In this document: positions 1-64,000 of the stretch, piece by piece
Layout of the letters: each line of letters opens with the position of its first letter
Numbering within the stretch: the first letter of the stretch is position 1
Origin: Dromiciops gliroides
Taxonomy: Eukaryota > Chordata > Mammalia > Microbiotheria > Microbiotheriidae
Length of the DNA: 64,000 bases
NCBI RefSeq assembly: GCF_019393635.1
Contig: NC_057863.1
Span: 39,730,357 to 39,794,356, forward strand
Direction of reading: 5' to 3'
Notes under the pieces: generated by a model
The model's database searches: none
Told to the model about the DNA's origin: nothing
Seen by the model: the letters and a program-made list of their open reading frames with translations, nothing else
Program-made: the position numbers and the translations under genes

Positions 1-480
1 ATGAGAGCATGGATAAGGTAAAATGAGTTCAGGTTCTGAACGGGTATCAACTTGAAATGCATGAAGAAATGAGTTGCACTAGGGAACAGTAAATTCTTTC
101 TCAGAGTAAGCCATGTGTATTGGCAGAGACACTCAACTTGGCATGCCCTCCAAATGTGAGATCAATAGTCTTTGCTTTTAATTCCTATTTAAGGAGAACT
201 GAAGTCATTGTCAAGATTTCCCCACTATTCTAATGAGTTTGGGGTCATGTAAGGTCCTACTGTCCTCAATTATATCAGTATTAAAAAACAGCTTCCCAAG
301 TGCAGGATGAGACCGTATAAGTCTAGGAATAACATTGAAATAATGCCACAGAAAAGCTTTCCTTAGTTAAGGGAGATAGTTGTCATCAGTTGGAGCAATC
401 ACAAATATAATGGCATGGCAGCCATTGTATTAAAATAATTCAGTGGGTCTGTGACCTCACTGATATGAATATTCTCTATG
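1..480. other. No feature recognised
   Basis: AT-rich unique-looking sequence. I see no coding pattern, SINE or LINE motif here. Confidence 0.4.
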
Positions 481-483
481 ATG

Positions 484-509
484 ATATATATATATATATA
501 TATATATAT
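484..509. repeat. (AT)13 microsatellite
   Basis: Thirteen uninterrupted AT dinucleotides. Likely length-polymorphic. Confidence 0.95.
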
Positions 510-822
510 GCCCATTTATGCCTCTCTGGTTCATGTTAAACACTTAATAGGCTAGTGGCCTTCATTCTCTCGCCATTTCTTCCCTGATACCAGGGCAGCC
601 AATATGCTTTTCACCTCTCATCCTTATTCTTCACCACATGACCAGCTGGTCTTCTCTTCCTGTTATCTTTTCTCTAATGACATCATCTCCTCCGTTCTTC
701 TTCAAAGTTTCCCATTGTTTAAATGTAGAGCCTACTCACACCCACCATACCCTTTTCTATTATTCGCTGTATAATATGCATTTTCAATTCTTTGGAAACT
801 TTTGTATTTCATGTTTCACTGC

Positions 823-1083
823 CAACAACAATAATAACAAATACTTACATAGCACCTACTACATACCAGACACTGTGATAAGCAGGTGGCAATTTTTATC
901 TCATTTGATCCTCACAACAACCTTGGAAAGTAGGTGCTGTTATTATACCTATATTGACAGATGAAGATAATTAAGTCATACAACTGGCCCAGGGTCACAA
1001 AGCTAGTGTCTGAGGCCCAATTCGAAAACAGGTGTTCCTGACCCCAAGCCCAGATCTCTGTCCATTGTGACACATAGCTGCTT
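823..1083 (-). mobile_element. CORE-SINE (THER/MIR type)
   Basis: The + strand shows the complement of the family. It begins with the 3' tail (CCTCACAACAACC, GGTGCTGTTATTAT), then CCCAGGGTCAC and AGCTAG, and ends at the tRNA-like head near ATAGCTGC. It is near full length and diverged, so an old insertion. A 108-codon open frame starting at 638 runs into it and has no coding support. Confidence 0.8.
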
Positions 1084-1935
1084 GCAGGATGTTGGTATTT
1101 TTAATAGGCTTTCATTAAGAAATGTGGAGTCAATAAAGGAACTTCAAGGTTTTCCAAAAGTCATTCAGCTCATTTTCCTGTTTCTGTTTAATTCTGGGTT
1201 CAACTTGTTTTCCATTTGTACTATCTGTCCCAGATATTCATGCTGATGGACAAGCTAAAAAGATATAGACATTCTTCACCACTTGTTTTTATTTCCCTGT
1301 GTAGATAGTCAAACAAAATTCTTTTGTGTGGTCAAATTGTAATATAATGCATAATAGTTATAACATCCTCAAAACTCCTCCTGCAATATCTCATTAAAGT
1401 GAGGAGGTGACCCTGGGATTTTGAAGGTTATGCCCGTGGAAAGAAAGCTCTGATAAGTTCTATTATGCTAGAAAGAATATGAGTAAAAAGCAGCGACAGA
1501 TGGTGCCTGTTATCAGAGGACTAAACAACCTTGGGATAGAGAAACTCATCATTACAAGGTAGACTGTTAGGTGGTGTTTTTTGCCATGGAAACCTGGGGG
1601 GGGGAGGGGAAAATATAAGTTCAACTTAATTTAGTTTTAATTTAAATTCCAAAAGGCTTTTTAAATGCCTACTATGCACTAATTCCTAAATCATCTACAA
1701 ATAGTAATAATTGTTGGTATTCCAATTGTGAAATCTTTGTACAGTGACTTATAAGTTGACATGAAACTGGGAGAATTGAATAACAACCCTACTAATATTA
1801 AATTTCTGCATATGATGCCAAACAAATACAAAGTTTCAGATATCAGGACAATGGCTTGGATGTTCTCCTTAGGGAAGAAGACAAAGAAAGAGACTTCCTT
1901 AAGAACCCATGGATAATAAGAATCACATAGTAATA
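1084..1935. other. No feature recognised
   Basis: Unique-looking sequence with a short G-rich patch (GGGGGGGGAGGGG) near 1598. No gene or repeat assigned. Confidence 0.35.
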
Positions 1936-1939
1936 GATT

Positions 1940-2120
1940 TACAGATGGAAGGGACTATAAAATCCTCCTAGGGTCAATCCTCTCGTTTTTATACATAAGG
2001 TAACTGAGTTTCAAAGAGGTTAAGCAATTCACCTAAATTCATACAAGTAAGGCAAGTTTGAACTCAGATCTTGTGTTGGCAAAAGCATTACTCTTTGGAT
2101 GGTGTCACATTGTCAGCCAG
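1940..2120 (-). mobile_element. MIR-like CORE-SINE fragment
   Basis: Antisense MIR pattern: GATGGAAGGGACTATAAAA, then AAGGTAACTGAGTTTCAAAG, GGTTAAGCAATTCACC and TTTGAACTCAGATCTTG. Strongly diverged. Confidence 0.65.
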
Positions 2121-3254
2121 TCTCACAGCATATTTTGAAACTTCTCTCAATGCACAGAAGAAAACATCACCTAGAAGATAATTGCAATGGAGTATATAGC
2201 AGGATCTAGAGGAGAGGGATTTTTCCAAAGTACTAGCTTTAAAGAAAAGCACAATAGGTCCCTTTCAAGCTCTGTCAACATGGCACTCTGTTACTTCAAT
2301 GGGAATTTGGGCACAGGGATAGGCAAATGGAAGCTATGTTGTATCCCAAAATAAAAGACCTCCAATAGTTACACAAAATCCTCTGTATAACTGTTATATG
2401 CTTTCTTTGAGAAGTAAGTTAAAGACTGTGTGTGCTAAGGACCACATTCCTTTTTAAAAAGTTTATTAACTATATTGCCCAACAGGAAAATGACTGTTAA
2501 GCTTTTAATGAATGTTTGTTGATTGATTGATTGGCTGGTGGATTGGAGAGCAAGCAGATCCTTGAAAGGGCATGTAATCAATTAGGAGACAGTTTTAATA
2601 GACTAGTTAAGAGGTGATAAAGGCCTGAACTAGCATGGTAGTCAAATGAGTAGAGAAAAAGAGATGAGTTATGTTGTGGAGATAGAATTAATGGCTCAGC
2701 AACCAACTGAATGTGTGTACATATATGAAAGGCTGCCACTGCTGGCACTGCTCTTGGAGGCCCCACTGCTCCACTGCCTCCACTGAGGCCAAAAAAGCAA
2801 AAAAAAATCCTGATGAGAACCAGTTTCCCAATTTTAATCCAACGAATCCTCACATGGCCTAGCAGGCAAAAATGCCACTCAGTACACCATCAGAAGAGAG
2901 AGTTGACCCTGTGGAAGACTTTGCTTAGTATTTACAAGTATCCCCTGGAGTGAAGATGGGGATACGGAATGCAAATTTCAAGGGATGTTTTCATTAAATG
3001 TCTCTCCTAAGTTTTGACTTTTGGTAATGACTAATGCAGGCAACTATAATATGGAAGATCATCAGGAAATAAAACACACTGTGCAGGCAATTTCAGAGAT
3101 TTAGCCAACTCCCTTGGTAACAGTAGGAGGCTGAAGGCCAAAGGCTTTTATACTTCAAGTCAAGGATCTTCAAGAAATAAAATTCTTAAAGTGTCTTATT
3201 GCTCTTGTGGCATGGAAGAAAAAAACAACACAGCTTGATTGGTATATATTACAT
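2121..3254. other. Mostly unassigned; short L2-like tail
   Basis: Near 2500-2535 the text AATGAATGTTTGTTGATTGATTG resembles an L2 tail. Around 2563-2650 a piece resembles the unassigned dispersed repeat seen at 59,545-61,420 (GGTGATAAAGGCCTGAACTAG). The 91-codon minus frame at 2578-2853 is not supported as a gene. Confidence 0.35.
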
Positions 3255-3440
3255 TAAGATTTTGCAAATCACTCCACTTATTTAACTTTCCGGATCACTT
3301 TTTGAGGAAGCTGATGTTATCAGATCCATTTTACAGATGAGGCTCAGGGAGGTTAAGTGTCCAGGGTATGCCTCAGGTAGGATATGAAGTCATCTTCCAA
3401 AAAACAAGTCACCTGCTCCATCTACTATGCAATACTGCCT
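3255..3440 (-). mobile_element. MIR-like CORE-SINE fragment
   Basis: CCATTTTACAGATGAGGCTC, GGAGGTTAAGTGTCCAGGG and a decayed head at ACTGCCTCTCC mark an antisense copy. The neighbouring AATAATAATACTAATAAC tract follows it. Confidence 0.65.
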
Positions 3441-3529
3441 CTCCCCCCAAAATAATAATACTAATAACAACAAAAATGAATAAGACATATCTTGGGAAAT
3501 TCTGATAATAAGATTTTATATCCAGGCCT

Positions 3530-3690
3530 GGAAGAAACAGCTGTATCATCTAATCCAGATTTGTTATTTTATAGAAGAGTAAAATGAGGCTGAGATAAGT
3601 TGTGACATGCCTACAGTTAGAAGTTGAGGTGACAGAGAAGAAATTTGAACCCCAGTTCTCTAATGCTCAGTTTAACCTTTTTCCCCCACT
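3530..3690 (-). mobile_element. MIR-like CORE-SINE fragment
   Basis: AGAGTAAAATGAGGCTGAGA, then TTTGAACCCCAGTTCTCTAA. Antisense and diverged; family membership is by pattern only. Confidence 0.6.
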
Positions 3691-4449
3691 ACCTACCCTG
3701 CCTCCCAAGAGTCCTAAATTGTCTGTGGGAGTTTCTCCTAAGAGTGCCACCATGTTGACCCCTTCACTCACAAAAACCATTGACTGAAAAGCCCCAATGA
3801 GTACAAAGGGCCAATGGAGATGAATGGCGAGGCATTTGGGGAAATGAGGCTACATTTGTGATTTCTTCTCCAGTGACAGCAAAATGCATTGTCTGCCTGA
3901 CACCATTTTCAAGGGAAAAGGTTATTATTGGCATTATTCATAGACAGGGCTTAAATGCTTTCATAGGAGCAAAGTGCTTTTCAATCATTCACTAGATGTT
4001 AGTAGATATATGCATAGTGAGAACTAATATGCAGCAATCAGAACATGCTGTGAAAGAGGGTTATCTAAAGCCTGGAACAGTGACCCATAACTATAATCTC
4101 TGCTGCCAGGGAGCCTGAAGCTGTGGGTGACTTGGGTTTGGGATTTCTGAGTGGCAGTAGGACTAAAACCAATTGTGTGTCTGCACTTGGTTAGGCATCA
4201 ATACGATATGTCCCTGAGCAGTGTAGGACTTGTTATCTGGAAGATGAGTTCAGATCCTACCTGAGGTTAACCCTAGGCACTTAACCTCTCTGAAAAAAGA
4301 ACTCCTGGTCTGTTTTTTCTACTTGGGCTGCTGATCAAAATTGATATGCCACAAGAGGTATTTCTAACCTAGATGAGATGGGTAAAGGAAGAAAAGAAGA
4401 GAAAGAGAAAGGGGGAAAAAGAGAAGAAAGAGGAGGAGGAGGAGGAGGA

Positions 4450-4569
4450 GAAGAAGAAGAAGAAGAAGAAGAAGAAGAAGAAGAAGAAGAAGAAGAAGAA
4501 GAAGAAGAAGAAGAAGAAGAAGAAGAAGAAGAAGAAGAAGAAGAAGAAGAAGAAGAAGAAGAAGAAGAA
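4450..4569 (+). repeat. Pure (GAA)40 triplet tract
   Basis: Forty uninterrupted GAA triplets, preceded by GGA/GAG triplets from about 4431. The long Ser-, Lys- and Glu-rich frames on both strands here are translations of the repeat, not genes. Fragments of an old CORE-SINE appear to flank it (4235-4290 and 4570-4660), so the tract may have grown from the purine-rich part of a SINE. Confidence 0.97.
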
Positions 4570-5717
4570 ACCTGGGTTTTAACTCTGGGCAAGTTACTTT
4601 ACCTATCTGAGTCTCAGTTTTCTCTTCAGTAAAATGAGGAGGTCAGATTTATAGGTCTATAGAAGAAATAGCTATGGCTGCACATGAATTTTATCATTTA
4701 CTGGAAAACTGATGGTGAAAAATGTTTCTAGTTTCATTTTGTTTTCTTTTTATTCTTTATTTTTCAACTATTAAGGTTGGAACCCAAAACATTCTTTGAT
4801 CTTTTGGCTGAAAGCAAGCAGTTATTTGATCATTCTTGACACCAGGGGATGATATAATTGTGAAAAACTAAAATAACTATTTGGAGGTTCTCAATAGCAG
4901 TAAGGAAGCAGTCAGCTGTGTGAAATGAAAGTTGATCAAAATAATGTCAAAAATAACAGTTCTCAGAAAAGAATTCTAGTATTTAACTGAACCTCAAATG
5001 GAAACTGATGGCAAGAGGCATTGTGGTCTATTACCATCATGGCCTTGTTTTCATCAAGTCCTTCTGAGTAGCTGAAAGAAACTTGTACTCTGAGCTTCAA
5101 GAAAGGCCAAGCATATTACTTATTTTTTCCCTAACATGATGGCCTTGAAAGGTTTTAAAAAGTCATGTCTAAAAGAAAATTCCCACCAAACTCTCATTCA
5201 TTGAGCAAATACCCAGCAATGGAAGGCTCTATTTACTTCTCTTGTTCTCAATGGCAATTTTAGCAATGAGGATTTCAAATCAGAAATCATTAGACTCTTA
5301 GAACTTCTGCTGGCTCATGCCTAACACAACAAGTTCACTGGAACCCATTTAGCCTTGTGCTTTGGCTGCTGATGAACCATATTTACTGAACAGTAGGCAC
5401 TTAATGGGAAGAGGTTTTTTTTGTTTTTGTTTTTGTTTTTTTATAAAAGTTTGAAATCTCCATCTCTGAACAATTAAATCTTTAACTCAACCCCTGTTTT
5501 GCTTTACCCGCTGAAAATGGGTGGTCCTTGAAATGGTGCTTGATGCAGCAAAACAGGATGGAACTATGAAAGCTCAGTAGTGGGGGATAGGGGTTAAAAG
5601 ATGGATAATCATCCAAAGACAACCAGAAGAAAAGGCTGTAGAAATTCACAGCAATCAGATGTCATCTTTCTCAACAGTTTACTGCATTTTCTAGACCTAA
5701 GAGCATCTAATTAAGGA
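4570..5717. other. Mostly unassigned
   Basis: The first 90 bases look like the middle of a MIR-type SINE (GGGCAAGTTACTTTACC, TCAGTTTTCTC). Beyond that I see only a T/GTTTTT-rich patch near 5413-5443. Confidence 0.4.
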
Positions 5718-5727
5718 TAATTTAGAG

Positions 5728-5891
5728 GTTTTTTTCTTTTTTTATTATTTTTTGTGGGACAATGAGGGTCAAATGACTTGCCCAGGGTCACACAGCTAGT
5801 AAAAGTGTTAAGTGTCTAAGGCCAAATTTGAACTCAGGTCCTCCTGAATCCAAGGCCGGTATTTTATCCACTGTGCCACATAGCTGCCCCC
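5728..5891 (-). mobile_element. WSINE1-like SINE
   Basis: Antisense full-length copy: T-rich stretch (the A tail), GACTTGCCCAGGGTCACAC, TTTGAACTCAGG, and a head ending ATAGCTGCCCC. Target duplication TAATTTAGAG at 5718-5727 and 5892-5901, which is the mark of L1-type insertion. Confidence 0.9.
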
Positions 5892-6299
5892 TAATTTAGA
5901 GTTTTTAAAGAGAAAATAAGCCTAGAAAGAAATATTAAGAATCATGAAGAGTGTGTGGCTTCCAAGAAAATTCTAAATAGGACAGATCTTTATTTGCCAT
6001 AAGAGAGTATAGGAGCGCATCCTCTAGTGCATGCATTTCAGGGATTTCAGGGGGAAAATTCACGACATTGGCTGGAATTTTATCACTCAGGCTGCCTGCT
6101 GGCACTGTATTAAAAGGGGATTCATTATCAAATTCAAGTTTCTCTTTTATGGTAATTTTAAGGGAATGGTTTATATATTTATATTTTTTAGTCACAGACA
6201 AATTCTAAGGCTTTCAACTTGTCCCCTAGAGAACAATGTTAGCTCTTCTCCCTTCCCTTGTAGTAATCAAAAGTCAGAAAGCTGAGAAATTAGAAAAAG

Positions 6300-6640
6300 T
6301 GGACATTTTCAGAATATTAATTCATTCAACAACAGATAAGAGTAACTTCTCTGTGCCCGGCACAGTGAAGGAAGGAAGGAAGGAAGGAATAAAAGAACAT
6401 TTATTAAGCTCTTATTAGATGTTAAGTATTGCGTAATATTCTGGGAATAGAAACAGGCAAAAAAATAGTCCCTACTCTCAAGCAACTCAAAACACTCTAA
6501 AATGGAGTGGGCATACACACTGGAGGATTCAGTTGTTGTGCAAATGCAAAATCTAGGGCTGATGGCAATTCCCAGGAGTCCTTAAAGACCAAGGTCCTAG
6601 GTCCATGCATCACTTATTGGTTGAAAAGCAAAGGACATCA
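6300..6640 (+). mobile_element. Unassigned dispersed repeat, copy 1
   Basis: Shares an ordered set of motifs with copies at 9100, 16,680, 19,920, 23,808, 39,565, 48,375 and 59,545. The motifs are a 'GCACAGTG' block, 'ACATTTATTAAGC', a tract naming the insertion flank (CTCAAGCAACTCA), then GGCAATTCCCAGGAGTCC. A short (GGAA)n lies at 6369-6388. I do not recall the family name. Confidence 0.5.
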
Positions 6641-6654
6641 GTGAACTTGAGGCA

Positions 6655-6825
6655 GATAATAGTCGAGACTATAATTAGAAAATCCTGAGTTTATATCCTA
6701 CCTGAGAAACCTATTAGCTATATTAACCTGGACAAATCACTTAATTTATCTCAGTCCCAGTTTCCCTATCAGGGAATTGAAGTAGGTTCCATCCAGTTCT
6801 AATCTAGGTTGTTAGAATCTTTGAT
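6655..6825 (+). mobile_element. MIR-like CORE-SINE
   Basis: Sense copy with TGAGTTTATATCCTACC, ACAAATCACTTAATTTATC and TCAGTCCCAGTTTCCCTATC in order. Confidence 0.65.
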
Positions 6826-7534
6826 CATATCTCATCCCAATAGCCACCCTCTTCTCCTCTCTATTCTCTGAGGTTGGTTGGATCCAATTATATTTCTTAT
6901 CACACATGGAGTTCCCATACCTCCACCCACTTTCTCCACCACTTCCTTCCTGTTAGTAGTGTTCATTCACAATTCTCAGGGATTCCATCTTCATCTATAG
7001 CTGGAGAGCCTGATGTCCCAGAGTTCTCTTCTCTCCAAGTTTTCTTTGCTCTAACATCTGAACTCTGAGCATTAAAATGACAAATTGCTTTCAACCAGCT
7101 ATGTTTCCCTCTTTGGTTGTTAGCATCTGGCCCTTGGAATGGCTGTAAAATGCATAGACCATAGAGTTCATGCAGGTTTTTTCAAAAGCTATTAACAAAA
7201 AATCTAAGCTAAAAGTCTATTTTTATGTTCAGCAACAAAAACTAAATCTACCCTTGTTTCCTGATGGTAAAGATTCCATCCTTTCAGTTTTAACCATTTT
7301 GTTGTTCCTATTTGGTGGAAGATATTTTCAGATACTAGCCCTCTAACACTGGCTTTGTGAGGGGAAAACAATAATTGTAAGCCCTTGTAAAAGTTTAGAA
7401 ACATAGACTCTAAGAATTATAAAATACCTGAGAGTTCATCTAGTCCAAACTGTCTTTAAACATGAATCTGCTCTATACATCTCTAACAAATGGTCATCTA
7501 AGGTCCTCTTGGAGATAGTCTTGAAGGGGAACTG

Positions 7535-7785
7535 GTGATAGAGTGAATAAAGGATTGGACCTGGAATCAAGAAGACATGAATTCAAATCTGGCCTCAGAC
7601 ACTTTCTAGTAGTGTGACCCTTGGGAAAGTCACTTAACCTCATTCTGCCTCAGTTTCCCCATCTGTAAAATGGGGACAATAATAACACCAACCTTTTGTG
7701 GGTTGCTTTGAGGATAAAACAAGATAATATTTGCAAAGCATTTTGCAAACATGAAAGCCCTATGCCATTGCTATCTTTTATTTTT
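7535..7785 (+). mobile_element. CORE-SINE (THER type), near full length
   Basis: Head GGTGATAGAGTGAATAAAGG, B-box GAATTCAAATCTGG, then CAGTTTCCCCATCTGTAAAA and tail TATTTGCAAAGCATTTTGC. Inserted in the L3 relic. Confidence 0.85.
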
Positions 7786-7919
7786 TTTAACTTTCCATAC
7801 TAGCTCACCTCAGTTTTAGATACCTCTAATTATTGGATCCATTTTCCTTATATTGAACTGAAATTTAGCATCACAGCCCTTATCACAATATATATTTTAG
7901 CCAAAATAGCCTACTCACT

Positions 7920-8275
7920 GTTGCTAGAATTTGTATTCTACCCCTGCCTCTATACATTTGCACAAGCTGTTCCCTAGGCCAGGAATGTACTTTCTACCTT
8001 CACCTCTTAGGATGCTGTTTCATTCAAGGCTCAGCTCATGTGCTGCCTCACATGGAAAACCTTTTCAGATCCCTGGAGTTATTAATATTCTCTTCTTCCT
8101 CATCATCCTGCTTCCCCTTCTGTCCCTCCCCCTCATTATCAAGTAAACATTTATTTGTTTACATGCTGTGTCTCCATGGTCCCTTGAAGTCAGGGCTTAT
8201 TTTTCATTTTTCTCTCTATGGATAGTGCCTAGCACAGGGACTTCCAGGGAGAAGGTACTGAATAAATGCTTGTCA
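7920..8275 (+). mobile_element. L2 LINE 3' end
   Basis: Typical sense L2 terminal text: CTTCACCTCTTAGGATGC, TCAAGGCTCAGCTCATGTGC, CTTTTCAGATCCCTGG, then ATAGTGCCTAGCACAGGGAC and GAATAAATGCTTG. The two short open frames inside are relics. Confidence 0.75.
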
Positions 8276-8399
8276 TAGCATACTGGATTAGAAATCTATT
8301 TTCCATAGAGCTTCCACCCAAGGTCTCTAAGTACCTCCCTTTGTGGCCAAGGGAAACAAGTACTGTCTAACACATGATTGCTTTCTTCCGACATTTAAA

Positions 8400-8605
8400 G
8401 GGAGAGAGACAGACAAAGAGAGAGAGACAGAGACAGACAGACAAAGAGAGAGAGACAGAGACAGAAAGACAAAGAGAGAAAGAGACAGACAGAGAAAGAC
8501 AGAAAGAGAGAAGGAGGGAAGGAGAAGAGGAGAAACAGAGACAGAAACAGACACACAGAGACAGAGAGACAGACACAGAGAAACAGAGAGACAGAGAAGA
8601 GAGTT
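8400..8605 (+). repeat. (GAGACA)n-like purine-rich low-complexity tract
   Basis: Irregular GAGACA, GACA and GAAA units on the + strand. The Arg/Glu/Thr and Ser/Leu-rich frames on both strands arise from this and are rejected as genes. Confidence 0.9.
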
Positions 8606-9071
8606 ACTCTGTTCCTGGCTCTAGTTCACTTCCCTGTAAAGTCTTTCACTATCCAAGTCACCCTCCTTTAGACATATGGACCCATCCAACATAATGTTCT
8701 TCCTTGTAAATAGTGCTCTGAATAGGACATAACCTTCATCATATGCTCTCATGCCTTTTTCTAGAAATTCTGCTATTTTTACTACATGTTTAAATTATGA
8801 TGAATTATCGTCCACCACCTCACACAATGGATTAATATTGAGTGGGAAATTTACTGAAACAATTAGTTGTTGTTGTTTACGTGAACTGCTTTCTACCCTT
8901 TCCTTTCACCCCCTTGTATATGTGAGAGTGATTTTTGAAATTCAAATGCAAGACTTTTCATCTGTCCTCATTAAGTGTCATCTAATTAACTTCAGTCCAT
9001 TTTACAACCCCTTGAGATGATTTTTTATCCCAATTCTTTAATTCAAAGTATTTATGATCATTCAGCTTCAT

Positions 9072-9430
9072 ATGATGAATGAATGAATGAAAAAAATGAA
9101 TGGATAGATGAATGCTTCCTCAGTTTACTCTGTGGCAGGCACTGTGCTAAGAACTGGGAATCCATATGCAAGTAAGAAACACAGTCCTTGCCCTCAGGAG
9201 GTACATTCTAATGAGAATAGATACACATAAAGTAAAGTCAGAAAGAGGAGGAGGAGCTTGCAGTCAGTGGCATCCTTTGGAAAATGATAAAGTCTTGGCA
9301 CTGGGCAAGATAATGTGAATGTTTTCTTATCATCCCTCAGAATCCCGGTAATAGAACCCAAGGGATAAAGAAAATTGCCAGAAATTGGGAAGTATGAATA
9401 GGAAATATTATGCATATATCACATAAAATT
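9072..9430 (+). mobile_element. Unassigned dispersed repeat, copy 2
   Basis: Starts with (GAAT)n and AATGCTTCCTCAG, then GGCAGGCACTGTGCTAAGAA, CCTTGCCCTCAGGAGG and CATTCTAATGAG. It interrupts the L3 relic, which resumes near 9440. Confidence 0.6.
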
Positions 9431-10213
9431 GATAAGCACCTTATCCATCGTATATTTTAAAATATTGATCCAAGTATAATTAGAAAAAATGCTATGGCAT
9501 TCCACTAGGGACAACTCTTCAAAATTGGTATCAATCTTTTAATCACTATCTGTTTGGCCCAATCATTCAATCCCTTCTCAAGCAATCAAATTATACCATC
9601 CTACCCCAGCCCTACTTTTCTACAAGGGTATCATTAGTAAGTGTGTCAAATGCCTACAAAAACATGAAACAAAGCCTGTTTGGTATGTCTTACTCTTAAA
9701 TAAATCATGTAAGCTCATTGTGACCACTGCTTCCTTTTCTACTTGTTCAACTGCCACTCCTTTAATATTGCTTTTTTTTTTTTTTGTATTTTGTCAGTAA
9801 TTGATATCAAACTAAAAAGACTATAATTTGAAAATTCTCCCTTCTCCTCACTGTAATTTGTATTTATGTGTATCTAAGTACTTCTTATCATTTACTTACT
9901 TATTTCATTCCCATTTCCCTGTTGATGATTTCTATTTCTCAAATCAGAAGCAAAATGGCATTTGAGTAAGTCTATCTTTCTCAGTCATCTGTTTTCATTA
10001 TCCCATTATCCCATCCTCCTCTTATCCTCAACCAAACTTTAAATTTCTTTTGTTATTGTACTTATAGTAGGCCTCAATTTATAATAATACTGGGCATTTT
10101 GCTTTTCTCATGCTATTCTTAGGGGATCTTATCACTTTCTGGCATTCATCCTCAGTTATTGGCCCTTGCTTACACTTTCTGCATGACTTTCATAACGGAT
10201 TTTGCCAAGGAAC

Positions 10214-10381
10214 TCCTTTTATTTTTATTTATTTATTTTTTTTTTAGTGAGGCAACTGGGGTTAAGTGACTTGCTCAGGGTCACACATCCAGTAAGTGTT
10301 AAGTGTCTGAGACTGGATTTGAACTCAGGTCCTCCTGACTCCAGGGCCGGTGCTCTATCCACTGCGCCATCTAGCTGCCCC
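10214..10381 (-). mobile_element. WSINE1-like SINE
   Basis: Complete antisense copy. Target duplication TGCCAAGGAAC at 10,203-10,213 and 10,382-10,392. The head keeps GCGCCATCTAGCTGCCCC. Confidence 0.93.
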
Positions 10382-10844
10382 TGCCAAGGAACATCAATAT
10401 GCATCCACATATTTCTTTTCAGTCCTCCTCCCCTGTTCTCCATCATTGGAATCATTTTTGTTGACATAGACTTCCTTTCTAAAATATCTGCCATTATTCA
10501 GTTCTCCGTTCTTTCCTTCCCAGATGATAATATACTACTGATGTATTTTCTGAATTATTTAAAATTGACTCTTGAAAGCTGAGATATGATGCTATGCCCA
10601 GTGTCCCATCTGTTACTCATAATGAACTCTAACAGCATGGTCTCTTCCTCTCAAGCTTCCCATAGTTTCTACCTCACCAACCAATTTCTGATACATGAGA
10701 AAAAAAAGACAAAGTAATAAAGAACTTTACCTTCGAACAAAGAACACAAAGGCTGAAATGGTAAATCCATTCTTAGAAAGAGGCAGCAGAAAAACACAAT
10801 GGGGTTGTTTATGTTAATTAAAAAAAACAAAACCTTTTTGTGCA

Positions 10845-11020
10845 ATAGAGTCCCGAATTATGGAGTCAGTCTTCTAAGCCTGTTGCATTTGCAATGAGGA
10901 CCTGGGTTTAAATCCTATCCTTGCAATTTATCCTGTGTGAAATTGGATTAACCTCTGTGAACCTTAAAATTAGGAGATTTCCCTCTAAATCAAGCTCTAA
11001 CTTTTGAGATTCTAATTTAC
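10845..11020 (+). mobile_element. MIR-like CORE-SINE
   Basis: GACCTGGGTTTAAATCCTAT, then GGATTAACCTCTGTGAACC, in sense order. Diverged. Confidence 0.6.
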
Positions 11021-11189
11021 AAAATCAAGATCTCATTGGCAGTATTTCATTACTATACCAAAATTTGCAAATGAAAATCATTAAATGGGTAGAATCAGTT
11101 TTCCATAACATCCGCTAAGTAGACAAAGCCACATTTGTTTGGTTCTTCCCAAATGTTTTTTACCTGATGTAGGTTAAGCAACCTACACA

Positions 11190-11490
11190 AGGAAAATACA
11201 TATGTACAAGATACATAAATATATAAAAATACAGGTGTACTTAGACACATAAGTGCACTGTGCATTCACATGTATGTGACACATTGTACTATTCATACCC
11301 TCACCCATGCACACATCTTCTTCCACATTAACATGTATGTACAAGGTATGGACACTTGCATGTACATGAATGTATATGCACATGAATGAAACATGCAAGA
11401 ATTCAATGATATAATGTACATATGTGCATATGTAAATGTGTGTACATGCATGTATACACATATATATGTACACATGCATATACATGTATA
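11190..11490. repeat. Alternating ACATGTATGTAC-rich low-complexity tract
   Basis: Irregular alternating purine-pyrimidine text (ACATGTATGT, CATGTACATG, ATACACATATATATG). The Cys/Tyr/Ile-rich minus frames in it are translations of the repeat. Confidence 0.8.
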
Positions 11491-12262
11491 TTCAGAGGCA
11501 TTACCACCAGCATAACAAAATTCAACCTGAAAGATAGCAAATGTATTAGGCTCCAGGAATGTATTCAAGAAATGATGGTATGGGAGTAGTCTGTTTTAGC
11601 AGGCTACCTGTAATGAGGGGTCATGAGTCTCTGGATGAGACGAGTAAAACTGAATGTGATTGGCTTCTTAAACATCTGTGTTAATATATCGAGAAGCACA
11701 TTTTCATTCATTCTAGTGGCCTGGTTCCTCTGATGCCTACGACATACTTAGGCATAGGAATAAAGGTGTGGCAGTATGGACTCAAATGTTTCTAGATCCT
11801 TTTCAAAGAGATGGCTTCCTTTCCATTCCAAATTTGCTCTGTTAGAGCAGAGAGCATCCAGAAACAGACACATCATTAAAGACATCATAGCATATGCCAT
11901 GATTTCATTTCAAGTGCAATAAAAAGAAATGATGTGGGGGTGGGGACAAGCAGTAAATCTGAGGAATCATTCCATGGATCTGACAGAGTGTGGGAAAGCT
12001 GCAGACCTATTTTGATGGGCTCCATTCTGAGCTCCATAGGCATCTTCAAAAAGGTCCTTTTGTTTCACAGTGGGTCCTTGAGCGGTGTCATATAATGGAA
12101 AGAGAATTAGATTAAAAGTCTAGGACTAGGAAACAAAACCTCCTTGGCCATCTTGCAGCCCTTTCTAACCTATTAAAAAAAAGGAGGCTGAGAAGTATAG
12201 CACTTCAGAAATAAGATTCACTGTGTTGTTAATTTCAGGGAGTAGCCTCATTGTATGTAAAT
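11491..12262. other. Mostly unassigned
   Basis: Possible MIR fragment at 12,080-12,175 (ATATAATGGAAAGAGAATTA). Otherwise nothing recognised. Confidence 0.35.
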
Positions 12263-12274
12263 AGTTGCAGTATG

Positions 12275-12421
12275 GGGCAGCTAGATGGTGCAGTGGATAG
12301 AGCACCGGCCCTGGAGTCAGGAGTACCTGAGTTCAAATCCGGCCTCAGACACTTAACACTTACTAGCTGTGTGATCCTGGGCAAGTCACTTAACCCCCAT
12401 TGCCTCACTTAAAAAAAAAAG
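12275..12421 (+). mobile_element. WSINE1-like SINE
   Basis: Complete sense copy, GGGCAGCTAGATGGTGCAG through TTAACCCCCATTGCCTCA plus an A tail. Target duplication AGTTGCAGTATG (12,263-12,274) versus AGTTGGAGTATG (12,422-12,433), one mismatch. Confidence 0.93.
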
Positions 12422-12433
12422 AGTTGGAGTATG

Positions 12434-13109
12434 AGTATGACTATTTTTATAATTTCACCTACACCATCCCCAAGCATCCCTAGCAAAGCTTAGGGCATGG
12501 GGGCATCAAAGGCTAGAAAAAGGCCAAGTTTCCATGGGTTATGGTCGGTTATACTAGAAACAGGGATGCAAAAGTCATTAGTTTAGAGCAGGGTCGATAT
12601 CACCAGCCAATCTGGAGTTTTCCTAGGCAAATCACAAGATTTCATTCAGCTACAAACATACAGAGTGAGATGAGGAACCTGGCGGCAGGCAGGCAGGCTC
12701 AGACTGATGCTTTTTACCCCTGAGGCTCATTACTGATCAAGAGACACTGGAGTACAGTGAGCTGGATAAGTGCCCATGGTCATTTCATGATCAGGGTTTT
12801 GAGATGCAGACAAAAGGAAGTCTTCTGGAGCCCAGGTCTGGGTGATACTGACCCTACTAGACACATTCAATTAGTTCTTCTTTTCCTGCACAGTTTTCTT
12901 AGCCTGATTCTTGCTTCTCCTTTTAAAGGTATTTTGCTCTTGAACCCATAGAAAATAAGACATTTTTCACATATTTTCAGTTTCATGAAATCCAGATGTA
13001 ATTTTGCTCAGATATCTGGTGGATCTATGCATTTTTAATAAAGGAAATTAAACTAAACCCCCAGGCTATGTCTGTATGACATTCCCCGAGCAGCTTTAAA
13101 GTAGCAAAC
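12434..13109. other. No feature recognised
   Basis: Short open frames at 12,541-12,723 and 12,757-12,951 match no family I know and lack coding context. Confidence 0.35.
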
Positions 13110-13225
13110 AAACAGCTCTGGTTGAGGTTATATGACTTTTCCAAGGTCATGGAAGGAGGAAATAGCAGGATTAAAGGCCAGACATAGGACTCTGAAGCCA
13201 AGAGTCATTTCACTCCTCTCCCAAA
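13110..13225 (-). mobile_element. MIR-like fragment
   Basis: GACTTTTCCAAGGTCATGGA and CCAGACATAGGACTCTGAAG resemble an antisense MIR centre. Confidence 0.5.
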
Positions 13226-13499
13226 CTAGATACACAGAGGACTCACCTTATACTAACTCCTACCCAGGTACCTTTTACTCTACTCCATTGTAGCCATATT
13301 GTCTGCTCACTCATTTCAAATGTCCTGTACACTATATCACTGGCTATGTCAAAGCTTTCCCACCCACACCAAGAACGAGAACCATCACTTCTTTCTACTT
13401 CAGTTAGAAGGGATGTCAAACAAATGAGGTAATATTTGATACTAAAAATAATAAGAAACTATTGGCATTTATTGAATGGGGGGAAGGAGAGGAGGATAT

Positions 13500-14440
13500 G
13501 AACAGCTCATCTAGCTCAACCATAATCTGAATCCAAATGGCCTTGACAACATCTTCAACAAGAGATCATGAAGCTTCTTTTGCTAGAAGTACTGACTGGA
13601 GGGATCCCACATTTCCTGAAGGAGAACTATGGCAGCTCATTATATGACCCTTTGGGAACAATTCTACTTATTAGTAAGTTTTTTCCTGACTGTTGTAGCT
13701 CATTATAATTCTCCCTTTTCACACACACCCAACTACTCCTAGTTCTGCCCTCTGGAGCTAAGAACAACTCTTTCAAATGATGGGCTCTCAAATACTCAAA
13801 TATAGGGACCATGTCCTCCTTCCTTGTAATAGTCTCTTGGAGCAGCTAGGCAGTTCATTAGACAGAGTACAGTATTTGGCATTAGAAAGACCTGAGTTCA
13901 AATCCTATTTCATACAATTACTAAGTGTGTGACCTGGTGCAAATCACATGATCTCTCTCTGCCTCAGTTTCCTTATTTGCAAAATGACCACAATAATAGC
14001 ACCTTTTCACAGAGTGTTGTGAGGATAAAATGAGTTAATACATGTAAAGCACTTTGCAAAACTTAAAGCCCTATATGAATGCTAGCCGTGGCCACCACCA
14101 CCACCATCATCATCCAGCTGAAATATCCCCAAGTTCCTTCAAATCATTTTCTTTCCACATGGGCTCAGTGCTTGCTTTTATTAGCATTGTCCTTCTCTAC
14201 ATTTTCTCTATCTTGTCAATGTCCTTAAAATGTGGCATTTGTAACTGAACCTATTACTCTAACCCTACAAGAGTTCAAGGAAGTTATCATTGCCTTAAAT
14301 CCTGCACTCTATGCCTCTCAATTCAACCAAACAAAAAGAGCCTTTGTGGCAGGAACTCTGCTAAGCATCACCAATCTATGCAGTCTAAGATCATTCCCAC
14401 TCTCTTGGCTGCCCTATCACAACATTGACACTTGCTTAAG
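13500..14440 (-). mobile_element. L3/CR1 LINE relic, split by a SINE
   Basis: Antisense L3 text: CTAGTTCTGCCCTCTGGAGC near 13,739, then, after the SINE at 13,840-14,095, CTTGTCAATGTCCTTAAAAT near 14,213 and CTATGCCTCTCAATTC near 14,309. The order on both sides fits one element cut by the SINE. Confidence 0.65.
13840..14095 (+). mobile_element. CORE-SINE (THER/MAR1 type), near full length
   Basis: Head GGAGCAGCTAGGCAGTTCAT, B-box GAGTTCAAATCC, CCTCAGTTTCCTTATTTGC and tail TGTAAAGCACTTTGC. A (CCA)n/(TCA)n stretch follows. Confidence 0.85.
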
Positions 14441-15294
14441 TGAGAGAATCAGATTTGTTCTCCATATAGTCCAAAGGGGCTTCTTCCCTTCCCCCCACAT
14501 TCCTTCCTTTTCCTGCTGACTTAACAGTTAACAAGGAGAGGATACTCCCCTCAGATAGGAGCAGACTACATACATTATTCAAATCCTAGGGGCTTATCTC
14601 CCCCTCCACGATTTCTCTTCTTTTTCCTGCTGAGTAGTTTTCTAAAGTTAGATAACAACAAATAAAATCTTGGGGTCTGGCGGGGGTCGGGGTGTGGGGG
14701 GCAGAATCCTACATGTTTAGAAGTGTTGTGAAGAATGTGAATTCAGAGTAACCTGATAGGTGAATAGCAGGGGTACTTTGCATTAGATCTAGGACAAAAA
14801 AGGAAGTTTGCTGTGGCAAAGCACTCCACTCTTCTAGAGTGTGTCCCTTCTTGCAAGATAATAATAAAATGGCCTTCCTTCTTTGCACCAGATTGAGAGT
14901 CATGCCTCAGTTTGTCTGTTTCTATCACTAAGTAATAACGGAGAGAAAACCACCAAGTTGCAGATTTGTGTGCTTCTTTGCAGCAGCAACTGGTGCCACA
15001 ATATATCCTTTATTTTATCATTTGGGTACGCTGGCCACTGATGCCCTGCAGGCTGTAGCCCTGACCATTATCAGTACATTGTCTTTATGGGGTTCTATGG
15101 CCAAAATGATTCATCCCTGGTAATTTTCCTTGTGGTAAGGACCCTTGCTGAGCTTAGCTAGGCTGGTTCTTAAGTGGTAGACCTATAGGCTACTGTCAAC
15201 TCCTGCTCAGAGCATTTCCCATTTGGTAGGATTGGATAGTACCTGCTCTCTCTGCCATTCTAGCATCGAAAAGCTCCCTTCCTTAATGAGATAT
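14441..15294. other. No gene or repeat recognised
   Basis: Unique-looking apart from the G-rich motif listed separately. Two overlapping minus frames near 14,709-14,928 have no recognisable domain. Confidence 0.35.
14672..14701 (+). other. Possible G-quadruplex motif
   Basis: Four G runs of 4 to 6 bases in 30 bp, separated by loops of at most five bases (runs at 14,672, 14,682, 14,688 and 14,696). This meets the usual sequence rule for an intramolecular quadruplex. No promoter or gene is visible next to it. Confidence 0.6.
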
Positions 15295-15308
15295 CAGAGT
15301 AGGATTTC

Positions 15309-15466
15309 TTTGTTTGTTTGTTTTTGGTTATTGTGGGACAATGAGGGTTAAGTGACTTGCCCAGAGTCACACAGCTAGTAAGTGTCAAGTATCTGAGGCC
15401 GGATTTGAACTCAGGTTCTCCTGAATCCAGGGCCGGTGCTTTATCCACTGTGCCACCTAGCTGCCC
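15309..15466 (-). mobile_element. WSINE1-like SINE
   Basis: Complete antisense copy. Perfect 14-bp target duplication CAGAGTAGGATTTC at 15,295-15,308 and 15,467-15,480. Confidence 0.95.
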
Positions 15467-15609
15467 CAGAGTAGGATTTCAATGGAGAAATGCATTTGAA
15501 AAATATTACTCTATGCTGAAAGTCACAGAAGACTTAATTCTCTAAATAACTAAAATGGAGTATCACATTATAGACTTTGGAGTGGAACACGGTGAGTTTG
15601 AGCAGAGCA

Positions 15610-15850
15610 GGTAGCTAGGCAGCAAAAAGCTGTTAGGTAGCCAAGGACAGAGAGCCCTGAAATTGAAATCAGGAAGACCTGAGTTCAAACCCTGCCTCAG
15701 ACACCAACTAACTATACTCTGGTTAAGTTTCTTCATTTCTGTCTGCTTCCACATCCTCATTTGCACAATGGAGATAATAAGAGCACCTACCTCCCAGGGT
15801 TGCTGTGAGGATCAAATGATACCACATCTGTAAATCCCTCAGAAATCCTT
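15610..15850 (+). mobile_element. CORE-SINE (THER/MAR1 type), near full length
   Basis: Motifs in order: GACCTGAGTTCAAACCCTG, CACAATGGAGATAATAAGAG, CACCTACCTCCCAGGGTTGC, TGTGAGGATCAAATGATACC. Confidence 0.85.
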
Positions 15851-16038
15851 AAAGTGGTATCTCCATTATGAAAGAAAACTGCATTGAAGGATGTCATCAA
15901 GGAAATATAGGCATGAAAACAAAGATGCATGTGGTATGTGGTGACAGTGAGGGATGACCCATGGACAGCCTGTGCACTCCACTGGGGATCCCTATTATGA
16001 CAGGAGAAAATAAGAAAAGCAAAAGAACCTTCTGCCCC

Positions 16039-16076
<38 letters not shown>
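16039..16076 (+). repeat. (CA)n microsatellite
   Basis: About 18 CA units. Minus-strand Cys/Val-rich frames here are repeat artefacts. Confidence 0.95.
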
Positions 16077-16080
<4 letters not shown>

Positions 16081-16405
16081 CTGGGTATATTCATCCCTTT
16101 GTTCAACTTTGGGTAGGACATGGACAAGTGAAACATGAGTGGGCTGAAATATGTGTCATTGGAGTGAGTGCCCATCTGGTTGTGACCATGGATCCATTTG
16201 TATATTGGAAAATTAGGTACTATAATAGCTATGCCATGTCCTTCTCCAAAAAATAATGGTGACCTGGCCAACTGGTGCTGAACTTCTGTACCCTTTGTTA
16301 GGATGGTGTTCAGATGACCATCCATCTTTGAACTCATGATCACATTTGTCAGGGCCTGCCAGATCCTGCATTATACTGATGTAGCTTTTGAGGGCCAACA
16401 TAAAG

Positions 16406-16406
<1 letters not shown>

Positions 16407-16465
<59 letters not shown>

Positions 16466-16507
16466 TGATAGATAGATAGCTACATAGATACATAGATAGA
16501 TAGATAC

Positions 16508-16569
<62 letters not shown>

Positions 16570-16572
16570 GAT
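16407..16572 (+). repeat. (GATA)n microsatellite with interruptions
   Basis: About 40 tetranucleotide units broken by GATT, GCTACATA and GATACATA variants near 16,463-16,510. The long Tyr/Leu/Ser/Ile minus frame is an artefact of this repeat. Confidence 0.97.
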
Positions 16573-16602
16573 AGAGGAGAAAGAAACAAACAAACAAACA
16601 AA

Positions 16603-16675
16603 GAGGGGAGGGAGGGAAGGAAGGAAGGAAGGAAGGAAGGAAGGAAGGAAGGAAGGAAGGAAGGAAGGAAGGAAG
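16603..16675 (+). repeat. (GGAA)n microsatellite
   Basis: About 16 GGAA units, preceded by (CAAA)n at 16,586-16,600 and a GGGAGGGAGG bridge. Together with the GATA array it forms one compound tract. Confidence 0.97.
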
Positions 16676-16677
16676 AA

Positions 16678-16990
16678 TGAGTATTTAAGTGGTAACTCCA
16701 TGCCAGGCACCATGGTAAGTGTTGGAAATAAAATTTCAAGCTAAAATGACAATCTTTGCCTTCTAGGAGCTGATATTCTAACAGGGAGTGGTGGGATGGA
16801 GAAATAGTCAGCAGAGTTATAGGCTGGTCTAGATGTTAAAAGAACATTTCTGGCATAGATACTTCATCAAATAGGTGTTTTAGGAATAAATCATCAAGTA
16901 AAGAAAGAAATTATGGGGATGGAGGCATTGCCACTATGAAAAGAAGGTCTAGAGTAGAGGGAGAGAGGAGGTCTCTGGCACAAAGGGCTG
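16678..16990 (+). mobile_element. Unassigned dispersed repeat, copy 3
   Basis: CATGCCAGGCACCATGGTAA, TGCCTTCTAGGAGCTGATAT and TTCTAACAGGG follow the family order. The GGAA microsatellite abuts its 5' end. Confidence 0.6.
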
Positions 16991-17804
16991 AGGAATCTCA
17001 GGAACACGCATTTCTTCCTATTTTCTATTTGGGCCCACAATATGCCCATAGGGCGACAGCTCTGCCATGGGCTGATTGATCCAGGTTTTATTGCAGAAGA
17101 GGATTTGCAGCATGAACTTCTGCTCTGTGACTTTTAAATACTTTCCTGATGGTGAGATTTCCCTTAGAAGCAGATGTCACAGGCACATTTTCACAAACCA
17201 TTCCATTACAACTATATTTGGGATCATGATCATGAGGGTTTCCATTTAAGAGGGTCTTCTTCACACTGTTTTATTGGAAAGAGCAAGTTATTATGATGAT
17301 GTCCCATCAGTAGGACTTGCAAAATATACCCTCAACCACCAGACACACCAATGCTATGGTGTATGAAGCTAGGATTAAGGAGAAAAAGATTTCACTACAG
17401 ACAGAGGAATTTAGCCTTCTTTCTATTGCATTTGAAAGCATGATGAAGCCTTCTTAGAATAATGTTGTAGAATACATACAATTATGTATGTATGCATGTA
17501 TTTATATGTATGTGTATATAATATACATGTGTGTATGTTTATAATTACAAAAAGAACCAAATATTTTGAACTATAGTTACCAAAATATATATTTTAGGTT
17601 CATGGTTCCCAGCTTAAGGACCCTTGCAAAGGGAGTCAATGCTTAATACTTAGGGTATCTAAACGGAAAATAACTTCAGAGATGTACAGCAGCCAGATAC
17701 CTAGCCATTGACTAATGCCTGGCAGTGATTGGTCAATTAGGAGAGTGTGCCCTGTTAAAAAGGTTCTTTCCATCACAATGTGTTGTGTTGTATTGTTTGT
17801 TTTT
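16991..17804. other. Mostly unassigned
   Basis: A TATG/TATA-rich stretch lies at 17,480-17,545. No gene or named repeat seen. Confidence 0.4.
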
Positions 17805-17808
17805 TAAG

Positions 17809-18466
17809 TGACAGGTCCTATTGTCTTTTGGCACAACAGTGAAGGTTGTCGTTTGAAATATATTGGGGGTGTGTATCCCTGTCCTAAGATATTGGGGAGC
17901 TTAGCTGGAGTTTCTAACTAATATATTGCTACTTATAAATTAGAGGTTACTGCACCAGTCTTGGCATTAAACATTTATTAAATCATATTAAATGTTAGTA
18001 AAAAGAGAGCACATGGCTCCCAAAGTTCAGGAGCCCTACATTACTGAGATAGAGAGAAGAGATGGGGCTGTTTGGCTGCATCCTCCAGAGACCGAGCCAA
18101 GAGAGAGAGTCAGAGAGTATAAGTTTCCCGAGGTCCAGAGGAGAAGCAGTTCTTACACACTGCTCAAAGCCAATTGGCTAGCATCATTCAAATCTATTAG
18201 TTTACTAGGCTTGAGTGTAGTCCATATTAAAATGAGCAGTACATGCTGAGGTCAGAGTCCAGAGGACAGACCCTCTGAGGGGAAACGTCTTTCAGGTAGG
18301 TATGGTTTTAATCTCTATTTTCTACTGAGTGTTTGAGTCAGTCCAATCCCCAGGTTTACTGACCCTGGGCTGGCCTTAAAAGAGTTCAGGCAAGGCTCCC
18401 TCAAGTGTGGGGGGGTCTTGAGTGGAGGACCTCTGGGTCCCCCAAAACTCCATTATTTTTCTCACA
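17809..18466 (-). mobile_element. Solo endogenous-retrovirus LTR
   Basis: The 658-bp unit reads TG...CA on either strand and is flanked by TAAG at 17,805-17,808 and 18,467-18,470, a 4-bp target duplication. On the minus strand the order fits an LTR: U3 start TGTGAGAAAAATAATGG, a CCAAT box in GCCAATTGGC (18,169-18,178), a TATA-like TTATACT near 18,116-18,122, then AATAAA at 17,974-17,979. No internal sequence is attached, so it is a solo LTR left by recombination. The family is not recognised. The 85-codon plus frame inside is not supported. Confidence 0.7.
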
Positions 18467-18831
18467 TAAGTATTTGAAAAAGAACATTGATCTTAAGAAA
18501 TGAAGAGTAAAGAGAGGCATAATTTAAGGCTTTGCCAGGAATGACAAATAATATTGAAATGCAAATATCCTTAACATGGGCCCATCCTAGGTAAAGTTTT
18601 ATAATAAGAGAAATGATCAATTATGATAGAAGGGTATCAAGGTGGAGTAGAATGAGTGACAGGCTCTTCATTGGGAAATATGGTCTGGGTCCCTGGCTCT
18701 GACACTTACTGACTATAATCTCAGACAAGTCATGTCCTTCAGATGTGTACTTGAATGAATAATCAATGAACCTATTCATATGGTATTCTCAAAATAGTGC
18801 AACAGGAGTCACATTTCACTTTGATTGCACT

Positions 18832-18992
18832 TGTTGGGGAGCAGCTAGGAGGCAAAGTAGATAAAGCACCAGCCCTGGATTCAGGAGTACCTGAGTTCAA
18901 ATCTGGCCTCGGACACTTGACACTAGCTGTGTGACCTTGGGCAAATCACTTAACACTCATTGCCCCACCAAAAAATAAAAATAAAATAATGG
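18832..18992 (+). mobile_element. WSINE1-like SINE
   Basis: Sense copy with head GGAGCAGCTAGGAGGCAAAG and an A-rich tail. Target duplication TTGATTGCACT (18,821-18,831) versus TTGATTGCTCT (18,993-19,003). Confidence 0.88.
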
Positions 18993-19003
18993 TTGATTGC
19001 TCT

Positions 19004-19915
19004 TATGCAACTCTGGAACATTCATTCCCACATGGTCTTGGGGTAGATTTGATTATGGGGTCCATGCTTAATTTGCCATTGTTTGAATCAATTGTAAAGA
19101 AGTTCAGTAGCATGCTCTAGAAGGACAGAGTTCAGTGACAGATTTTGAAATGGATTTCATAGAACAGTGCATAGTAATAAAAAGGAAATTATTATTTTTG
19201 TAAGGATGATTTCCATCCTTCTGCCCTTTCCAACCATAGCACCAACAATGACTCAGTGTGGCTCTAAACCAAATACTGTAACATTGTTTACTTCACACCT
19301 AATGCCCTTTTTGGCAGTCACCAAGACAGCATCATCAACAGTACTTTTCCCAATGCCTATGGTCAGCACTACTAAATATATTCTCAAATAAACCATGGGA
19401 AAAGAAAACCTCCCCTCTAACACTAACCTGTGGGTGGAGACTCTGGGAATCCATTCTGTGAAATGCCAGGACACTGTCAAGTTATTTCTGAGAAAGGAGC
19501 TGGGAACTCTTGTCATGTGGATTTTTGTACCTCTAAAATTCTGGTGCCCTTAAGCAAAAATCCAGCCACTTTACTCTAATTTTGACTCTGTTTGAACATC
19601 AAACATGAATAATGTGTTAAAACCTAGGATGAAACAGCTAATGTTTCTGCATTTTTGGTTCCTTTCTTGAATCAACAATTTTATAGCTACAAGTTTTTTG
19701 GAAGTCATGTGATAATTTTACCCCAAAATAGTAATATAACTTGGTTGATTAGAATTTGGTAGGACTCCTGTCAAGGTCACAGACTCAATCATTCTGAGTC
19801 ACCTTGTTTTATCCTATTCCATATGCAGAGCTCACCATTACCTCTATTTATCACAAGAAAGGATGACTATGAGTATGTATATGAGAAATTTAATTAATGA
19901 GTATGAGAAAATTAC
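19004..19915. other. No feature recognised
   Basis: Overlapping frames on both strands near 19,167-19,516 show no known domain. Confidence 0.35.
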
Positions 19916-20048
19916 CTAATTGGCAAGTATTTAGTAATCCCCTAATATGGGACAGGCACTATGCTAGGAGCTGAAGATGCAAAATCAAAATTGAAACAAT
20001 CTTTAATCTCAAGGAACAAATATCCTAGTGCAAAACACCACAGTGTAA
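19916..20048 (+). mobile_element. Unassigned dispersed repeat, copy 4
   Basis: GGACAGGCACTATGCTAGGA and CTTTAATCTCAAGGAACAAA match the start of the family. Confidence 0.5.
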
Positions 20049-20049
20049 A

Positions 20050-20205
20050 AAGATTCATGCTGAATCTAGAGAAAAAGACCCAGGGTTTAAATGACTTACT
20101 ATCTATGGGAGCTAAGGAAATCATTTAACATTTCTGAACCTCGGTTTCCTCTTATATAAATTGAGGGATTTAAACTAGATGTCCTCTAAGTTTCCTTCCA
20201 ATTGT
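20050..20205 (+). mobile_element. MIR-like CORE-SINE
   Basis: GACCCAGGGTTTAAATGACT, CATTTAACATTTCTGAACCT and GGTTTCCTCTTATATAAATT in sense order. Confidence 0.6.
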
Positions 20206-21191
20206 TTAGAACCATCTTCCTTACAGAATTAGCCATCACAAGCACATACTCTGCTGCCACTGGGTCAGTAGCATTGTCCTTGCTACGTTTGCCTCCAGGG
20301 TAAGGAACCAGCTAGCCATGTACATTATGAACACATTCTGATGTTGGGTATTTGGTGTTCTTTTATAGTATTTGGAACAAAGGCATTGTGTCCATTTCTT
20401 TCACTTTTTGTGTAAATGACATCTTCTCTTTCTTGGTTTTTCAAAGATAATTGCAAAGACACTGTGGAGGGGGAGCTAAGATCTGCTGTATAACTGTGGC
20501 TGAATATTCAGTGCTTAAAGAACTGTATTTTACATAACATCTGTTAAAAGCATAATCATGTAACAGGGCACAGTTCTAATGGATGTAATCCTTAAAATAT
20601 CCCATCTAAATTTAAAATTTCTGTTTTGCATAATGGACAAAATCTTGACACCAAGAGTAATCCTCATTGAAGGAGAAGAATAAGGTAGAATTGGCATGTG
20701 TGGTATTGTATACATTTGCTAAATCTACATGTAAATAACAATTTTGTCACCATGCTTCCCTTTGCATGCAAAAATCAGAAACAATGCCTCAGGAAAGTCA
20801 ATCTTTTACACATACTCTGAGTTGGAAGGGTCTTCAGAAGCCATCTCTTCCAAGCTATACTTGAACCAATGGCCCCTATAAAACACCCCTACACAAGTGG
20901 TAATACACTCTTGAAGATATCTGGCAACAGGGAAGCCACTATTTCATAAAGCTGCTGATTCCCCACTAAATTTTCCTAAAGATCCCTCTTTGCACCTATC
21001 ACACACTGCTCCTTGTCCTGTCCTTTGGGGGCAAGCTGAATGATTTTAAATTCTTTTACAATTTAAAAATCTTCATATACTTGAAAGATATCTATCATTT
21101 CTTCCTGCAGCAGTTATCTTTTCCAGGCTAAACATTCCTAATTCCTTGGACCACACTATACATGGTATGTACACCTTTCATCATCCTATTC

Positions 21192-21347
21192 TCTCTCTCT
21201 CTCTCTCTCTCTCTGGGGCAATGAGAGTTAAGTGACTTGCCCAGGGTCACACAGCTAGTAAGTTTCAAGTGCCTAAGGCTGGATTTGAACTCAGGTCCTC
21301 TTGACTCTAAGGCCAGTGCTTTATCTGCTATGCTACCTAGCTGCCCC
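21192..21347 (-). mobile_element. WSINE1-like SINE, distal unit of a two-SINE insertion
   Basis: Antisense copy whose A-rich tail is replaced by a (CT)n run on the + strand, next to the left target duplication CATCCTATTC (21,182-21,191). No matching duplication follows its head. Confidence 0.9.
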
Positions 21348-21448
21348 CAAAACAAAAAGGTCATTATCCAGGCAATTCATATTCTTCTTGAATGATTCAC
21401 AGAGGACTTTTATAGAATTTACTTCTATATCCTGGGATAATGTTACTT
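21348..21448. other. Spacer between the two linked SINEs
   Basis: About 100 bp of unique-looking sequence lying inside a single target-site duplication pair. It is not L3, although L3 flanks both sides. It appears to have been carried in with the SINEs. Confidence 0.55.
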
Positions 21449-21602
21449 TTCTTTTTCTTTTCTTTTAAATGGGGCAATGAGGATTAAGTGACTTGCCCAG
21501 GGTCACACAGCTAGTAAGTGTCAAGTGTCTGAGACCAGATTTGAACTCAGGTCCTTCTGAATCCAGGGCTAGTGATTTATCCACTGTGCCACCTAGCTGC
21601 CC
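21449..21602 (-). mobile_element. WSINE1-like SINE, proximal unit of a two-SINE insertion
   Basis: Complete antisense copy with a T/CTTTT-rich tail on the + strand. Its head is followed by the right target duplication CATCCTATTC (21,603-21,612), and none precedes its tail. Confidence 0.92.
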
Positions 21603-21729
21603 CATCCTATTCACTCTCAACTGGAACTTGAAAAAGACACTCCATGTCATATTATATTGTTCCTCCCTTTCGTGGTTGAAATCCTTGAGAAATGTGTTTA
21701 TACTTGCTGCCTCTACTTCCCATTCTCTC

Positions 21730-23035
21730 ACTCTCCTCTAAACCCCCTTCAATCTGACTTCTAAACTTACTACTCCAGGTACTGCCTCCAATATGATCAG
21801 TGATATCATAATTACCAAATCTAATGGCCTCCTCTTAGCCTTCACTCTTCCTGACCTCTCTGGAGTAGCTTGCACTGTTACATACCTTCTCCTGAATACT
21901 ATCTCTCTTCAGAATTTGTATAATACTATTCTCCCTCTTAGTTCTGCTCCTACCTCTCTGACTACTCCTTCTGTCTCCATTTTTGGATCATCGTCCATGT
22001 CACTTGCATTGTGGATATCCTAAGTCATTCTGTCCAAGGCCTTCTTTTCTGTTCTCTTTATTCTTTCTTAGTCGTGAGAATTAATCTTCTATGAGTTAAT
22101 TATTATTTATATGTAGATGATTGCTAGATCTATTTATCTAACCCTAGTTGGACAAACATCATATTTTACCCAAAGTCCACCACTCTTTTAAACTTCCCTA
22201 TTTTTATCCAGGGAACCACCATCTTTCCAATCTCCCAGTTTCACAAATTCATTATTATCTTCACTTTTCCTCACCCCACAAATCCAATCAGTTGTCAAAT
22301 CTTGTAATTTTTATCTCCACATCTCTTGAATATGTCCTCTTCCCCCAATTAACATAGCCTCAAACCCAATTAAACTCTCTCCACCTCTCACCTGGATTAA
22401 TTCAATACCCTTTTAATTTTTCTCCCTGCCTCAAAACTTTCTCTTCTCTAATATAATTTCTGTGTACTCACCAGGAACCTATGGGAAACTTTCCTTCTCC
22501 AACCAGGTGCTAGTCTTTGTAGCAAAGGCCATGGTATCCCGTATCTGTTTTGTATGCATCTGGATAAAACTTTAGAATGGTTTAGATTGGGTTGTCCCAT
22601 AGAGTAACTTTCCTAAAGAACAGGCCTAACCATTAGAATTTTCCAACTTAGTAGAATCCAGTGGTTTTCTGTTACCTCTATGAACCAATATCATCTCCTC
22701 TGTCTTGGCATTTAAAGGACACAATTTGCTTTCTTCTTCCTCTCTAGTCTTCTCATATATTACTACTCTCTATGAACTGTATGGCCCAGCAATAGCTGTC
22801 TACTTACTTGCTGCTCATCACACATGTTATGCCACCTCCCAAATACATGGATTTGCACTAGTCATACCTTGCTCCCCCTCATTACTCCACCTTGAGTTCC
22901 TTCAAAATCCAGCTAAAGCAGCAATTCTGCAGGAATCTTTCTTTGTCCCATTAGCTGCTAGGGCCTTCCCAACAAAGTCTATACTATCCCCATTTTCTAC
23001 TTTTTATTCCTCTTGAATAAAACTGTGGAGAATGA
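21730..23035 (+). mobile_element. L2 LINE, reverse-transcriptase region to 3' end
   Basis: Sense L2 relic. The frame at 21,793 gives ITKSNGLLLAF and DLSGVACTVTYLLL, resembling the L2 reverse transcriptase around its first catalytic motif, with the aspartate-containing AFDTVDH block decayed. Codons for YVDD, the second catalytic box, are at 22,110-22,121. ATCCAATCAGTTGTCAAATC near 22,281 and AAAGAACAGGCCTAACCATT near 22,614 continue the order. About 150 bp near 22,455-22,605 do not fit and may be a later insertion. Frames are broken and it is inactive. Confidence 0.7.
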
Positions 23036-23264
23036 GTTGGCTTAGGGTCATCCTCTGGAGTATACATGGAACTGACCTGAGCTCCATTGGTTAATTCCAG
23101 TGATGCATGTGGCTCAGGGAGGAAGGACATGCATGTTAAGAAGATAAAGCAAGGTCTCCATTGTGTCCTCGGTCCCATTGAGCATGTCGACACTCTGGGA
23201 AGCTCTCTTAAATTGCTCATGAGGAAGAGAAGGGATGAGAAGGAAACGGGAGGGGGAGAGCGAC

Positions 23265-23288
23265 GGGGGGGGGGGGGGGGGGGGGGGG
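23265..23288 (+). repeat. Homopolymeric G run (24 G)
   Basis: Twenty-four consecutive G residues at the 3'-tail side of an antisense CORE-SINE. Pro-rich minus frames through it are artefacts. The exact length may be a sequencing or assembly estimate. Confidence 0.85.
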
Positions 23289-23396
23289 AGGGAATAGACA
23301 TTTATATTATGTACCAAGCACCATGCTAAATGCTTTACAAATATGACCTCATTTGATTCTCACAACAACCCTGCAAGGTAGGTGCTGTTATTCTAT
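23289..23396 (-). mobile_element. CORE-SINE (THER type) 3' part
   Basis: TTTACAAATATGACCTCATT, TCTCACAACAACCCTGCAAG and GTAGGTGCTGTTATTC are the complement of the THER tail. The rest of the element is absent. Confidence 0.75.
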
Positions 23397-23805
23397 CTTT
23401 CTTTTCTTAATCCCAAAAGATCAATGGTTGCTGCTCTCATATGGCAGCTAAACGGGTATTTTTCTGGGTGAGCCTTAGTTAGAATCTTATTCCTGGTGGC
23501 CTCTTCTGTTATGTGTTTCTCTTTCTCTGAGGATAGATGACTTACCAGTTTTACAGAGATGTATATTTTGAGCCTTGGAGAATTGTAAGTTTGAGAAATC
23601 TGAGTTCCTGGGTCCTTCACCTGTAGCCGTCAACAACAAAAAAAGAATATTATGAAATTATACCCTTCCTAAAGAAGATAAATACTGCCCTGAAGATGAG
23701 TCCACATCCTGGACTGACGTGTCAAAAGATCTACTCCCTAGGAAAGTGCAGAGATAAGGTGAAGATGAAATGTCTATTCAAAAATTCCACTAAGTGTTCC
23801 AATTT
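23397..23805. other. No feature recognised
   Basis: Unique-looking. The 75-codon minus frame at 23,393-23,620 matches nothing I know. Confidence 0.35.
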
Positions 23806-23807
23806 AA

Positions 23808-23975
23808 AATCAACAAGAATTTATTAAGCACTTAGTATCTGCTTCACACTATGCTAAGCACTGTGAATATAGATTTAGGCAAAAGAATCCCTGCCTTCAA
23901 GGAGATAACATTCTAAGTGGGGAGATGACATGCAATATGCAAGTGAGATATATACAAAGTATATTGGAGGTAATC
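23808..23975 (+). mobile_element. Unassigned dispersed repeat, copy 5
   Basis: Good copy of the family start: AATTTATTAAGCACTTAGTA, CTATGCTAAGCACTG, CCTGCCTTCAAGGAG, ACATTCTAAGTGGGG. Confidence 0.65.
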
Positions 23976-24033
23976 TCAGTTGAAACTAAGCATTGAGAGT
24001 AACATTAATAGTAGTTAATGGATACTATTTCTT

Positions 24034-24174
24034 TTTTTTTTTTTTTAGTGAGGGTTAAGTGACTTGCCCAGGGTCACACAGCTAGTAAGTGTTAAGTGTC
24101 TGAGGCCGGATTTGAACTCAGGTACTCCTGACTCCAGGGCCGGTGCTCTATCCACTGCGCCACCTAGCTGCCCT
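24034..24174 (-). mobile_element. WSINE1-like SINE
   Basis: Complete, little-diverged antisense copy with CpG-containing GCGCCACCTAGCTGCCC at its head. Perfect target duplication GATACTATTTCTT at 24,021-24,033 and 24,175-24,187. Confidence 0.95.
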
Positions 24175-24187
24175 GATACTATTTCTT

Positions 24188-24535
24188 AATGTAAACCATT
24201 TTAATTCAAATGTATGTGTCCTTTTTGTGGTTTTAGCATTTCTTAAATGCTTAAGGAAGAAATAAATAGCTGTCCTATACCTAGTCTACATTTTACATTT
24301 AGTGCCTTTCTATCTTTTTGGAAGATAAATACAAACTATACATTTTACTCACACTTCTGAGATTGGGGAATAAAAATCCACAGATGATTAGAAAGGAGCC
24401 TGGACCCTCTCTTTAGAGACCAAGTCCCTCAAGGATTAAAGCCATCACCTGAGATTCCAGAGGTGAGAACTCTTATTATTAAAGTACATTTTTTGTAGTT
24501 CCTTGCACAAGTCCTGTCTTTGGTTTTTACATCTA
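24188..24535. other. No feature recognised
   Basis: AT-rich unique-looking sequence. Confidence 0.4.
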
Positions 24536-24539
24536 TGAA

Positions 24540-24672
24540 TGACTCTCCCTTAGAATATAAGCTTTTGGAGGGTATATGCTTTCATTCTTTTCTTTGTATC
24601 CCTAGCACTTAGTATAGCACCTGGTTCATAGTAGGAAGCCAATACATGTGTGGATTGATTGATTGATTGATG
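24540..24672 (+). mobile_element. L2 LINE 3' tail
   Basis: AGAATATAAGCTTTTGGAGG, GTATCCCTAGCACTTAGTAT, then a (GATT)n end. Confidence 0.7.
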
Positions 24673-24734
24673 TTCACAACCTTCCTAAAAATATGGCTCC
24701 CAAAACCCCAGAAGCTTCTATTTCAGAAATATGG

Positions 24735-24920
24735 GACTTAATAAACTGTGTTTCTAGTTTGTTAGGAAGGAGATTTGGGTTCTGATCTCACCTCTACACT
24801 TATTTATCCATAGGAGGTCAAACAAGTAAATCCCTTGCATTTTATAGGCCCTGCTTTTCTTATCTGTAAAATATGTGTCAGACTAGATGGTCTCCAGTTC
24901 TGAAATTCTGTGACTGTTAA
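24735..24920 (+). mobile_element. MIR-like CORE-SINE
   Basis: GGGTTCTGATCTCACCTC, TCTTATCTGTAAAATATGTG and GACTAGATGGTCTCCAGTTC in sense order, ending in an A run near 24,920. Confidence 0.65.
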
Positions 24921-25409
24921 AAAAAAAAAACTAATGAAACCTATCTTTTGGAGTTGGTCATCACTAAGATAGTATCATCTTAAATTGCAGGCAAACAGTT
25001 CTGTGCACACTTTAAGCATTGAAGGAAGCAAGTAAATCACTCCCCTTGAAAGGGAAGATGGAAAAACATTTCCCTTCCACCCTCACCTATGAAATTTGTG
25101 CCACCACACGATGGACTGTGCTAATTCATTTGCCTGAAAGTTATTGTCAGAAGGCTTCCTGGTATCCTTTTATTGCCATAAATACTGCCACAACTATGGT
25201 AAAAGGACCAGAGATTTAGAGCTAGGAAGAACTTTAGAGGTCATTGAGTCCAAGTTCCTCATTTTATTTTATTTTTTTAATTTAAATAAAAGTATTTTAT
25301 TATTTTCCAGTTACATGTAGAAATAGTTTTCAAGATTTGCTTATATAAGATTTCAAATTTCAAATTTTTCTCCCTCCCTCCCCCAGACAGCAGGCAATCT
25401 GATATAGGT

Positions 25410-25410
<1 letters not shown>

Positions 25411-25457
<47 letters not shown>
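25411..25457. repeat. (AT)n microsatellite inside L1 3' region
   Basis: About 23 AT units. The related L1 end at 51,656-51,839 lacks this expansion at the same place. Confidence 0.95.
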
Positions 25458-25464
<7 letters not shown>

Positions 25465-26308
25465 AAACATATTTCTGCATTATTCATGTTATATGAGAAG
25501 GATCAGAGCACAAAGGAAAAACCTGAAATCAGAAAACCAACAGCAACAAAAACAAAAGAAATAGTATGGTCCAATCAGCATACATATCCCACAGTTCCTT
25601 TTTCTTCCCCCTGGATTTGGAGACCCTTTCCATCATGAGTCCTTTGGTACATTCTTGTTCCGTTGGATTGGTGAGAAGAATCTAGTCTATCACAGTTGAT
25701 CAACACGTAATGTTGATGATACGGTATATAATGTTCTTCTGGTTCTGCTCATCTCACTCATCATCAGTTCATGCAAGTCCTTCCAGGGTTCTCTGAACTC
25801 CACCTGCTCATCATTTCTTACAGCACAATAGAATTCCATTACACTCATATACCACAACTTGTTCAGCCATTCCCCAATTGATGGACATCCCCTCAATTTC
25901 TAATTCCTTGCCACCACAAAAAGAGCAGCTATAAATATTTTTGTACATGTGGGTCCCTTTCCCTTTTTTTTGATCTCTTTGGGAAAAAAGACCCAAGAGT
26001 GGTATTGCTGGGTCAAAGGGTATGCACAGCTTTATCGCTCTTTGGGCCTAATTCCAAATTGCTTTCCAGAATGGTTGGATCAGTTCACAGCTCTACCAAC
26101 AATGCATTAGTGTTCCAACTTTCCCACAGCTTCTCCAACATTTATTATTTTCCGTTTTTGTCATTTTAGCCAATCTGACTGGTGTCAGGTGGTACGTTAG
26201 AGTTGTTTTAATTTGCATCTCTCTAATCAATATTCATTTAGAATATTTTTTCATATGGGAATAGATAGCTTTGATTTCTTCATCAGAAAACTGCCTGTTC
26301 ATATCCTT

Positions 26309-26887
26309 TTACCATTTCTCAATTGAGGAATGACTTGGATTCATATAAATTTGATTTAGTTCCCTATATATTTTAGAAATGATGCCTTTTTCAGAGGTAC
26401 TGGCCATAAAGATTGTTTCCCAGCTTTCTGTATCCCTTCTAATTTTGGATGTATTGCTTCTGTTTGTACAAAACCTTTTTAATTTCATGTAATCAAAGTC
26501 ACCTATTTTGCATTTCATAATATTCTCTATCTCAAGTTCAGTCAAATAATGCTCTCCTTTCCAAAGAACTGAAAGGTAGACTATTCCTTTTTCTCCTAAT
26601 TTACCTATGATATCACCTCTTATGTGTAAATCATGTACCCATTTTGACCTTTTTTTAGTATAAGTTGTCAAATGTTGGTCTATGCCTAATTTCTGCCATA
26701 CAATCTTCCAGTTTTCCCAGCAATTTTTGTCAAATACCGAATTCCTATCCCAGAAGCTGGGGTCTTTGGGTTTATCAAACAGTATATTGCTAATATCATT
26801 TACTACTGTGTCTCCTGTGCCTAGCCTATTCCATTGGTCCTCCACTCTATTTCTTAGCCAGTACCAGATAGTTTTGATGACTGCCAC
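26309..26887 (-). pseudogene. L1 ORF2 C-terminal fragment (192 codons)
   Basis: The longest surviving open piece of the L1 at 25,267-27,473. It lies downstream of the reverse-transcriptase core, in the poorly defined C-terminal region. Recognisable blocks are DQWNR near residue 18, FDKP near 37, CWENWKIVW near 56 and a region resembling SYNELNQIY near the end (IYRELNQIY). The upstream frame at 26,889-27,086 is shifted by one base and carries [17 protein letters not shown]. It is part of a retrotransposon, not a cellular gene. Confidence 0.9.
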
Positions 26888-27916
26888 TTTATAGTAAAGC
26901 TCCAGGTTTGGTACCGCTAACCCACCTTCCTGTGAAATTTTTTTTCATTATTTCCCTTGATATTTTTGACTTTTTGTTTTTCCAGATGAATTTTGTTATT
27001 ATTTTTTCTAGCTCTACAAAATAATTTTTAGGTAGTCTGATTGGTATGGCACTGAGTAAGTACATTAATTTAGGTAGAATTGTCATTTTTATTATATTAG
27101 CTCAGCCTATCCATGAGCAATTGATATCTTTCCAATTTTTTAGATCTGATTTGATTTGTTTGAAAAGTGTTTGGTAATTGTATTCATAGAGTTCCTGGGT
27201 TTGTCTTGGCAAGTAGACTCCCAAGTATTTTATATTATCTACCATTACTTTAAATGGAATTTCTCTATTTCTTGCTGCTGGACTTTGTTGGTCATGTATA
27301 AAAATGCTGATGATTTATGTGGATTTATTTTATATCCTGCTACTTTGCTAAAGTTGTTAATTGTTTCCAGTAGGTTTTGAGTTGATTCTCTAGGATTCTC
27401 TATGTATACCATCATATCATCTGCAAAGAATGATAGTTTTGTTTCCTCCTTGCCTATTCTAATTCCTTTAATTCAAGTTCCTCATTTTAAAGATTAGGAA
27501 AGAGTTCCAGTGAGGGGCAATGCTTTGTCCAAAGCCATACAGTAGTAGAGTTGGGATTTAAACACCTGTCCTCTGATTACAAATTCAATACTCTTTACAT
27601 AATGACAGTTTGCTCTTGATTGGATCTGAAAATCTTCATAATTAATTAGTTAAGCTTTCCCCTGTAGGAATTCCTGTTGTGGCCAAATAACCAAAGCATT
27701 CCCATTGATGTCACTAAGACTACATTAGAAGGAATTATTCTTTCCTTTCTTTTCCTCCTGTATAGGTCACACAACAAGCATTTACTAAGGACCTATTATG
27801 TTCAAAGGAAAATAAAACAATCCCTAGCCTCAACTTTCACTTTGAGGATGCAAAGTGTCTAAAAACAAGCATAGTACAAATATGTCTAGGCCCGTGGATA
27901 ATATGTAGGTTGAATA

Positions 27917-28000
27917 TATATATATGTGTGTGTGTGTGTGTGTTGATCTTAACAACATATATATATACATATATGCATATGTATATATATATATATAACA
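27917..28000. repeat. (TA)n/(TG)n compound microsatellite
   Basis: TATATATATATGTGTGTGTG, then ACATATATATATACATATAT. Confidence 0.9.
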
Positions 28001-28079
28001 CATTAATTATATCAATCTGTCTCTATCATCAAACTTTCTGTTACACGTGAGGAAACTTAGTCCCAGAAAAATCAAAAGA

Positions 28080-28270
28080 TCATAGATAGAGATGGATGTG
28101 ATCTTTGAAATCATGTAGTCCAGCACATTCATTTTATGGATGAGAAAACTAAGGTCAGTATTGGTTAGGTGACTTACGTGAGATCATACAAGCAGTAATT
28201 GAATCAGAATTTGAACCAAGTTCCTTTAACTCCAAAACATTCAGTGCTCTTTCTAATGACCTGTGCTGCT
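28080..28270 (-). mobile_element. MIR-like CORE-SINE
   Basis: TCATTTTATGGATGAGAAAA, GGTTAGGTGACTTACGTGAG and GAATTTGAACCAAGTTCC in antisense order. Confidence 0.7.
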
Positions 28271-28889
28271 TCCTTAAGGTAAACCAATAGGTTTTCTGAT
28301 TAAACAACACTTATTCCAATATAAGGCTTCCTATTGTCTTTTAATTTCCCTAAATTGATCTCTTTTTTCTATATGCATAGCCATTTCTTGGAATATACAG
28401 ATAAACATTGATATTTCACTTACTTATTGGCTAAGAGTTTATCTTCAGGCTCTGAGGTTTTTACCAGTGAGTAAGTCAGCACTGGAAAATACTATGTAAA
28501 AGCATTGCAGACCTCATTTGTGAATGGAATTTTCAAATCCGTTGCTTGCGGTTTGAGTGAATTTCCATGGGTAACTGTGTTGACATAGGAATGGATGGAG
28601 TTCAAGATGACTGCATGTAAAATGACTGGGGGTGGTGGAATGTCTGCAGAACCAAAGGAACTCTCTGACATCAGTCTGGAAATGGATACTTTCATCATAG
28701 AATACTTTCATTCAAATGAAAAAGAAACAAGACAAAGAAAAACAGCAAAATAAGAAATCTACCAGCAAATCCCAAGGAAAGGAGCCAGCCTAATGGCAAT
28801 TAATTAAGCAATTTATTAATCAGCTTGCTAGATTAAATGCAAATACAAACATAGCCAGAGCCACCTAACCACCCCCACAACACAGATAT
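28271..28889. other. No feature recognised
   Basis: Two overlapping minus frames at 28,492-28,711 have no known domain. Confidence 0.35.
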
Positions 28890-29370
28890 AAATAGAACTT
28901 TACAGCTTGCAAAGTGCTTTACATACACTATTTCTTTTTGTTTGGTTGGTTTTGGGTTTTTGGGGGTTTTTTTGCTGGGGCAATGAGGGTTAAGTGACTT
29001 GCCCAAGGTCACACAGCTAGTAATTGTCAACTGTCTGAGGCCGGATTTGAACTCAGGTCCTCCTGAATACAGGGCCAGTGCTTTATCCACTGAGCCACTT
29101 AGCTGCCCCTACATACACTATTTCAATTGATCCTTACAAAAGTCCTATGAAGAAGATCCTATTATTGTCCTCATTTTATAGATGAGGAGAATAAGATCCA
29201 GAAGGTGAGTACATTTCACTATACTGCCTTTAACATTATCCTTATGTTCCAGAAAAATAAAACAGATATATTGGGGTCATTTAGTCTCATGGTTACTGGT
29301 GAGATAAGGTTTAAATGAAAGTTTTCCTGACTCCAGGTCAAGCAGTCTATACACTGAGCCATGTTGTTTC
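28890..29370 (-). mobile_element. CORE-SINE (THER type) split by a WSINE1
   Basis: GCAAAGTGCTTTACATACAC on the left. On the right are GATCCTTACAAAAGTCCTAT, CTCATTTTATAGATGAGG and CCTGACTCCAGGTCAAGC. A patch near 29,200-29,275 does not fit and may be a further insertion. Confidence 0.7.
28935..29109 (-). mobile_element. WSINE1-like SINE
   Basis: Complete antisense copy in a THER SINE. Perfect 15-bp target duplication TACATACACTATTTC at 28,920-28,934 and 29,110-29,124. Confidence 0.95.
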
Positions 29371-29440
29371 ATGATTCAGTGAAAGACAGTATCTCTGTCC
29401 AAAAGTACTTTGGCTAGAAAGGGGAATAATAACCTATACC

Positions 29441-29677
29441 ATGGGAGCTAACAGCAAATTACCATTTCAAATGCTGCAAGGAATCTGTGATCTCATCAAC
29501 TTGGGTGTTCTCTCCAGTAATGGAGATGGTCACTCACCCATGCCTGCTTATGCTATCCAACTCTTCTTCATGGTCTGCCAAAAGTTCTTCACATGGGATC
29601 CATCCAACATGATTGGGAGACTGCCTCCCTTCCTCATCAATAATGAAGTTACCATCTATCCTAACTTATTTTTTTAG
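29441..29677 (+). other. Unidentified 78-codon open frame
   Basis: An ATG-started frame with balanced composition, unlike the repeat-derived frames around it. It begins MGANSKLPFQMLQG and contains CQKFFTWDPSNMIGR and FLINNEVTIYPNLFF. I recognise no family. The complement also has fairly long open stretches, so the real strand is uncertain. It may be a fragment of a retrocopy or of an old mobile element. No target duplication, poly-A or splice context was found. Confidence 0.2.
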
Positions 29678-29744
29678 GTTTTTGAGACTGAGTGATATTA
29701 GTTATACAAATGAATAATAACAATTTAATATATTAAATCATTTT

Positions 29745-29830
29745 GAATATTAAGAGGTGCTGCGGTCTAGTGGATATAGGGACATCCTGGGTGTCAGAAA
29801 GACAGGGTTTAATCCTGTCTCTCAAAAATA
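29745..29830 (+). mobile_element. CORE-SINE head fragment
   Basis: GTGCTGCGGTCTAGTGGATA, then AAGACAGGGTTTAATCCTG. It stops abruptly at about 29,825. Confidence 0.5.
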
Positions 29831-30358
29831 CTAATGTGATGATGGAAAATTTGAGAGACATGGTTTCTGGGTAATTTAATCATTTTATTAATAAGGCCAG
29901 CAGATTATTAATAAAAGCACAGTCCTTTGGCCTTCTCTCTCTGACCATAGACAATCATGGCAGTGGGGCTCGGAGCTTACATTCCCCTGAAACAGTAGGT
30001 GGTTCATCAAACAGCAATCAAATTTAATCGTTTAAAGTAATTAGAGTTAGGCTATATTAAAATGAAGGGCTATACCAGACCACTCCCAGCCTTGGGCTAT
30101 CAATTAAAAGAATGTATACCCACTTCAGTGGGTAGACTGTGACACCTCTTTGGATGAAGAAGCCTTCTGAACTAGACAAATGGATCTGTGGCCAATCCAG
30201 TTTGATTGAATATTGAACTCCCACCGTGGAGTCCTTGAAAGCTTGAGATTCATCTGACCAAGATGAAAAAAAGATTCAATGCAATCTTATTATAAAGGTG
30301 AAAGTGGACCTCTAAATGTCAGGGATTTGGAAGAAGTGGGGAGCTCTGAATCTCTTCC
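29831..30358. other. Unassigned, possibly LTR-derived
   Basis: Little-diverged-looking sequence. On the minus strand it has AATAAA-type signals (TTATTAATAAAATG) near 29,880-29,920 and abuts the broken SINE head. No TG...CA ends or target duplication could be fixed. Confidence 0.25.
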
Positions 30359-30369
30359 ACATATTGATT

Positions 30370-30475
30370 TTTTTTTTTGTTATTTATTGTTTTTAGTGAG
30401 GCAATTGGGGTTAAGTGACTTGCCCAGGGTCACACAGCTAGTAAGAGTTAAGTGTCTGACGCTGGATTTGAACTA
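30370..30475 (-). mobile_element. WSINE1-like SINE, 5'-truncated
   Basis: Antisense copy lacking the head beyond the B-box (ends TTTGAACT). Target duplication ACATATTGATT at 30,359-30,369 and 30,476-30,486, so the truncation happened at insertion. Confidence 0.9.
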
Positions 30476-30589
30476 ACATATTGATTATAAATAATTAATT
30501 CTTACTCGAGCTTCTTGAACATGAACAAGGCCCTCACATAGAGGCATCTTTTTCATTCTTTTATGTGTATTGGAGAGGACATTGAGCTT

Positions 30590-30725
30590 GAGGCCAGGTG
30601 AGACCTAGGGCAAGATACTTAACCCCTGTGCTTCAGTTTCTTCAATCATAAAATGAAGAGCTGTGACTCCGTGGCTTCTAAGATCCCTTCAAGCTCTAAG
30701 TCTATAATTTCATGATCCTTTGACC
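30590..30725 (+). mobile_element. MIR-like CORE-SINE
   Basis: CAAGATACTTAACCCCTGTG, CAGTTTCTTCAATCATAAAA and CCTTCAAGCTCTAAGTC in sense order. Confidence 0.65.
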
Positions 30726-30954
30726 TCCTTATATTAGCATTGGAAGGAAATCAATAAATATTAAGTAATCGTGTACTTGGTTTTCCTCTACTAGCATTGT
30801 CCTCTGATAAGTCCTGATGACATAGAGGTGGATCAAGCATTTTCAAAGGTTATGTCGCATATGAAAATCTACTAGATTAGAAAGGCTTTAGCTATGGGCT
30901 GGAAATGGGATAATTATCTATTTTGTCGTTCTTTAAAAGCCACAGAGTTCATAG

Positions 30955-31155
30955 TATAGTGGAAAGAACACCTGCTTGGGGTATTCAGTAAAATGACGTA
31001 GGCCCAAATCCTGCATTGTAAATGTACTGCCTACTTTTGTAGCTATGGCTGAGACACTTTTCTGGGCCTCAGTTTCCTTATTTGAAAAGTCAAGGATTGA
31101 ACTAAAGAGCCTCTGTGGTAACTTCTAACTTTAGAACTATGGATCTATAAAATTA
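30955..31155 (+). mobile_element. MIR-like CORE-SINE
   Basis: TAGTATAGTGGAAAGAACAC, GGGCCTCAGTTTCCTTATTT and CTTCTAACTTTAGAAC in sense order. Confidence 0.65.
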
Positions 31156-31399
31156 TATGACCAGAAGTTTTAAGTATGAAAGGAAGAACATAATCAGGTG
31201 AAGGATAGAAAAATTCTATGTACAAATTATTTTTTGCTAACAAGGATAATGGAGCCATTACAGGTGGACACTATTACCATGGTGGCAGACAGGTCTATAG
31301 AGGATCTAAAAACATCACTGGAAAGGAATGATGAGGGATTGAGTTTCATGATATATGAAGTGGGGAAAATGCATCAAAGGTATAAGAATATGCACAAAC

Positions 31400-31600
31400 A
31401 ACATAGAGATATAGATAATATATACACATATATACATGTTTAACATATGTGTATACCCATATCTAGGTATAAATCTATAGGAACATATCTATGTATGTGT
31501 GTATCTATATACCCATATGCATATACATGTATCTATATCTCTATATACATATATACCCTTATCATGTGTGTCTATAACATATGAATGCATACATTGAGGC
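31400..31600. repeat. TATA/CATATG low-complexity tract
   Basis: Irregular TATACACATATATACATG and ATCTATATACC units. Confidence 0.75.
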
Positions 31601-31623
31601 TTGGGTTACAGCAATACCTCCCA

Positions 31624-31752
31624 GGGCAATGAGGGTTAAGTGACTTGCCCAGGGTCACACAGCTAGTGTCAAATTTCTGAGGCCAGATTTGAACTCAGGT
31701 CCTCCTGAATCCAGGGCCAGTGCTTTATCCACTGTGCCACCTCGCTGCCCCA
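31624..31752 (-). mobile_element. WSINE1-like SINE, internally shortened
   Basis: Antisense copy with a short deletion after CACACAGCTAG and no T-rich tail. No target duplication is visible, so it may be an old or recombined copy. Confidence 0.85.
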
Positions 31753-32176
31753 ATCTGTGACCTTTCAAGAGAGATTAGTTTAACAATACACATGGGGAAA
31801 ACTAAGTAGTTGACAGATATCTTTTGGCTAGATTATGACATGATGTTGGATCGGCAGTCCATTGAGCTAATCCATGAGTACATATCACCTGGTCAATTCT
31901 TACAAATGCCAATATAAAATAAAGCAAGAAGAAGAGATGAGGCTTTGGGAAATTCTATTGTTTTTAACAGTCCTATGCATCTCCTTCAAACACATACACA
32001 CATAAATACAACAAACACATGCAATAATTTTAGCGACAAAATTTTTCTAGTTATGTTACATGATGGAATGATGGAATATGACAATCTCTGAAGAATCAAC
32101 ATTCCAGGTGACCCAAAGTCATACGTAGTAAGAGGAGCAGAATCTTACTGATTATTTTTGATTAAAAGCATACTTG

Positions 32177-32279
32177 ATGCGGCCTCAGGCACTTAACACT
32201 TAGCTGTGTGACCCTGGGCAAGTCACTTAACCCTCATTGCCCTGAAAAAACAAAACAAAACAAAACAAATTTTTTTAAA
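32177..32279 (+). mobile_element. WSINE1-like SINE, 5'-truncated
   Basis: Starts inside the element (GATGCGGCCTCAGGCACTT) and ends in an AAAAC-rich tail. Target duplication AAAAGCATACTTG at 32,164-32,176 and 32,280-32,292. Confidence 0.92.
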
Positions 32280-32292
32280 AAAAGCATACTTG

Positions 32293-32440
32293 TTGGGGGG
32301 CAGCTAGATGGCGCAGTGGATAGAGCACTGGCCATGGAATCAGGAGGACCTGAGTTCAAATCTGACCCCAGACACAACACGTTCTGGCTGTGTGACCCTG
32401 GGCAAGTCACTTAACCCCAATTGCCCGACCAAAAAAAAAA
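32293..32440 (+). mobile_element. WSINE1-like SINE
   Basis: Full-length sense copy (GGGGCAGCTAGATGGCGCAG to an A10 tail) that begins directly at the end of the previous copy's duplicated target. No clear duplication of its own. Confidence 0.93.
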
Positions 32441-32489
32441 GTCTATTTGTACCTTCCTTGTGATAATTGCCTCTTTATACTATATGTAT

Positions 32490-32590
32490 AGCCTATGTGC
32501 ACACACATGCATACAAGAATGCATACATGTGTACATGCATACCTGTATATATGTGTATGTGCATGCATACATACGTATGTACACATATTT
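32490..32590. repeat. ACATGCATAC low-complexity tract
   Basis: GCATACATGTGTACATGCAT and related alternating text. Confidence 0.75.
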
Positions 32591-32705
32591 TTTTCTCTAT
32601 TAGAGTGTAAGTTCTTTTACTAATTTTTTTGTATCCCTAGAGTTTAGAACACTGTCTGGAACATGTTAATAAATACAGGTGAACTGATTGACAGAATAAA
32701 ATACA
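32591..32705 (+). mobile_element. L2 LINE 3' tail
   Basis: TAGAGTGTAAGTTCTTTTAC, GTATCCCTAGAGTTTAGAAC and TTAATAAATACAGG. Confidence 0.65.
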
Positions 32706-33543
32706 CCTAGGAAATATTTGGAAGTGGAGATATTGCATGATAGGGAATGATAAATATATAGCATTAGAGCTACACTGGTCTTCTTGGACCTTTAAAATAT
32801 ACAGAGAAAACCAATCAGTACTTTAAACAGATTCTCCAAGAAGCTCTTATGGGAAAATGTGGAATCATATTGCCCAGGAAGAGAAGATGTAGATGGACTC
32901 TGAACAACATTACAAGTGCCCATATTCATGAGATCATGGAATTGATGATTCATTGAAGTCCCAACACATACATACGTACAATTACTAAGCAGCCACCCCT
33001 GTGTTCAAGTCTCCCATTTACAGCTCTTCAATCAAGGAAGCTTCACACACTTCCTCTCGATAAGATGATTAGGAGAATGTGTATAGATTTGCACATAGAT
33101 ACACATATATGTTCTCACACTATTTATTTGTACTTTACATTTAATTCAAGAAAATTCTAGAAGAAACTCAAGATATTGGACTACTCCCCCAACCCCCGAT
33201 TGATTTGCCCCTATAAACACAGTAAAATGTTCTCATCACTTTCCCACTGAACCATCATCAACTCACAAACTTCCACAAACCACATGCTTGTCACTTGTGT
33301 TTTCCTTTAAACATTTTCAACACTCAACAGGGAGATGATGTGTTATTGATGATTTTAAATATGCAATCATGGTTTTGAAAGTCTCTTCTAAATTTCTTAT
33401 TTCCTCAGCAATCTCCAGTAACCAAACTGACCTAGTTTAGTTCAAGCCCACAAGAAAGAATCACTGGCTTTTTCCAGGAAGGAGGTCATGGACTGAATGA
33501 ATGCTGCTAACTTGTGAAAGACATTATGTCATATAGAAAAGGG
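32706..33543. other. No feature recognised
   Basis: Unique-looking, with no coding support. Confidence 0.35.
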
Positions 33544-33556
33544 GAATGCATTATTT

Positions 33557-33733
33557 ATTTATTTATTTGATTGTTTATTTATTCATTTGTTTGTTTTTGC
33601 AGGGCAATGAAAGTTAAGTGACTTGCCCAAGGTCACACAACTAGTAGGTGTCAAGTGTCTGAGGCCAGATTTGAATTCAGGTCCTCCCAAATCCAGGGCC
33701 AGTGCTTTATCCATTGTGCCACCTAGCTGACCA
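33557..33733 (-). mobile_element. WSINE1-like SINE
   Basis: Antisense copy with a (TTTA)n/(GTTT)n tail. Target duplication GAATGCATTATTT (33,544-33,556) versus GAATGTATTATTT (33,734-33,746). Confidence 0.92.
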
Positions 33734-33754
33734 GAATGTATTATTTTAGAGGCA

Positions 33755-33935
33755 GCATTGCTCAGTGGGTGTTATGCTGGACTTTCAATCAGGAAGACTA
33801 TGGGTTTAAATCCTCCCTCTCACACTAACTACTTATATAACAATGCACAAGTCACTTGAACTCTCTGTGGCTCATTTTATTTACATGAAAAGGACAGGTT
33901 GACATGGTACCATCTAAGATCTCTTCCATGTGCCA
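33755..33935 (+). mobile_element. CORE-SINE
   Basis: CATTGCTCAGTGGGTGTTAT, GGGTTTAAATCCTCCC and CACAAGTCACTTGAACTCTC in sense order. Confidence 0.7.
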
Positions 33936-33944
33936 AGATCATGT

Positions 33945-34170
33945 GCAAATCAGAATGTTGTTGTTCAGTCATGCACTCTTTGTGACCCTATGCACAATAG
34001 CATGCCCATTCTGTATATGGGGTTTTCTTGGTTATATTTCCTTCTCCAATGGATTAAGGTAAACAAAGGTCACACAGCTAGTAAATATCTGAGACCAGAT
34101 TTGATTTCAGGTCTTCCTGATTTCAGGCCCAGGGCTTATACCGACTGAGCCACCTAGCTGCTCTAAGTCA
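33945..34170 (-). mobile_element. MAR1-type SINE with long tail
   Basis: Complement of a tailed SINE: TGTTGTTGTTCAGTCATGCA, TTTGTGACCCTATGC, TTTCCTTCTCCAATGGATTA, then the tRNA-like part ending GAGCCACCTAGCTGCTC. It resembles the sense copy at 62,655-62,905. Confidence 0.75.
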
Positions 34171-34171
34171 A

Positions 34172-34278
34172 ACAAATGTTGAATGACTTGTCAAAGGTCA
34201 GGCAGTTAGTGAATGTCTGAGTTCAGATTCTCTTTTTGACCCCAGAATCATCACTCTATCTGCTGAGCCACCTAGCTG
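34172..34278 (-). mobile_element. CORE-SINE head half
   Basis: GAATGACTTGTCAAAGGTCA and TGCTGAGCCACCTAGCTGG. Adjacent to the previous copy in the same orientation. Confidence 0.65.
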
Positions 34279-34282
34279 GTTC

Positions 34283-34495
34283 TATAGGAATCAGGAAAAC
34301 TTGGGTTCCAATCTTGCCTTAGACACCAAAAAACCATATAACCCTGGGCTGATCTAATCTGTCTCAACCTCATTTTCTTTACTTCTATTAATATCTGCAG
34401 AATTGACCACACAGGGTTGTGTGGTGAGACAGAAATTGGATAATATATATTATTTACTTTGCAAGTCTCAAAGTTCTAAATAAATGTCAGTTATT
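34283..34495 (+). mobile_element. CORE-SINE (THER type)
   Basis: GGGTTCCAATCTTGCCTTAG, CACAGGGTTGTGTGGTGAGA and GTTCTAAATAAATGTCAGTT. It abuts the inverted copy before it, so together they form a head-to-head pair. Confidence 0.65.
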
Positions 34496-34609
34496 AATCA
34501 TTCCTAGCTCCATTTGGATGTTCAGCTTAGATACTTTTTTCCTGAAATTCCCAGGCATTAGAGCTTTCTCATTGTGCATCTTTCTATTTTGTGCATATTT
34601 CACATGCGG

Positions 34610-34745
34610 TATCTGTGTTATATACCTAATTAGAATATAAACTTAAAGACAGGATGTTGTCTCTGTATCTACTGTGACAAGCATGCTGCCTTGTACTGTC
34701 TTGATATTTCTAGTGCCAAGCAAACTGCCTGGTACATAGGCAATG
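34610..34745 (+). mobile_element. L2 LINE 3' tail
   Basis: TAGAATATAAACTTAAAGAC, then AAACTGCCTGGTACATAGG. Confidence 0.6.
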
Positions 34746-35093
34746 GACACCATTTTGAGCACTTTTTGATCATAGCAGTGGGTCAGTACTGACATTTCAG
34801 CCATGCTGTCTGCTCAACACTTTTGTCCAAAAGTAGGAATGTTAGCAACTAGAAGCCATTTTACAAGAGTTATGAAGCCAGTCCATGGACTGGAAAGCAA
34901 AGCTATAACTTGGCTACCACCATCACTCTATCAAATGGAATTTGTAACCTTAGAGTCCTGGCATGCTATTCCATTGTGCTAACCAGGCATAATCATGGGG
35001 ATATGGAAACCAATAATTACTGACATTTCTATATTAAAGTGTCCTTTATGGTATGTGAATTGTCCTATTTTGCCTTGTTTTGCCACTCCTTTC

Positions 35094-35333
35094 TTTTAAA
35101 AAATACTTTATTTTAAATTCATAGAATAAAATAAGCATTTCCATAACTACAATGAAAAATATCATTGCACATGCAACCGCAAATCTATTCTGTACAACTT
35201 GGTATTCCCTCTAAATATACAACAAAGTTATTGTATATTTGTTTCCTTTTTTTCTTCCCTCCCCTGCCCTAGAGATGGTTACCATTAGACAACAATTTGG
35301 TATATATGTAAAATTATTCTATACATATTTATA
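35094..35333 (-). mobile_element. LINE-1 3' end fragment
   Basis: 240-bp antisense L1 end with a T-rich start, TTCTTCCCTCCCCTGCCC and AGAGATGGTTACCATTAGAC. Perfect target duplication TGCCACTCCTTTC at 35,081-35,093 and 35,334-35,346. It differs clearly from the L1 end at 25,267, so it is another subfamily. Confidence 0.88.
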
Positions 35334-35444
35334 TGCCACTCCTTTCACATGCTACGTTACTGCCCTTTACTCCATTGGCCTCAAAAGAGGTCTTTCAAGT
35401 TGTTAGTTTTCCCTCCTTCTTGATTTTTTTTTCTAATTTTACAT

Positions 35445-35590
35445 ATATAGTATTTATTTGTGTATGTTTTATACCTTCCAATAAGACACAAACTCCTTGG
35501 TGAGAGGAACTATTTAATTCTTGTTTTTGTGTGCTTGGTGACTAACAAAGTACCTGACACAGTAAGTACTTAATAAATGTTTGTGGAATT
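35445..35590 (+). mobile_element. L2 LINE 3' tail
   Basis: CACAAACTCCTTGGTGAGAG, GTACCTGACACAGTAAGTAC and TTAATAAATGTTTGTGG. Confidence 0.7.
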
Positions 35591-35689
35591 TGTTTTTTAT
35601 TAATCATTTTAATGCTAAAATTAATATAAAAAATAAATCCAAGGCATTTCTATATCCAAAGTAGGACAAAATGAGTATTTTTTTTAAAC

Positions 35690-37775
35690 TATGAATCTTT
35701 TTTTCCATATGACTTCCTTTTTAAAAGTATGTAAGCAGATTTTACCCATTTCTTTCAAAGAGTCCTGCTTGTCTTCTGTTTCTTTTTTGTCTCCTCTGTG
35801 TACTTTGAAAAATGTCCCAGTGGCCTTTTTCCTCTTTTTTCATATTCTTCCCCCACTTTTGGCATTGCAATCATTACCCATCTTCCAAACACCCCCAATT
35901 AAAAACAGAAATTTAAAAATGTTACATATAAAATAACCAAACAAAATAAATTGCCATCTTGGCTTTGTCCAAAAAATGTATGTCTTCCTCCACATTTGAG
36001 TCTGAAAATAAAAGCTGATGCTTTTTATCAGGACACAGAAAGCTTGCTTCAACATAGATCCTCCAAAGATATGATTTGATAACTTTGGATCCTCTTTCTC
36101 TTATTTAACTCCCTAAATACCTTGTGAAGGCATTAATACTCAAAAGGACATTTGCTTCTTCTCTACATATTGGAATGTTAGCATTTCATTATCTTATGGC
36201 ACTGTCCAATTGTTCACTGAATTTACCTTCCTACATTTCTCTTGAGACATGAACTTATATTTCAAAGTTCGAACTCAGTTTACTCTAGTCTTTTCATCAA
36301 AAACAATCAAAAGTTCTCTACTACAATAAAGATCCATTTTTTGTATAGAAGTATGCAGCTTTTCAAAATGATTTTCTTTTTTGTAAGCCTATATATTTTG
36401 CTTTTTTGAAATTTAGATTCTAAGATCTCCTCATTTGTGGCCAAAGCTATCAAGACTTCCCAGTGATATGAAAATACTTGAACTTTTTCTTCTAGTTGCC
36501 TGAAGAATATTGTCTTTGATGTGGAAGCTCTAGAATTTGATTGTTATTCTTTGTAACTCTTCCTTTTGGTGTGTCATTCAGGAGAGCATTAGTGGATTCT
36601 TTCTATTTTCCCTTTCTCCTTGGGTTCTAATATATCTGAACCATCTTCATGTATGACCTCTTAAAAAGATAATGTTCAGCCTCTTCTTTAATTCAGGGAA
36701 TCTGATGGTTTTTGAATTACCTCTCCTTGATCCCTTTGCCATGTTAGTTATTTTTAATAGAAGATTTTGTAATAGTTTTTCTTTTTTGCTCTTTTATGGA
36801 ATCATTGATTTCTATTTTGCTTATTGTAGTTTTTAGAGAGTCCATTTATTGGACAAGAGATATCCTCTTTGAAACTGTTTATTCTTCTTCCAGTTCTTTC
36901 CTCCAGATCTTTTATTTCATTGTGTATCTATTTCTTCAAGTTATTTGGATAATTCTTATGAAAAATCTATTTTTTTACTCTCTTCTTATCTTCTTTCAGT
37001 GGTTATCGAATTCCTTTACCTTCTAGGCAGGATTGTTTTGTATCTTTAGGTTTATTCTAATTCTTTATATTAGCCTAAATGTTCCTGTGGTCACTCATGT
37101 CTCCAACTATGTTCCTGAATTTCGGTTTTTGCCAGGGCCAGGCTCTGTATGTATCCTGCTGTGTATTCAGGTGGGGTACTCAGTTTTGATTGGTCTCACT
37201 TTCTGTCCTTTGGGTTCCTCCACTGACTTCCATGTCCAGGGGTTAATATCCCCTGGATATTATAAATTATTAATACAGTATCCACAAGGCTCTTTATGGC
37301 ATATCTGGACAAAGTTCCGGGACCTCTGGCACCAAGAACCTGGGGTATTCAAGTCTGATTGCTTCCAGAATGCAAACATATCCATCACTTGCTGCTACTT
37401 CTGTAACTTCCAAGGTTTTATGTTATGGGTTTATAAACACTATGGGCCTCTCTCAGGAGAGTCCACTGCTGACTACAAATACAGAACATTGCAGACTCCA
37501 TCTGTCTATGGCTGGTTCATGGTGATATTGGAAGCTAACAACTTGTTTTCTTAACTTCAGGCATAGCTTTCTGGTGGATCCCCTTTCTTATCCTTGTGAC
37601 CTTCTGGTTATCTTTTTTTTTCTTTTTCTTTTGCAATTTTTGGATGAAAATTTTCACCATAGTTGTTCTTTAAGTTTATTGATCCTTATTCCATCTGCTG
37701 TTATTTTTAGAGTTTTACTTAATAGCAATATGGGAATTGGGCTGCCCATCACCATTTAGCTAGGCATCTTGAAAA
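35690..37775 (-). mobile_element. Decayed element, possibly old L1 5' part
   Basis: On the minus strand the right end reads CAAGATGCCTAGCTAAATGG and GATGGGCAGCCCAATTCCC, like a marsupial L1 5' leader. Further in, AAAACCATCAGATTCCCTGA and GAAAGAATCCAC with purine-rich text resemble an L1 ORF1 coiled-coil region. Many stops; no intact ORF1. Both the assignment and the left boundary are uncertain. Confidence 0.4.
37033..37554 (+). other. 173-codon open frame, probably antisense to an L1 leader
   Basis: Among the longest frames not made of simple repeats. It is Cys-, Phe- and Tyr-rich, starts in a hydrophobic stretch, and shows no known domain. It lies opposite what looks like the 5' leader of an old L1. 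I favour chance openness in decayed L1 over a gene. The length is notable because the neighbouring sequence is full of stops. Confidence 0.25.
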
Positions 37776-39560
37776 GAAGTCTGTTAAATTAAATTGAATG
37801 GAATTTCGTAGCTCATAAAATCCGAGAACTTGGAGGGACTTTAGTATTTTTCTATTCAGTGTAACTATGTAGATGTGAGTTATCATTAATATCATTAGTA
37901 TTATAGAATTAAATCTGAAGAAGACATATTACAGATAAGGAAACTCACCCCTAAAAATAGTAGGTGCTACTTGATTATATGACAATATCTGTTGACACTT
38001 GGGGAGTCTCATCAGCCCCAATAAAAATAAACTTATACTGGGTATTGAGCTGACATCTGAAAATATGACAGTTCCTGCTTTTCTTTAGAAATCTCTCTGA
38101 TAGGAATGATTAAAATTAGTAGAAATGCATATGGAAATTTAAAGTCATAACCTCAATTTCCTGTATCTTCTTAAGAAATACATACATATGATGCTCATGA
38201 CCTACTTTTAACTGTTCACTTCACCAATGTTTGCCATATCCTTGCTTTATATATTAAACATGTGAACAGGACAGGTCAACTCTAAATGAAATTCCAAAAG
38301 AACTGGATAGGCTTTGAGAAGCAGATTTTGAAGTATATTGGAAAAGAATCCCTTAATCCAGAAGCATGGCCTGAGGGGGAATGTGTGATGATTCTGAGTG
38401 GAACTTGGAGATCACCTTTCAGGAAAGTAATAAACGTTTTATTTTTCTATCTTTTGGAGGATTTTCTTGGGTCTGGAGGTTGGGGGAAGGGAACCAATAT
38501 TTATCAGTGACAAATAATTGGAATCGAGCTAGGAGGGAAGCTTCCAAAAGCCAATCTTTTCAGGTTTATGAATGTTCCTTCCAAAGTTAGAATCCAGCTT
38601 TTGAGAACAAATGAGCCTTTAAGATACTAAAAAGTTATTTTTAAAAATCTTTCTTTGCCCTATGTCCTCAAGTTTGTTTTCTTTTCTTCTTTAATCATTA
38701 AAATGTTCATCATAATTTACTTCTACCTAACCCATGAGAACATTCTGTTTCTACTACAAATAGGATTGGCATGAATCAACAGACTTTGGGTAAAGTTTCC
38801 AAATTTATACTCATTCTTGAGCTATGGGTATTGATATCTGCAGGCTATTTATGGGGTTCTAAAACCAAGGTAATTTAAATATCCATATGAAGGCTCTTAA
38901 GCTACCATATCAATAAAAGAAAATATGTAAATCTGTATGGGAATTTATTTGTAGATTTTTTTTTTAATTCAGATGTTCTCCTTCTAAAATGCCTGGCATT
39001 TCCAACAGAGCCTGAAAAATCCTCCATGTTTTTAGTGAGAGGCAACAGATTGACATCCTAGGCAACTATTCATCCACAGGAACTGAATCAGCAATTAAAA
39101 CTCAAAAACAACACCCTGTCAAAGTTCCTTCAACAAGACATGAACATATAGTGGTATGTTCTTTATGGATTGCTGGGATTCATAGAAGACCATGAAAAAG
39201 GTTTCGTTTGGGAGAGTGGACTTCATATTGGACATTGGACTTCATAGTGGACATTTCATTTAGTTGTAAAAAGGGTTCTGTTAATCTGATTTATAGGCTA
39301 TTGATCAAGCTTCAGGTGGTAAGCCCAGAAGAATAGAGAAGGATCCCAGAAAGGGAGAGAACTCCCCCTGATTTTGAAAGGTTTAAACACTGGAAGGATG
39401 GAGCATGTGACTTCTGGTCTCAGAGATGAACCTAGGGATTGTCTTTCCTGGGGCAAAGGATGATGGAGGTAAAGGAGAGAGCTAAATAGCCATTTAGCAC
39501 CATAAGATTATTAATATAAAACAGAAAATGAATTTAGAGTTGTTTCAATCCTATTTCCAT
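37776..39560. other. No feature recognised
   Basis: A weak MIR-like patch at 37,905-37,990 (CAGATAAGGAAACTCACC). Otherwise unique-looking. Short frames at 38,286-38,590 have no known domain. Confidence 0.35.
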
Positions 39561-39564
39561 CACT

Positions 39565-39870
39565 TTTATAGACTGAATAAATGAATGAATGACTAAAACA
39601 GTATTTATTAAGTATTTCTATATCTCAAGAAATCGGTTAAATACTCTGGGGTACATGTGGACAACATGATACTTTTCTTCCTTTCAAGGAGTTCCCATTC
39701 TAATTAGAAGAAACAACACAAAATATAAAATTCAGATACTGGGAGGATGGAAAAACCTGAAAATCTCCAAAGTCAGAGTGGGGTTGATGGCAAGTCCCAG
39801 AGGTTGCATCCATGGGTTGGGTGCAGTGTGGGAGGTTAAGGCCTAAAGGATGTTAAGACACAATGGTGGG
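39565..39870 (+). mobile_element. Unassigned dispersed repeat, copy 6
   Basis: (GAAT)n, CAGTATTTATTAAGTATTTC, CTTTCAAGGAGTTCCCATTC, then GGCAAGTCCCAGAGGTTGC, the same order as copy 1. Confidence 0.6.
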
Positions 39871-40090
39871 GAAGAGCATAAGGCCTAGTGGTGCTCTCTG
39901 TATCTCCAAAAGGAATAGAGTTGGTGACTCCAATCTAATCCAAGCAAGCAAGTCAGATAGGTTCTATGTGACCCTAGGGTAGGGTACTGGGGAAGGTGAA
40001 GAAAGAGAGATGACATCCCTAGTGTTGGAGATCTAGATTAGAGAAGAGTACATTTAACAAGTGACAGGGTCAAGATTCAAGTCCATGTTC

Positions 40091-40582
40091 TGTGAGATTT
40101 AAAATTGGATATTAGATCATAAATCTCCCCTACTTAACCTTTCCCTTAATTTATCTCCCAGACTAGTAAATGGAAGAAGCTTTTGGTTTTCTAGATAGAC
40201 CTTTTATTGTTATGGTAGTCACAAGGTGATGTTGATTAGAAGGATAGAAAAGTAGAAACACAATACAAATCGTCTTAAGTCTAAGCTTAGTCTATATTCC
40301 TTATAAAATCTCACCAAATCCGAAAGCTACCTTTGGAGAGAGAGAGAGAGACCGTCTGTGCAGCACAGTCAGGAGACCAGCAGAGCAGGAAAAAGCCCCC
40401 ACTTCCGTTCTCTCCTTGTCTTTTAAGCTCGCACCCCGGAAGTCGAGTGCGTAGCAGGCAGTCTGAAGTGCGCAGCAGGCGGACTTTGGTCTCCTCCCCA
40501 AAAGGGTGGTCCTTCAAAAAAAACTGGCGTCTTTCAGTTATCCTAACCGACTGTTAAAAAACTTTCATATTTTTTTACCACA
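40091..40582 (-). mobile_element. Endogenous retrovirus LTR (492 bp)
   Basis: Minus strand TGTGGTAAAAAAATATG to AAATCTCACA, directly after a polypurine tract. It carries AATAAA in ATAACAATAAAAGG and a GC-rich U3 with CpGs. It forms the 3' LTR of the partial element to its right. The 5' LTR is not in the window or has been lost. The short overlapping frames here are not genes. Confidence 0.75.
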
Positions 40583-40594
40583 TTTCCCCCCTTT
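40583..40594 (-). other. Polypurine tract
   Basis: Minus strand AAAGGGGGGAAA immediately before the LTR TG. This is where retroviral plus-strand DNA synthesis starts. Confidence 0.75.
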
Positions 40595-40910
40595 GCTTCC
40601 TCAAGAAACGGAATGTTTCCTTGATGGAACAGTAAAAAGAATATAATAACTATTGCTAACTAATAATATGTTAATAACAATATAGAAAAGGAAGAGAGGA
40701 AAGTTTTGTCCAGAGGGGCGATTTTTTTTGTCCTCATGAACCGACGCTTTGACATTAGCCTTGCAAAGGGAGAGCCTCTGCAGAGAGTACATGTTACAGA
40801 TAGTATATATTATAACAGAAAGGAGATAGTAAAAGCTAATAAAGCAAAACAGTTCATATAAAGTCTCTGAGTTCTCTTGTCTTCTTGAAGTAGTAAGATG
40901 TCATCAGGAG
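40583..40910 (-). mobile_element. 3' internal end of an endogenous retrovirus
   Basis: Aligns with 57,615-57,935 of the young element. About 10 differences in roughly 190 bp next to the polypurine tract (near 95% identity by eye). A 63-codon frame is open in both copies, but 7 of about 9 changed codons alter the amino acid, so coding selection is not supported. It may be a remnant after env or an RNA-level element. No retroviral protein motif is visible. Confidence 0.7.
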
Positions 40911-40995
40911 GAAACTGGATTCTGGTCTGGAAAACTGGATTCTGGACTCTGGTCTGGAAAACTGGATTCTGGACTCTGGTCTGGAAAACTGGATT
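40911..40995. repeat. 27-bp minisatellite in the retroviral relic
   Basis: Three units (one lacks 7 bp) plus a partial one of AAAACTGGATTCTGG followed by ACTCTGGTCTGG. The young element has no such array at the matching point. Confidence 0.9.
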
Positions 40996-41208
40996 ATCTT
41001 CCTTAACTGTTTGAATTGCTGTCTAAATTCAGTATGCTTCCCAATTTAAGGAAGGGTACATATCTGGGGTATGGGCAGTGATGGAACAGGAAATATATTC
41101 TAGTACACTGGGAGATTTCCACACAAGTGATGAACCAGCTCTAATTACATAGATGTAGAAAAAGGCTCATCACTAACAAAAATTTCTCTACCTATTCACT
41201 AATGTCTC

Positions 41209-41365
41209 TATTTTATTATTATTTTTTTTTGCAGGGCAATGAGGCTTAAGTGACTTGCCCAGGGTCACACAGCTAGTTAAGTGTCAAGTGTCTGAGGCTG
41301 GACTTGAACTCAGATCCTCCTGAATCCAAGGCTAGTGCTTTATCCACTGTGCCACCTAGCTGCCT
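41209..41365 (-). mobile_element. WSINE1-like SINE
   Basis: Complete antisense copy. Perfect target duplication CTAATGTCTC at 41,199-41,208 and 41,366-41,375. Confidence 0.93.
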
Positions 41366-41375
41366 CTAATGTCTC

Positions 41376-41936
41376 AAATGTCACAAGGATATTTCCATTT
41401 CTTTGGCCTGATGCTTCTCCTCTATTATTAAATTACAAATAATTCTGGGAAAGGGCAATGTATAAATTTTTACTATTCATGTTTGTCTCAGTGTGAATGG
41501 CTTTTCTAGATAAAGGACAAAGGGGCTGCAGGTAAAGGAATGCACAATGACACTGAGCACCAGGAATTTTATAGAAAGAGGAGAATAGAAGTCTTGAGTA
41601 GAGATAGTAATGGGAAAACAAAAGGGGCAGAGCTAAGAAAGACAATCAGAGATTTCCCAATTTTACCAAGATGCAGTAGACTTATCTCTGGTTGTCCTTG
41701 TCCAGATTATCCCCATCTGGTATTTTCTTGTCTTAATTTGACTGCTTCCAACCAGGGCAGTCTATCATCTACCCAATCAACCCATGTGGACCAAGTCGTG
41801 GGCTAGCAAAAAAAGCCACCCATGTTCACCAGTGAAAGAAGGATTCCAAAGCTTCCTCATACTCTAGTACTCTAGATGAGCTATACCTCAGTCCAAAACA
41901 ATCTGGTTTTTTTTGTTGTTTATTTGTTTGTTTTAT
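41376..41936. other. No feature recognised
   Basis: Unique-looking. The 88-codon frame at 41,540-41,806 has no recognisable domain. Confidence 0.35.
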
Positions 41937-41940
41937 GTTG

Positions 41941-41971
<31 letters not shown>

Positions 41972-41995
41972 GCTGTTGCTGTTGTTGTTGTTGTT
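41937..41995 (+). repeat. (TTG)n microsatellite
   Basis: About 18 units with two TGC variants. The Val-rich frame across it is an artefact. Confidence 0.95.
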
Positions 41996-42179
41996 TTGCC
42001 CAGCAGAATTAGAGGAAAAATGGCACAGAAAGATGAATACTTACCCTGCAGTCAGATAATTCCTACCTGTGTAGCCTTCAGAAAGCCAACTAATCTCTTA
42101 TATTCCTGAGTCACCCTCTACCATCAGCTCTGGCTGTTCCAATGACTAATTCCAGTGCTTCCCAGGAATCAAATGAATC

Positions 42180-42370
42180 CTAGGATTTAGAACTTTAAGG
42201 ATCCTTGGAGAATATCCAGTCCAACTCCCTTATTTTACAGATGAAGAAACTTTGACTTAAAGAGATTAAATTATTTGCCCCAAGTCACATGAATAATAAG
42301 GATGAGAGACAGAATTTGAACCCCAATCCTCTGCCTCATAGTTACTGCTCCTATCACTGTACCACTTCTG
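42180..42370 (-). mobile_element. MIR-like CORE-SINE
   Basis: CCTTATTTTACAGATGAAGA, TTTGCCCCAAGTCACATG and AATTTGAACCCCAATCCTC in antisense order. Confidence 0.7.
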
Positions 42371-42938
42371 CTCTTTTCTCGAGGAAGTTCTCCTGACTTC
42401 ATATCTCCTTCTCTAGTCCAACAGGCTTTCCCCAGTCAATGACAGTGTTCCAGCCATTAAAGAGCAAGGGACTTTCTGGGGACAAACTATCTTCAAATGA
42501 AATCAGTTACAAGGACATGGAAATTTCTGACTTTTATCAGCCTTGCCACTTCCCGCATAGGCGTTATTCCCAATACCAGCCCAGAACCAGGGCTAGTTTG
42601 CTTTACTTCCTTATAGTCACTAAACAAAGAAAATAATGTGGCCCCAAATCTAATCCTTGTTTCCAGGTAGAGATATTTCTCTTTTAGCCACTGAGACAAT
42701 GGCCCCTCAGGGGTTTAATCCACAAAAGAGGCTTGGGTGCTTCCTTTTCTAGATGCCTTTTCTGAAACTCATTCTTCAACAAGATTACATCAACTCTGCA
42801 ATTCACACCTCCTCAGCATGACATGCACCTTAGACCCCTCCTTCCCAAGGACTGGACAAAGTGGAGGTTGGACATTGAAGAGCTCCTCTATTTAAAGGGG
42901 AAGGCCAAGGAAGACTTCTCCTAATTTCCCATCTGGTT
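42371..42938. other. No feature recognised
   Basis: Unique-looking. Possible upstream L2 text near 42,775-42,930. Confidence 0.3.
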
Positions 42939-42939
42939 A

Positions 42940-43345
42940 CAGTACTTCATCATATCCTTCATCATACAGTGCCTTTCCAGTAATTCTTAGTGTATTATCT
43001 TTCCATGAAGGGTAGAGATTGTCTTTTGTTTTTCATTGTATCTTCAGAATTTAGGACAGTGCTTGGAACATAGTAACTATCCATTTTCCATCACCAGCTC
43101 TATTTTGTTTGGACCTCAGCGAACTTCATTTCCCTAAGCCAAGTACCTCTTGGTGCTCACCTACAGTTTTCATCTTCCTGTTCCTGTGGTCTTCTCCATT
43201 TAAAGTTAAAGCTCTTTAAGAGCAGGGATCATATTTTTGTTTGCATCCCCATTGTTTAACACTTGTCTGGCACATGGAAGCCCTTAACAAATGTTTATTG
43301 AATTGGAGTAACATAGTAGGCATCTAATAAATATTTATTGACTAC
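42940..43345 (+). mobile_element. Two consecutive L2 3' tails
   Basis: The first ends GACAGTGCTTGGAACATAGT (about 43,060), the second CTTGTCTGGCACATGGAAGC and AACAAATGTTTATTGAATTG (about 43,290). Both are sense and may be two insertions or a local duplication. Confidence 0.7.
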
Positions 43346-43544
43346 CTGAATGGTCAGCTGTCCTGAACTGCCCCAGGCTCAAAGCTCTTTGTATTTTCTA
43401 ACCTATACTCTAAAATATTTCCTCTCCTGCACAAAAGCTTCTTTCATCCTCCAGGAATCCAGTTTGTCTAAAAAGGGACATGCTTCACTGCAGCTCTGTC
43501 TCCATCTAGGATTCCTTCCTGGGGTTTCTCTTTTCATAGAGTCA

Positions 43545-43745
43545 GAGAAGAGTAGAGTTGAAAAAAGACCCTAAAAATCATCCAATCTACCCCACAACCT
43601 GATGTGGTGATGCTGCTAAAAATACCTGTGAATGGCAGTCATCTAGCTTCTGCCTGAGTATTTCTGCTGATGAGGAGGCCATTCTTTTCTCAAGGTAATC
43701 CGTTCCATTGCAGCTCTTCCTTAAACCAAGCTCAAGATGAACAGA
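43545..43745 (-). mobile_element. L3/CR1 LINE 3' fragment
   Basis: AATCATCCAATCTACCCCAC, then GTAATCCGTTCCATTGCAGC, the complement of the L3 3' end. Confidence 0.55.
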
Positions 43746-43904
43746 TGGTTTAAACAAAAAAAGAAGAGTGTCTGGGAATGGGATTTGGATTTTTGGACTA
43801 TCGTATAAATTATAGGACATCTAGTTCCTTGTCAGGGTTGGAATACACCTATCTAGAGAGAATTTTCATTGACTATTGCGAATCTAGTGAAAATCTAGTG
43901 TTGG

Positions 43905-43995
43905 AATATATACAGGTGTATATGTACATATGTGCACAGATAAATGTGTATACGTGGACATATTTTATATGTACTATATTATGTTTATATGAACA
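43905..43995. repeat. TATATG/TACATA low-complexity tract
   Basis: Irregular alternating text such as GTGTATATGTACATATGTGC. Confidence 0.7.
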
Positions 43996-44379
43996 TATTA
44001 TGTTTATATTAACTACAACATAGGAAGAAGAGCCATACTAGTTCACAGGAGACAAAAATCAAAGAAAGGAACAGAAAACAAAATAAACCAATAATAGCAA
44101 CTGGAAAACTACATGGCCTGGGGATTTCTGTACATAAATACCCACAGTCACACAGTATGGATAACAAGTGAGCAAGATGTTTAGAAGATCCTAACACAAA
44201 GAAGCATATTTGAGTTCTCCAGTTTACTGAGATTTGGGAGAATGAAATCCATGCCTAGAATATGGCTCTGGAAAGCCATACCTTAATTAAATGAAACAGG
44301 ACAAACCAAAGAGTGGGCATCATAGGGAATGCAACGTAAAATTATATTATCAGGGCCATATACTATAGACTACATGGAT

Positions 44380-45485
44380 GAAATGTAAATAGGAGGAGAA
44401 TTCAGGAAAGAGATGATAGTTCTGGAGTAGTTCTGGAAGACTCAGTTATCCAGACATGCTGAAACTCTATCTCTGTTAAAATCAGAGCAGCTAATATTCT
44501 CTTGGTTTGTTTTAATGATCATTTCAATCTTTCAAAAGTTAGAAGAAAATGGAAATTCAAGGGAAATGCAATTCTAGATCTGCTTTTACTGAAAAGAAAG
44601 AAGTGAATGTTGAGGTGAAAATAACAGGAATCTTACACTGAAGTAACTCCATTCAATTTTATTGTTTAAATAGAGGAGGGGAATGATATGAATACGTCAA
44701 TATGCATATTGATTTTGGGAAAACCTGATTCCACAGAGTTGAGAACAAGGATAGTTGGATCCCACAGGATAAAATTTATTGGTGAAGTGATCCAAGGATA
44801 CTTTAAATAGGGGCAAATATAATTGCTAATTTAATGCAGGTGATACTTGAAGGATTAAGGAGAATGAAAAAGAGTTAATATTGCCCCAATTAATTTTATG
44901 GCAGAAATTCAGTCAAAAAGTTATAACCCAGTAAGCTTGACTCCAAATTCTTGGCAAAATTATAAAATTAAAAGAACGGTAAGTAAAAATTTAGAAAAGG
45001 AAGCAGTGATCAAAAGAGTCAACATAGCACCCCCCCCCAAATAGGTCATGCCAGTCAAATTCCATTTACTTTGGGGGAGGCAGTAAATCAGAAACTTTGT
45101 AAATACAGTATATTTGGTATATATTGTAAATATAGTATATCTAGGTATATATTGTAAATAGTGTTCACATAGCAAAGCATTTAATATGTTTTCTTTAGCT
45201 ATTCTTAGAAAAAGATGGAGGGACATGGTCTTGATTAAAAAAAAAAAAGTTCAGTGGATTCCAAACTGGTTGAATAACCAGACTCCATAATGTTAACATT
45301 AGTAGATCAACATCAACTTTAAAAAAAGACCCAAGTTGAGAGCCTTGAGGGTCTCTGCTTGGTTCTGTGCTAGGCATTTTTATCAGTAACTTAGAAAAGG
45401 ACTTAGATGACAGACTTACAAAATTTGCAAATCAAGGAAAGCTAGGAGGGATAGTCAACATATTAGACAACAGAACTCTGACTAC
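44380..45485 (+). mobile_element. L3/CR1 LINE, reverse-transcriptase region
   Basis: Sense L3 text: CTAGATCTGCTTTTACTG, CCCAGTAAGCTTGACTCC, AGGTCATGCCAGTCAAATTC, AGCAAAGCATTTAATATG, CCAAACTGGTTGAATAACC and TTTTATCAGTAACTTAGAAA. The block that should encode the catalytic FADD box reads TTTGCAAATCAAGG near 45,423, so the second Asp codon is lost. Dead. Confidence 0.7.
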
Positions 45486-45619
45486 AATACTTGCCCAGGG
45501 TCACACACTGGTAAGTGGTGTAGCCAAAGTTCTGCCTTCTAAGATATTTGTTAGCCCTCCTTACTTTTTTTTATGATAGGCAACTTGAATAAACAGGTCA
45601 TCTAAGCTTTCATCTAAGC

Positions 45620-45745
45620 CACTGATAAATTGTGCCAGTATTTCTCTAATCCTCAATCTTCTCATCTGCTAAATGGAGATAATAGAATTATACTACATAG
45701 TTTATATGATTTTTGTGAGAAAAAATACCTTGCAAGCTTTAAAAA
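45620..45745 (+). mobile_element. MIR-like CORE-SINE
   Basis: CTCATCTGCTAAATGGAGAT and ACCTTGCAAGCTTTAAA in sense order. Confidence 0.6.
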
Positions 45746-45796
45746 ATGGGAGAATGGAAATGCCTAAAGCATATTTTGTGTGTTTATAAGAGAGTA

Positions 45797-46089
45797 GGGC
45801 AGCTAGGTGGTTCAGTAGGTAGAGCACTGGCCCTGCAGTTGAGAGGACCTGAGTTCAAATTTACTAGCTGTGTAACTCTGGGCAAGTCACTTAATCACAA
45901 GTGCCTTAAACATCCAGGGCCATCTCCAAAGAGCCTGATATATATTTTGCCAATGGACCCAGATGGCTCTGGAGGAGAGAGTGAGGTCGGTGACTTTGCA
46001 CAGCCCTTCTTCACTTAAATCCCATTAAGTGCAAGTCATGATACCACCGCAATGTCATGGTCCTCTTTGAGAATAAAAGACAAATAACA
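45797..46089 (+). mobile_element. Long-tailed SINE with WSINE1-like head
   Basis: 293-bp unit. The head GGGCAGCTAGGTGGTTCAG and B-box GAGTTCAAATT match the short SINE. It is followed by a distinct 3' body: CCCAGATGGCTCTGGAGGAG, GTCGGTGACTTTGCACAGCC, CAATGTCATGGTCCTCTTTG, then GACAAATAACAATA. Target duplication ATAAGAGAGTA at 45,786-45,796 and 46,090-46,100 shows head and body inserted as one unit. Confidence 0.88.
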
Positions 46090-46100
46090 ATAAGAGAGTA

Positions 46101-46882
46101 ATTATTACTTGTATAACTGTTATTCTGAACAATACAATACTCACAGACCAACACTAAGGTTTCTTAGATTAAGGACAGATCGCAGAATCAGCAAATGCCA
46201 CAGAATTAGTAAACCTCACAGAAATATAACAAATTTAAAAATGAAATCAGGAAACTTTCTGATTTCTGCTCCTTAGCCATCATTTTGAGATAAAATGGAT
46301 TTTGGATCATGATAAAAATGCACTCTTTAGTGGCACATTGATATAACTGAATAGGATTCTTCACCAAAAAGGTGGCAAAGAATTGTAGTCCCGTAAAATA
46401 AAATAGGACAAGAAATGAAGTACAAGACTTGCAGTTCCTTACTTAATGATCCAAACTCCCTTTATTACTAGTAGTGCAGAACACCATCCCTCAATAAGGA
46501 ACATGGGGAGGGAACCCTAATAGAGAGGTAAAACTAATCTGGCCTGCCTACAAAGAAGTTTCAATGCTGTTCTTTTCCATGCACACATAGGGTCTTCCAA
46601 TTCCCAGCTCTTTTTGTTTTCAAAGTCTTTCTGAAAGAAAGAATAATCTACCACCACCAATTTTGCTGTATTGTGTCATAGGTAAGAATAAGCATCCTAC
46701 CTCTGAGCATGGAAGAGGGAGATAGGAAAAATGTTGAAATGGAAAGATGAATGCTTAAGGTCAGACCTGAATTCAGCACCAGAGTGATGAAAAGCAGACT
46801 CCCAACATCTAAGCCTCAGCTGGAGAGTTTATCATGTGACCTTTTCTAAAGCAAGGAAACCTCATAGGGACAGGAAGTATGT
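46101..46882. other. No feature recognised
   Basis: Unique-looking, no coding support. Confidence 0.4.
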
Positions 46883-46897
46883 GAAAATGCTAGGGTG

Positions 46898-47063
46898 GGG
46901 GCAGCTAGGTGGCACAGTGGATAAAGCACTGACCCTGGATTCAGGAGCACCTGAGTTCAAATCCAGCCTCAGACCCTTGATACTTACTAGCTGTGTGACC
47001 CTGGGCAAGTCACTTAACCCTCATTGCCCCACAAAACAAAAACAAAAACAAAAAAAGAAAAAA
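46898..47063 (+). mobile_element. WSINE1-like SINE
   Basis: Complete sense copy with an ACAAAAA-rich tail. Perfect 15-bp target duplication GAAAATGCTAGGGTG at 46,883-46,897 and 47,064-47,078. Confidence 0.96.
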
Positions 47064-47144
47064 GAAAATGCTAGGGTGAATTCCAAAAATAGGGGAATCC
47101 CTTCTCTAATGGCCCATAAGTCATAAACATTTATCCTTTCACCA

Positions 47145-47335
47145 AAAAGTTTAAGTGACTTTGTAGTTTATTTGTAAAATGGGGAGTTGGACAGGATAAC
47201 CTCTAATGATTTTTTCTAGTTCTCAACCTATGATTCCATGAGTTACCCCCCTCCCAGTAGAATGTAAGTTCCTTGAGGGCAGGGTCAGCATTTGGTTTTG
47301 GTTTTGGATCCCTAGCACATGGTATAGTGTCTTCA
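47145..47335 (+). mobile_element. MIR fragment followed by L2 tail
   Basis: TTTGTAAAATGGGGAGTTGG (MIR), then AATGTAAGTTCCTTGAGGGC and ATCCCTAGCACATGGTATAG (L2). Confidence 0.65.
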
Positions 47336-47344
47336 ACCTATCTT

Positions 47345-47949
47345 TTTTTTTAATTGAATTTAACTAAATTGTGTCCCTATATCAAATATCTCAAAAAAGG
47401 AAGTACAGACCAGCAGTAGAGAAGGAAGGGTAAGGAAGAGCTTATTTTTTCCCTATCTTTGCTTGTGAAAAGAGGTGAAATGAGTCTTACAAAGCAAGAT
47501 CTTCATCCATGTTGGACTATTCTCTTTGCTGGTAGTTGACCTTCATGACGTGTATCAGACTGACAACTTATATCAGGAAGCAACTCAGATGGTGGCCCAT
47601 TTTTGCTATATGATTCACATAGCTGGTATCACCATATTATACCATAATATAATACCATATATGGTATTCACATAGTCCTTGTATCACCATCACTCCAGCT
47701 GATGACTAATTCCTGAAAAACAAAGGTCCATCCCACAAATTTCCAAAAGGCAAGAATTTGCATCTTGGGTTCCTGTTTGGATTGAAAGTTCAATAGACAA
47801 ACTCATCAAAGGGAGCAACACTTGGACAGCCAGAGAACCTTGACCTATGAGGGAGCAATTCATTTTGGAAAAAAGATATCATAACTTTTAATAATGGAGA
47901 GCTTGGCTTCAGGAGGAAGAGAATTATTGGAGGGAGAAAAATGGACCAT

Positions 47950-47950
<1 letters not shown>
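47345..47950. other. Mostly unassigned; small palindrome
   Basis: Contains an 18-bp perfect palindrome at 47,651-47,668 (AATACCATATATGGTATT) between two imperfect direct repeats. No gene seen. Confidence 0.45.
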
Positions 47951-47951
<1 letters not shown>

Positions 47952-47987
<36 letters not shown>

Positions 47988-48050
47988 CACACACACACAA
48001 ACACACATGCAAACACACACACACGCGCACATACACACACACACACACTG
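47952..48050 (+). repeat. (AC)n microsatellite with interruptions
   Basis: AC units broken by AAAAC, ATGC and GCGC variants. Cys/Val and Thr/His-rich frames are artefacts. Confidence 0.95.
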
Positions 48051-48164
48051 TATGGTCTTGCCTTGTCTTTCTCCAGCAAACTCTATTTAATCTTAGTGAT
48101 TCATTCTAATTTCCTGATGGAAGTAAATCTGCACTTACTAAGGTGTAGAGAAACAAGGGCTGAT

Positions 48165-48240
48165 ACAATGTCTGTTTCTTCATCTGAAACATGAAGGGCT
48201 TTTAAGGTCCCTTTGAACTCCAAATCTATGAACCTATGTA
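48165..48240 (+). mobile_element. MIR-like fragment
   Basis: GTTTCTTCATCTGAAACATG and CCCTTTGAACTCCAAATC. Confidence 0.55.
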
Positions 48241-48276
48241 AAGTAGGCAACTGTTTCTAGAGTGGGCTCTACTGGG

Positions 48277-48864
48277 CTCAGTTGGCTATGAGGTGACTAA
48301 TATTTACAGCAACCTTATGGAAATGAAAAGCTTTACTGTCCTCCAAATAATTTACATAGCAATCTGCCTAAAGTCAGTCAACAAACCTACTATGTGCCAG
48401 GCACTGTGATAAACAGCAGGGGATGCAAAGACAGGGGTAAAAAATAGTCCCTGTCTCAAGGAGCACACAGTCAAATATGAGAGATAACTATGTACAAAGG
48501 CAAGATTTCTACAGGATCAATTGGAAATTGACAGGGAGAAAGTACAAAGATTAAGGAGAACTGAAAAAGTCTTCTTGCCAAAGTGGGACTTTGGTTGAGA
48601 TTTGAAGGATGCCAGGAGGCCTGAATTTCCCAAGATTAGGGTAATTTACCTCACCTGAACACCCACTCTGGTACTTTATTCTGTTTACAGGTTACCTTGA
48701 GCATATTAAAGGCTACCCCAAGGAACATAAGGTCTGTCAGAACCTACCAAACTATAAAGATTTTGACGATGGACTATGAGTTGGATCATGTGGCTATCAT
48801 TTGACAATATAAGTCCAATTGGCTAGGAGGTGTTGAATATTTACACCACACAGCAACCTTATGG
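48277..48864. repeat. Pair of diverged 45-bp repeats
   Basis: 48,277-48,320 and 48,815-48,864 share TTGGCTA, GAGGTG, AATATTTACA and CAGCAACCTTATGG in the same order, with a 6-bp insertion in the second. A copy of the unassigned dispersed repeat lies between them. Confidence 0.6.
48375..48620 (+). mobile_element. Unassigned dispersed repeat, copy 7
   Basis: ACTATGTGCCAGGCACTGTG, GGGGATGCAAAGACAGG and CCCTGTCTCAAGGAGCACAC, a well-kept start of the family. Confidence 0.65.
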
Positions 48865-48879
48865 TGAAGGGAGTCCTAA

Positions 48880-49075
48880 CACTATGAGACTTGCAAAATA
48901 TTTTACAAATATTATTTTATTTGATCTTCACAACATCCCTGGAAAGTAGGAGGAAAATAAGGCAATGGGTGATTAGATGACTTGCGTAGGATTTCACAGC
49001 TACTAAGTGTCTGAGGCGTGATTTGACCCCTGGCCCTTCTACATCCAAGTCCAGTGCTCTATTCACTAAATGAAT
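48880..49075 (-). mobile_element. CORE-SINE (THER type)
   Basis: TTTTACAAATATTATTTTAT, TCTTCACAACATCCCTGG, GATTTCACAGCTACTAAGTG and TCTATTCACTAAATG in antisense order. Confidence 0.75.
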
Positions 49076-49129
49076 TCAGTGGTTTAAGTATCTAAATATT
49101 GCCCAACCAAAACACCCCAAGTCTGTGGC

Positions 49130-49830
49130 TAATATTTTCCTCCCTTTTGCATAGGTAACAAAGAAAGACATGGAGAATTGTTTGGAAAAGACATGGCATA
49201 CAGGACCAGGGAGGCAGTCATAACTTGTACTTTGCTCTGGTCACACCACAACTACCATGAGGTACCACACTTCAAGAAGGATAATGAGCAGATAGGGAGC
49301 ACCCAGTGCTTGGCAACCAGAATAATAAAGACATTCAGTTTCATGCCATGTGAGAACAAATGGGGGACAATATGAAGCAGAGGAAAGACCCCTGACTGGC
49401 ATCAGAAGACCTGGTTTCCCAATCCATCTCTGCCTCCTAACCACCTATGAGAACTTGGGAAAATCACCTTTTCTGTTACAGCCTCAGTTTCCTCATCTGT
49501 AAAATGAAGGAATTGGGCTAGGTAGGCTCAGAGGTCCCTTGTAGTTCTGGTGATATTATCTAGGTCCCAGGATGAAAGCCACTGGAGAGTACAATTGCAG
49601 AGGGGGCTGTGATGGCTATCTCCACATATTAGAAGGACTGGCGTGGAGAAGAAGGAATAAATTTGTTCAGCTTGGCCTTAAAGGGCAGAACTCGTCATGA
49701 TGGGTGTATGTTTCAGAGGTTCTTGATAATTGGAGTGACCAAAGTAGAATGAGCTGCCTCCCCTCTCTGAGTCCAGGCTTGATGACCTCTTGTCAATAAT
49801 ATTGCAGACAGGTTCCTTTTTTCACCTGAG
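49130..49830 (+). mobile_element. L3/CR1 LINE 3' part, split by a MIR-like SINE
   Basis: Sense L3: CTTTGCTCTGGTCACACC, CACTTCAAGAAGGATAATGA and TTCATGCCATGTGAGAAC. After the SINE come TAAAGGGCAGAACTCGTCAT, AAAGTAGAATGAGCTGCCTC and CAGGCTTGATGACCTCTTGT. Order and spacing fit one element. Confidence 0.65.
49370..49565 (+). mobile_element. MIR-like CORE-SINE
   Basis: AGAAGACCTGGTTTCCCAAT, GCCTCAGTTTCCTCATCTGT and GTCCCTTGTAGTTCTGGTG. It interrupts the L3. Confidence 0.75.
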
Positions 49831-50029
49831 ACCACCTCTGAGTCTGAGATCCTCTGTTTCAATCCAGTGCAATAAAATTCCCCAAGGATTTATCAAGGGC
49901 CAAGTATGTACATCATGGCCCTGTGCCAGACATACAAAGATCACACTGAAAAGCCATGATCCTGTGGGTGTCAGGTGGAATTCAGTGCTAGAAGATTTAG
50001 GAGGAGCAGGTGGGGAAACAAAGAAAGCC

Positions 50030-50330
50030 CTGTGACTGCCTTGCAGTTGTCCCTCAGATAGGCTGGGGCTTGGTTGTTTTCCAGGATCACCTGTCATGGT
50101 GCAGGTTTACTGACTTGTAGCTCAGGTGTGCATTTGACTGCTCAAATGTGCCAGAACTCCCGGCAGCCTGCCGCCATCTATTTATAGGAATGACTTCACC
50201 CTCTGCTGGAACGCAGCAGCTGTTCGGCAGTGCCCGGCAATACACTCCAAGGACTTGGGGCATATCTAATTGAGCACTTAGGTACTGCAGTGATAGGTGC
50301 CTCAGAAATATTTAGATAAAATGCTTTTCC
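50030..50330 (+). promoter_or_regulatory. Candidate regulatory block: E-boxes and a MEF2 site
   Basis: No repeat is recognised here. Within 135 bp there are CACCTG (50,088), CAGGTG (50,123), CATTTG (50,131), CAAATG (50,143), a perfect MEF2-type CTATTTATAG (50,178-50,187) and CAGCTG (50,217), with a locally GC-richer core (GGCAGCCTGCCGCC). Such a mix is known from muscle or neural enhancers. Function here is inference only. Confidence 0.3.
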
Positions 50331-51329
50331 CCAGATGGAACCTACCCAGAATACCAGGGTTTAAACCCCCACTTTGCAGGACTGCCAATGAGCCTGAGCT
50401 TGGAGTACCAGGATGAGAGGGAGACCTCTCCTCCCTCCTGCTGTAAACATGACAAAGAAGAGACTGAGAATAGGAAAATTTGGCCCTTTGCTGCCTCTTA
50501 TTTCTTCCCGTTGAAGAAAGAAAAGAATAGCCTCTCTGGAAATGTTCTGGATGGGGTGGGACAGGAACAGGGACCGCAGCAGCAAGTGGATGATCTGTAA
50601 GGCTGCAACCTCCATACCTCCAACTATGGCCTTGGAATAGCCTAGGGATAAGACTTAGAGGGTTGCAGGAATGTCAGAGTAGAATAAGTTTATATAGTGT
50701 TGAGTTTGGACAGTAGCTCCCCAAAATCAGAACGTGTCACATTTATCATTTTATCCCACATGCCTTCCAGAGTCTGAATGACCATTACTACTAGGAGTTC
50801 TTTTATTTGTAGGAGGGGAGGAGGAGTTAGGGCAGGGAGATTCCAGAAATCATACCTGGGTCAGATAAAGGAAAAACCATCTTCAGTTATCTAGGTGAGT
50901 GGGGCATCATAAGACAGACACAAAAAAATCTAAGACACCAACACTTGGCCATTATTAGGGAAGTTGATGTGGGAGGGTGAAGAGAAGCTCATCTCTCCAG
51001 GCATTGTCTTGTGGATTTCTCATTTTAACTAATTATTTTTGGTAACTGAAGGTCAAACTCTTTTGTTTCTAGGAAGTAAAGGTATAGTCAGCATTCAGTA
51101 TATCCTGCCCCCCCTCCGAGGCAAAGCTCTAGGTCATCCTACCCCAGTTATGACTTTGTTTACTGAACACCAATCAATCATGCACCAAGTGGCAGGGCAT
51201 TTTGTCTATAATGAAAGATAATATTTTCAAGTTCTGCAGTTTTCATTAGAGTAGGTCCTTTTTCTGCCGAAAAAAAATTCAATTCCTCTGTAACTTGGGT
51301 AATGGCTCAAAGAAGCAAAGTTAAACAAA
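50331..51329. other. No feature recognised
   Basis: Unique-looking sequence, including overlapping frames on both strands at 50,361-50,615 without known domains. Confidence 0.35.
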
Positions 51330-51600
51330 AAATAGCACTGAATTAGGGACCTGAGGCCAAAGATGTAAATACAAGTGTGGCTTTGGGCAAGTCACTTCAA
51401 CTCTCTGGCCTCTATTACTTCATCTTTAAAATGAAAGGGTTGAACTTAAAAAGTCCCTGAAAAATTGATATCTAGGCTCCTCAGAACCCAAGGTCACTTC
51501 TGTCCTCCCAGAAGGCATTGGAGAATGATATTAGTTTATATGCCTTGTGTATAGAAGGATCTTAATGAATGCTTATTGAATGAATGAGTGAATATAGCTT
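51330..51600 (+). mobile_element. MIR-like SINE, then L2 tail
   Basis: GGGCAAGTCACTTCAACTCT and TTCATCTTTAAAATGAAAGG (MIR); GAATGCTTATTGAATGAATG (tail, near 51,568). Confidence 0.65.
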
Positions 51601-51655
51601 CTCATTCTAGGAACTGTTTGATGTACTTCTACATGATTAATATACTATTGGTCTT

Positions 51656-51839
51656 TTTATCATAAAAGTATTTTATTATTTTCTAGTTGCATGTAGAGAT
51701 ACTTTTCAACCTATGTTTTTTATAAGATTTCTAGTTCCAAATTTTTTTCTCTCCCTCCCTTCCCTCCCTCCTCCTCAAGACAGCAAGCAATCTTATATAG
51801 GTTATACGTGTACAATCACATTAAACATTTCTGCATTAC
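51656..51839 (-). mobile_element. LINE-1 3' end fragment
   Basis: 184-bp antisense end closely matching the first 190 bp of the L1 at 25,267 (AAAGTATTTTATTATTTTC, CTCCCTCC tract, CAGCAAGCAATC). Perfect target duplication ATACTATTGGTCTT at 51,642-51,655 and 51,840-51,853. Confidence 0.92.
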
Positions 51840-51879
51840 ATACTATTGGTCTTGATTGAGAAGAATTAAAGAAAACCAA

Positions 51880-52065
51880 CAATGGCATAGAATAGTGCAA
51901 AAAATAGACCCAGAGTCAAAAGCCTAGGTTTCTGACAATAACTAGTTCTGGGATCCTGGGCAGATGTCACCACTTCAGGCTGCCATTTGATCCTCAGCAA
52001 GATGAGTACGTTGAAACAGGTGAGCTCTACGTTCCCTTCCAGTCCTGACATTTTATGCTGTACAT
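51880..52065 (+). mobile_element. MIR-like CORE-SINE
   Basis: ATGGCATAGAATAGTGCAAA, AGTTCTGGGATCCTGGGCAG and CGTTCCCTTCCAGTCCTGAC. Confidence 0.6.
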
Positions 52066-52534
52066 ATCAGCGTTATTCCACAATGTACCCCCATTCAGGA
52101 TTCCAACAGGATCCCTCCACCATCATCTCTACCCCCAAACTGATGACCATTTTCATTCTTAGAGAGTATCTGCCATGTAAGCTTAGGAAACAAGATACTG
52201 GATACTAGGGAAAGATTGGGAGCAGGTGATAGAATAAAGCCATTTCAGAAAGCACCCCTGCTTAGTTTCCCCCACAAAGAGAGATTCTAACCAGTTTCCA
52301 CAGATATAAAGCTTTGTCCAATTATCCTCAAACTTTTTTTTTAATTTCTTTGCTCATCTCACTGAATACATGACAACTACATAATGCACTGGGCAGTTTC
52401 CATCCAGGTGATAAATAATGATGCCCATGGTACCTCCCTCCCTGGATGTTTGTGAAGCTCCAGTAAGATAATGTGAAATACACTGCAGGTCTAAGTGCTT
52501 TGTTACCCTTGTTGATCATCTCCATCCTTTCACA
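52066..52534. other. No feature recognised
   Basis: Unique-looking. Confidence 0.4.
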
Positions 52535-53480
52535 AAATCACTGAATTTGAGAGTTGGAAGGGACCCCAAGCACCTAGTCCTATGACATGTCTATGACATG
52601 CCTGCCAAATGGACATCCAACCTCTGCTCAAAGACCTCCAAGTAGAAGGAATCCACAGTCTCTCAAAGCAGATCATTCTACTTTAGGATGGCTCTATTTG
52701 GTAGGAAGTTTGTCTTCTTATGAACCGTAAATTTCTTTTACTTCTTTTACTTCTGTGCTTGGGTTCTGCCCTGTGAGTCAAACAAAAATGTCCATTCTCT
52801 CTTCCACCTGGGCATCCTCTGAATGCTTGTTGACAGTTATCTTGTCCTCTGAGTCCTCTCTTCTCCCAGCTAAATACATCCACTTCATCGAACTGATTTT
52901 CATATGTCATAAACTCAAGGCCCTTCATCATACTGGTTGCTCTCCTCCAAATACTCACTGGCTTGTCAATGCCCTTCTTAAACTATATTGGCCAGAAGTG
53001 AACACAATAATCCAGTTTTGGTCTGATACAAGCAGAGAATGGGTTATCCTATATCTGGAAGCTATCTCTCTCTTTTCTTTTCTTTTTTTTGTGGTGCAAT
53101 GAGGGTTAAGTGACTTGCCCAGGGTCACACAGCTAGTAAGTGTCAAGTGTCTGAGGCCGGATTTGAACTCAGGTCCTCCTGAATCCAGGAACAGTGTTCT
53201 ATCCACTGTGCCACCTAACTGCCCTAGCTATATCTCTCCTAAAGATGCCCAAGGTCTCGATAGCTATTTTGGCTGCACCAATAACTCATACTGAGCTTGC
53301 AGCCCAATAGCATCCCTAGATCTTATTTAGGACAGATGCTAACTAAACATGTCTCCCCACTACATGTTTCATTGATAATAGAACTGATATGACTGTGCAT
53401 TGTTTTTGCCAATCCTTTGTCACCAACCATTGTTCTGAGAGGTCAAATTCTACTTAGAAAGTTATGAGCTTGGGGATGAA
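52535..53480 (-). mobile_element. L3/CR1 LINE relic, split by a WSINE1
   Basis: Antisense L3 from its 3' end: GAGAGTTGGAAGGGACCCCA, GGTTCTGCCCTGTGAGTC, CTGGTTGCTCTCCTCCAAAT, CTTGTCAATGCCCTTCTTAA and AACACAATAATCCAGTTTTG. It resumes after the SINE with GATAGCTATTTTGGCTGCAC and CATACTGAGCTTGCAGCCCA. Confidence 0.75.
53073..53225 (-). mobile_element. WSINE1-like SINE
   Basis: Complete antisense copy within L3. Target duplication AGCTATCTCTCTC (53,060-53,072) versus AGCTATATCTCTC (53,226-53,238). Confidence 0.92.
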
Positions 53481-53730
53481 CAGGGAATATACTGAGAGGA
53501 GAAGAGGGCAAGATGTAGGGCATTTGGCATGGAAGGGAGGCAGAGGAGATAGAGAAGAATATGCTTCAGAGCAATTACTTATATGTAGAAGGGAGAGATC
53601 TGAGTGGGGTGGGGGAAGGGGCATTTCTCTTTCTATATTTAAGGGATTAAAACAAAAAGCTTCCTAGGTTTTATGTGTTTCCATATACCATACAATGTTC
53701 ATTAAATTGCTTTCTAAAAAACCAAGTAGT

Positions 53731-53940
53731 GGCAGCTAGGTGGCGCAGTGGATCAAGCACCGGCCCTGGATTCAGGAGGACCTGAGTTCAAATCTGATCT
53801 CAGACACTTGACACTTATTACCTGTGACCTTGGGCAAGTCACTTAACCCCAATTGCTCCGCAAAAAAAAAAAAAAAAACCAACCAAACAAACAAAAAAAA
53901 CCATACAAACAAAAAAAGCAAACAAACAAAAAAACAACAA
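53731..53940 (+). mobile_element. WSINE1-like SINE with long A-rich tail
   Basis: Little-diverged sense copy (head GGCAGCTAGGTGGCGCAG) with a tail of about 65 bp of A, ACC and AAAC units. The target duplication is not clear (possibly CAAGTAG/CAAGTAA). Confidence 0.92.
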
Positions 53941-53945
53941 GTAAA

Positions 53946-54561
53946 CATTATAGGAAGAAAAACATAAATAACATCATTAAAACATAAAAAACATCATTAC
54001 CTATATGTGAATCTCTAGCAATAACCCCTAAAAATAAGCATGAGGACATTTCTCATAGAAAATATGACCAGTAATGCTTAAAGAAATAGATCTCCTTCTC
54101 TTCTTTCTCCATCTCTCTTTCCACCCCCTAACACCTCTATACGTCTATCTGTCTTGCTTTTATTTTCTTCCTCAGAAACTGACTTTCTATAACACCAGAA
54201 ACAAGCAGACATCAGAGTCTATGTGGCCACAGAAAGCTGACTCTGACTGAATAACAGAGGCTACAGGGCTATGGGAAGATGATGTAATATCTTCAGGGCT
54301 GATGCCCTAGGAGGTAATCAGTGTAAAGCTGTGCTGCTAGGTCCAGTAAGCAAATGGGCACCTTAATATATGGGATGGGTCACATCCACAGCTTCCCCCT
54401 AGGGATTTAGCATAACCTTATATGGGTGAGAGACATGTTTCTCAGACATAGACATCCCAGGGGTGCCTCTTCCCCCTACCCAACATCTTCCTTTCCAAAA
54501 TGACTCCAGATCTTTGCACCCCTCCACCTCATATAACAAAATGGCTCCATCTTTCTTCCTC
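53946..54561. other. No feature recognised
   Basis: Unique-looking, up to the retroviral insertion site. Confidence 0.4.
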
Positions 54562-54565
54562 CTTT

Positions 54566-54935
54566 TGTAACGATTGGAATAACGCCACCTGCTGGATACT
54601 AACTGTAGAAGAGTTCTGCCCATGAAGTGAAGGTCTTTGAGGGCAAGACCAGGAGTCTTGTCTTTGGTATCAGGAAGTGACGCGGACTAGTGGGAGGAGG
54701 AAGGAAGAGACTGGCGCTCGGTCTCGCTCTCTTCCTTTTGGACTCTGGCGGAGAGTGGAGCTAGAAATGTGCTCTCCCTTTAATAGATAGGAATCTAGGC
54801 CTTTCTTTCTCTTTACCAAATTCTTATTCTCCTTAATAAATGCTTAAAAGCCTAACTCTTGCTAAAGCTTATAATTTATTGGCGACCACTCATTAAATAG
54901 TTTAGACAGTTTAGCTAGAATTTTAGCCCTTAACA
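54566..54935 (+). mobile_element. 5' LTR (370 bp)
   Basis: TGTAACGATTGG to AGCCCTTAACA. It has AATAAA at 54,835-54,840 and a GC-richer U3 with CpGs (GTGACGCGGACTAG, CTGGCGCTCGGTCTCG). An inverted match to the CTCF core lies at 54,583-54,595. No clear TATA box. Confidence 0.95.
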
Positions 54936-54937
54936 GA

Positions 54938-54955
54938 TGGCTGACCACGAAGAGG
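54938..54955 (+). other. Primer-binding site, tRNA-Arg-like
   Basis: Two bases after the LTR, TGGCTGACCACGAAGAGG. From memory, the complement of the tRNA-Arg(UCG) 3' end is TGGCGACCACGAAGGG, so this fits with single inserted bases at two points. It sets where minus-strand synthesis starts. Confidence 0.6.
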
Positions 54956-55036
54956 AAAGCTAACCCTCAGTCTTCTTCTGATCTGCTGGTTGGGTAAGAA
55001 ATTTCCCCTCCCTCTCCCTTTAACTGCTAAGTACTG

Positions 55037-55951
55037 GTGTACTGGCTGTGTTTTTCCTTTGAATTTTTTCGAATGGACCTTTTAAACTCCCTAATTATCC
55101 TATTTTTGATTTTGGTCTGTTTAACCAGACAAATGGGAGATAAGATCATGTTAATGCTTTGTTTTTGTGGATTTTCTATTTTTCTTTTTATTTTTGTTAA
55201 AAGAGCCAGCAACTTACTCACACAAGGAAATATCTCTCCCTCTCCCAACCATGCTTTTTCAGAGAAACCTGAAGAGATTCCTGCAGCTTTTCCCAATTCT
55301 AACACTAATTGTTGCTCTAATTTTGCATGCCTGGAGGCAATGACCCACCCTCTAGAAGCTTTTAATCCCCTAGCACCTGGAGGCAAAGTGGGGGAAGAGG
55401 AATCCAGGCCTGAGTTCAAAATCAAATCTGATTCAAATTGCTCTGGTCCCTCCCCTCCTCTCCAGACCCCACCCTCTACTCCTCCTATGGCCAAGCCCAT
55501 AGCTTCCCCTGCCTGGGAAGTCCAGAGATCTGGTGCGCATGCTCAACTTTTTCTACCTGCATTTGCAGCTTCAGGCTCAGCCCTTCCCCGGCCTGGCTGT
55601 GCTTTTGAGACAATCTTAGAAAGCTCTTTAAATTCCAGATATGCTCGTTTTGTTCATAATTTTGCTAACCTGCTTTTGTCTTTCATTAGTAATCTTATAA
55701 AGCATTTGTATGGTGAAAAGACTGACAGACAATATAGAGGGGTTAAAGAAGAAAAACTTAAGCTGAATAAGAATGACAATCATCAACATAGTTCAAGACT
55801 CTGCTTCTTTTGCCATGGAAGGGTATATATTTTACAGAAATGTAGAAGTAAGCAGCAAGGTATTGATATGAGTATTGGGGATTTTAGATATCGGAATCAA
55901 AAGTGTTCTGAATTCACTCAGATTATTAATGTCAGTTCAGAGGTTACATAG
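55037..55951 (+). pseudogene. Gag-like open frame with altered zinc knuckle (304 codons)
   Basis: Likely a shortened gag-derived frame of the young retrovirus. It begins about 100 bp after the primer site. Residues 14-55 hold two strongly hydrophobic segments, unusual for gag. Residues about 135-160 are proline-rich (PSPPLQTPPSTPP), as in the linker between retroviral matrix and capsid. Around 256-269 is a CX2CX4-Y-X4C box (C256, C259, Y264, C269), a nucleocapsid zinc knuckle in which the usual histidine is tyrosine; basic residues follow. A recognisable capsid major homology region is missing and the length is well below a full gag. The ATG used is simply the first in frame, and a later Met could start it. 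The opposite-strand frame at 55,027-55,500 is a shadow. Gag identity rests on position and the knuckle, with moderate confidence. Confidence 0.55.
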
Positions 55952-56734
55952 GATTTCTATGCTATTACATATACATTTTGGAATTAATGGTATAGGTTTA
56001 TTTTCATAGAGATTTTAATGCTTTTGAGATTGTGTCTTATACTTAGTTTCTAAAACAAGGAGAATATTTGTAAAAGCTTTTTATAGTCATGCGATCAAGT
56101 TTATATTTTGTAATACTCATTAATATTAAGTTCATGCTCATTTAGATTTCCTTAGTTTGAATTTCACTGTCTTTTATTGTTCCATGTGTATTTTCTTCTA
56201 TACATTTATCTAATTTTAAAAAATTGCAAGATGGTTTTGATTTCATAATACAGTGTTAATTCTAGGAGTATTGTGCTCCCATATTCTGAGTTGTTTGTTT
56301 TTGTTATTTTTTCTCAACTGATTATTTGATCAAACTCTTTAAAGCATTTCCCTGGCAAATTGTTTGCCATGGCAAGTGTAAATTGATTCTAGAAGTATTA
56401 TTTTTGATAAGCATATTCCAAAAAAAAAAAAAGAGGGGAACATTTGTAAAAGTTTTCTTTTTTCAGAAAAAAGTTTTCTTTGATATTCTGTTGTGCTTTA
56501 ACTTGTATTTAAATATGTTCTGATTTTTCACAAAAGTAATTGTATACTAAGTGCAAAAAAAGGGGTATTATTTGAAATTGTTGCATAATTATATATTGTG
56601 TTCTGAGTCAAGATGTATTCACATTTTTTGCAATCATTTATTATCCTCAATTTTTAAATCCATATGAGACTTGGATTATGGGAACTTATCATTTAAGACA
56701 TTAATTGCCTTTATTCTGAGTTATCAGATGCCAG

Positions 56735-57262
56735 TTGGCCAAGATGCCATCCAATCACAAGAGGAATACATGCAAAGAGCAGACATTGAACTGTTACATG
56801 AGGGGAGACATGCACGAAGTTAAGGTATGGCCGAGGGAACGGCTTTTGACAAATGTTGAGGTTGGATTCTCTTGGTTTAATATTTATTTTATTTTTCCCC
56901 ACAATATTGTACAGATGGCTGGAAGTATTCATCCCACCCATCTCACTTCTACACCTGGCTTCTATGCTCCCTCCTATATGCCTGATGCCATGGACATCTT
57001 AATCCCATGGATCTGATTAAGTCTGACTCAGTTTCCTCCAATATGTTCAGTGGCATGGACGTATATTCCATCCACCTCTTTTAAGCCTGGCATACTGTAT
57101 GGGCAGTACATACTGCTCAAGTGTGGGAATGCTCATATCCCATCATTTCTCTGTTCTTTTATGGTAACCCCCATAATTATCTCAGGTGTCATGATAAATA
57201 CAGTGTTGAATTTGGCCTTGACACCTGTTACCAATTATATTAGATTTTTTAATTTCTCATAA
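56735..57262 (+). other. Two short frames in the retroviral interior
   Basis: Frames of 93 codons (56,735-57,016) and 70 codons (57,050-57,262). Just before an internal ATG at 56,914 the text TTATTTTTCCCCACAATATT followed by GTACAG looks like a splice acceptor, a place where a spliced 3' product could begin. No env motif is visible, and the function is unknown. Confidence 0.3.
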
Positions 57263-57614
57263 TGGCATGAGGATAATTAGGCAGATGATGCAAAAAGTGA
57301 TGAAACAAAGATAAAAAATTATTTTTAATAATTAATATCGCAGCAATTGTCTTCTCAATTACTCTCCATAAGGGGGGACTATAATAATAATGTAATTTTA
57401 AAGAATGGTTCAATTTTTGTTTTATTATATGTTTCATGTGTAACAACTAAGATTCTGAATTCCCTTAGACATGTTTTTGAGAACTTTCATTGTTTGATTT
57501 GATTATTGACAAAGCTATTTTAAAGTTGTGTTAAGCTCAATTTTGTAGGAAATTTTCCTGGCTGATTACCAGCATCCACACATCAACCCCTGAAAAGACT
57601 TCCATTCCACGACT

Positions 57615-57935
57615 ACACCTAGAGGACATCTGAGAAAAGACTTTCAGAGACTTTAAATGAACAGTTTTGATTTGTTCTTTTTGTTGGTTTTTTTCTCTTT
57701 CTGTTATAATATACACCATCTGTAACATGTATTCTCTGCAGAGGCCCTCCCTTTGCAAGACTAATGTCAAAGCGTCGGTTCATGAGGACAAAAAAAATCG
57801 CCCCTCTGGACAAAACTTTCCTCTCTTCCTTTTCTATATTGTTGTTCACATATTATTAGTTAGCAATAGTTATCATATTGTTTTTACTGTTCCGTCAAGG
57901 AAACATTTTGTTTCTTGAGGAACAACAGGGGGGAC
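57615..57935 (+). mobile_element. Conserved 3' internal segment before the LTR
   Basis: Shared with the older element at 40,583-40,910 (reverse orientation). Contains a 63-83-codon frame open in both copies, ending just before the polypurine tract. The changes are mostly amino-acid changing, so it does not look protein-constrained. Confidence 0.7.
57926..57935 (+). other. Polypurine tract
   Basis: CAGGGGGGAC directly before the 3' LTR TG. Six G residues match the tract of the older element. Confidence 0.8.
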
Positions 57936-58305
57936 TGTAACGATTGGAATAACGCCACCTGCTGGATACTAACTGTAGAAGAGTTCTGCCCATGAAGTGA
58001 AGGTCTTTGAGGGCAAGACCAGGAGTCTTGTCTTTGGTATCAGGAAGTGACGCGGACTAGTGGGAGGAGGAAGGAAGAGACTGGCGCTCGGTCTCGCTCT
58101 CTTCCTTTTGGACTCTGGCGGAGAGTGGAGCTAGAAATGTGCTCTCCCTTTAATAGATAGGAATCTAGGCCTTTCTTTCTCTTTACCAAATTCTTATTCT
58201 CCTTAATAAATGCTTAAAAGCCTAACTCTTGCTAAAGCTTATAATTTATTGGCGACCACTCATTAAATAGTTTAGACAGTTTAGCTAGAATTTTAGCCCT
58301 TAACA
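57936..58305 (+). mobile_element. 3' LTR (370 bp)
   Basis: Reads the same as the 5' LTR over all 370 bases by eye. AATAAA at 58,205-58,210; CTCF-like core at 57,953-57,965. Followed by the right target duplication CTTT. Confidence 0.95.
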
Positions 58306-58309
58306 CTTT

Positions 58310-59077
58310 GAAATGATGGAAAAAAAATTGTTCCTTGTCCTTATCCATTAGATGACTTTGGGGAAGTATTTAAATCCCCCCAATTTGGTGAACCATCTCA
58401 ATCATTGTTTAAATGCCCTCTAAGCTTCCAGCTAGAGATTTTTGTCATTTACAAGCACATTTCCTCAGTTAGATTCCTCCCCCCCCCTCCAAAGTTATAT
58501 GAGAAATAATTTGGGGATTTTTCTTTTTAGGGATTTTATCCTTAAAACAAAATTATAAAAGCAGATGCTTTCCCTCCATTTTTAACATTATACTGACCTC
58601 TAGAGTAGAAGCAACTGAATGTCATCAGTGAAGGGAATAAACTACAAAAAGAAAGTCAATTGAAAGAAAGTCTCCCATCAGGTTTGAACCCATCTATTAG
58701 ACAATAAATAGGCTTTATTTTATGGGGTCTGTTCAGAAAACATGGTTGATATAAAAGGGTTATTAAGAATACGATGTTGGAAGACTCAGATGAACTGTTG
58801 AACACCAAAGACAGCAGAGCAAAAACAATGGAAAGGAAACAACACTGAAAGGCAAATGAATTCTCATTAATTTCAATTATCATTCATTTCCCTTCAGTAG
58901 AGAGGTGGGAACTAAAGCTGTAGAATATTTCCTATACTGTCCTATATAACACATTGACTGCACTTATCCAGTTTTCTTTGTTATGAGTTGGGTTCCTTTT
59001 TGGTTGGTTCATTTGTTTGTCTAACAGCTGTCAATATCTTAAAATTAGAACAATGACATTTTTTTTAAATGTTTATC
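58310..59077. other. No feature recognised
   Basis: Unique-looking. The 75-codon minus frame at 58,656-58,883 has no known domain. Confidence 0.4.
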
Positions 59078-59222
59078 TTTTTTTGGGCAGGGCAATGAGG
59101 GTTAAGTGACTTGCCCAGGGTCACACAGCTAGTTAAGTGTGAAGTGTCTGAGGCTGGATTTGAACTCAGGTCCTCCTGAATCCAAGGCCAGTGCTTTATC
59201 CATTGTGCCACCTAGCTGCCCC
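59078..59222 (-). mobile_element. WSINE1-like SINE
   Basis: Complete antisense copy, T-run tail to GTGCCACCTAGCTGCCCC. Target duplication unclear. Confidence 0.9.
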
Positions 59223-59540
59223 AATAATGGGCTTTGATGGAGAATTTCCAGATATTGTATATCTACTTACCTGGCAGACAGAGGGTACAGTTTATTTCCA
59301 ACATATCATAGTCTATCTGTCTCCCCCTGCACCCACTGGGGCCAGAGATACCTAACCTGAGTACTACAAAGACAGTGTGGTACAAATTTGAGCCTCGGAT
59401 ATGAAAGGGGAGAGAAAGCTCCCCCCAGCACCTTTAAGATTCCACCAGATCCAACCAGTAGGGATATCTCTCTGAGATTCTCATCAGCTTTGTTCCAAAC
59501 TGCTAGCTGGTAAACTGCTCAATGGAGCTGAGCTTTGCAA
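59223..59540. other. No feature recognised
   Basis: Unique-looking, slightly C-rich. Confidence 0.4.
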
Positions 59541-59846
59541 ATCTGATTCAGGAAGCATTTCTTAAATACCCACCACACACCAGGCACTACCCTAGTTGCT
59601 AGGAATACAAAGACAAAAATGAAATGGCCCCTGGCTTCAAGGGGCTGACTTTTACTTAGGGAAAATGCAACCGAACACAGACCATTAAATATAATATGTA
59701 CCCAAAATAATTAGAAAAATAATTTTGCAAGGGAACAAGCAATAACAATGGGATATGTAGGAGGGTTTATCAGAAAAGGTCTAATGTAGGAGGAATTATC
59801 TCAGCTATGCTTTGAGGGAAACTTGAGGTGTTAAGATATGAAGGCA

Positions 59847-59988
59847 GGGGCAGCTAAGTGGCACAGTGGATAGAGCACCGGCCCTGTAGTCAGGAGTACC
59901 TGAGTTCAAATCGGGCCTCAGACACTTAACGCTTACTAGCTGTGTGACCCTGGGCAAGTCACTTAACCCCCATTGCCTCACTAAAAAA
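59847..59988 (+). mobile_element. WSINE1-like SINE
   Basis: Complete sense copy. Perfect target duplication ATATGAAGGCA at 59,836-59,846 and 59,989-59,999. Confidence 0.96.
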
Positions 59989-60267
59989 ATATGAAGGCAA
60001 AGAGAAAGAACATCTAGGCATGGTAAACACTCCATACAAATACAAGGAGGCAAGAAATGAAATGTCTTTTGTGGGGGAAAGCTAGCATGTCAGTTTGATT
60101 AAAATGCAGAGTATATGAGAGGGAATGATACACAATAAGACAAAAATAAGCCATCTTATTTAAGATTAGTACAAATAACTTTGTACTTGATCTAAGAAGC
60201 AATAGGGAGCCACTGAAAATGTTTGAACAGAAGAATAATTTGGACAAATCTATTTTGTAGAAATATC

Positions 60268-60968
60268 TTTTTTTGACAGTCTGTCAAGTTTTATTGTATG
60301 AGACAAATAGAAGGGTACTGAGTCCAGAGGAGATGGGGAGAATCATTTCTTGGTCTCCCCCTCCTTAGACAGGCTTGATGATCTCCTCTTTCTTAGCCTG
60401 TAGATGCTGTTCCTGATACTTTTGTGCTTCCTTAGTCTTGCACTGGTGAGCTTCAGCCTGGTCAGCCAGGAGCTTCTTCCGGGCCTTGTCTGCCTTCAGT
60501 TTATGAATGTGCTCCATGAGGATCCACTTATTCTTGAACACATTGCTCTTCACCTTCAAGTACTGTCTGTGGTACATATGGTGGTCAATCTTTTTCTATT
60601 CATGATATCTTCAGAGTAGATGCCACAGAATCCTCATTCACCTCATCCAGGTCACTTTCTCAGGCACACAAGCATTGACAGTACCCTTTCTCTTACCAAT
60701 GCCCATGCACCTGCCCTTCTGTCGAACTAGAGTATTTTTCTGGCATCTGGCACAAGAGTGCGCAGTAACATGCTTCCAGATGATCAGCCATTTTTTAATC
60801 AGCTTCTGGATCTGCTGACGGGAATTGGCATTGGCAATTTCATTGGTCTCATTGGGGTCAAGCCATACCTTCCTTTTTTCCACATTGAAGGACACTAGAG
60901 GCAAGCCTCTTCTGAAGCCTGAGCATACTTATGGCTGCAGCTGCAGCACAGAAAAGGAAAGGAGAGGG
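60268..60968 (-). pseudogene. RPL19: RPL19 processed pseudogene (ribosomal protein L19)
   Basis: Intronless antisense copy of the mRNA for the large-subunit ribosomal protein eL19. Minus-strand segments include [31 protein letters not shown] and PEKVTWMR (60,638-60,904), then [20 protein letters not shown] and QAKKEEIIK (60,365-60,577). The expected start codon is ATA (60,930-60,932), a one-base insertion follows within the Gly-Lys-Lys-Lys stretch, and several Arg codons have become stops near 60,600-60,640. AATAAA lies at 60,289-60,294 and a 7-A tail next to the left flank. Perfect 18-bp target duplication CTATTTTGTAGAAATATC at 60,250-60,267 and 60,969-60,986 shows L1-driven retroposition. 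Not functional. Confidence 0.97.
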
Positions 60969-61420
60969 CTATTTTGTAGAAATATCAATCTGGCAGCTAT
61001 TTGAAACAAAGATTAGAGGAAGGAGAAGCTGAAAGTCACAAAATGAATTATAGTATTGTATTAGACCAGAAGAGAAGTAATGGTTTGAATTAGTGTGATA
61101 ACTTTATGAGTAGAGAGAAGGGAACAGATGTAAGAAATTGTAGTGGTAGAATCAAGAAACCCTGTCAGCTGATTGGTACGTGGGGCGACGGTGAGTGGAA
61201 AGTTGGGGATAGATACCGGAAGTGAAGGAGAGACAAGGGTCATGGACAAGGTTAATTTTGTGAACCTGAGTGACTGGAAGGATGGTGATGTTCTCCCAGC
61301 AAATAAGGGAGTTTGGAGGGTGGCTTTAGGAGTAAATATAATTGGTTTCATTTTGGACACGTTGAGTTTTAAATGCCTATAGGTCTGTCAGTGGGTTTGA
61401 ATCACAGGAAACGAGAAATG

Positions 61421-62045
61421 CCATTTATTGTCTGTCCTTGAGTTTTACTCTACAACAGAAAGGGAGGCTGAAGGTTGAGGGGTTAGATCCACAGTGGCTA
61501 AAGCTGCATTTGTGAAAATCTGGTCTTCACCCTGTAAATAAGTAGGTCGGAGACTCACCAGTAAAGTGCTTTGAATTAAAGGGACCTGGGGAAGCAAGGG
61601 AGGAAAGAGAGGTCTCCCATAAGCATCTCTAGAGAAAATTATTGGAAATGTTATAAAAAATGGAGCCCAAGAACAACCTTCCAAAAATCAATATGCTTCA
61701 GCTTTGTAGCCTGCTTGCTTTCTTACATCTGCACAGAGAAGAATAATAAGAGAACAAATTGTTGTCATTATGTGCTTAGTTTTTGCCTTCTATGTACATA
61801 AAAAGAAGGCGAGTGGTGCTTTGGAAACCGAGATTCTATAAGTACTCAAGTGAAAGAAAAAGGAACAGAAACAAAAGGAGAGGGAAAGGGGATTCTAGAC
61901 AAAGATTGCTGCTACCCCAGCCCTTCTGAAACTGACTAAGAATATAAGGTTATCCAAAGACAGATATCACTTAGAAATGAGCCTAATCAAATTGCTAACT
62001 GTGAACCAAGCTTCTCTAACACCAGCATCCCAGCTGATATTCCCA
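61421..62045. other. No feature recognised
   Basis: Unique-looking. The minus frame at 61,445-61,684 has no known domain. Confidence 0.4.
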
Positions 62046-62049
62046 GAGG

Positions 62050-62430
62050 GGTGTCAGATATACGTAGCACTTTTGTATACATGATCCCATTTGACTAGGT
62101 GCCACATTCCCATTTTGCCAATAGGGGAAAACCTCTCAAGGTTCAGAGGTTAATTTCTTAATTTTTAATTAATTAATTAATTATATTTTATTTTATTTTT
62201 TGCTGGGCAATGAGGGTTAAGTGACTTGCCAGGGTCACATAACTAGTAAGTGTCAAGTGTCTGAAGCCAGATTTGATCTCAGGTCCTCCTGAATCCAGGG
62301 CTGGTGCTTTATCCACTGTATCACCTAGCTGCCTCTCAGAGGTTAATTTCTTGCCCATATTCATATGCCTAGGAAGTATTAGAGGCAGGATATGTACCCA
62401 ATTAGAGGGCCATGATTTATCTGTTCTTCC
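62050..62430 (-). mobile_element. CORE-SINE (MIR/THER) split by a WSINE1
   Basis: TACATGATCCCATTTGACTA and CCATTTTGCCAATAGGGG on the left; AAGTATTAGAGGCAGGATAT and CAATTAGAGGGCCATGATTT on the right. Confidence 0.6.
62160..62335 (-). mobile_element. WSINE1-like SINE
   Basis: Antisense copy with an (AATT)n/T-rich tail. Perfect 17-bp target duplication TCAGAGGTTAATTTCTT at 62,143-62,159 and 62,336-62,352. Confidence 0.94.
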
Positions 62431-62545
62431 AATCGATCAGCAAGTATTTATCAATTGCTTAATATCTGCCATTTACTGTGTTAAAGTACTGGGGATACAA
62501 AAAAAGAAAGAATAGAAAGAAAGAATGTGGGTACCTTCCTTCCTT
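62431..62545 (+). mobile_element. Unassigned dispersed repeat, start only
   Basis: CAGCAAGTATTTATCAATTG and CATTTACTGTGTTAAAGTAC, then a GAAAGAAA stretch. Confidence 0.45.
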
Positions 62546-62654
62546 TATCCCTCACTCCTACATGGGGAATCATGCACTGTAGGATCTTACATTATATTAA
62601 GGAAAAATACCGCAAGGAAAATATTTGCAACTTACAAACATCACCCAAAACAAG

Positions 62655-62905
62655 CATTCTGCTGGATGGTTCAGTGGATAGAGCATTGGCCTGGAGTCAG
62701 GAAAACCTCTGTTCAAATCTTCCCTCAAACATTTACTAGATGTGTGACCTTAGACAAGTAACTTAATTTCTGTTTTCTTTAATCCACTGGAGAAGGAAAT
62801 AGCCAACCACTACAGTGTCTTTGCTAAAAAAACTCCATAAAGAAGCACTAGCATGGTATGATATGGGGTGACAAAGAGTAGGACATGACAGAACAGTCAT
62901 TTTTT
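62655..62905 (+). mobile_element. MAR1-type SINE with long tail
   Basis: Head GGATGGTTCAGTGGATAGAG, B-box TGTTCAAATCTTCC, then CCACTGGAGAAGGAAATAGC, AACCACTACAGTGTCTTTGC, AAAGAGTAGGACATGACAGA. Sense counterpart of 33,945-34,170. Confidence 0.8.
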
Positions 62906-62934
62906 TTCTAAGAAGCTCAAAGCACTTAGAGAAA

Positions 62935-63135
62935 CACAGATCCGGGAGCCAGAAGGGACCTTACAGTTCATGTAGTCCAATTCAGTATTTTACAAGGGAG
63001 GGAAGTAAAACTGAGAGAAGTAAAATGACTCATACATGCACAAGCACCTACTAAGTTTCAGAAGCAAGATTTGAAACCAGATCTTTTTTACTCAAAAGCC
63101 AGTACACTTATAAGCTCCAACAATATGCCTCTCAG
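62935..63135 (-). mobile_element. MIR-like CORE-SINE
   Basis: GGGAGCCAGAAGGGACCTTA, CAGTATTTTACAAGGGAG and GATTTGAAACCAGATC in antisense order. Confidence 0.65.
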
Positions 63136-63685
63136 AGGCAGTGTCTTTAAACACATCCCTGGTAGAAAGAGAAGCAAGATCATTATTTCTGCTTTGCGGT
63201 AGTTGGACTTCTCCTTCCTCTCATTAATTAGACACAAACTGCCTCTACTGACAGGCTTTCATCCAGACCAGATGACAGCTCTCCTTAAAAGAATGCAGCT
63301 AACTGCACCAACTGGATTGAACCAGCCTTCCCCAGACTCGCTGAGGATCGAATGCCCCATTTGGGGATAGCTTTAGACAAATTGGCCTATCAGGCAGGTA
63401 CCATGCACAGCAATTGTTGGCAAAGGGTACAACTCTAATCCATTTTAATGACTTGTTGGTCCCTACCTCAGTTCCAGAGCTATAGAAAGGATGGAGAAGA
63501 TCATTGGAAGTGACTTTGAATAACCTCAAGGAGGAAAGGAAGGAAGAAGGCATTACTTCAAAACCAGGGAAGAAAAAATGACGCCAGTGAAAACAAAAGC
63601 TAACATTCAATAGATATTCAGTGTACAGTGCTTCTGTGGGTGTTGGGCAGCAACAGCCCACCCCCATCACTTTGTTTATGTATTT
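63136..63685. other. No feature recognised
   Basis: Unique-looking. The 123-codon minus frame at 63,299-63,670 has no domain I know and no clear coding support. Confidence 0.35.
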
Positions 63686-63689
63686 AGTT

Positions 63690-63844
63690 AGAGGCTGCTA
63701 GGTGGCCCAGCGGATAGAGTGCTGGAGCTTGAACCATGACAAATCTAAGTTCTAATCTGGCTTCAGACACTTGCTAAGGGTAGGACCCCAGGTAAATCAC
63801 TTAACCTCCAGTTCTGTTTCAATTTCCTCATCTATAAGATGGAC

Positions 63845-63893
<49 letters not shown>

Positions 63894-64000
63894 TACCTAC
63901 ATCCTAGGGTTGTTATAAGGCTAACAAATAATGTGATATTTGTAAAGTGCTTTGATAACCTGATAGGATTATATAAATGCTAGTTATTCTTAGTATATTT
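63690..64000 (+). mobile_element. CORE-SINE (THER/MAR1 type), runs to window end
   Basis: Head AGGCTGCTAGGTGGCCCAG, AATTTCCTCATCTATAAGAT, CCTACATCCTAGGGTTGTTA and tail TTGTAAAGTGCTTTGATAAC, then TATATAAATGCTAG. An (ATA)n array sits in its middle. Confidence 0.88.
63847..63892 (+). repeat. (AAT)n microsatellite grown inside a SINE
   Basis: About 15 AAT units at the position where this SINE family normally has GATAATAATAG. Confidence 0.95.

What the first reader, a model, noticed from the sequence alone, without database searches (positions are those of the whole stretch)
54562..58309. Recent non-autonomous endogenous retrovirus with identical LTRs
Both 370-bp LTRs read the same, the CTTT duplication is intact, and the primer site and polypurine tract are in place. 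The 3.0-kb interior has no visible pol or env. This is the structure expected of a defective element copied in trans by a relative. Identical LTRs suggest the family may still be, or was recently, active in this marsupial and may be insertionally polymorphic.
Basis: partly seen in the sequence, partly recalled or inferred. Interest (0 to 1): 0.75.

Follow-up and report, generated by a model that had tools for sequence, protein, structure and literature searches.

The report
Satellite retrovirus encoding an orphan protein
This is one recent copy of an apparently very numerous short retrovirus-like element in a marsupial genome; it lacks recognisable replication genes yet has kept open a protein gene of its own that resembles nothing known, and it shares its 3' end with a full-length relative that carries a host-like deubiquitinase domain.

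Summary
Window 54566-58305 is a 3,740-bp LTR element: two identical 370-bp LTRs, a CTTT duplication, primer site and polypurine tract. It is not a lone defective provirus. The LTR finds 3,298 first-look candidates in its own genome (40 scored). Of 30 places read, 23 are full copies, all with 4-bp duplications; 7 of 23 LTR pairs have no mismatch.

Interior frames tested match no pol or env, but a 292-codon ORF (55073-55951) was missed. It is open in 20 of 23 copies. Against one older relative dN/dS is 0.45, and 34 of 95 near-full-length matches at 59-81% identity have no stop. No protein homologue was found. Within the young family substitutions look neutral.

The 3' half matches a full-length class I-like ERV (L042: Gag, Pol, no env frame seen) whose Pol ends in an OTUD3-like domain; 119 of 122 scored copies lack stops there.

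Best reading: a recent, trans-mobilised satellite ERV with its own maintained membrane-type protein. The helper is inferred; its LTR differs.

The parts
54562..54565 (.). target-site duplication, left copy (CTTT)
   Evidence: 23 of 23 full copies have a 4-bp duplication
54566..54935 (+). 5' LTR, 370 bp, TGTAAC...TTAACA
   Evidence: identical to the 3' LTR
54938..54955 (+). primer-binding site TGGCTGACCACGAAGAGG; the primer tRNA was not identified
   Evidence: identical in 20 of 23 copies; two have one changed base, one (L037) a clearly different site
54994..54999 (+). possible splice donor GTAAGA in the leader (motif only)
   Evidence: read from sequence; not tested
55073..55951 (+). orphan ORF, 292 aa: two N-terminal hydrophobic helices, proline-rich middle, conserved C-terminal third
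56158..57535 (+). 3' noncoding half: blocks 56158-56220 (86.6% to L053, just after its integrase match), 56563-56708 (67% to L042) and 57489-57535 (77% to L042), in the same order as between pol and 3' LTR of the full-length relative
57644..57934 (+). conserved 3' block shared with elements that carry a different LTR (86-89% identity)
57888..57924 (+). predicted hairpin next to the polypurine tract
   Evidence: z -2.78 for the window copy, but only -0.59 for the 40585-40636 copy; no covariation test made
57927..57934 (+). polypurine tract AGGGGGGA
   Evidence: the same AGGGGGGAC is seen in 21 of 23 copies
57936..58305 (+). 3' LTR, 370 bp
58306..58309 (.). target-site duplication, right copy (CTTT)
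40091..41022 (-). second, older fragment: 3' end and LTR of the full-length relative's family (LTR about 490 bp, TGTGG...CTCACA)
   Evidence: 94-95% to L042

Best explanation
The element is a recent germline copy of a large non-autonomous, class I-like ERV family. SHOWN: paired LTRs, 4-bp duplications, an unusual primer site, thousands of first-look candidates; no gag-pol-env domain in the frames tested; a 292-aa ORF open in most young copies read and in about a third of near-full-length older matches, with dN/dS below 1 against one older relative. INFERRED: its RNA is packaged, reverse-transcribed and integrated by Gag-Pol from a full-length ERV. The best candidate source is the L042 family: no env frame seen, many unbroken pol frames, the same 3' end. 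The short element arose when gag-pol of a related ERV was lost and the leader and 3' noncoding half remained, with the ORF in the gag position. GUESSED: the ORF protein, two N-terminal membrane helices and a largely disordered tail, acts in cis-preference. It would sit in the membrane where the partner's Gag (also hydrophobic at its N-terminus) assembles and favour packaging of its own RNA.
For: Anatomy in 23 of 30 places read, LTR mismatches 0-8 of about 370, mean 0.38%. ORF intact in 20 of 23; 134 of 134 scored genome matches open, though chosen by score. Older relative L034: 311 codons, no stop, same C-terminus, dN/dS 0.45 (bootstrap 0.32-0.63), lowest (0.34) in both end domains. 34 of 95 rows covering at least 285 of 311 residues at 59-81% identity have no stop (counted). 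Full-length relative with Gag_p30, protease, RT, RNase H and integrase sharing the 3' block and 3' stretches in order, with 65 of 122 scored copies of its Pol end lying in an unbroken 1,392-codon frame (counted).
Against: The LTR ends of the proposed partner differ (TGTGG...CTCACA against TGTAAC...TTAACA). None of the 30 places read with this LTR was full-length. Within the young family synonymous, nonsynonymous and nonsense counts (42, 94, 2) lie near the neutral expectation (35.3, 94.7, 5.5), and pooled pN/pS in eight copies is 0.74. dN/dS below 1 rests on a single pair, and in the L034 search 88 of 135 rows hold stops. The fold is low-confidence (mean pLDDT 47.9) and the protein's role is a guess. 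ORF and partner Gag are alike only weakly and only at the CCHC-like stretch.
Confidence: 0.6

Rival explanations
1. A passive satellite of the VL30 kind: only the cis signals matter, and the ORF is an inert remnant, perhaps of gag, still open because the family is young.
For: Neutral-looking substitution pattern within the young family; 3 of 23 copies have a shortened ORF; away from homopolymers the 3' block has as few indels per kb as the ORF (6.8); a weak likeness of ORF residues 237-267 to the CCHC stretch of L042 Gag (phmmer E 0.0064 in a search of that one sequence). VL30 spread without coding capacity (PMC4859993, abstract).
Against: dN/dS 0.45 with upper bound 0.63 to a relative whose region is about 77% identical in DNA; 34 of 95 near-full-length matches open at 59-81% identity; no nonsense change shared by two or more of the 23 copies.
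Confidence: 0.2
2. The helper is another full-length ERV that carries this very LTR and was missed; the L042 family merely exchanged its 3' end with it by recombination.
For: LTRs of window element and L042 differ, while the 3' block is 86-89% alike. L052 shows this LTR type at 92.8% inside a region chosen for the other family, and older LTR relatives (84%) exist.
Against: 0 of 30 places read with this LTR is full-length, but these stem from the 40 scored hits of 3,298 candidates. The gag-family search that could have settled it did not complete.
Confidence: 0.4
3. The ORF is an accessory or captured gene whose product acts on the host (immune evasion, membrane trafficking), not on the element's own RNA.
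For: No homologue in the protein searches, only a chance-level PDB hit. The related full-length family did capture a host-like domain.
Against: It stands in the gag position right after the leader, and part of it weakly resembles the CCHC stretch of L042 Gag.
Confidence: 0.2
4. The identical LTRs come from gene conversion, segmental duplication or assembly error rather than a recent insertion.
For: None found beyond the general possibility.
Against: Intact private 4-bp duplication; 22 other full copies at other sites with LTR pairs differing at 0-8 positions, each with its own duplication.
Confidence: 0.03

Closest known systems
VL30, mouse non-autonomous ERV (PMC4859993, abstract and outline seen)
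   Same: Replication signals kept, retroviral genes lost, many copies
   Different: VL30 is reported to have no protein-coding capacity and 372 sequences in all; here a 292-aa ORF is kept open and first-look candidates number in the thousands.
MEBrv 3 and the other marsupial ERV clades (PMC11334065; abstract, sections 7 and 10 and passages read)
   Same: Recent ERV expansion in dasyurid marsupials; one clade lost env and kept spreading
   Different: Those clades were found by gag-pol-env genes, so an element without them would be missed. MEBrv 3 is betaretrovirus-like with a 469-nt LTR; this one has a 370-nt LTR and a gamma-like relative. No OTU or deubiquitinase is mentioned in the main text.
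TR-GAG plant elements (listing only; the rest recalled)
   Same: LTR element without pol that keeps one ORF of its own
   Different: There the ORF is recognisable Gag; here it is not recognised by Pfam
PhER and recombinant KoRV in koala (listing only)
   Same: Marsupial retroelement pieces exchanged between ERVs
Ginger1 transposases (PMC2836005, passages on OTU read)
   Same: Gypsy/ERV-type integrase followed by a C-terminal OTU domain, like Pol of the relative L042
   Different: DNA transposons; the L042 domain is closest to OTUD3 and sits in a retroviral pol

Membership tests
LTR retroelement / ERV | paired LTRs, short target duplication, primer site, polypurine tract | tested here: met
   23 of 30 places
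Class I (gamma-like) ERV | 4-bp target duplication (rule recalled) | tested here: met
   23 of 23 full copies, 6 of 6 solo LTRs
Class I (gamma-like) ERV | gamma-type pol or gag | tested here: not met
   none in the five frames of the element tested; present in the relative L042: Gag_p30 and MLVIN_C. So 'class I-like' is by relative and duplication length only.
Non-autonomous ERV | no complete gag-pol-env | tested here: met
   ORFs of six other copies
Non-autonomous ERV | mobilised in trans by a named helper | not testable with these tools
   candidate helper only
VL30-like satellite | no protein-coding capacity | tested here: not met
   292-aa ORF, dN/dS 0.45 against one older relative, 34 of 95 older matches open; but neutral-looking in the young family
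TR-GAG | ORF is Gag | tested here: inconclusive
   no Pfam hit for the window ORF; one of six copies hit Med13_N at E 0.029, below cut-off; weak likeness to L042 Gag at the CCHC stretch only (blastp E 0.081, phmmer E 0.0064 against that one sequence)
MEBrv 3 | gag-pro-pol, betaretroviral, 469-nt LTR | tested here: not met
   no gag-pol found, LTR 370 nt (PMC11334065 Table 3)

The most novel reading that the evidence does not exclude
A two-partner retroelement system in a marsupial. One partner is a full-length class I-like ERV without a detected env whose Pol carries an OTUD3-derived deubiquitinase kept by selection. The other is a far shorter satellite that encodes its own orphan membrane protein and uses it to take over the partner's particles.
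Probability: 0.3. Interest if true: 0.9.

Novelty: new variant of a known kind. Interest (0 to 1): 0.7.

Why it matters
VL30, the best-known mammalian satellite ERV, is described as having no coding capacity. A very numerous, recent family that lost the replication genes yet kept one unknown ORF open over long divergence suggests that a satellite may contribute a protein to its own spread, which is testable. It would also be missed by ERV surveys that look for gag, pol or env. The full-length relative shows an OTUD3-like domain fused to retroviral Pol and apparently conserved there (pN/pS 0.22 in four open copies, small counts). I saw no report of that in the listings of four searches of the open library (the last two listed 8 of 56 and 6 of 854 papers), so absence from print is not shown.

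Tried and rejected
Gag NC reading of the ORF: considered and left unproven. The stretch CFFCHGRVYILQKC has CCHC spacing, but His is Tyr in the window copy, the first Cys varies among copies and the stretch is absent in L034; phmmer against L042 Gag alone aligned it to the real CCHC box at E 0.0064. L021 as helper: it shares LTR and 125 nt of leader, but no ERV match follows; it is a truncated piece. Rfam: seven matches up to E 10 in 54400-58500, all below gathering score. tRNA scan of the window: none; the primer tRNA stays unidentified. AlphaFold model of the ORF, single sequence, too poor for a fold search, so none was made. IMG/VR scan with the integrase-OTU protein: no relative. PDB match of the ORF: SATB1 at E 0.93, taken as chance. 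PF02093 search of the genome did not complete, nor one with L042 Gag. The ORF's 'strong selection' claim was tested and fails inside the young family; it rests on older relatives.
Full report
OBSERVATION. The two LTRs are 54566-54935 and 57936-58305, 370 bp each, identical. CTTT flanks both ends. After the 5' LTR stand GA and TGGCTGACCACGAAGAGG; before the 3' LTR stands AGGGGGGAC. The interior is 3,000 bp. Five plus-strand interior frames gave no Pfam family even at E 10.

A FAMILY, NOT A SINGLE PROVIRUS. The genome is held (3,303,199,800 bases, 17 contigs). The LTR gave 3,298 first-look candidates; 40 were scored: the two of this element and 38 others at 96%. These make 31 places, of which I read 30 (10, one of them the window's own; 20; one at C2:269463351 was not read). 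23 are full elements with LTR spacing 3,317-3,385, 6 are solo LTRs, 1 is a truncated 5' piece. All 23 have a 4-bp duplication; so do the 6 solos. The primer site is the same in 20 of 23 and the tract AGGGGGGAC in 21 of 23. LTR mismatches sum to 32 in 8,502 aligned bases; 7 pairs have none, one of these with a 2-base length difference. At assumed rates of 1.5 to 4 x 10^-9 per site per year the mean age is 0.5-1.3 My, and 0 of 370 gives an upper bound of 1.0-2.7 My for the window copy (the rates are assumptions). These places were chosen for likeness to the window LTR, so older copies are under-represented. The window copy is about 4% from the others in the LTR and its interior is 94.6-97.2% identical to theirs: a separate sublineage by LTR, although by ORF protein matches up to 99% exist elsewhere.

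55073-55951 encodes 292 aa. In 23 full copies the frame reaches 285 codons or more in 20; L012 stops at 89, L019 at 260, L027 at 283. A genome search with the protein gave 9,251 candidates; 134 were scored and all 134 are open over the full length, a sample biased to the best. The protein has two N-terminal hydrophobic stretches, a proline-rich middle and a conserved C-terminal third. It has no match among 5.8 billion proteins, alone (E up to 10) or as a seven-sequence profile (E up to 1), in a database that does hold vertebrate proteins. Pfam gave nothing for the window copy, and for six other copies only one weak, below-threshold hit.

IS IT UNDER SELECTION? The results differ by depth. Inside the young family the variants (42 synonymous, 94 nonsynonymous, 2 nonsense) resemble the expectation from the noncoding part (35.3, 94.7, 5.5); no nonsense change is shared by two or more copies. 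Pooled pN/pS in eight copies is 0.74. Indels are fewer in the ORF than after it, 8.0 against 42.6 per kb, but much of that is homopolymers: away from them it is 6.8 against 17.1, and the noncoding 3' block has 6.8 too. Against the old relative in L034 the frame is open over 311 codons with the same C-terminus and dN/dS is 0.45 (bootstrap 0.32-0.63), 0.34 in residues 1-55 and 187-292, 0.58 between. With only substitutions simulated on one lineage the chance of no stop is about 0.10, so openness of that one copy alone is weak. The search with the L034 protein gave 13,356 candidates, 127 scored, 135 rows. 47 of 135 rows have no stop and 88 have at least one. Of 95 rows that cover at least 285 of 311 residues at 59-81% identity, 34 (at 65-81%) have none. 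I conclude that the frame was probably kept over the family's long history; the current young burst shows no clear constraint, and the dN/dS rests on one pair.

THE FULL-LENGTH RELATIVE. The last 290 bp of the interior recur at 40585-40870 on the minus strand of the same window, in front of a different LTR. The best hits of that piece (5,036 candidates, 40 scored) led me to fetch two; one, L041, showed no long frame, the other is L042. L042 has LTRs at both ends (96.7%, the 3' one cut by the locus end), Gag with Gag_p30 and, by eye, hydrophobic N-terminal segments, protease, RT, RNase H, integrase and MLVIN_C, with pol broken by two stops. Between Pol and the 3' LTR no frame exceeds 82 aa; no env profile was run, so a decayed env is not excluded. 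Its primer site, TTGGCGACCCTGAAGGGACC, resembles but does not equal that of the window element. The window element follows its 3' noncoding stretch in order: 56158-56220 matches L053 16 nt past the end of its integrase match; 56563-56708, 57489-57535 and 57633-57934 match L042 (the two middle blocks are short and 67-77% alike). So the short element looks like a relative that lost gag-pol and holds the orphan ORF in their place. Whether L042's integrase accepts the different LTR ends is unknown; this is the main gap.

AN OTUD3-LIKE DOMAIN IN POL. L042 Pol continues past MLVIN_C into an OTU domain (Pfam E 5.5e-13) that matches OTUD3 of the PDB (4bou) at E 2.6e-57 and vertebrate OTUD3 at about 62-67% in the core, with the aligned Cys and His kept. 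Of 18 further places fetched by 3'-end hits, 10 gave a tblastn match to the integrase-OTU protein. 8 of these reach well into the OTU part (three of the eight hold stops or frame breaks inside it), L052 covers only its last 30 residues and L053 only the integrase end. Genome-wide there are 4,502 candidates, 122 scored, 119 without a stop and 65 lying in a 1,392-codon frame (best-scoring sample). In four open copies pooled pN/pS is 0.22 for OTU against 0.83 for the integrase end (small counts). Intact copies therefore exist; none is singled out. In L053, whose 3' end and LTR are of the same family, the match to L042 stops in the linker, roughly 120-170 nt before the OTU match begins.

MECHANISM. 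Shown: LTR, primer site, duplications, young copies, open ORF, shared 3' end. Inferred: trans-mobilisation and the partner. Guess: the ORF product works at the membrane where the partner's Gag assembles and helps its own RNA. I put 0.6 on the satellite-with-own-protein reading as a whole, less on L042 as the helper.

KNOWN CONTEXT. PMC11334065 (abstract, sections 7 and 10 and passages read) reports over 80,000 ERV fragments in marsupials found by gag-pol-env genes; elements like this one would fall outside. Its main text has no mention of OTU. VL30 (abstract read) is the nearest kind but is reported as non-coding. Ginger1 (passages read) shows the integrase-OTU arrangement in DNA transposons.

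Mended against the calls: OTU places (10 of 18, not 11), LTR pairs, interior identity range, the L053 junction, the Gag likeness, and the counts, recounted.

Noticed in passing
L042:2204-3190 (-), and G000 in general: A class I-like ERV with no env frame seen carries an OTUD3-like deubiquitinase domain at the end of Pol; 119 of 122 scored copies have no stop in this stretch.
   Followed up: partly
L042:6387-7796 (-): Gag of that ERV begins, by eye, with hydrophobic, probably membrane-spanning segments before Gag_p30.
   Followed up: partly
57370-57379: A second polypurine-tract-like AAGGGGGGAC followed by TATAATAA inside the interior: relic or central tract.
   Followed up: no
L037:4441-4460: One copy has a clearly different primer site (TGGCAACCACGAAGGGAT), perhaps copied from another primer tRNA.
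   Followed up: no
L053:280-1701: A relative in the LTR family of L042 whose match to it ends in the linker shortly before the OTU domain; may show the state before capture.
   Followed up: partly
54937-54963: The primer site overlaps an ATG that opens a nine-codon upstream frame (stop included) before the ORF.
   Followed up: no
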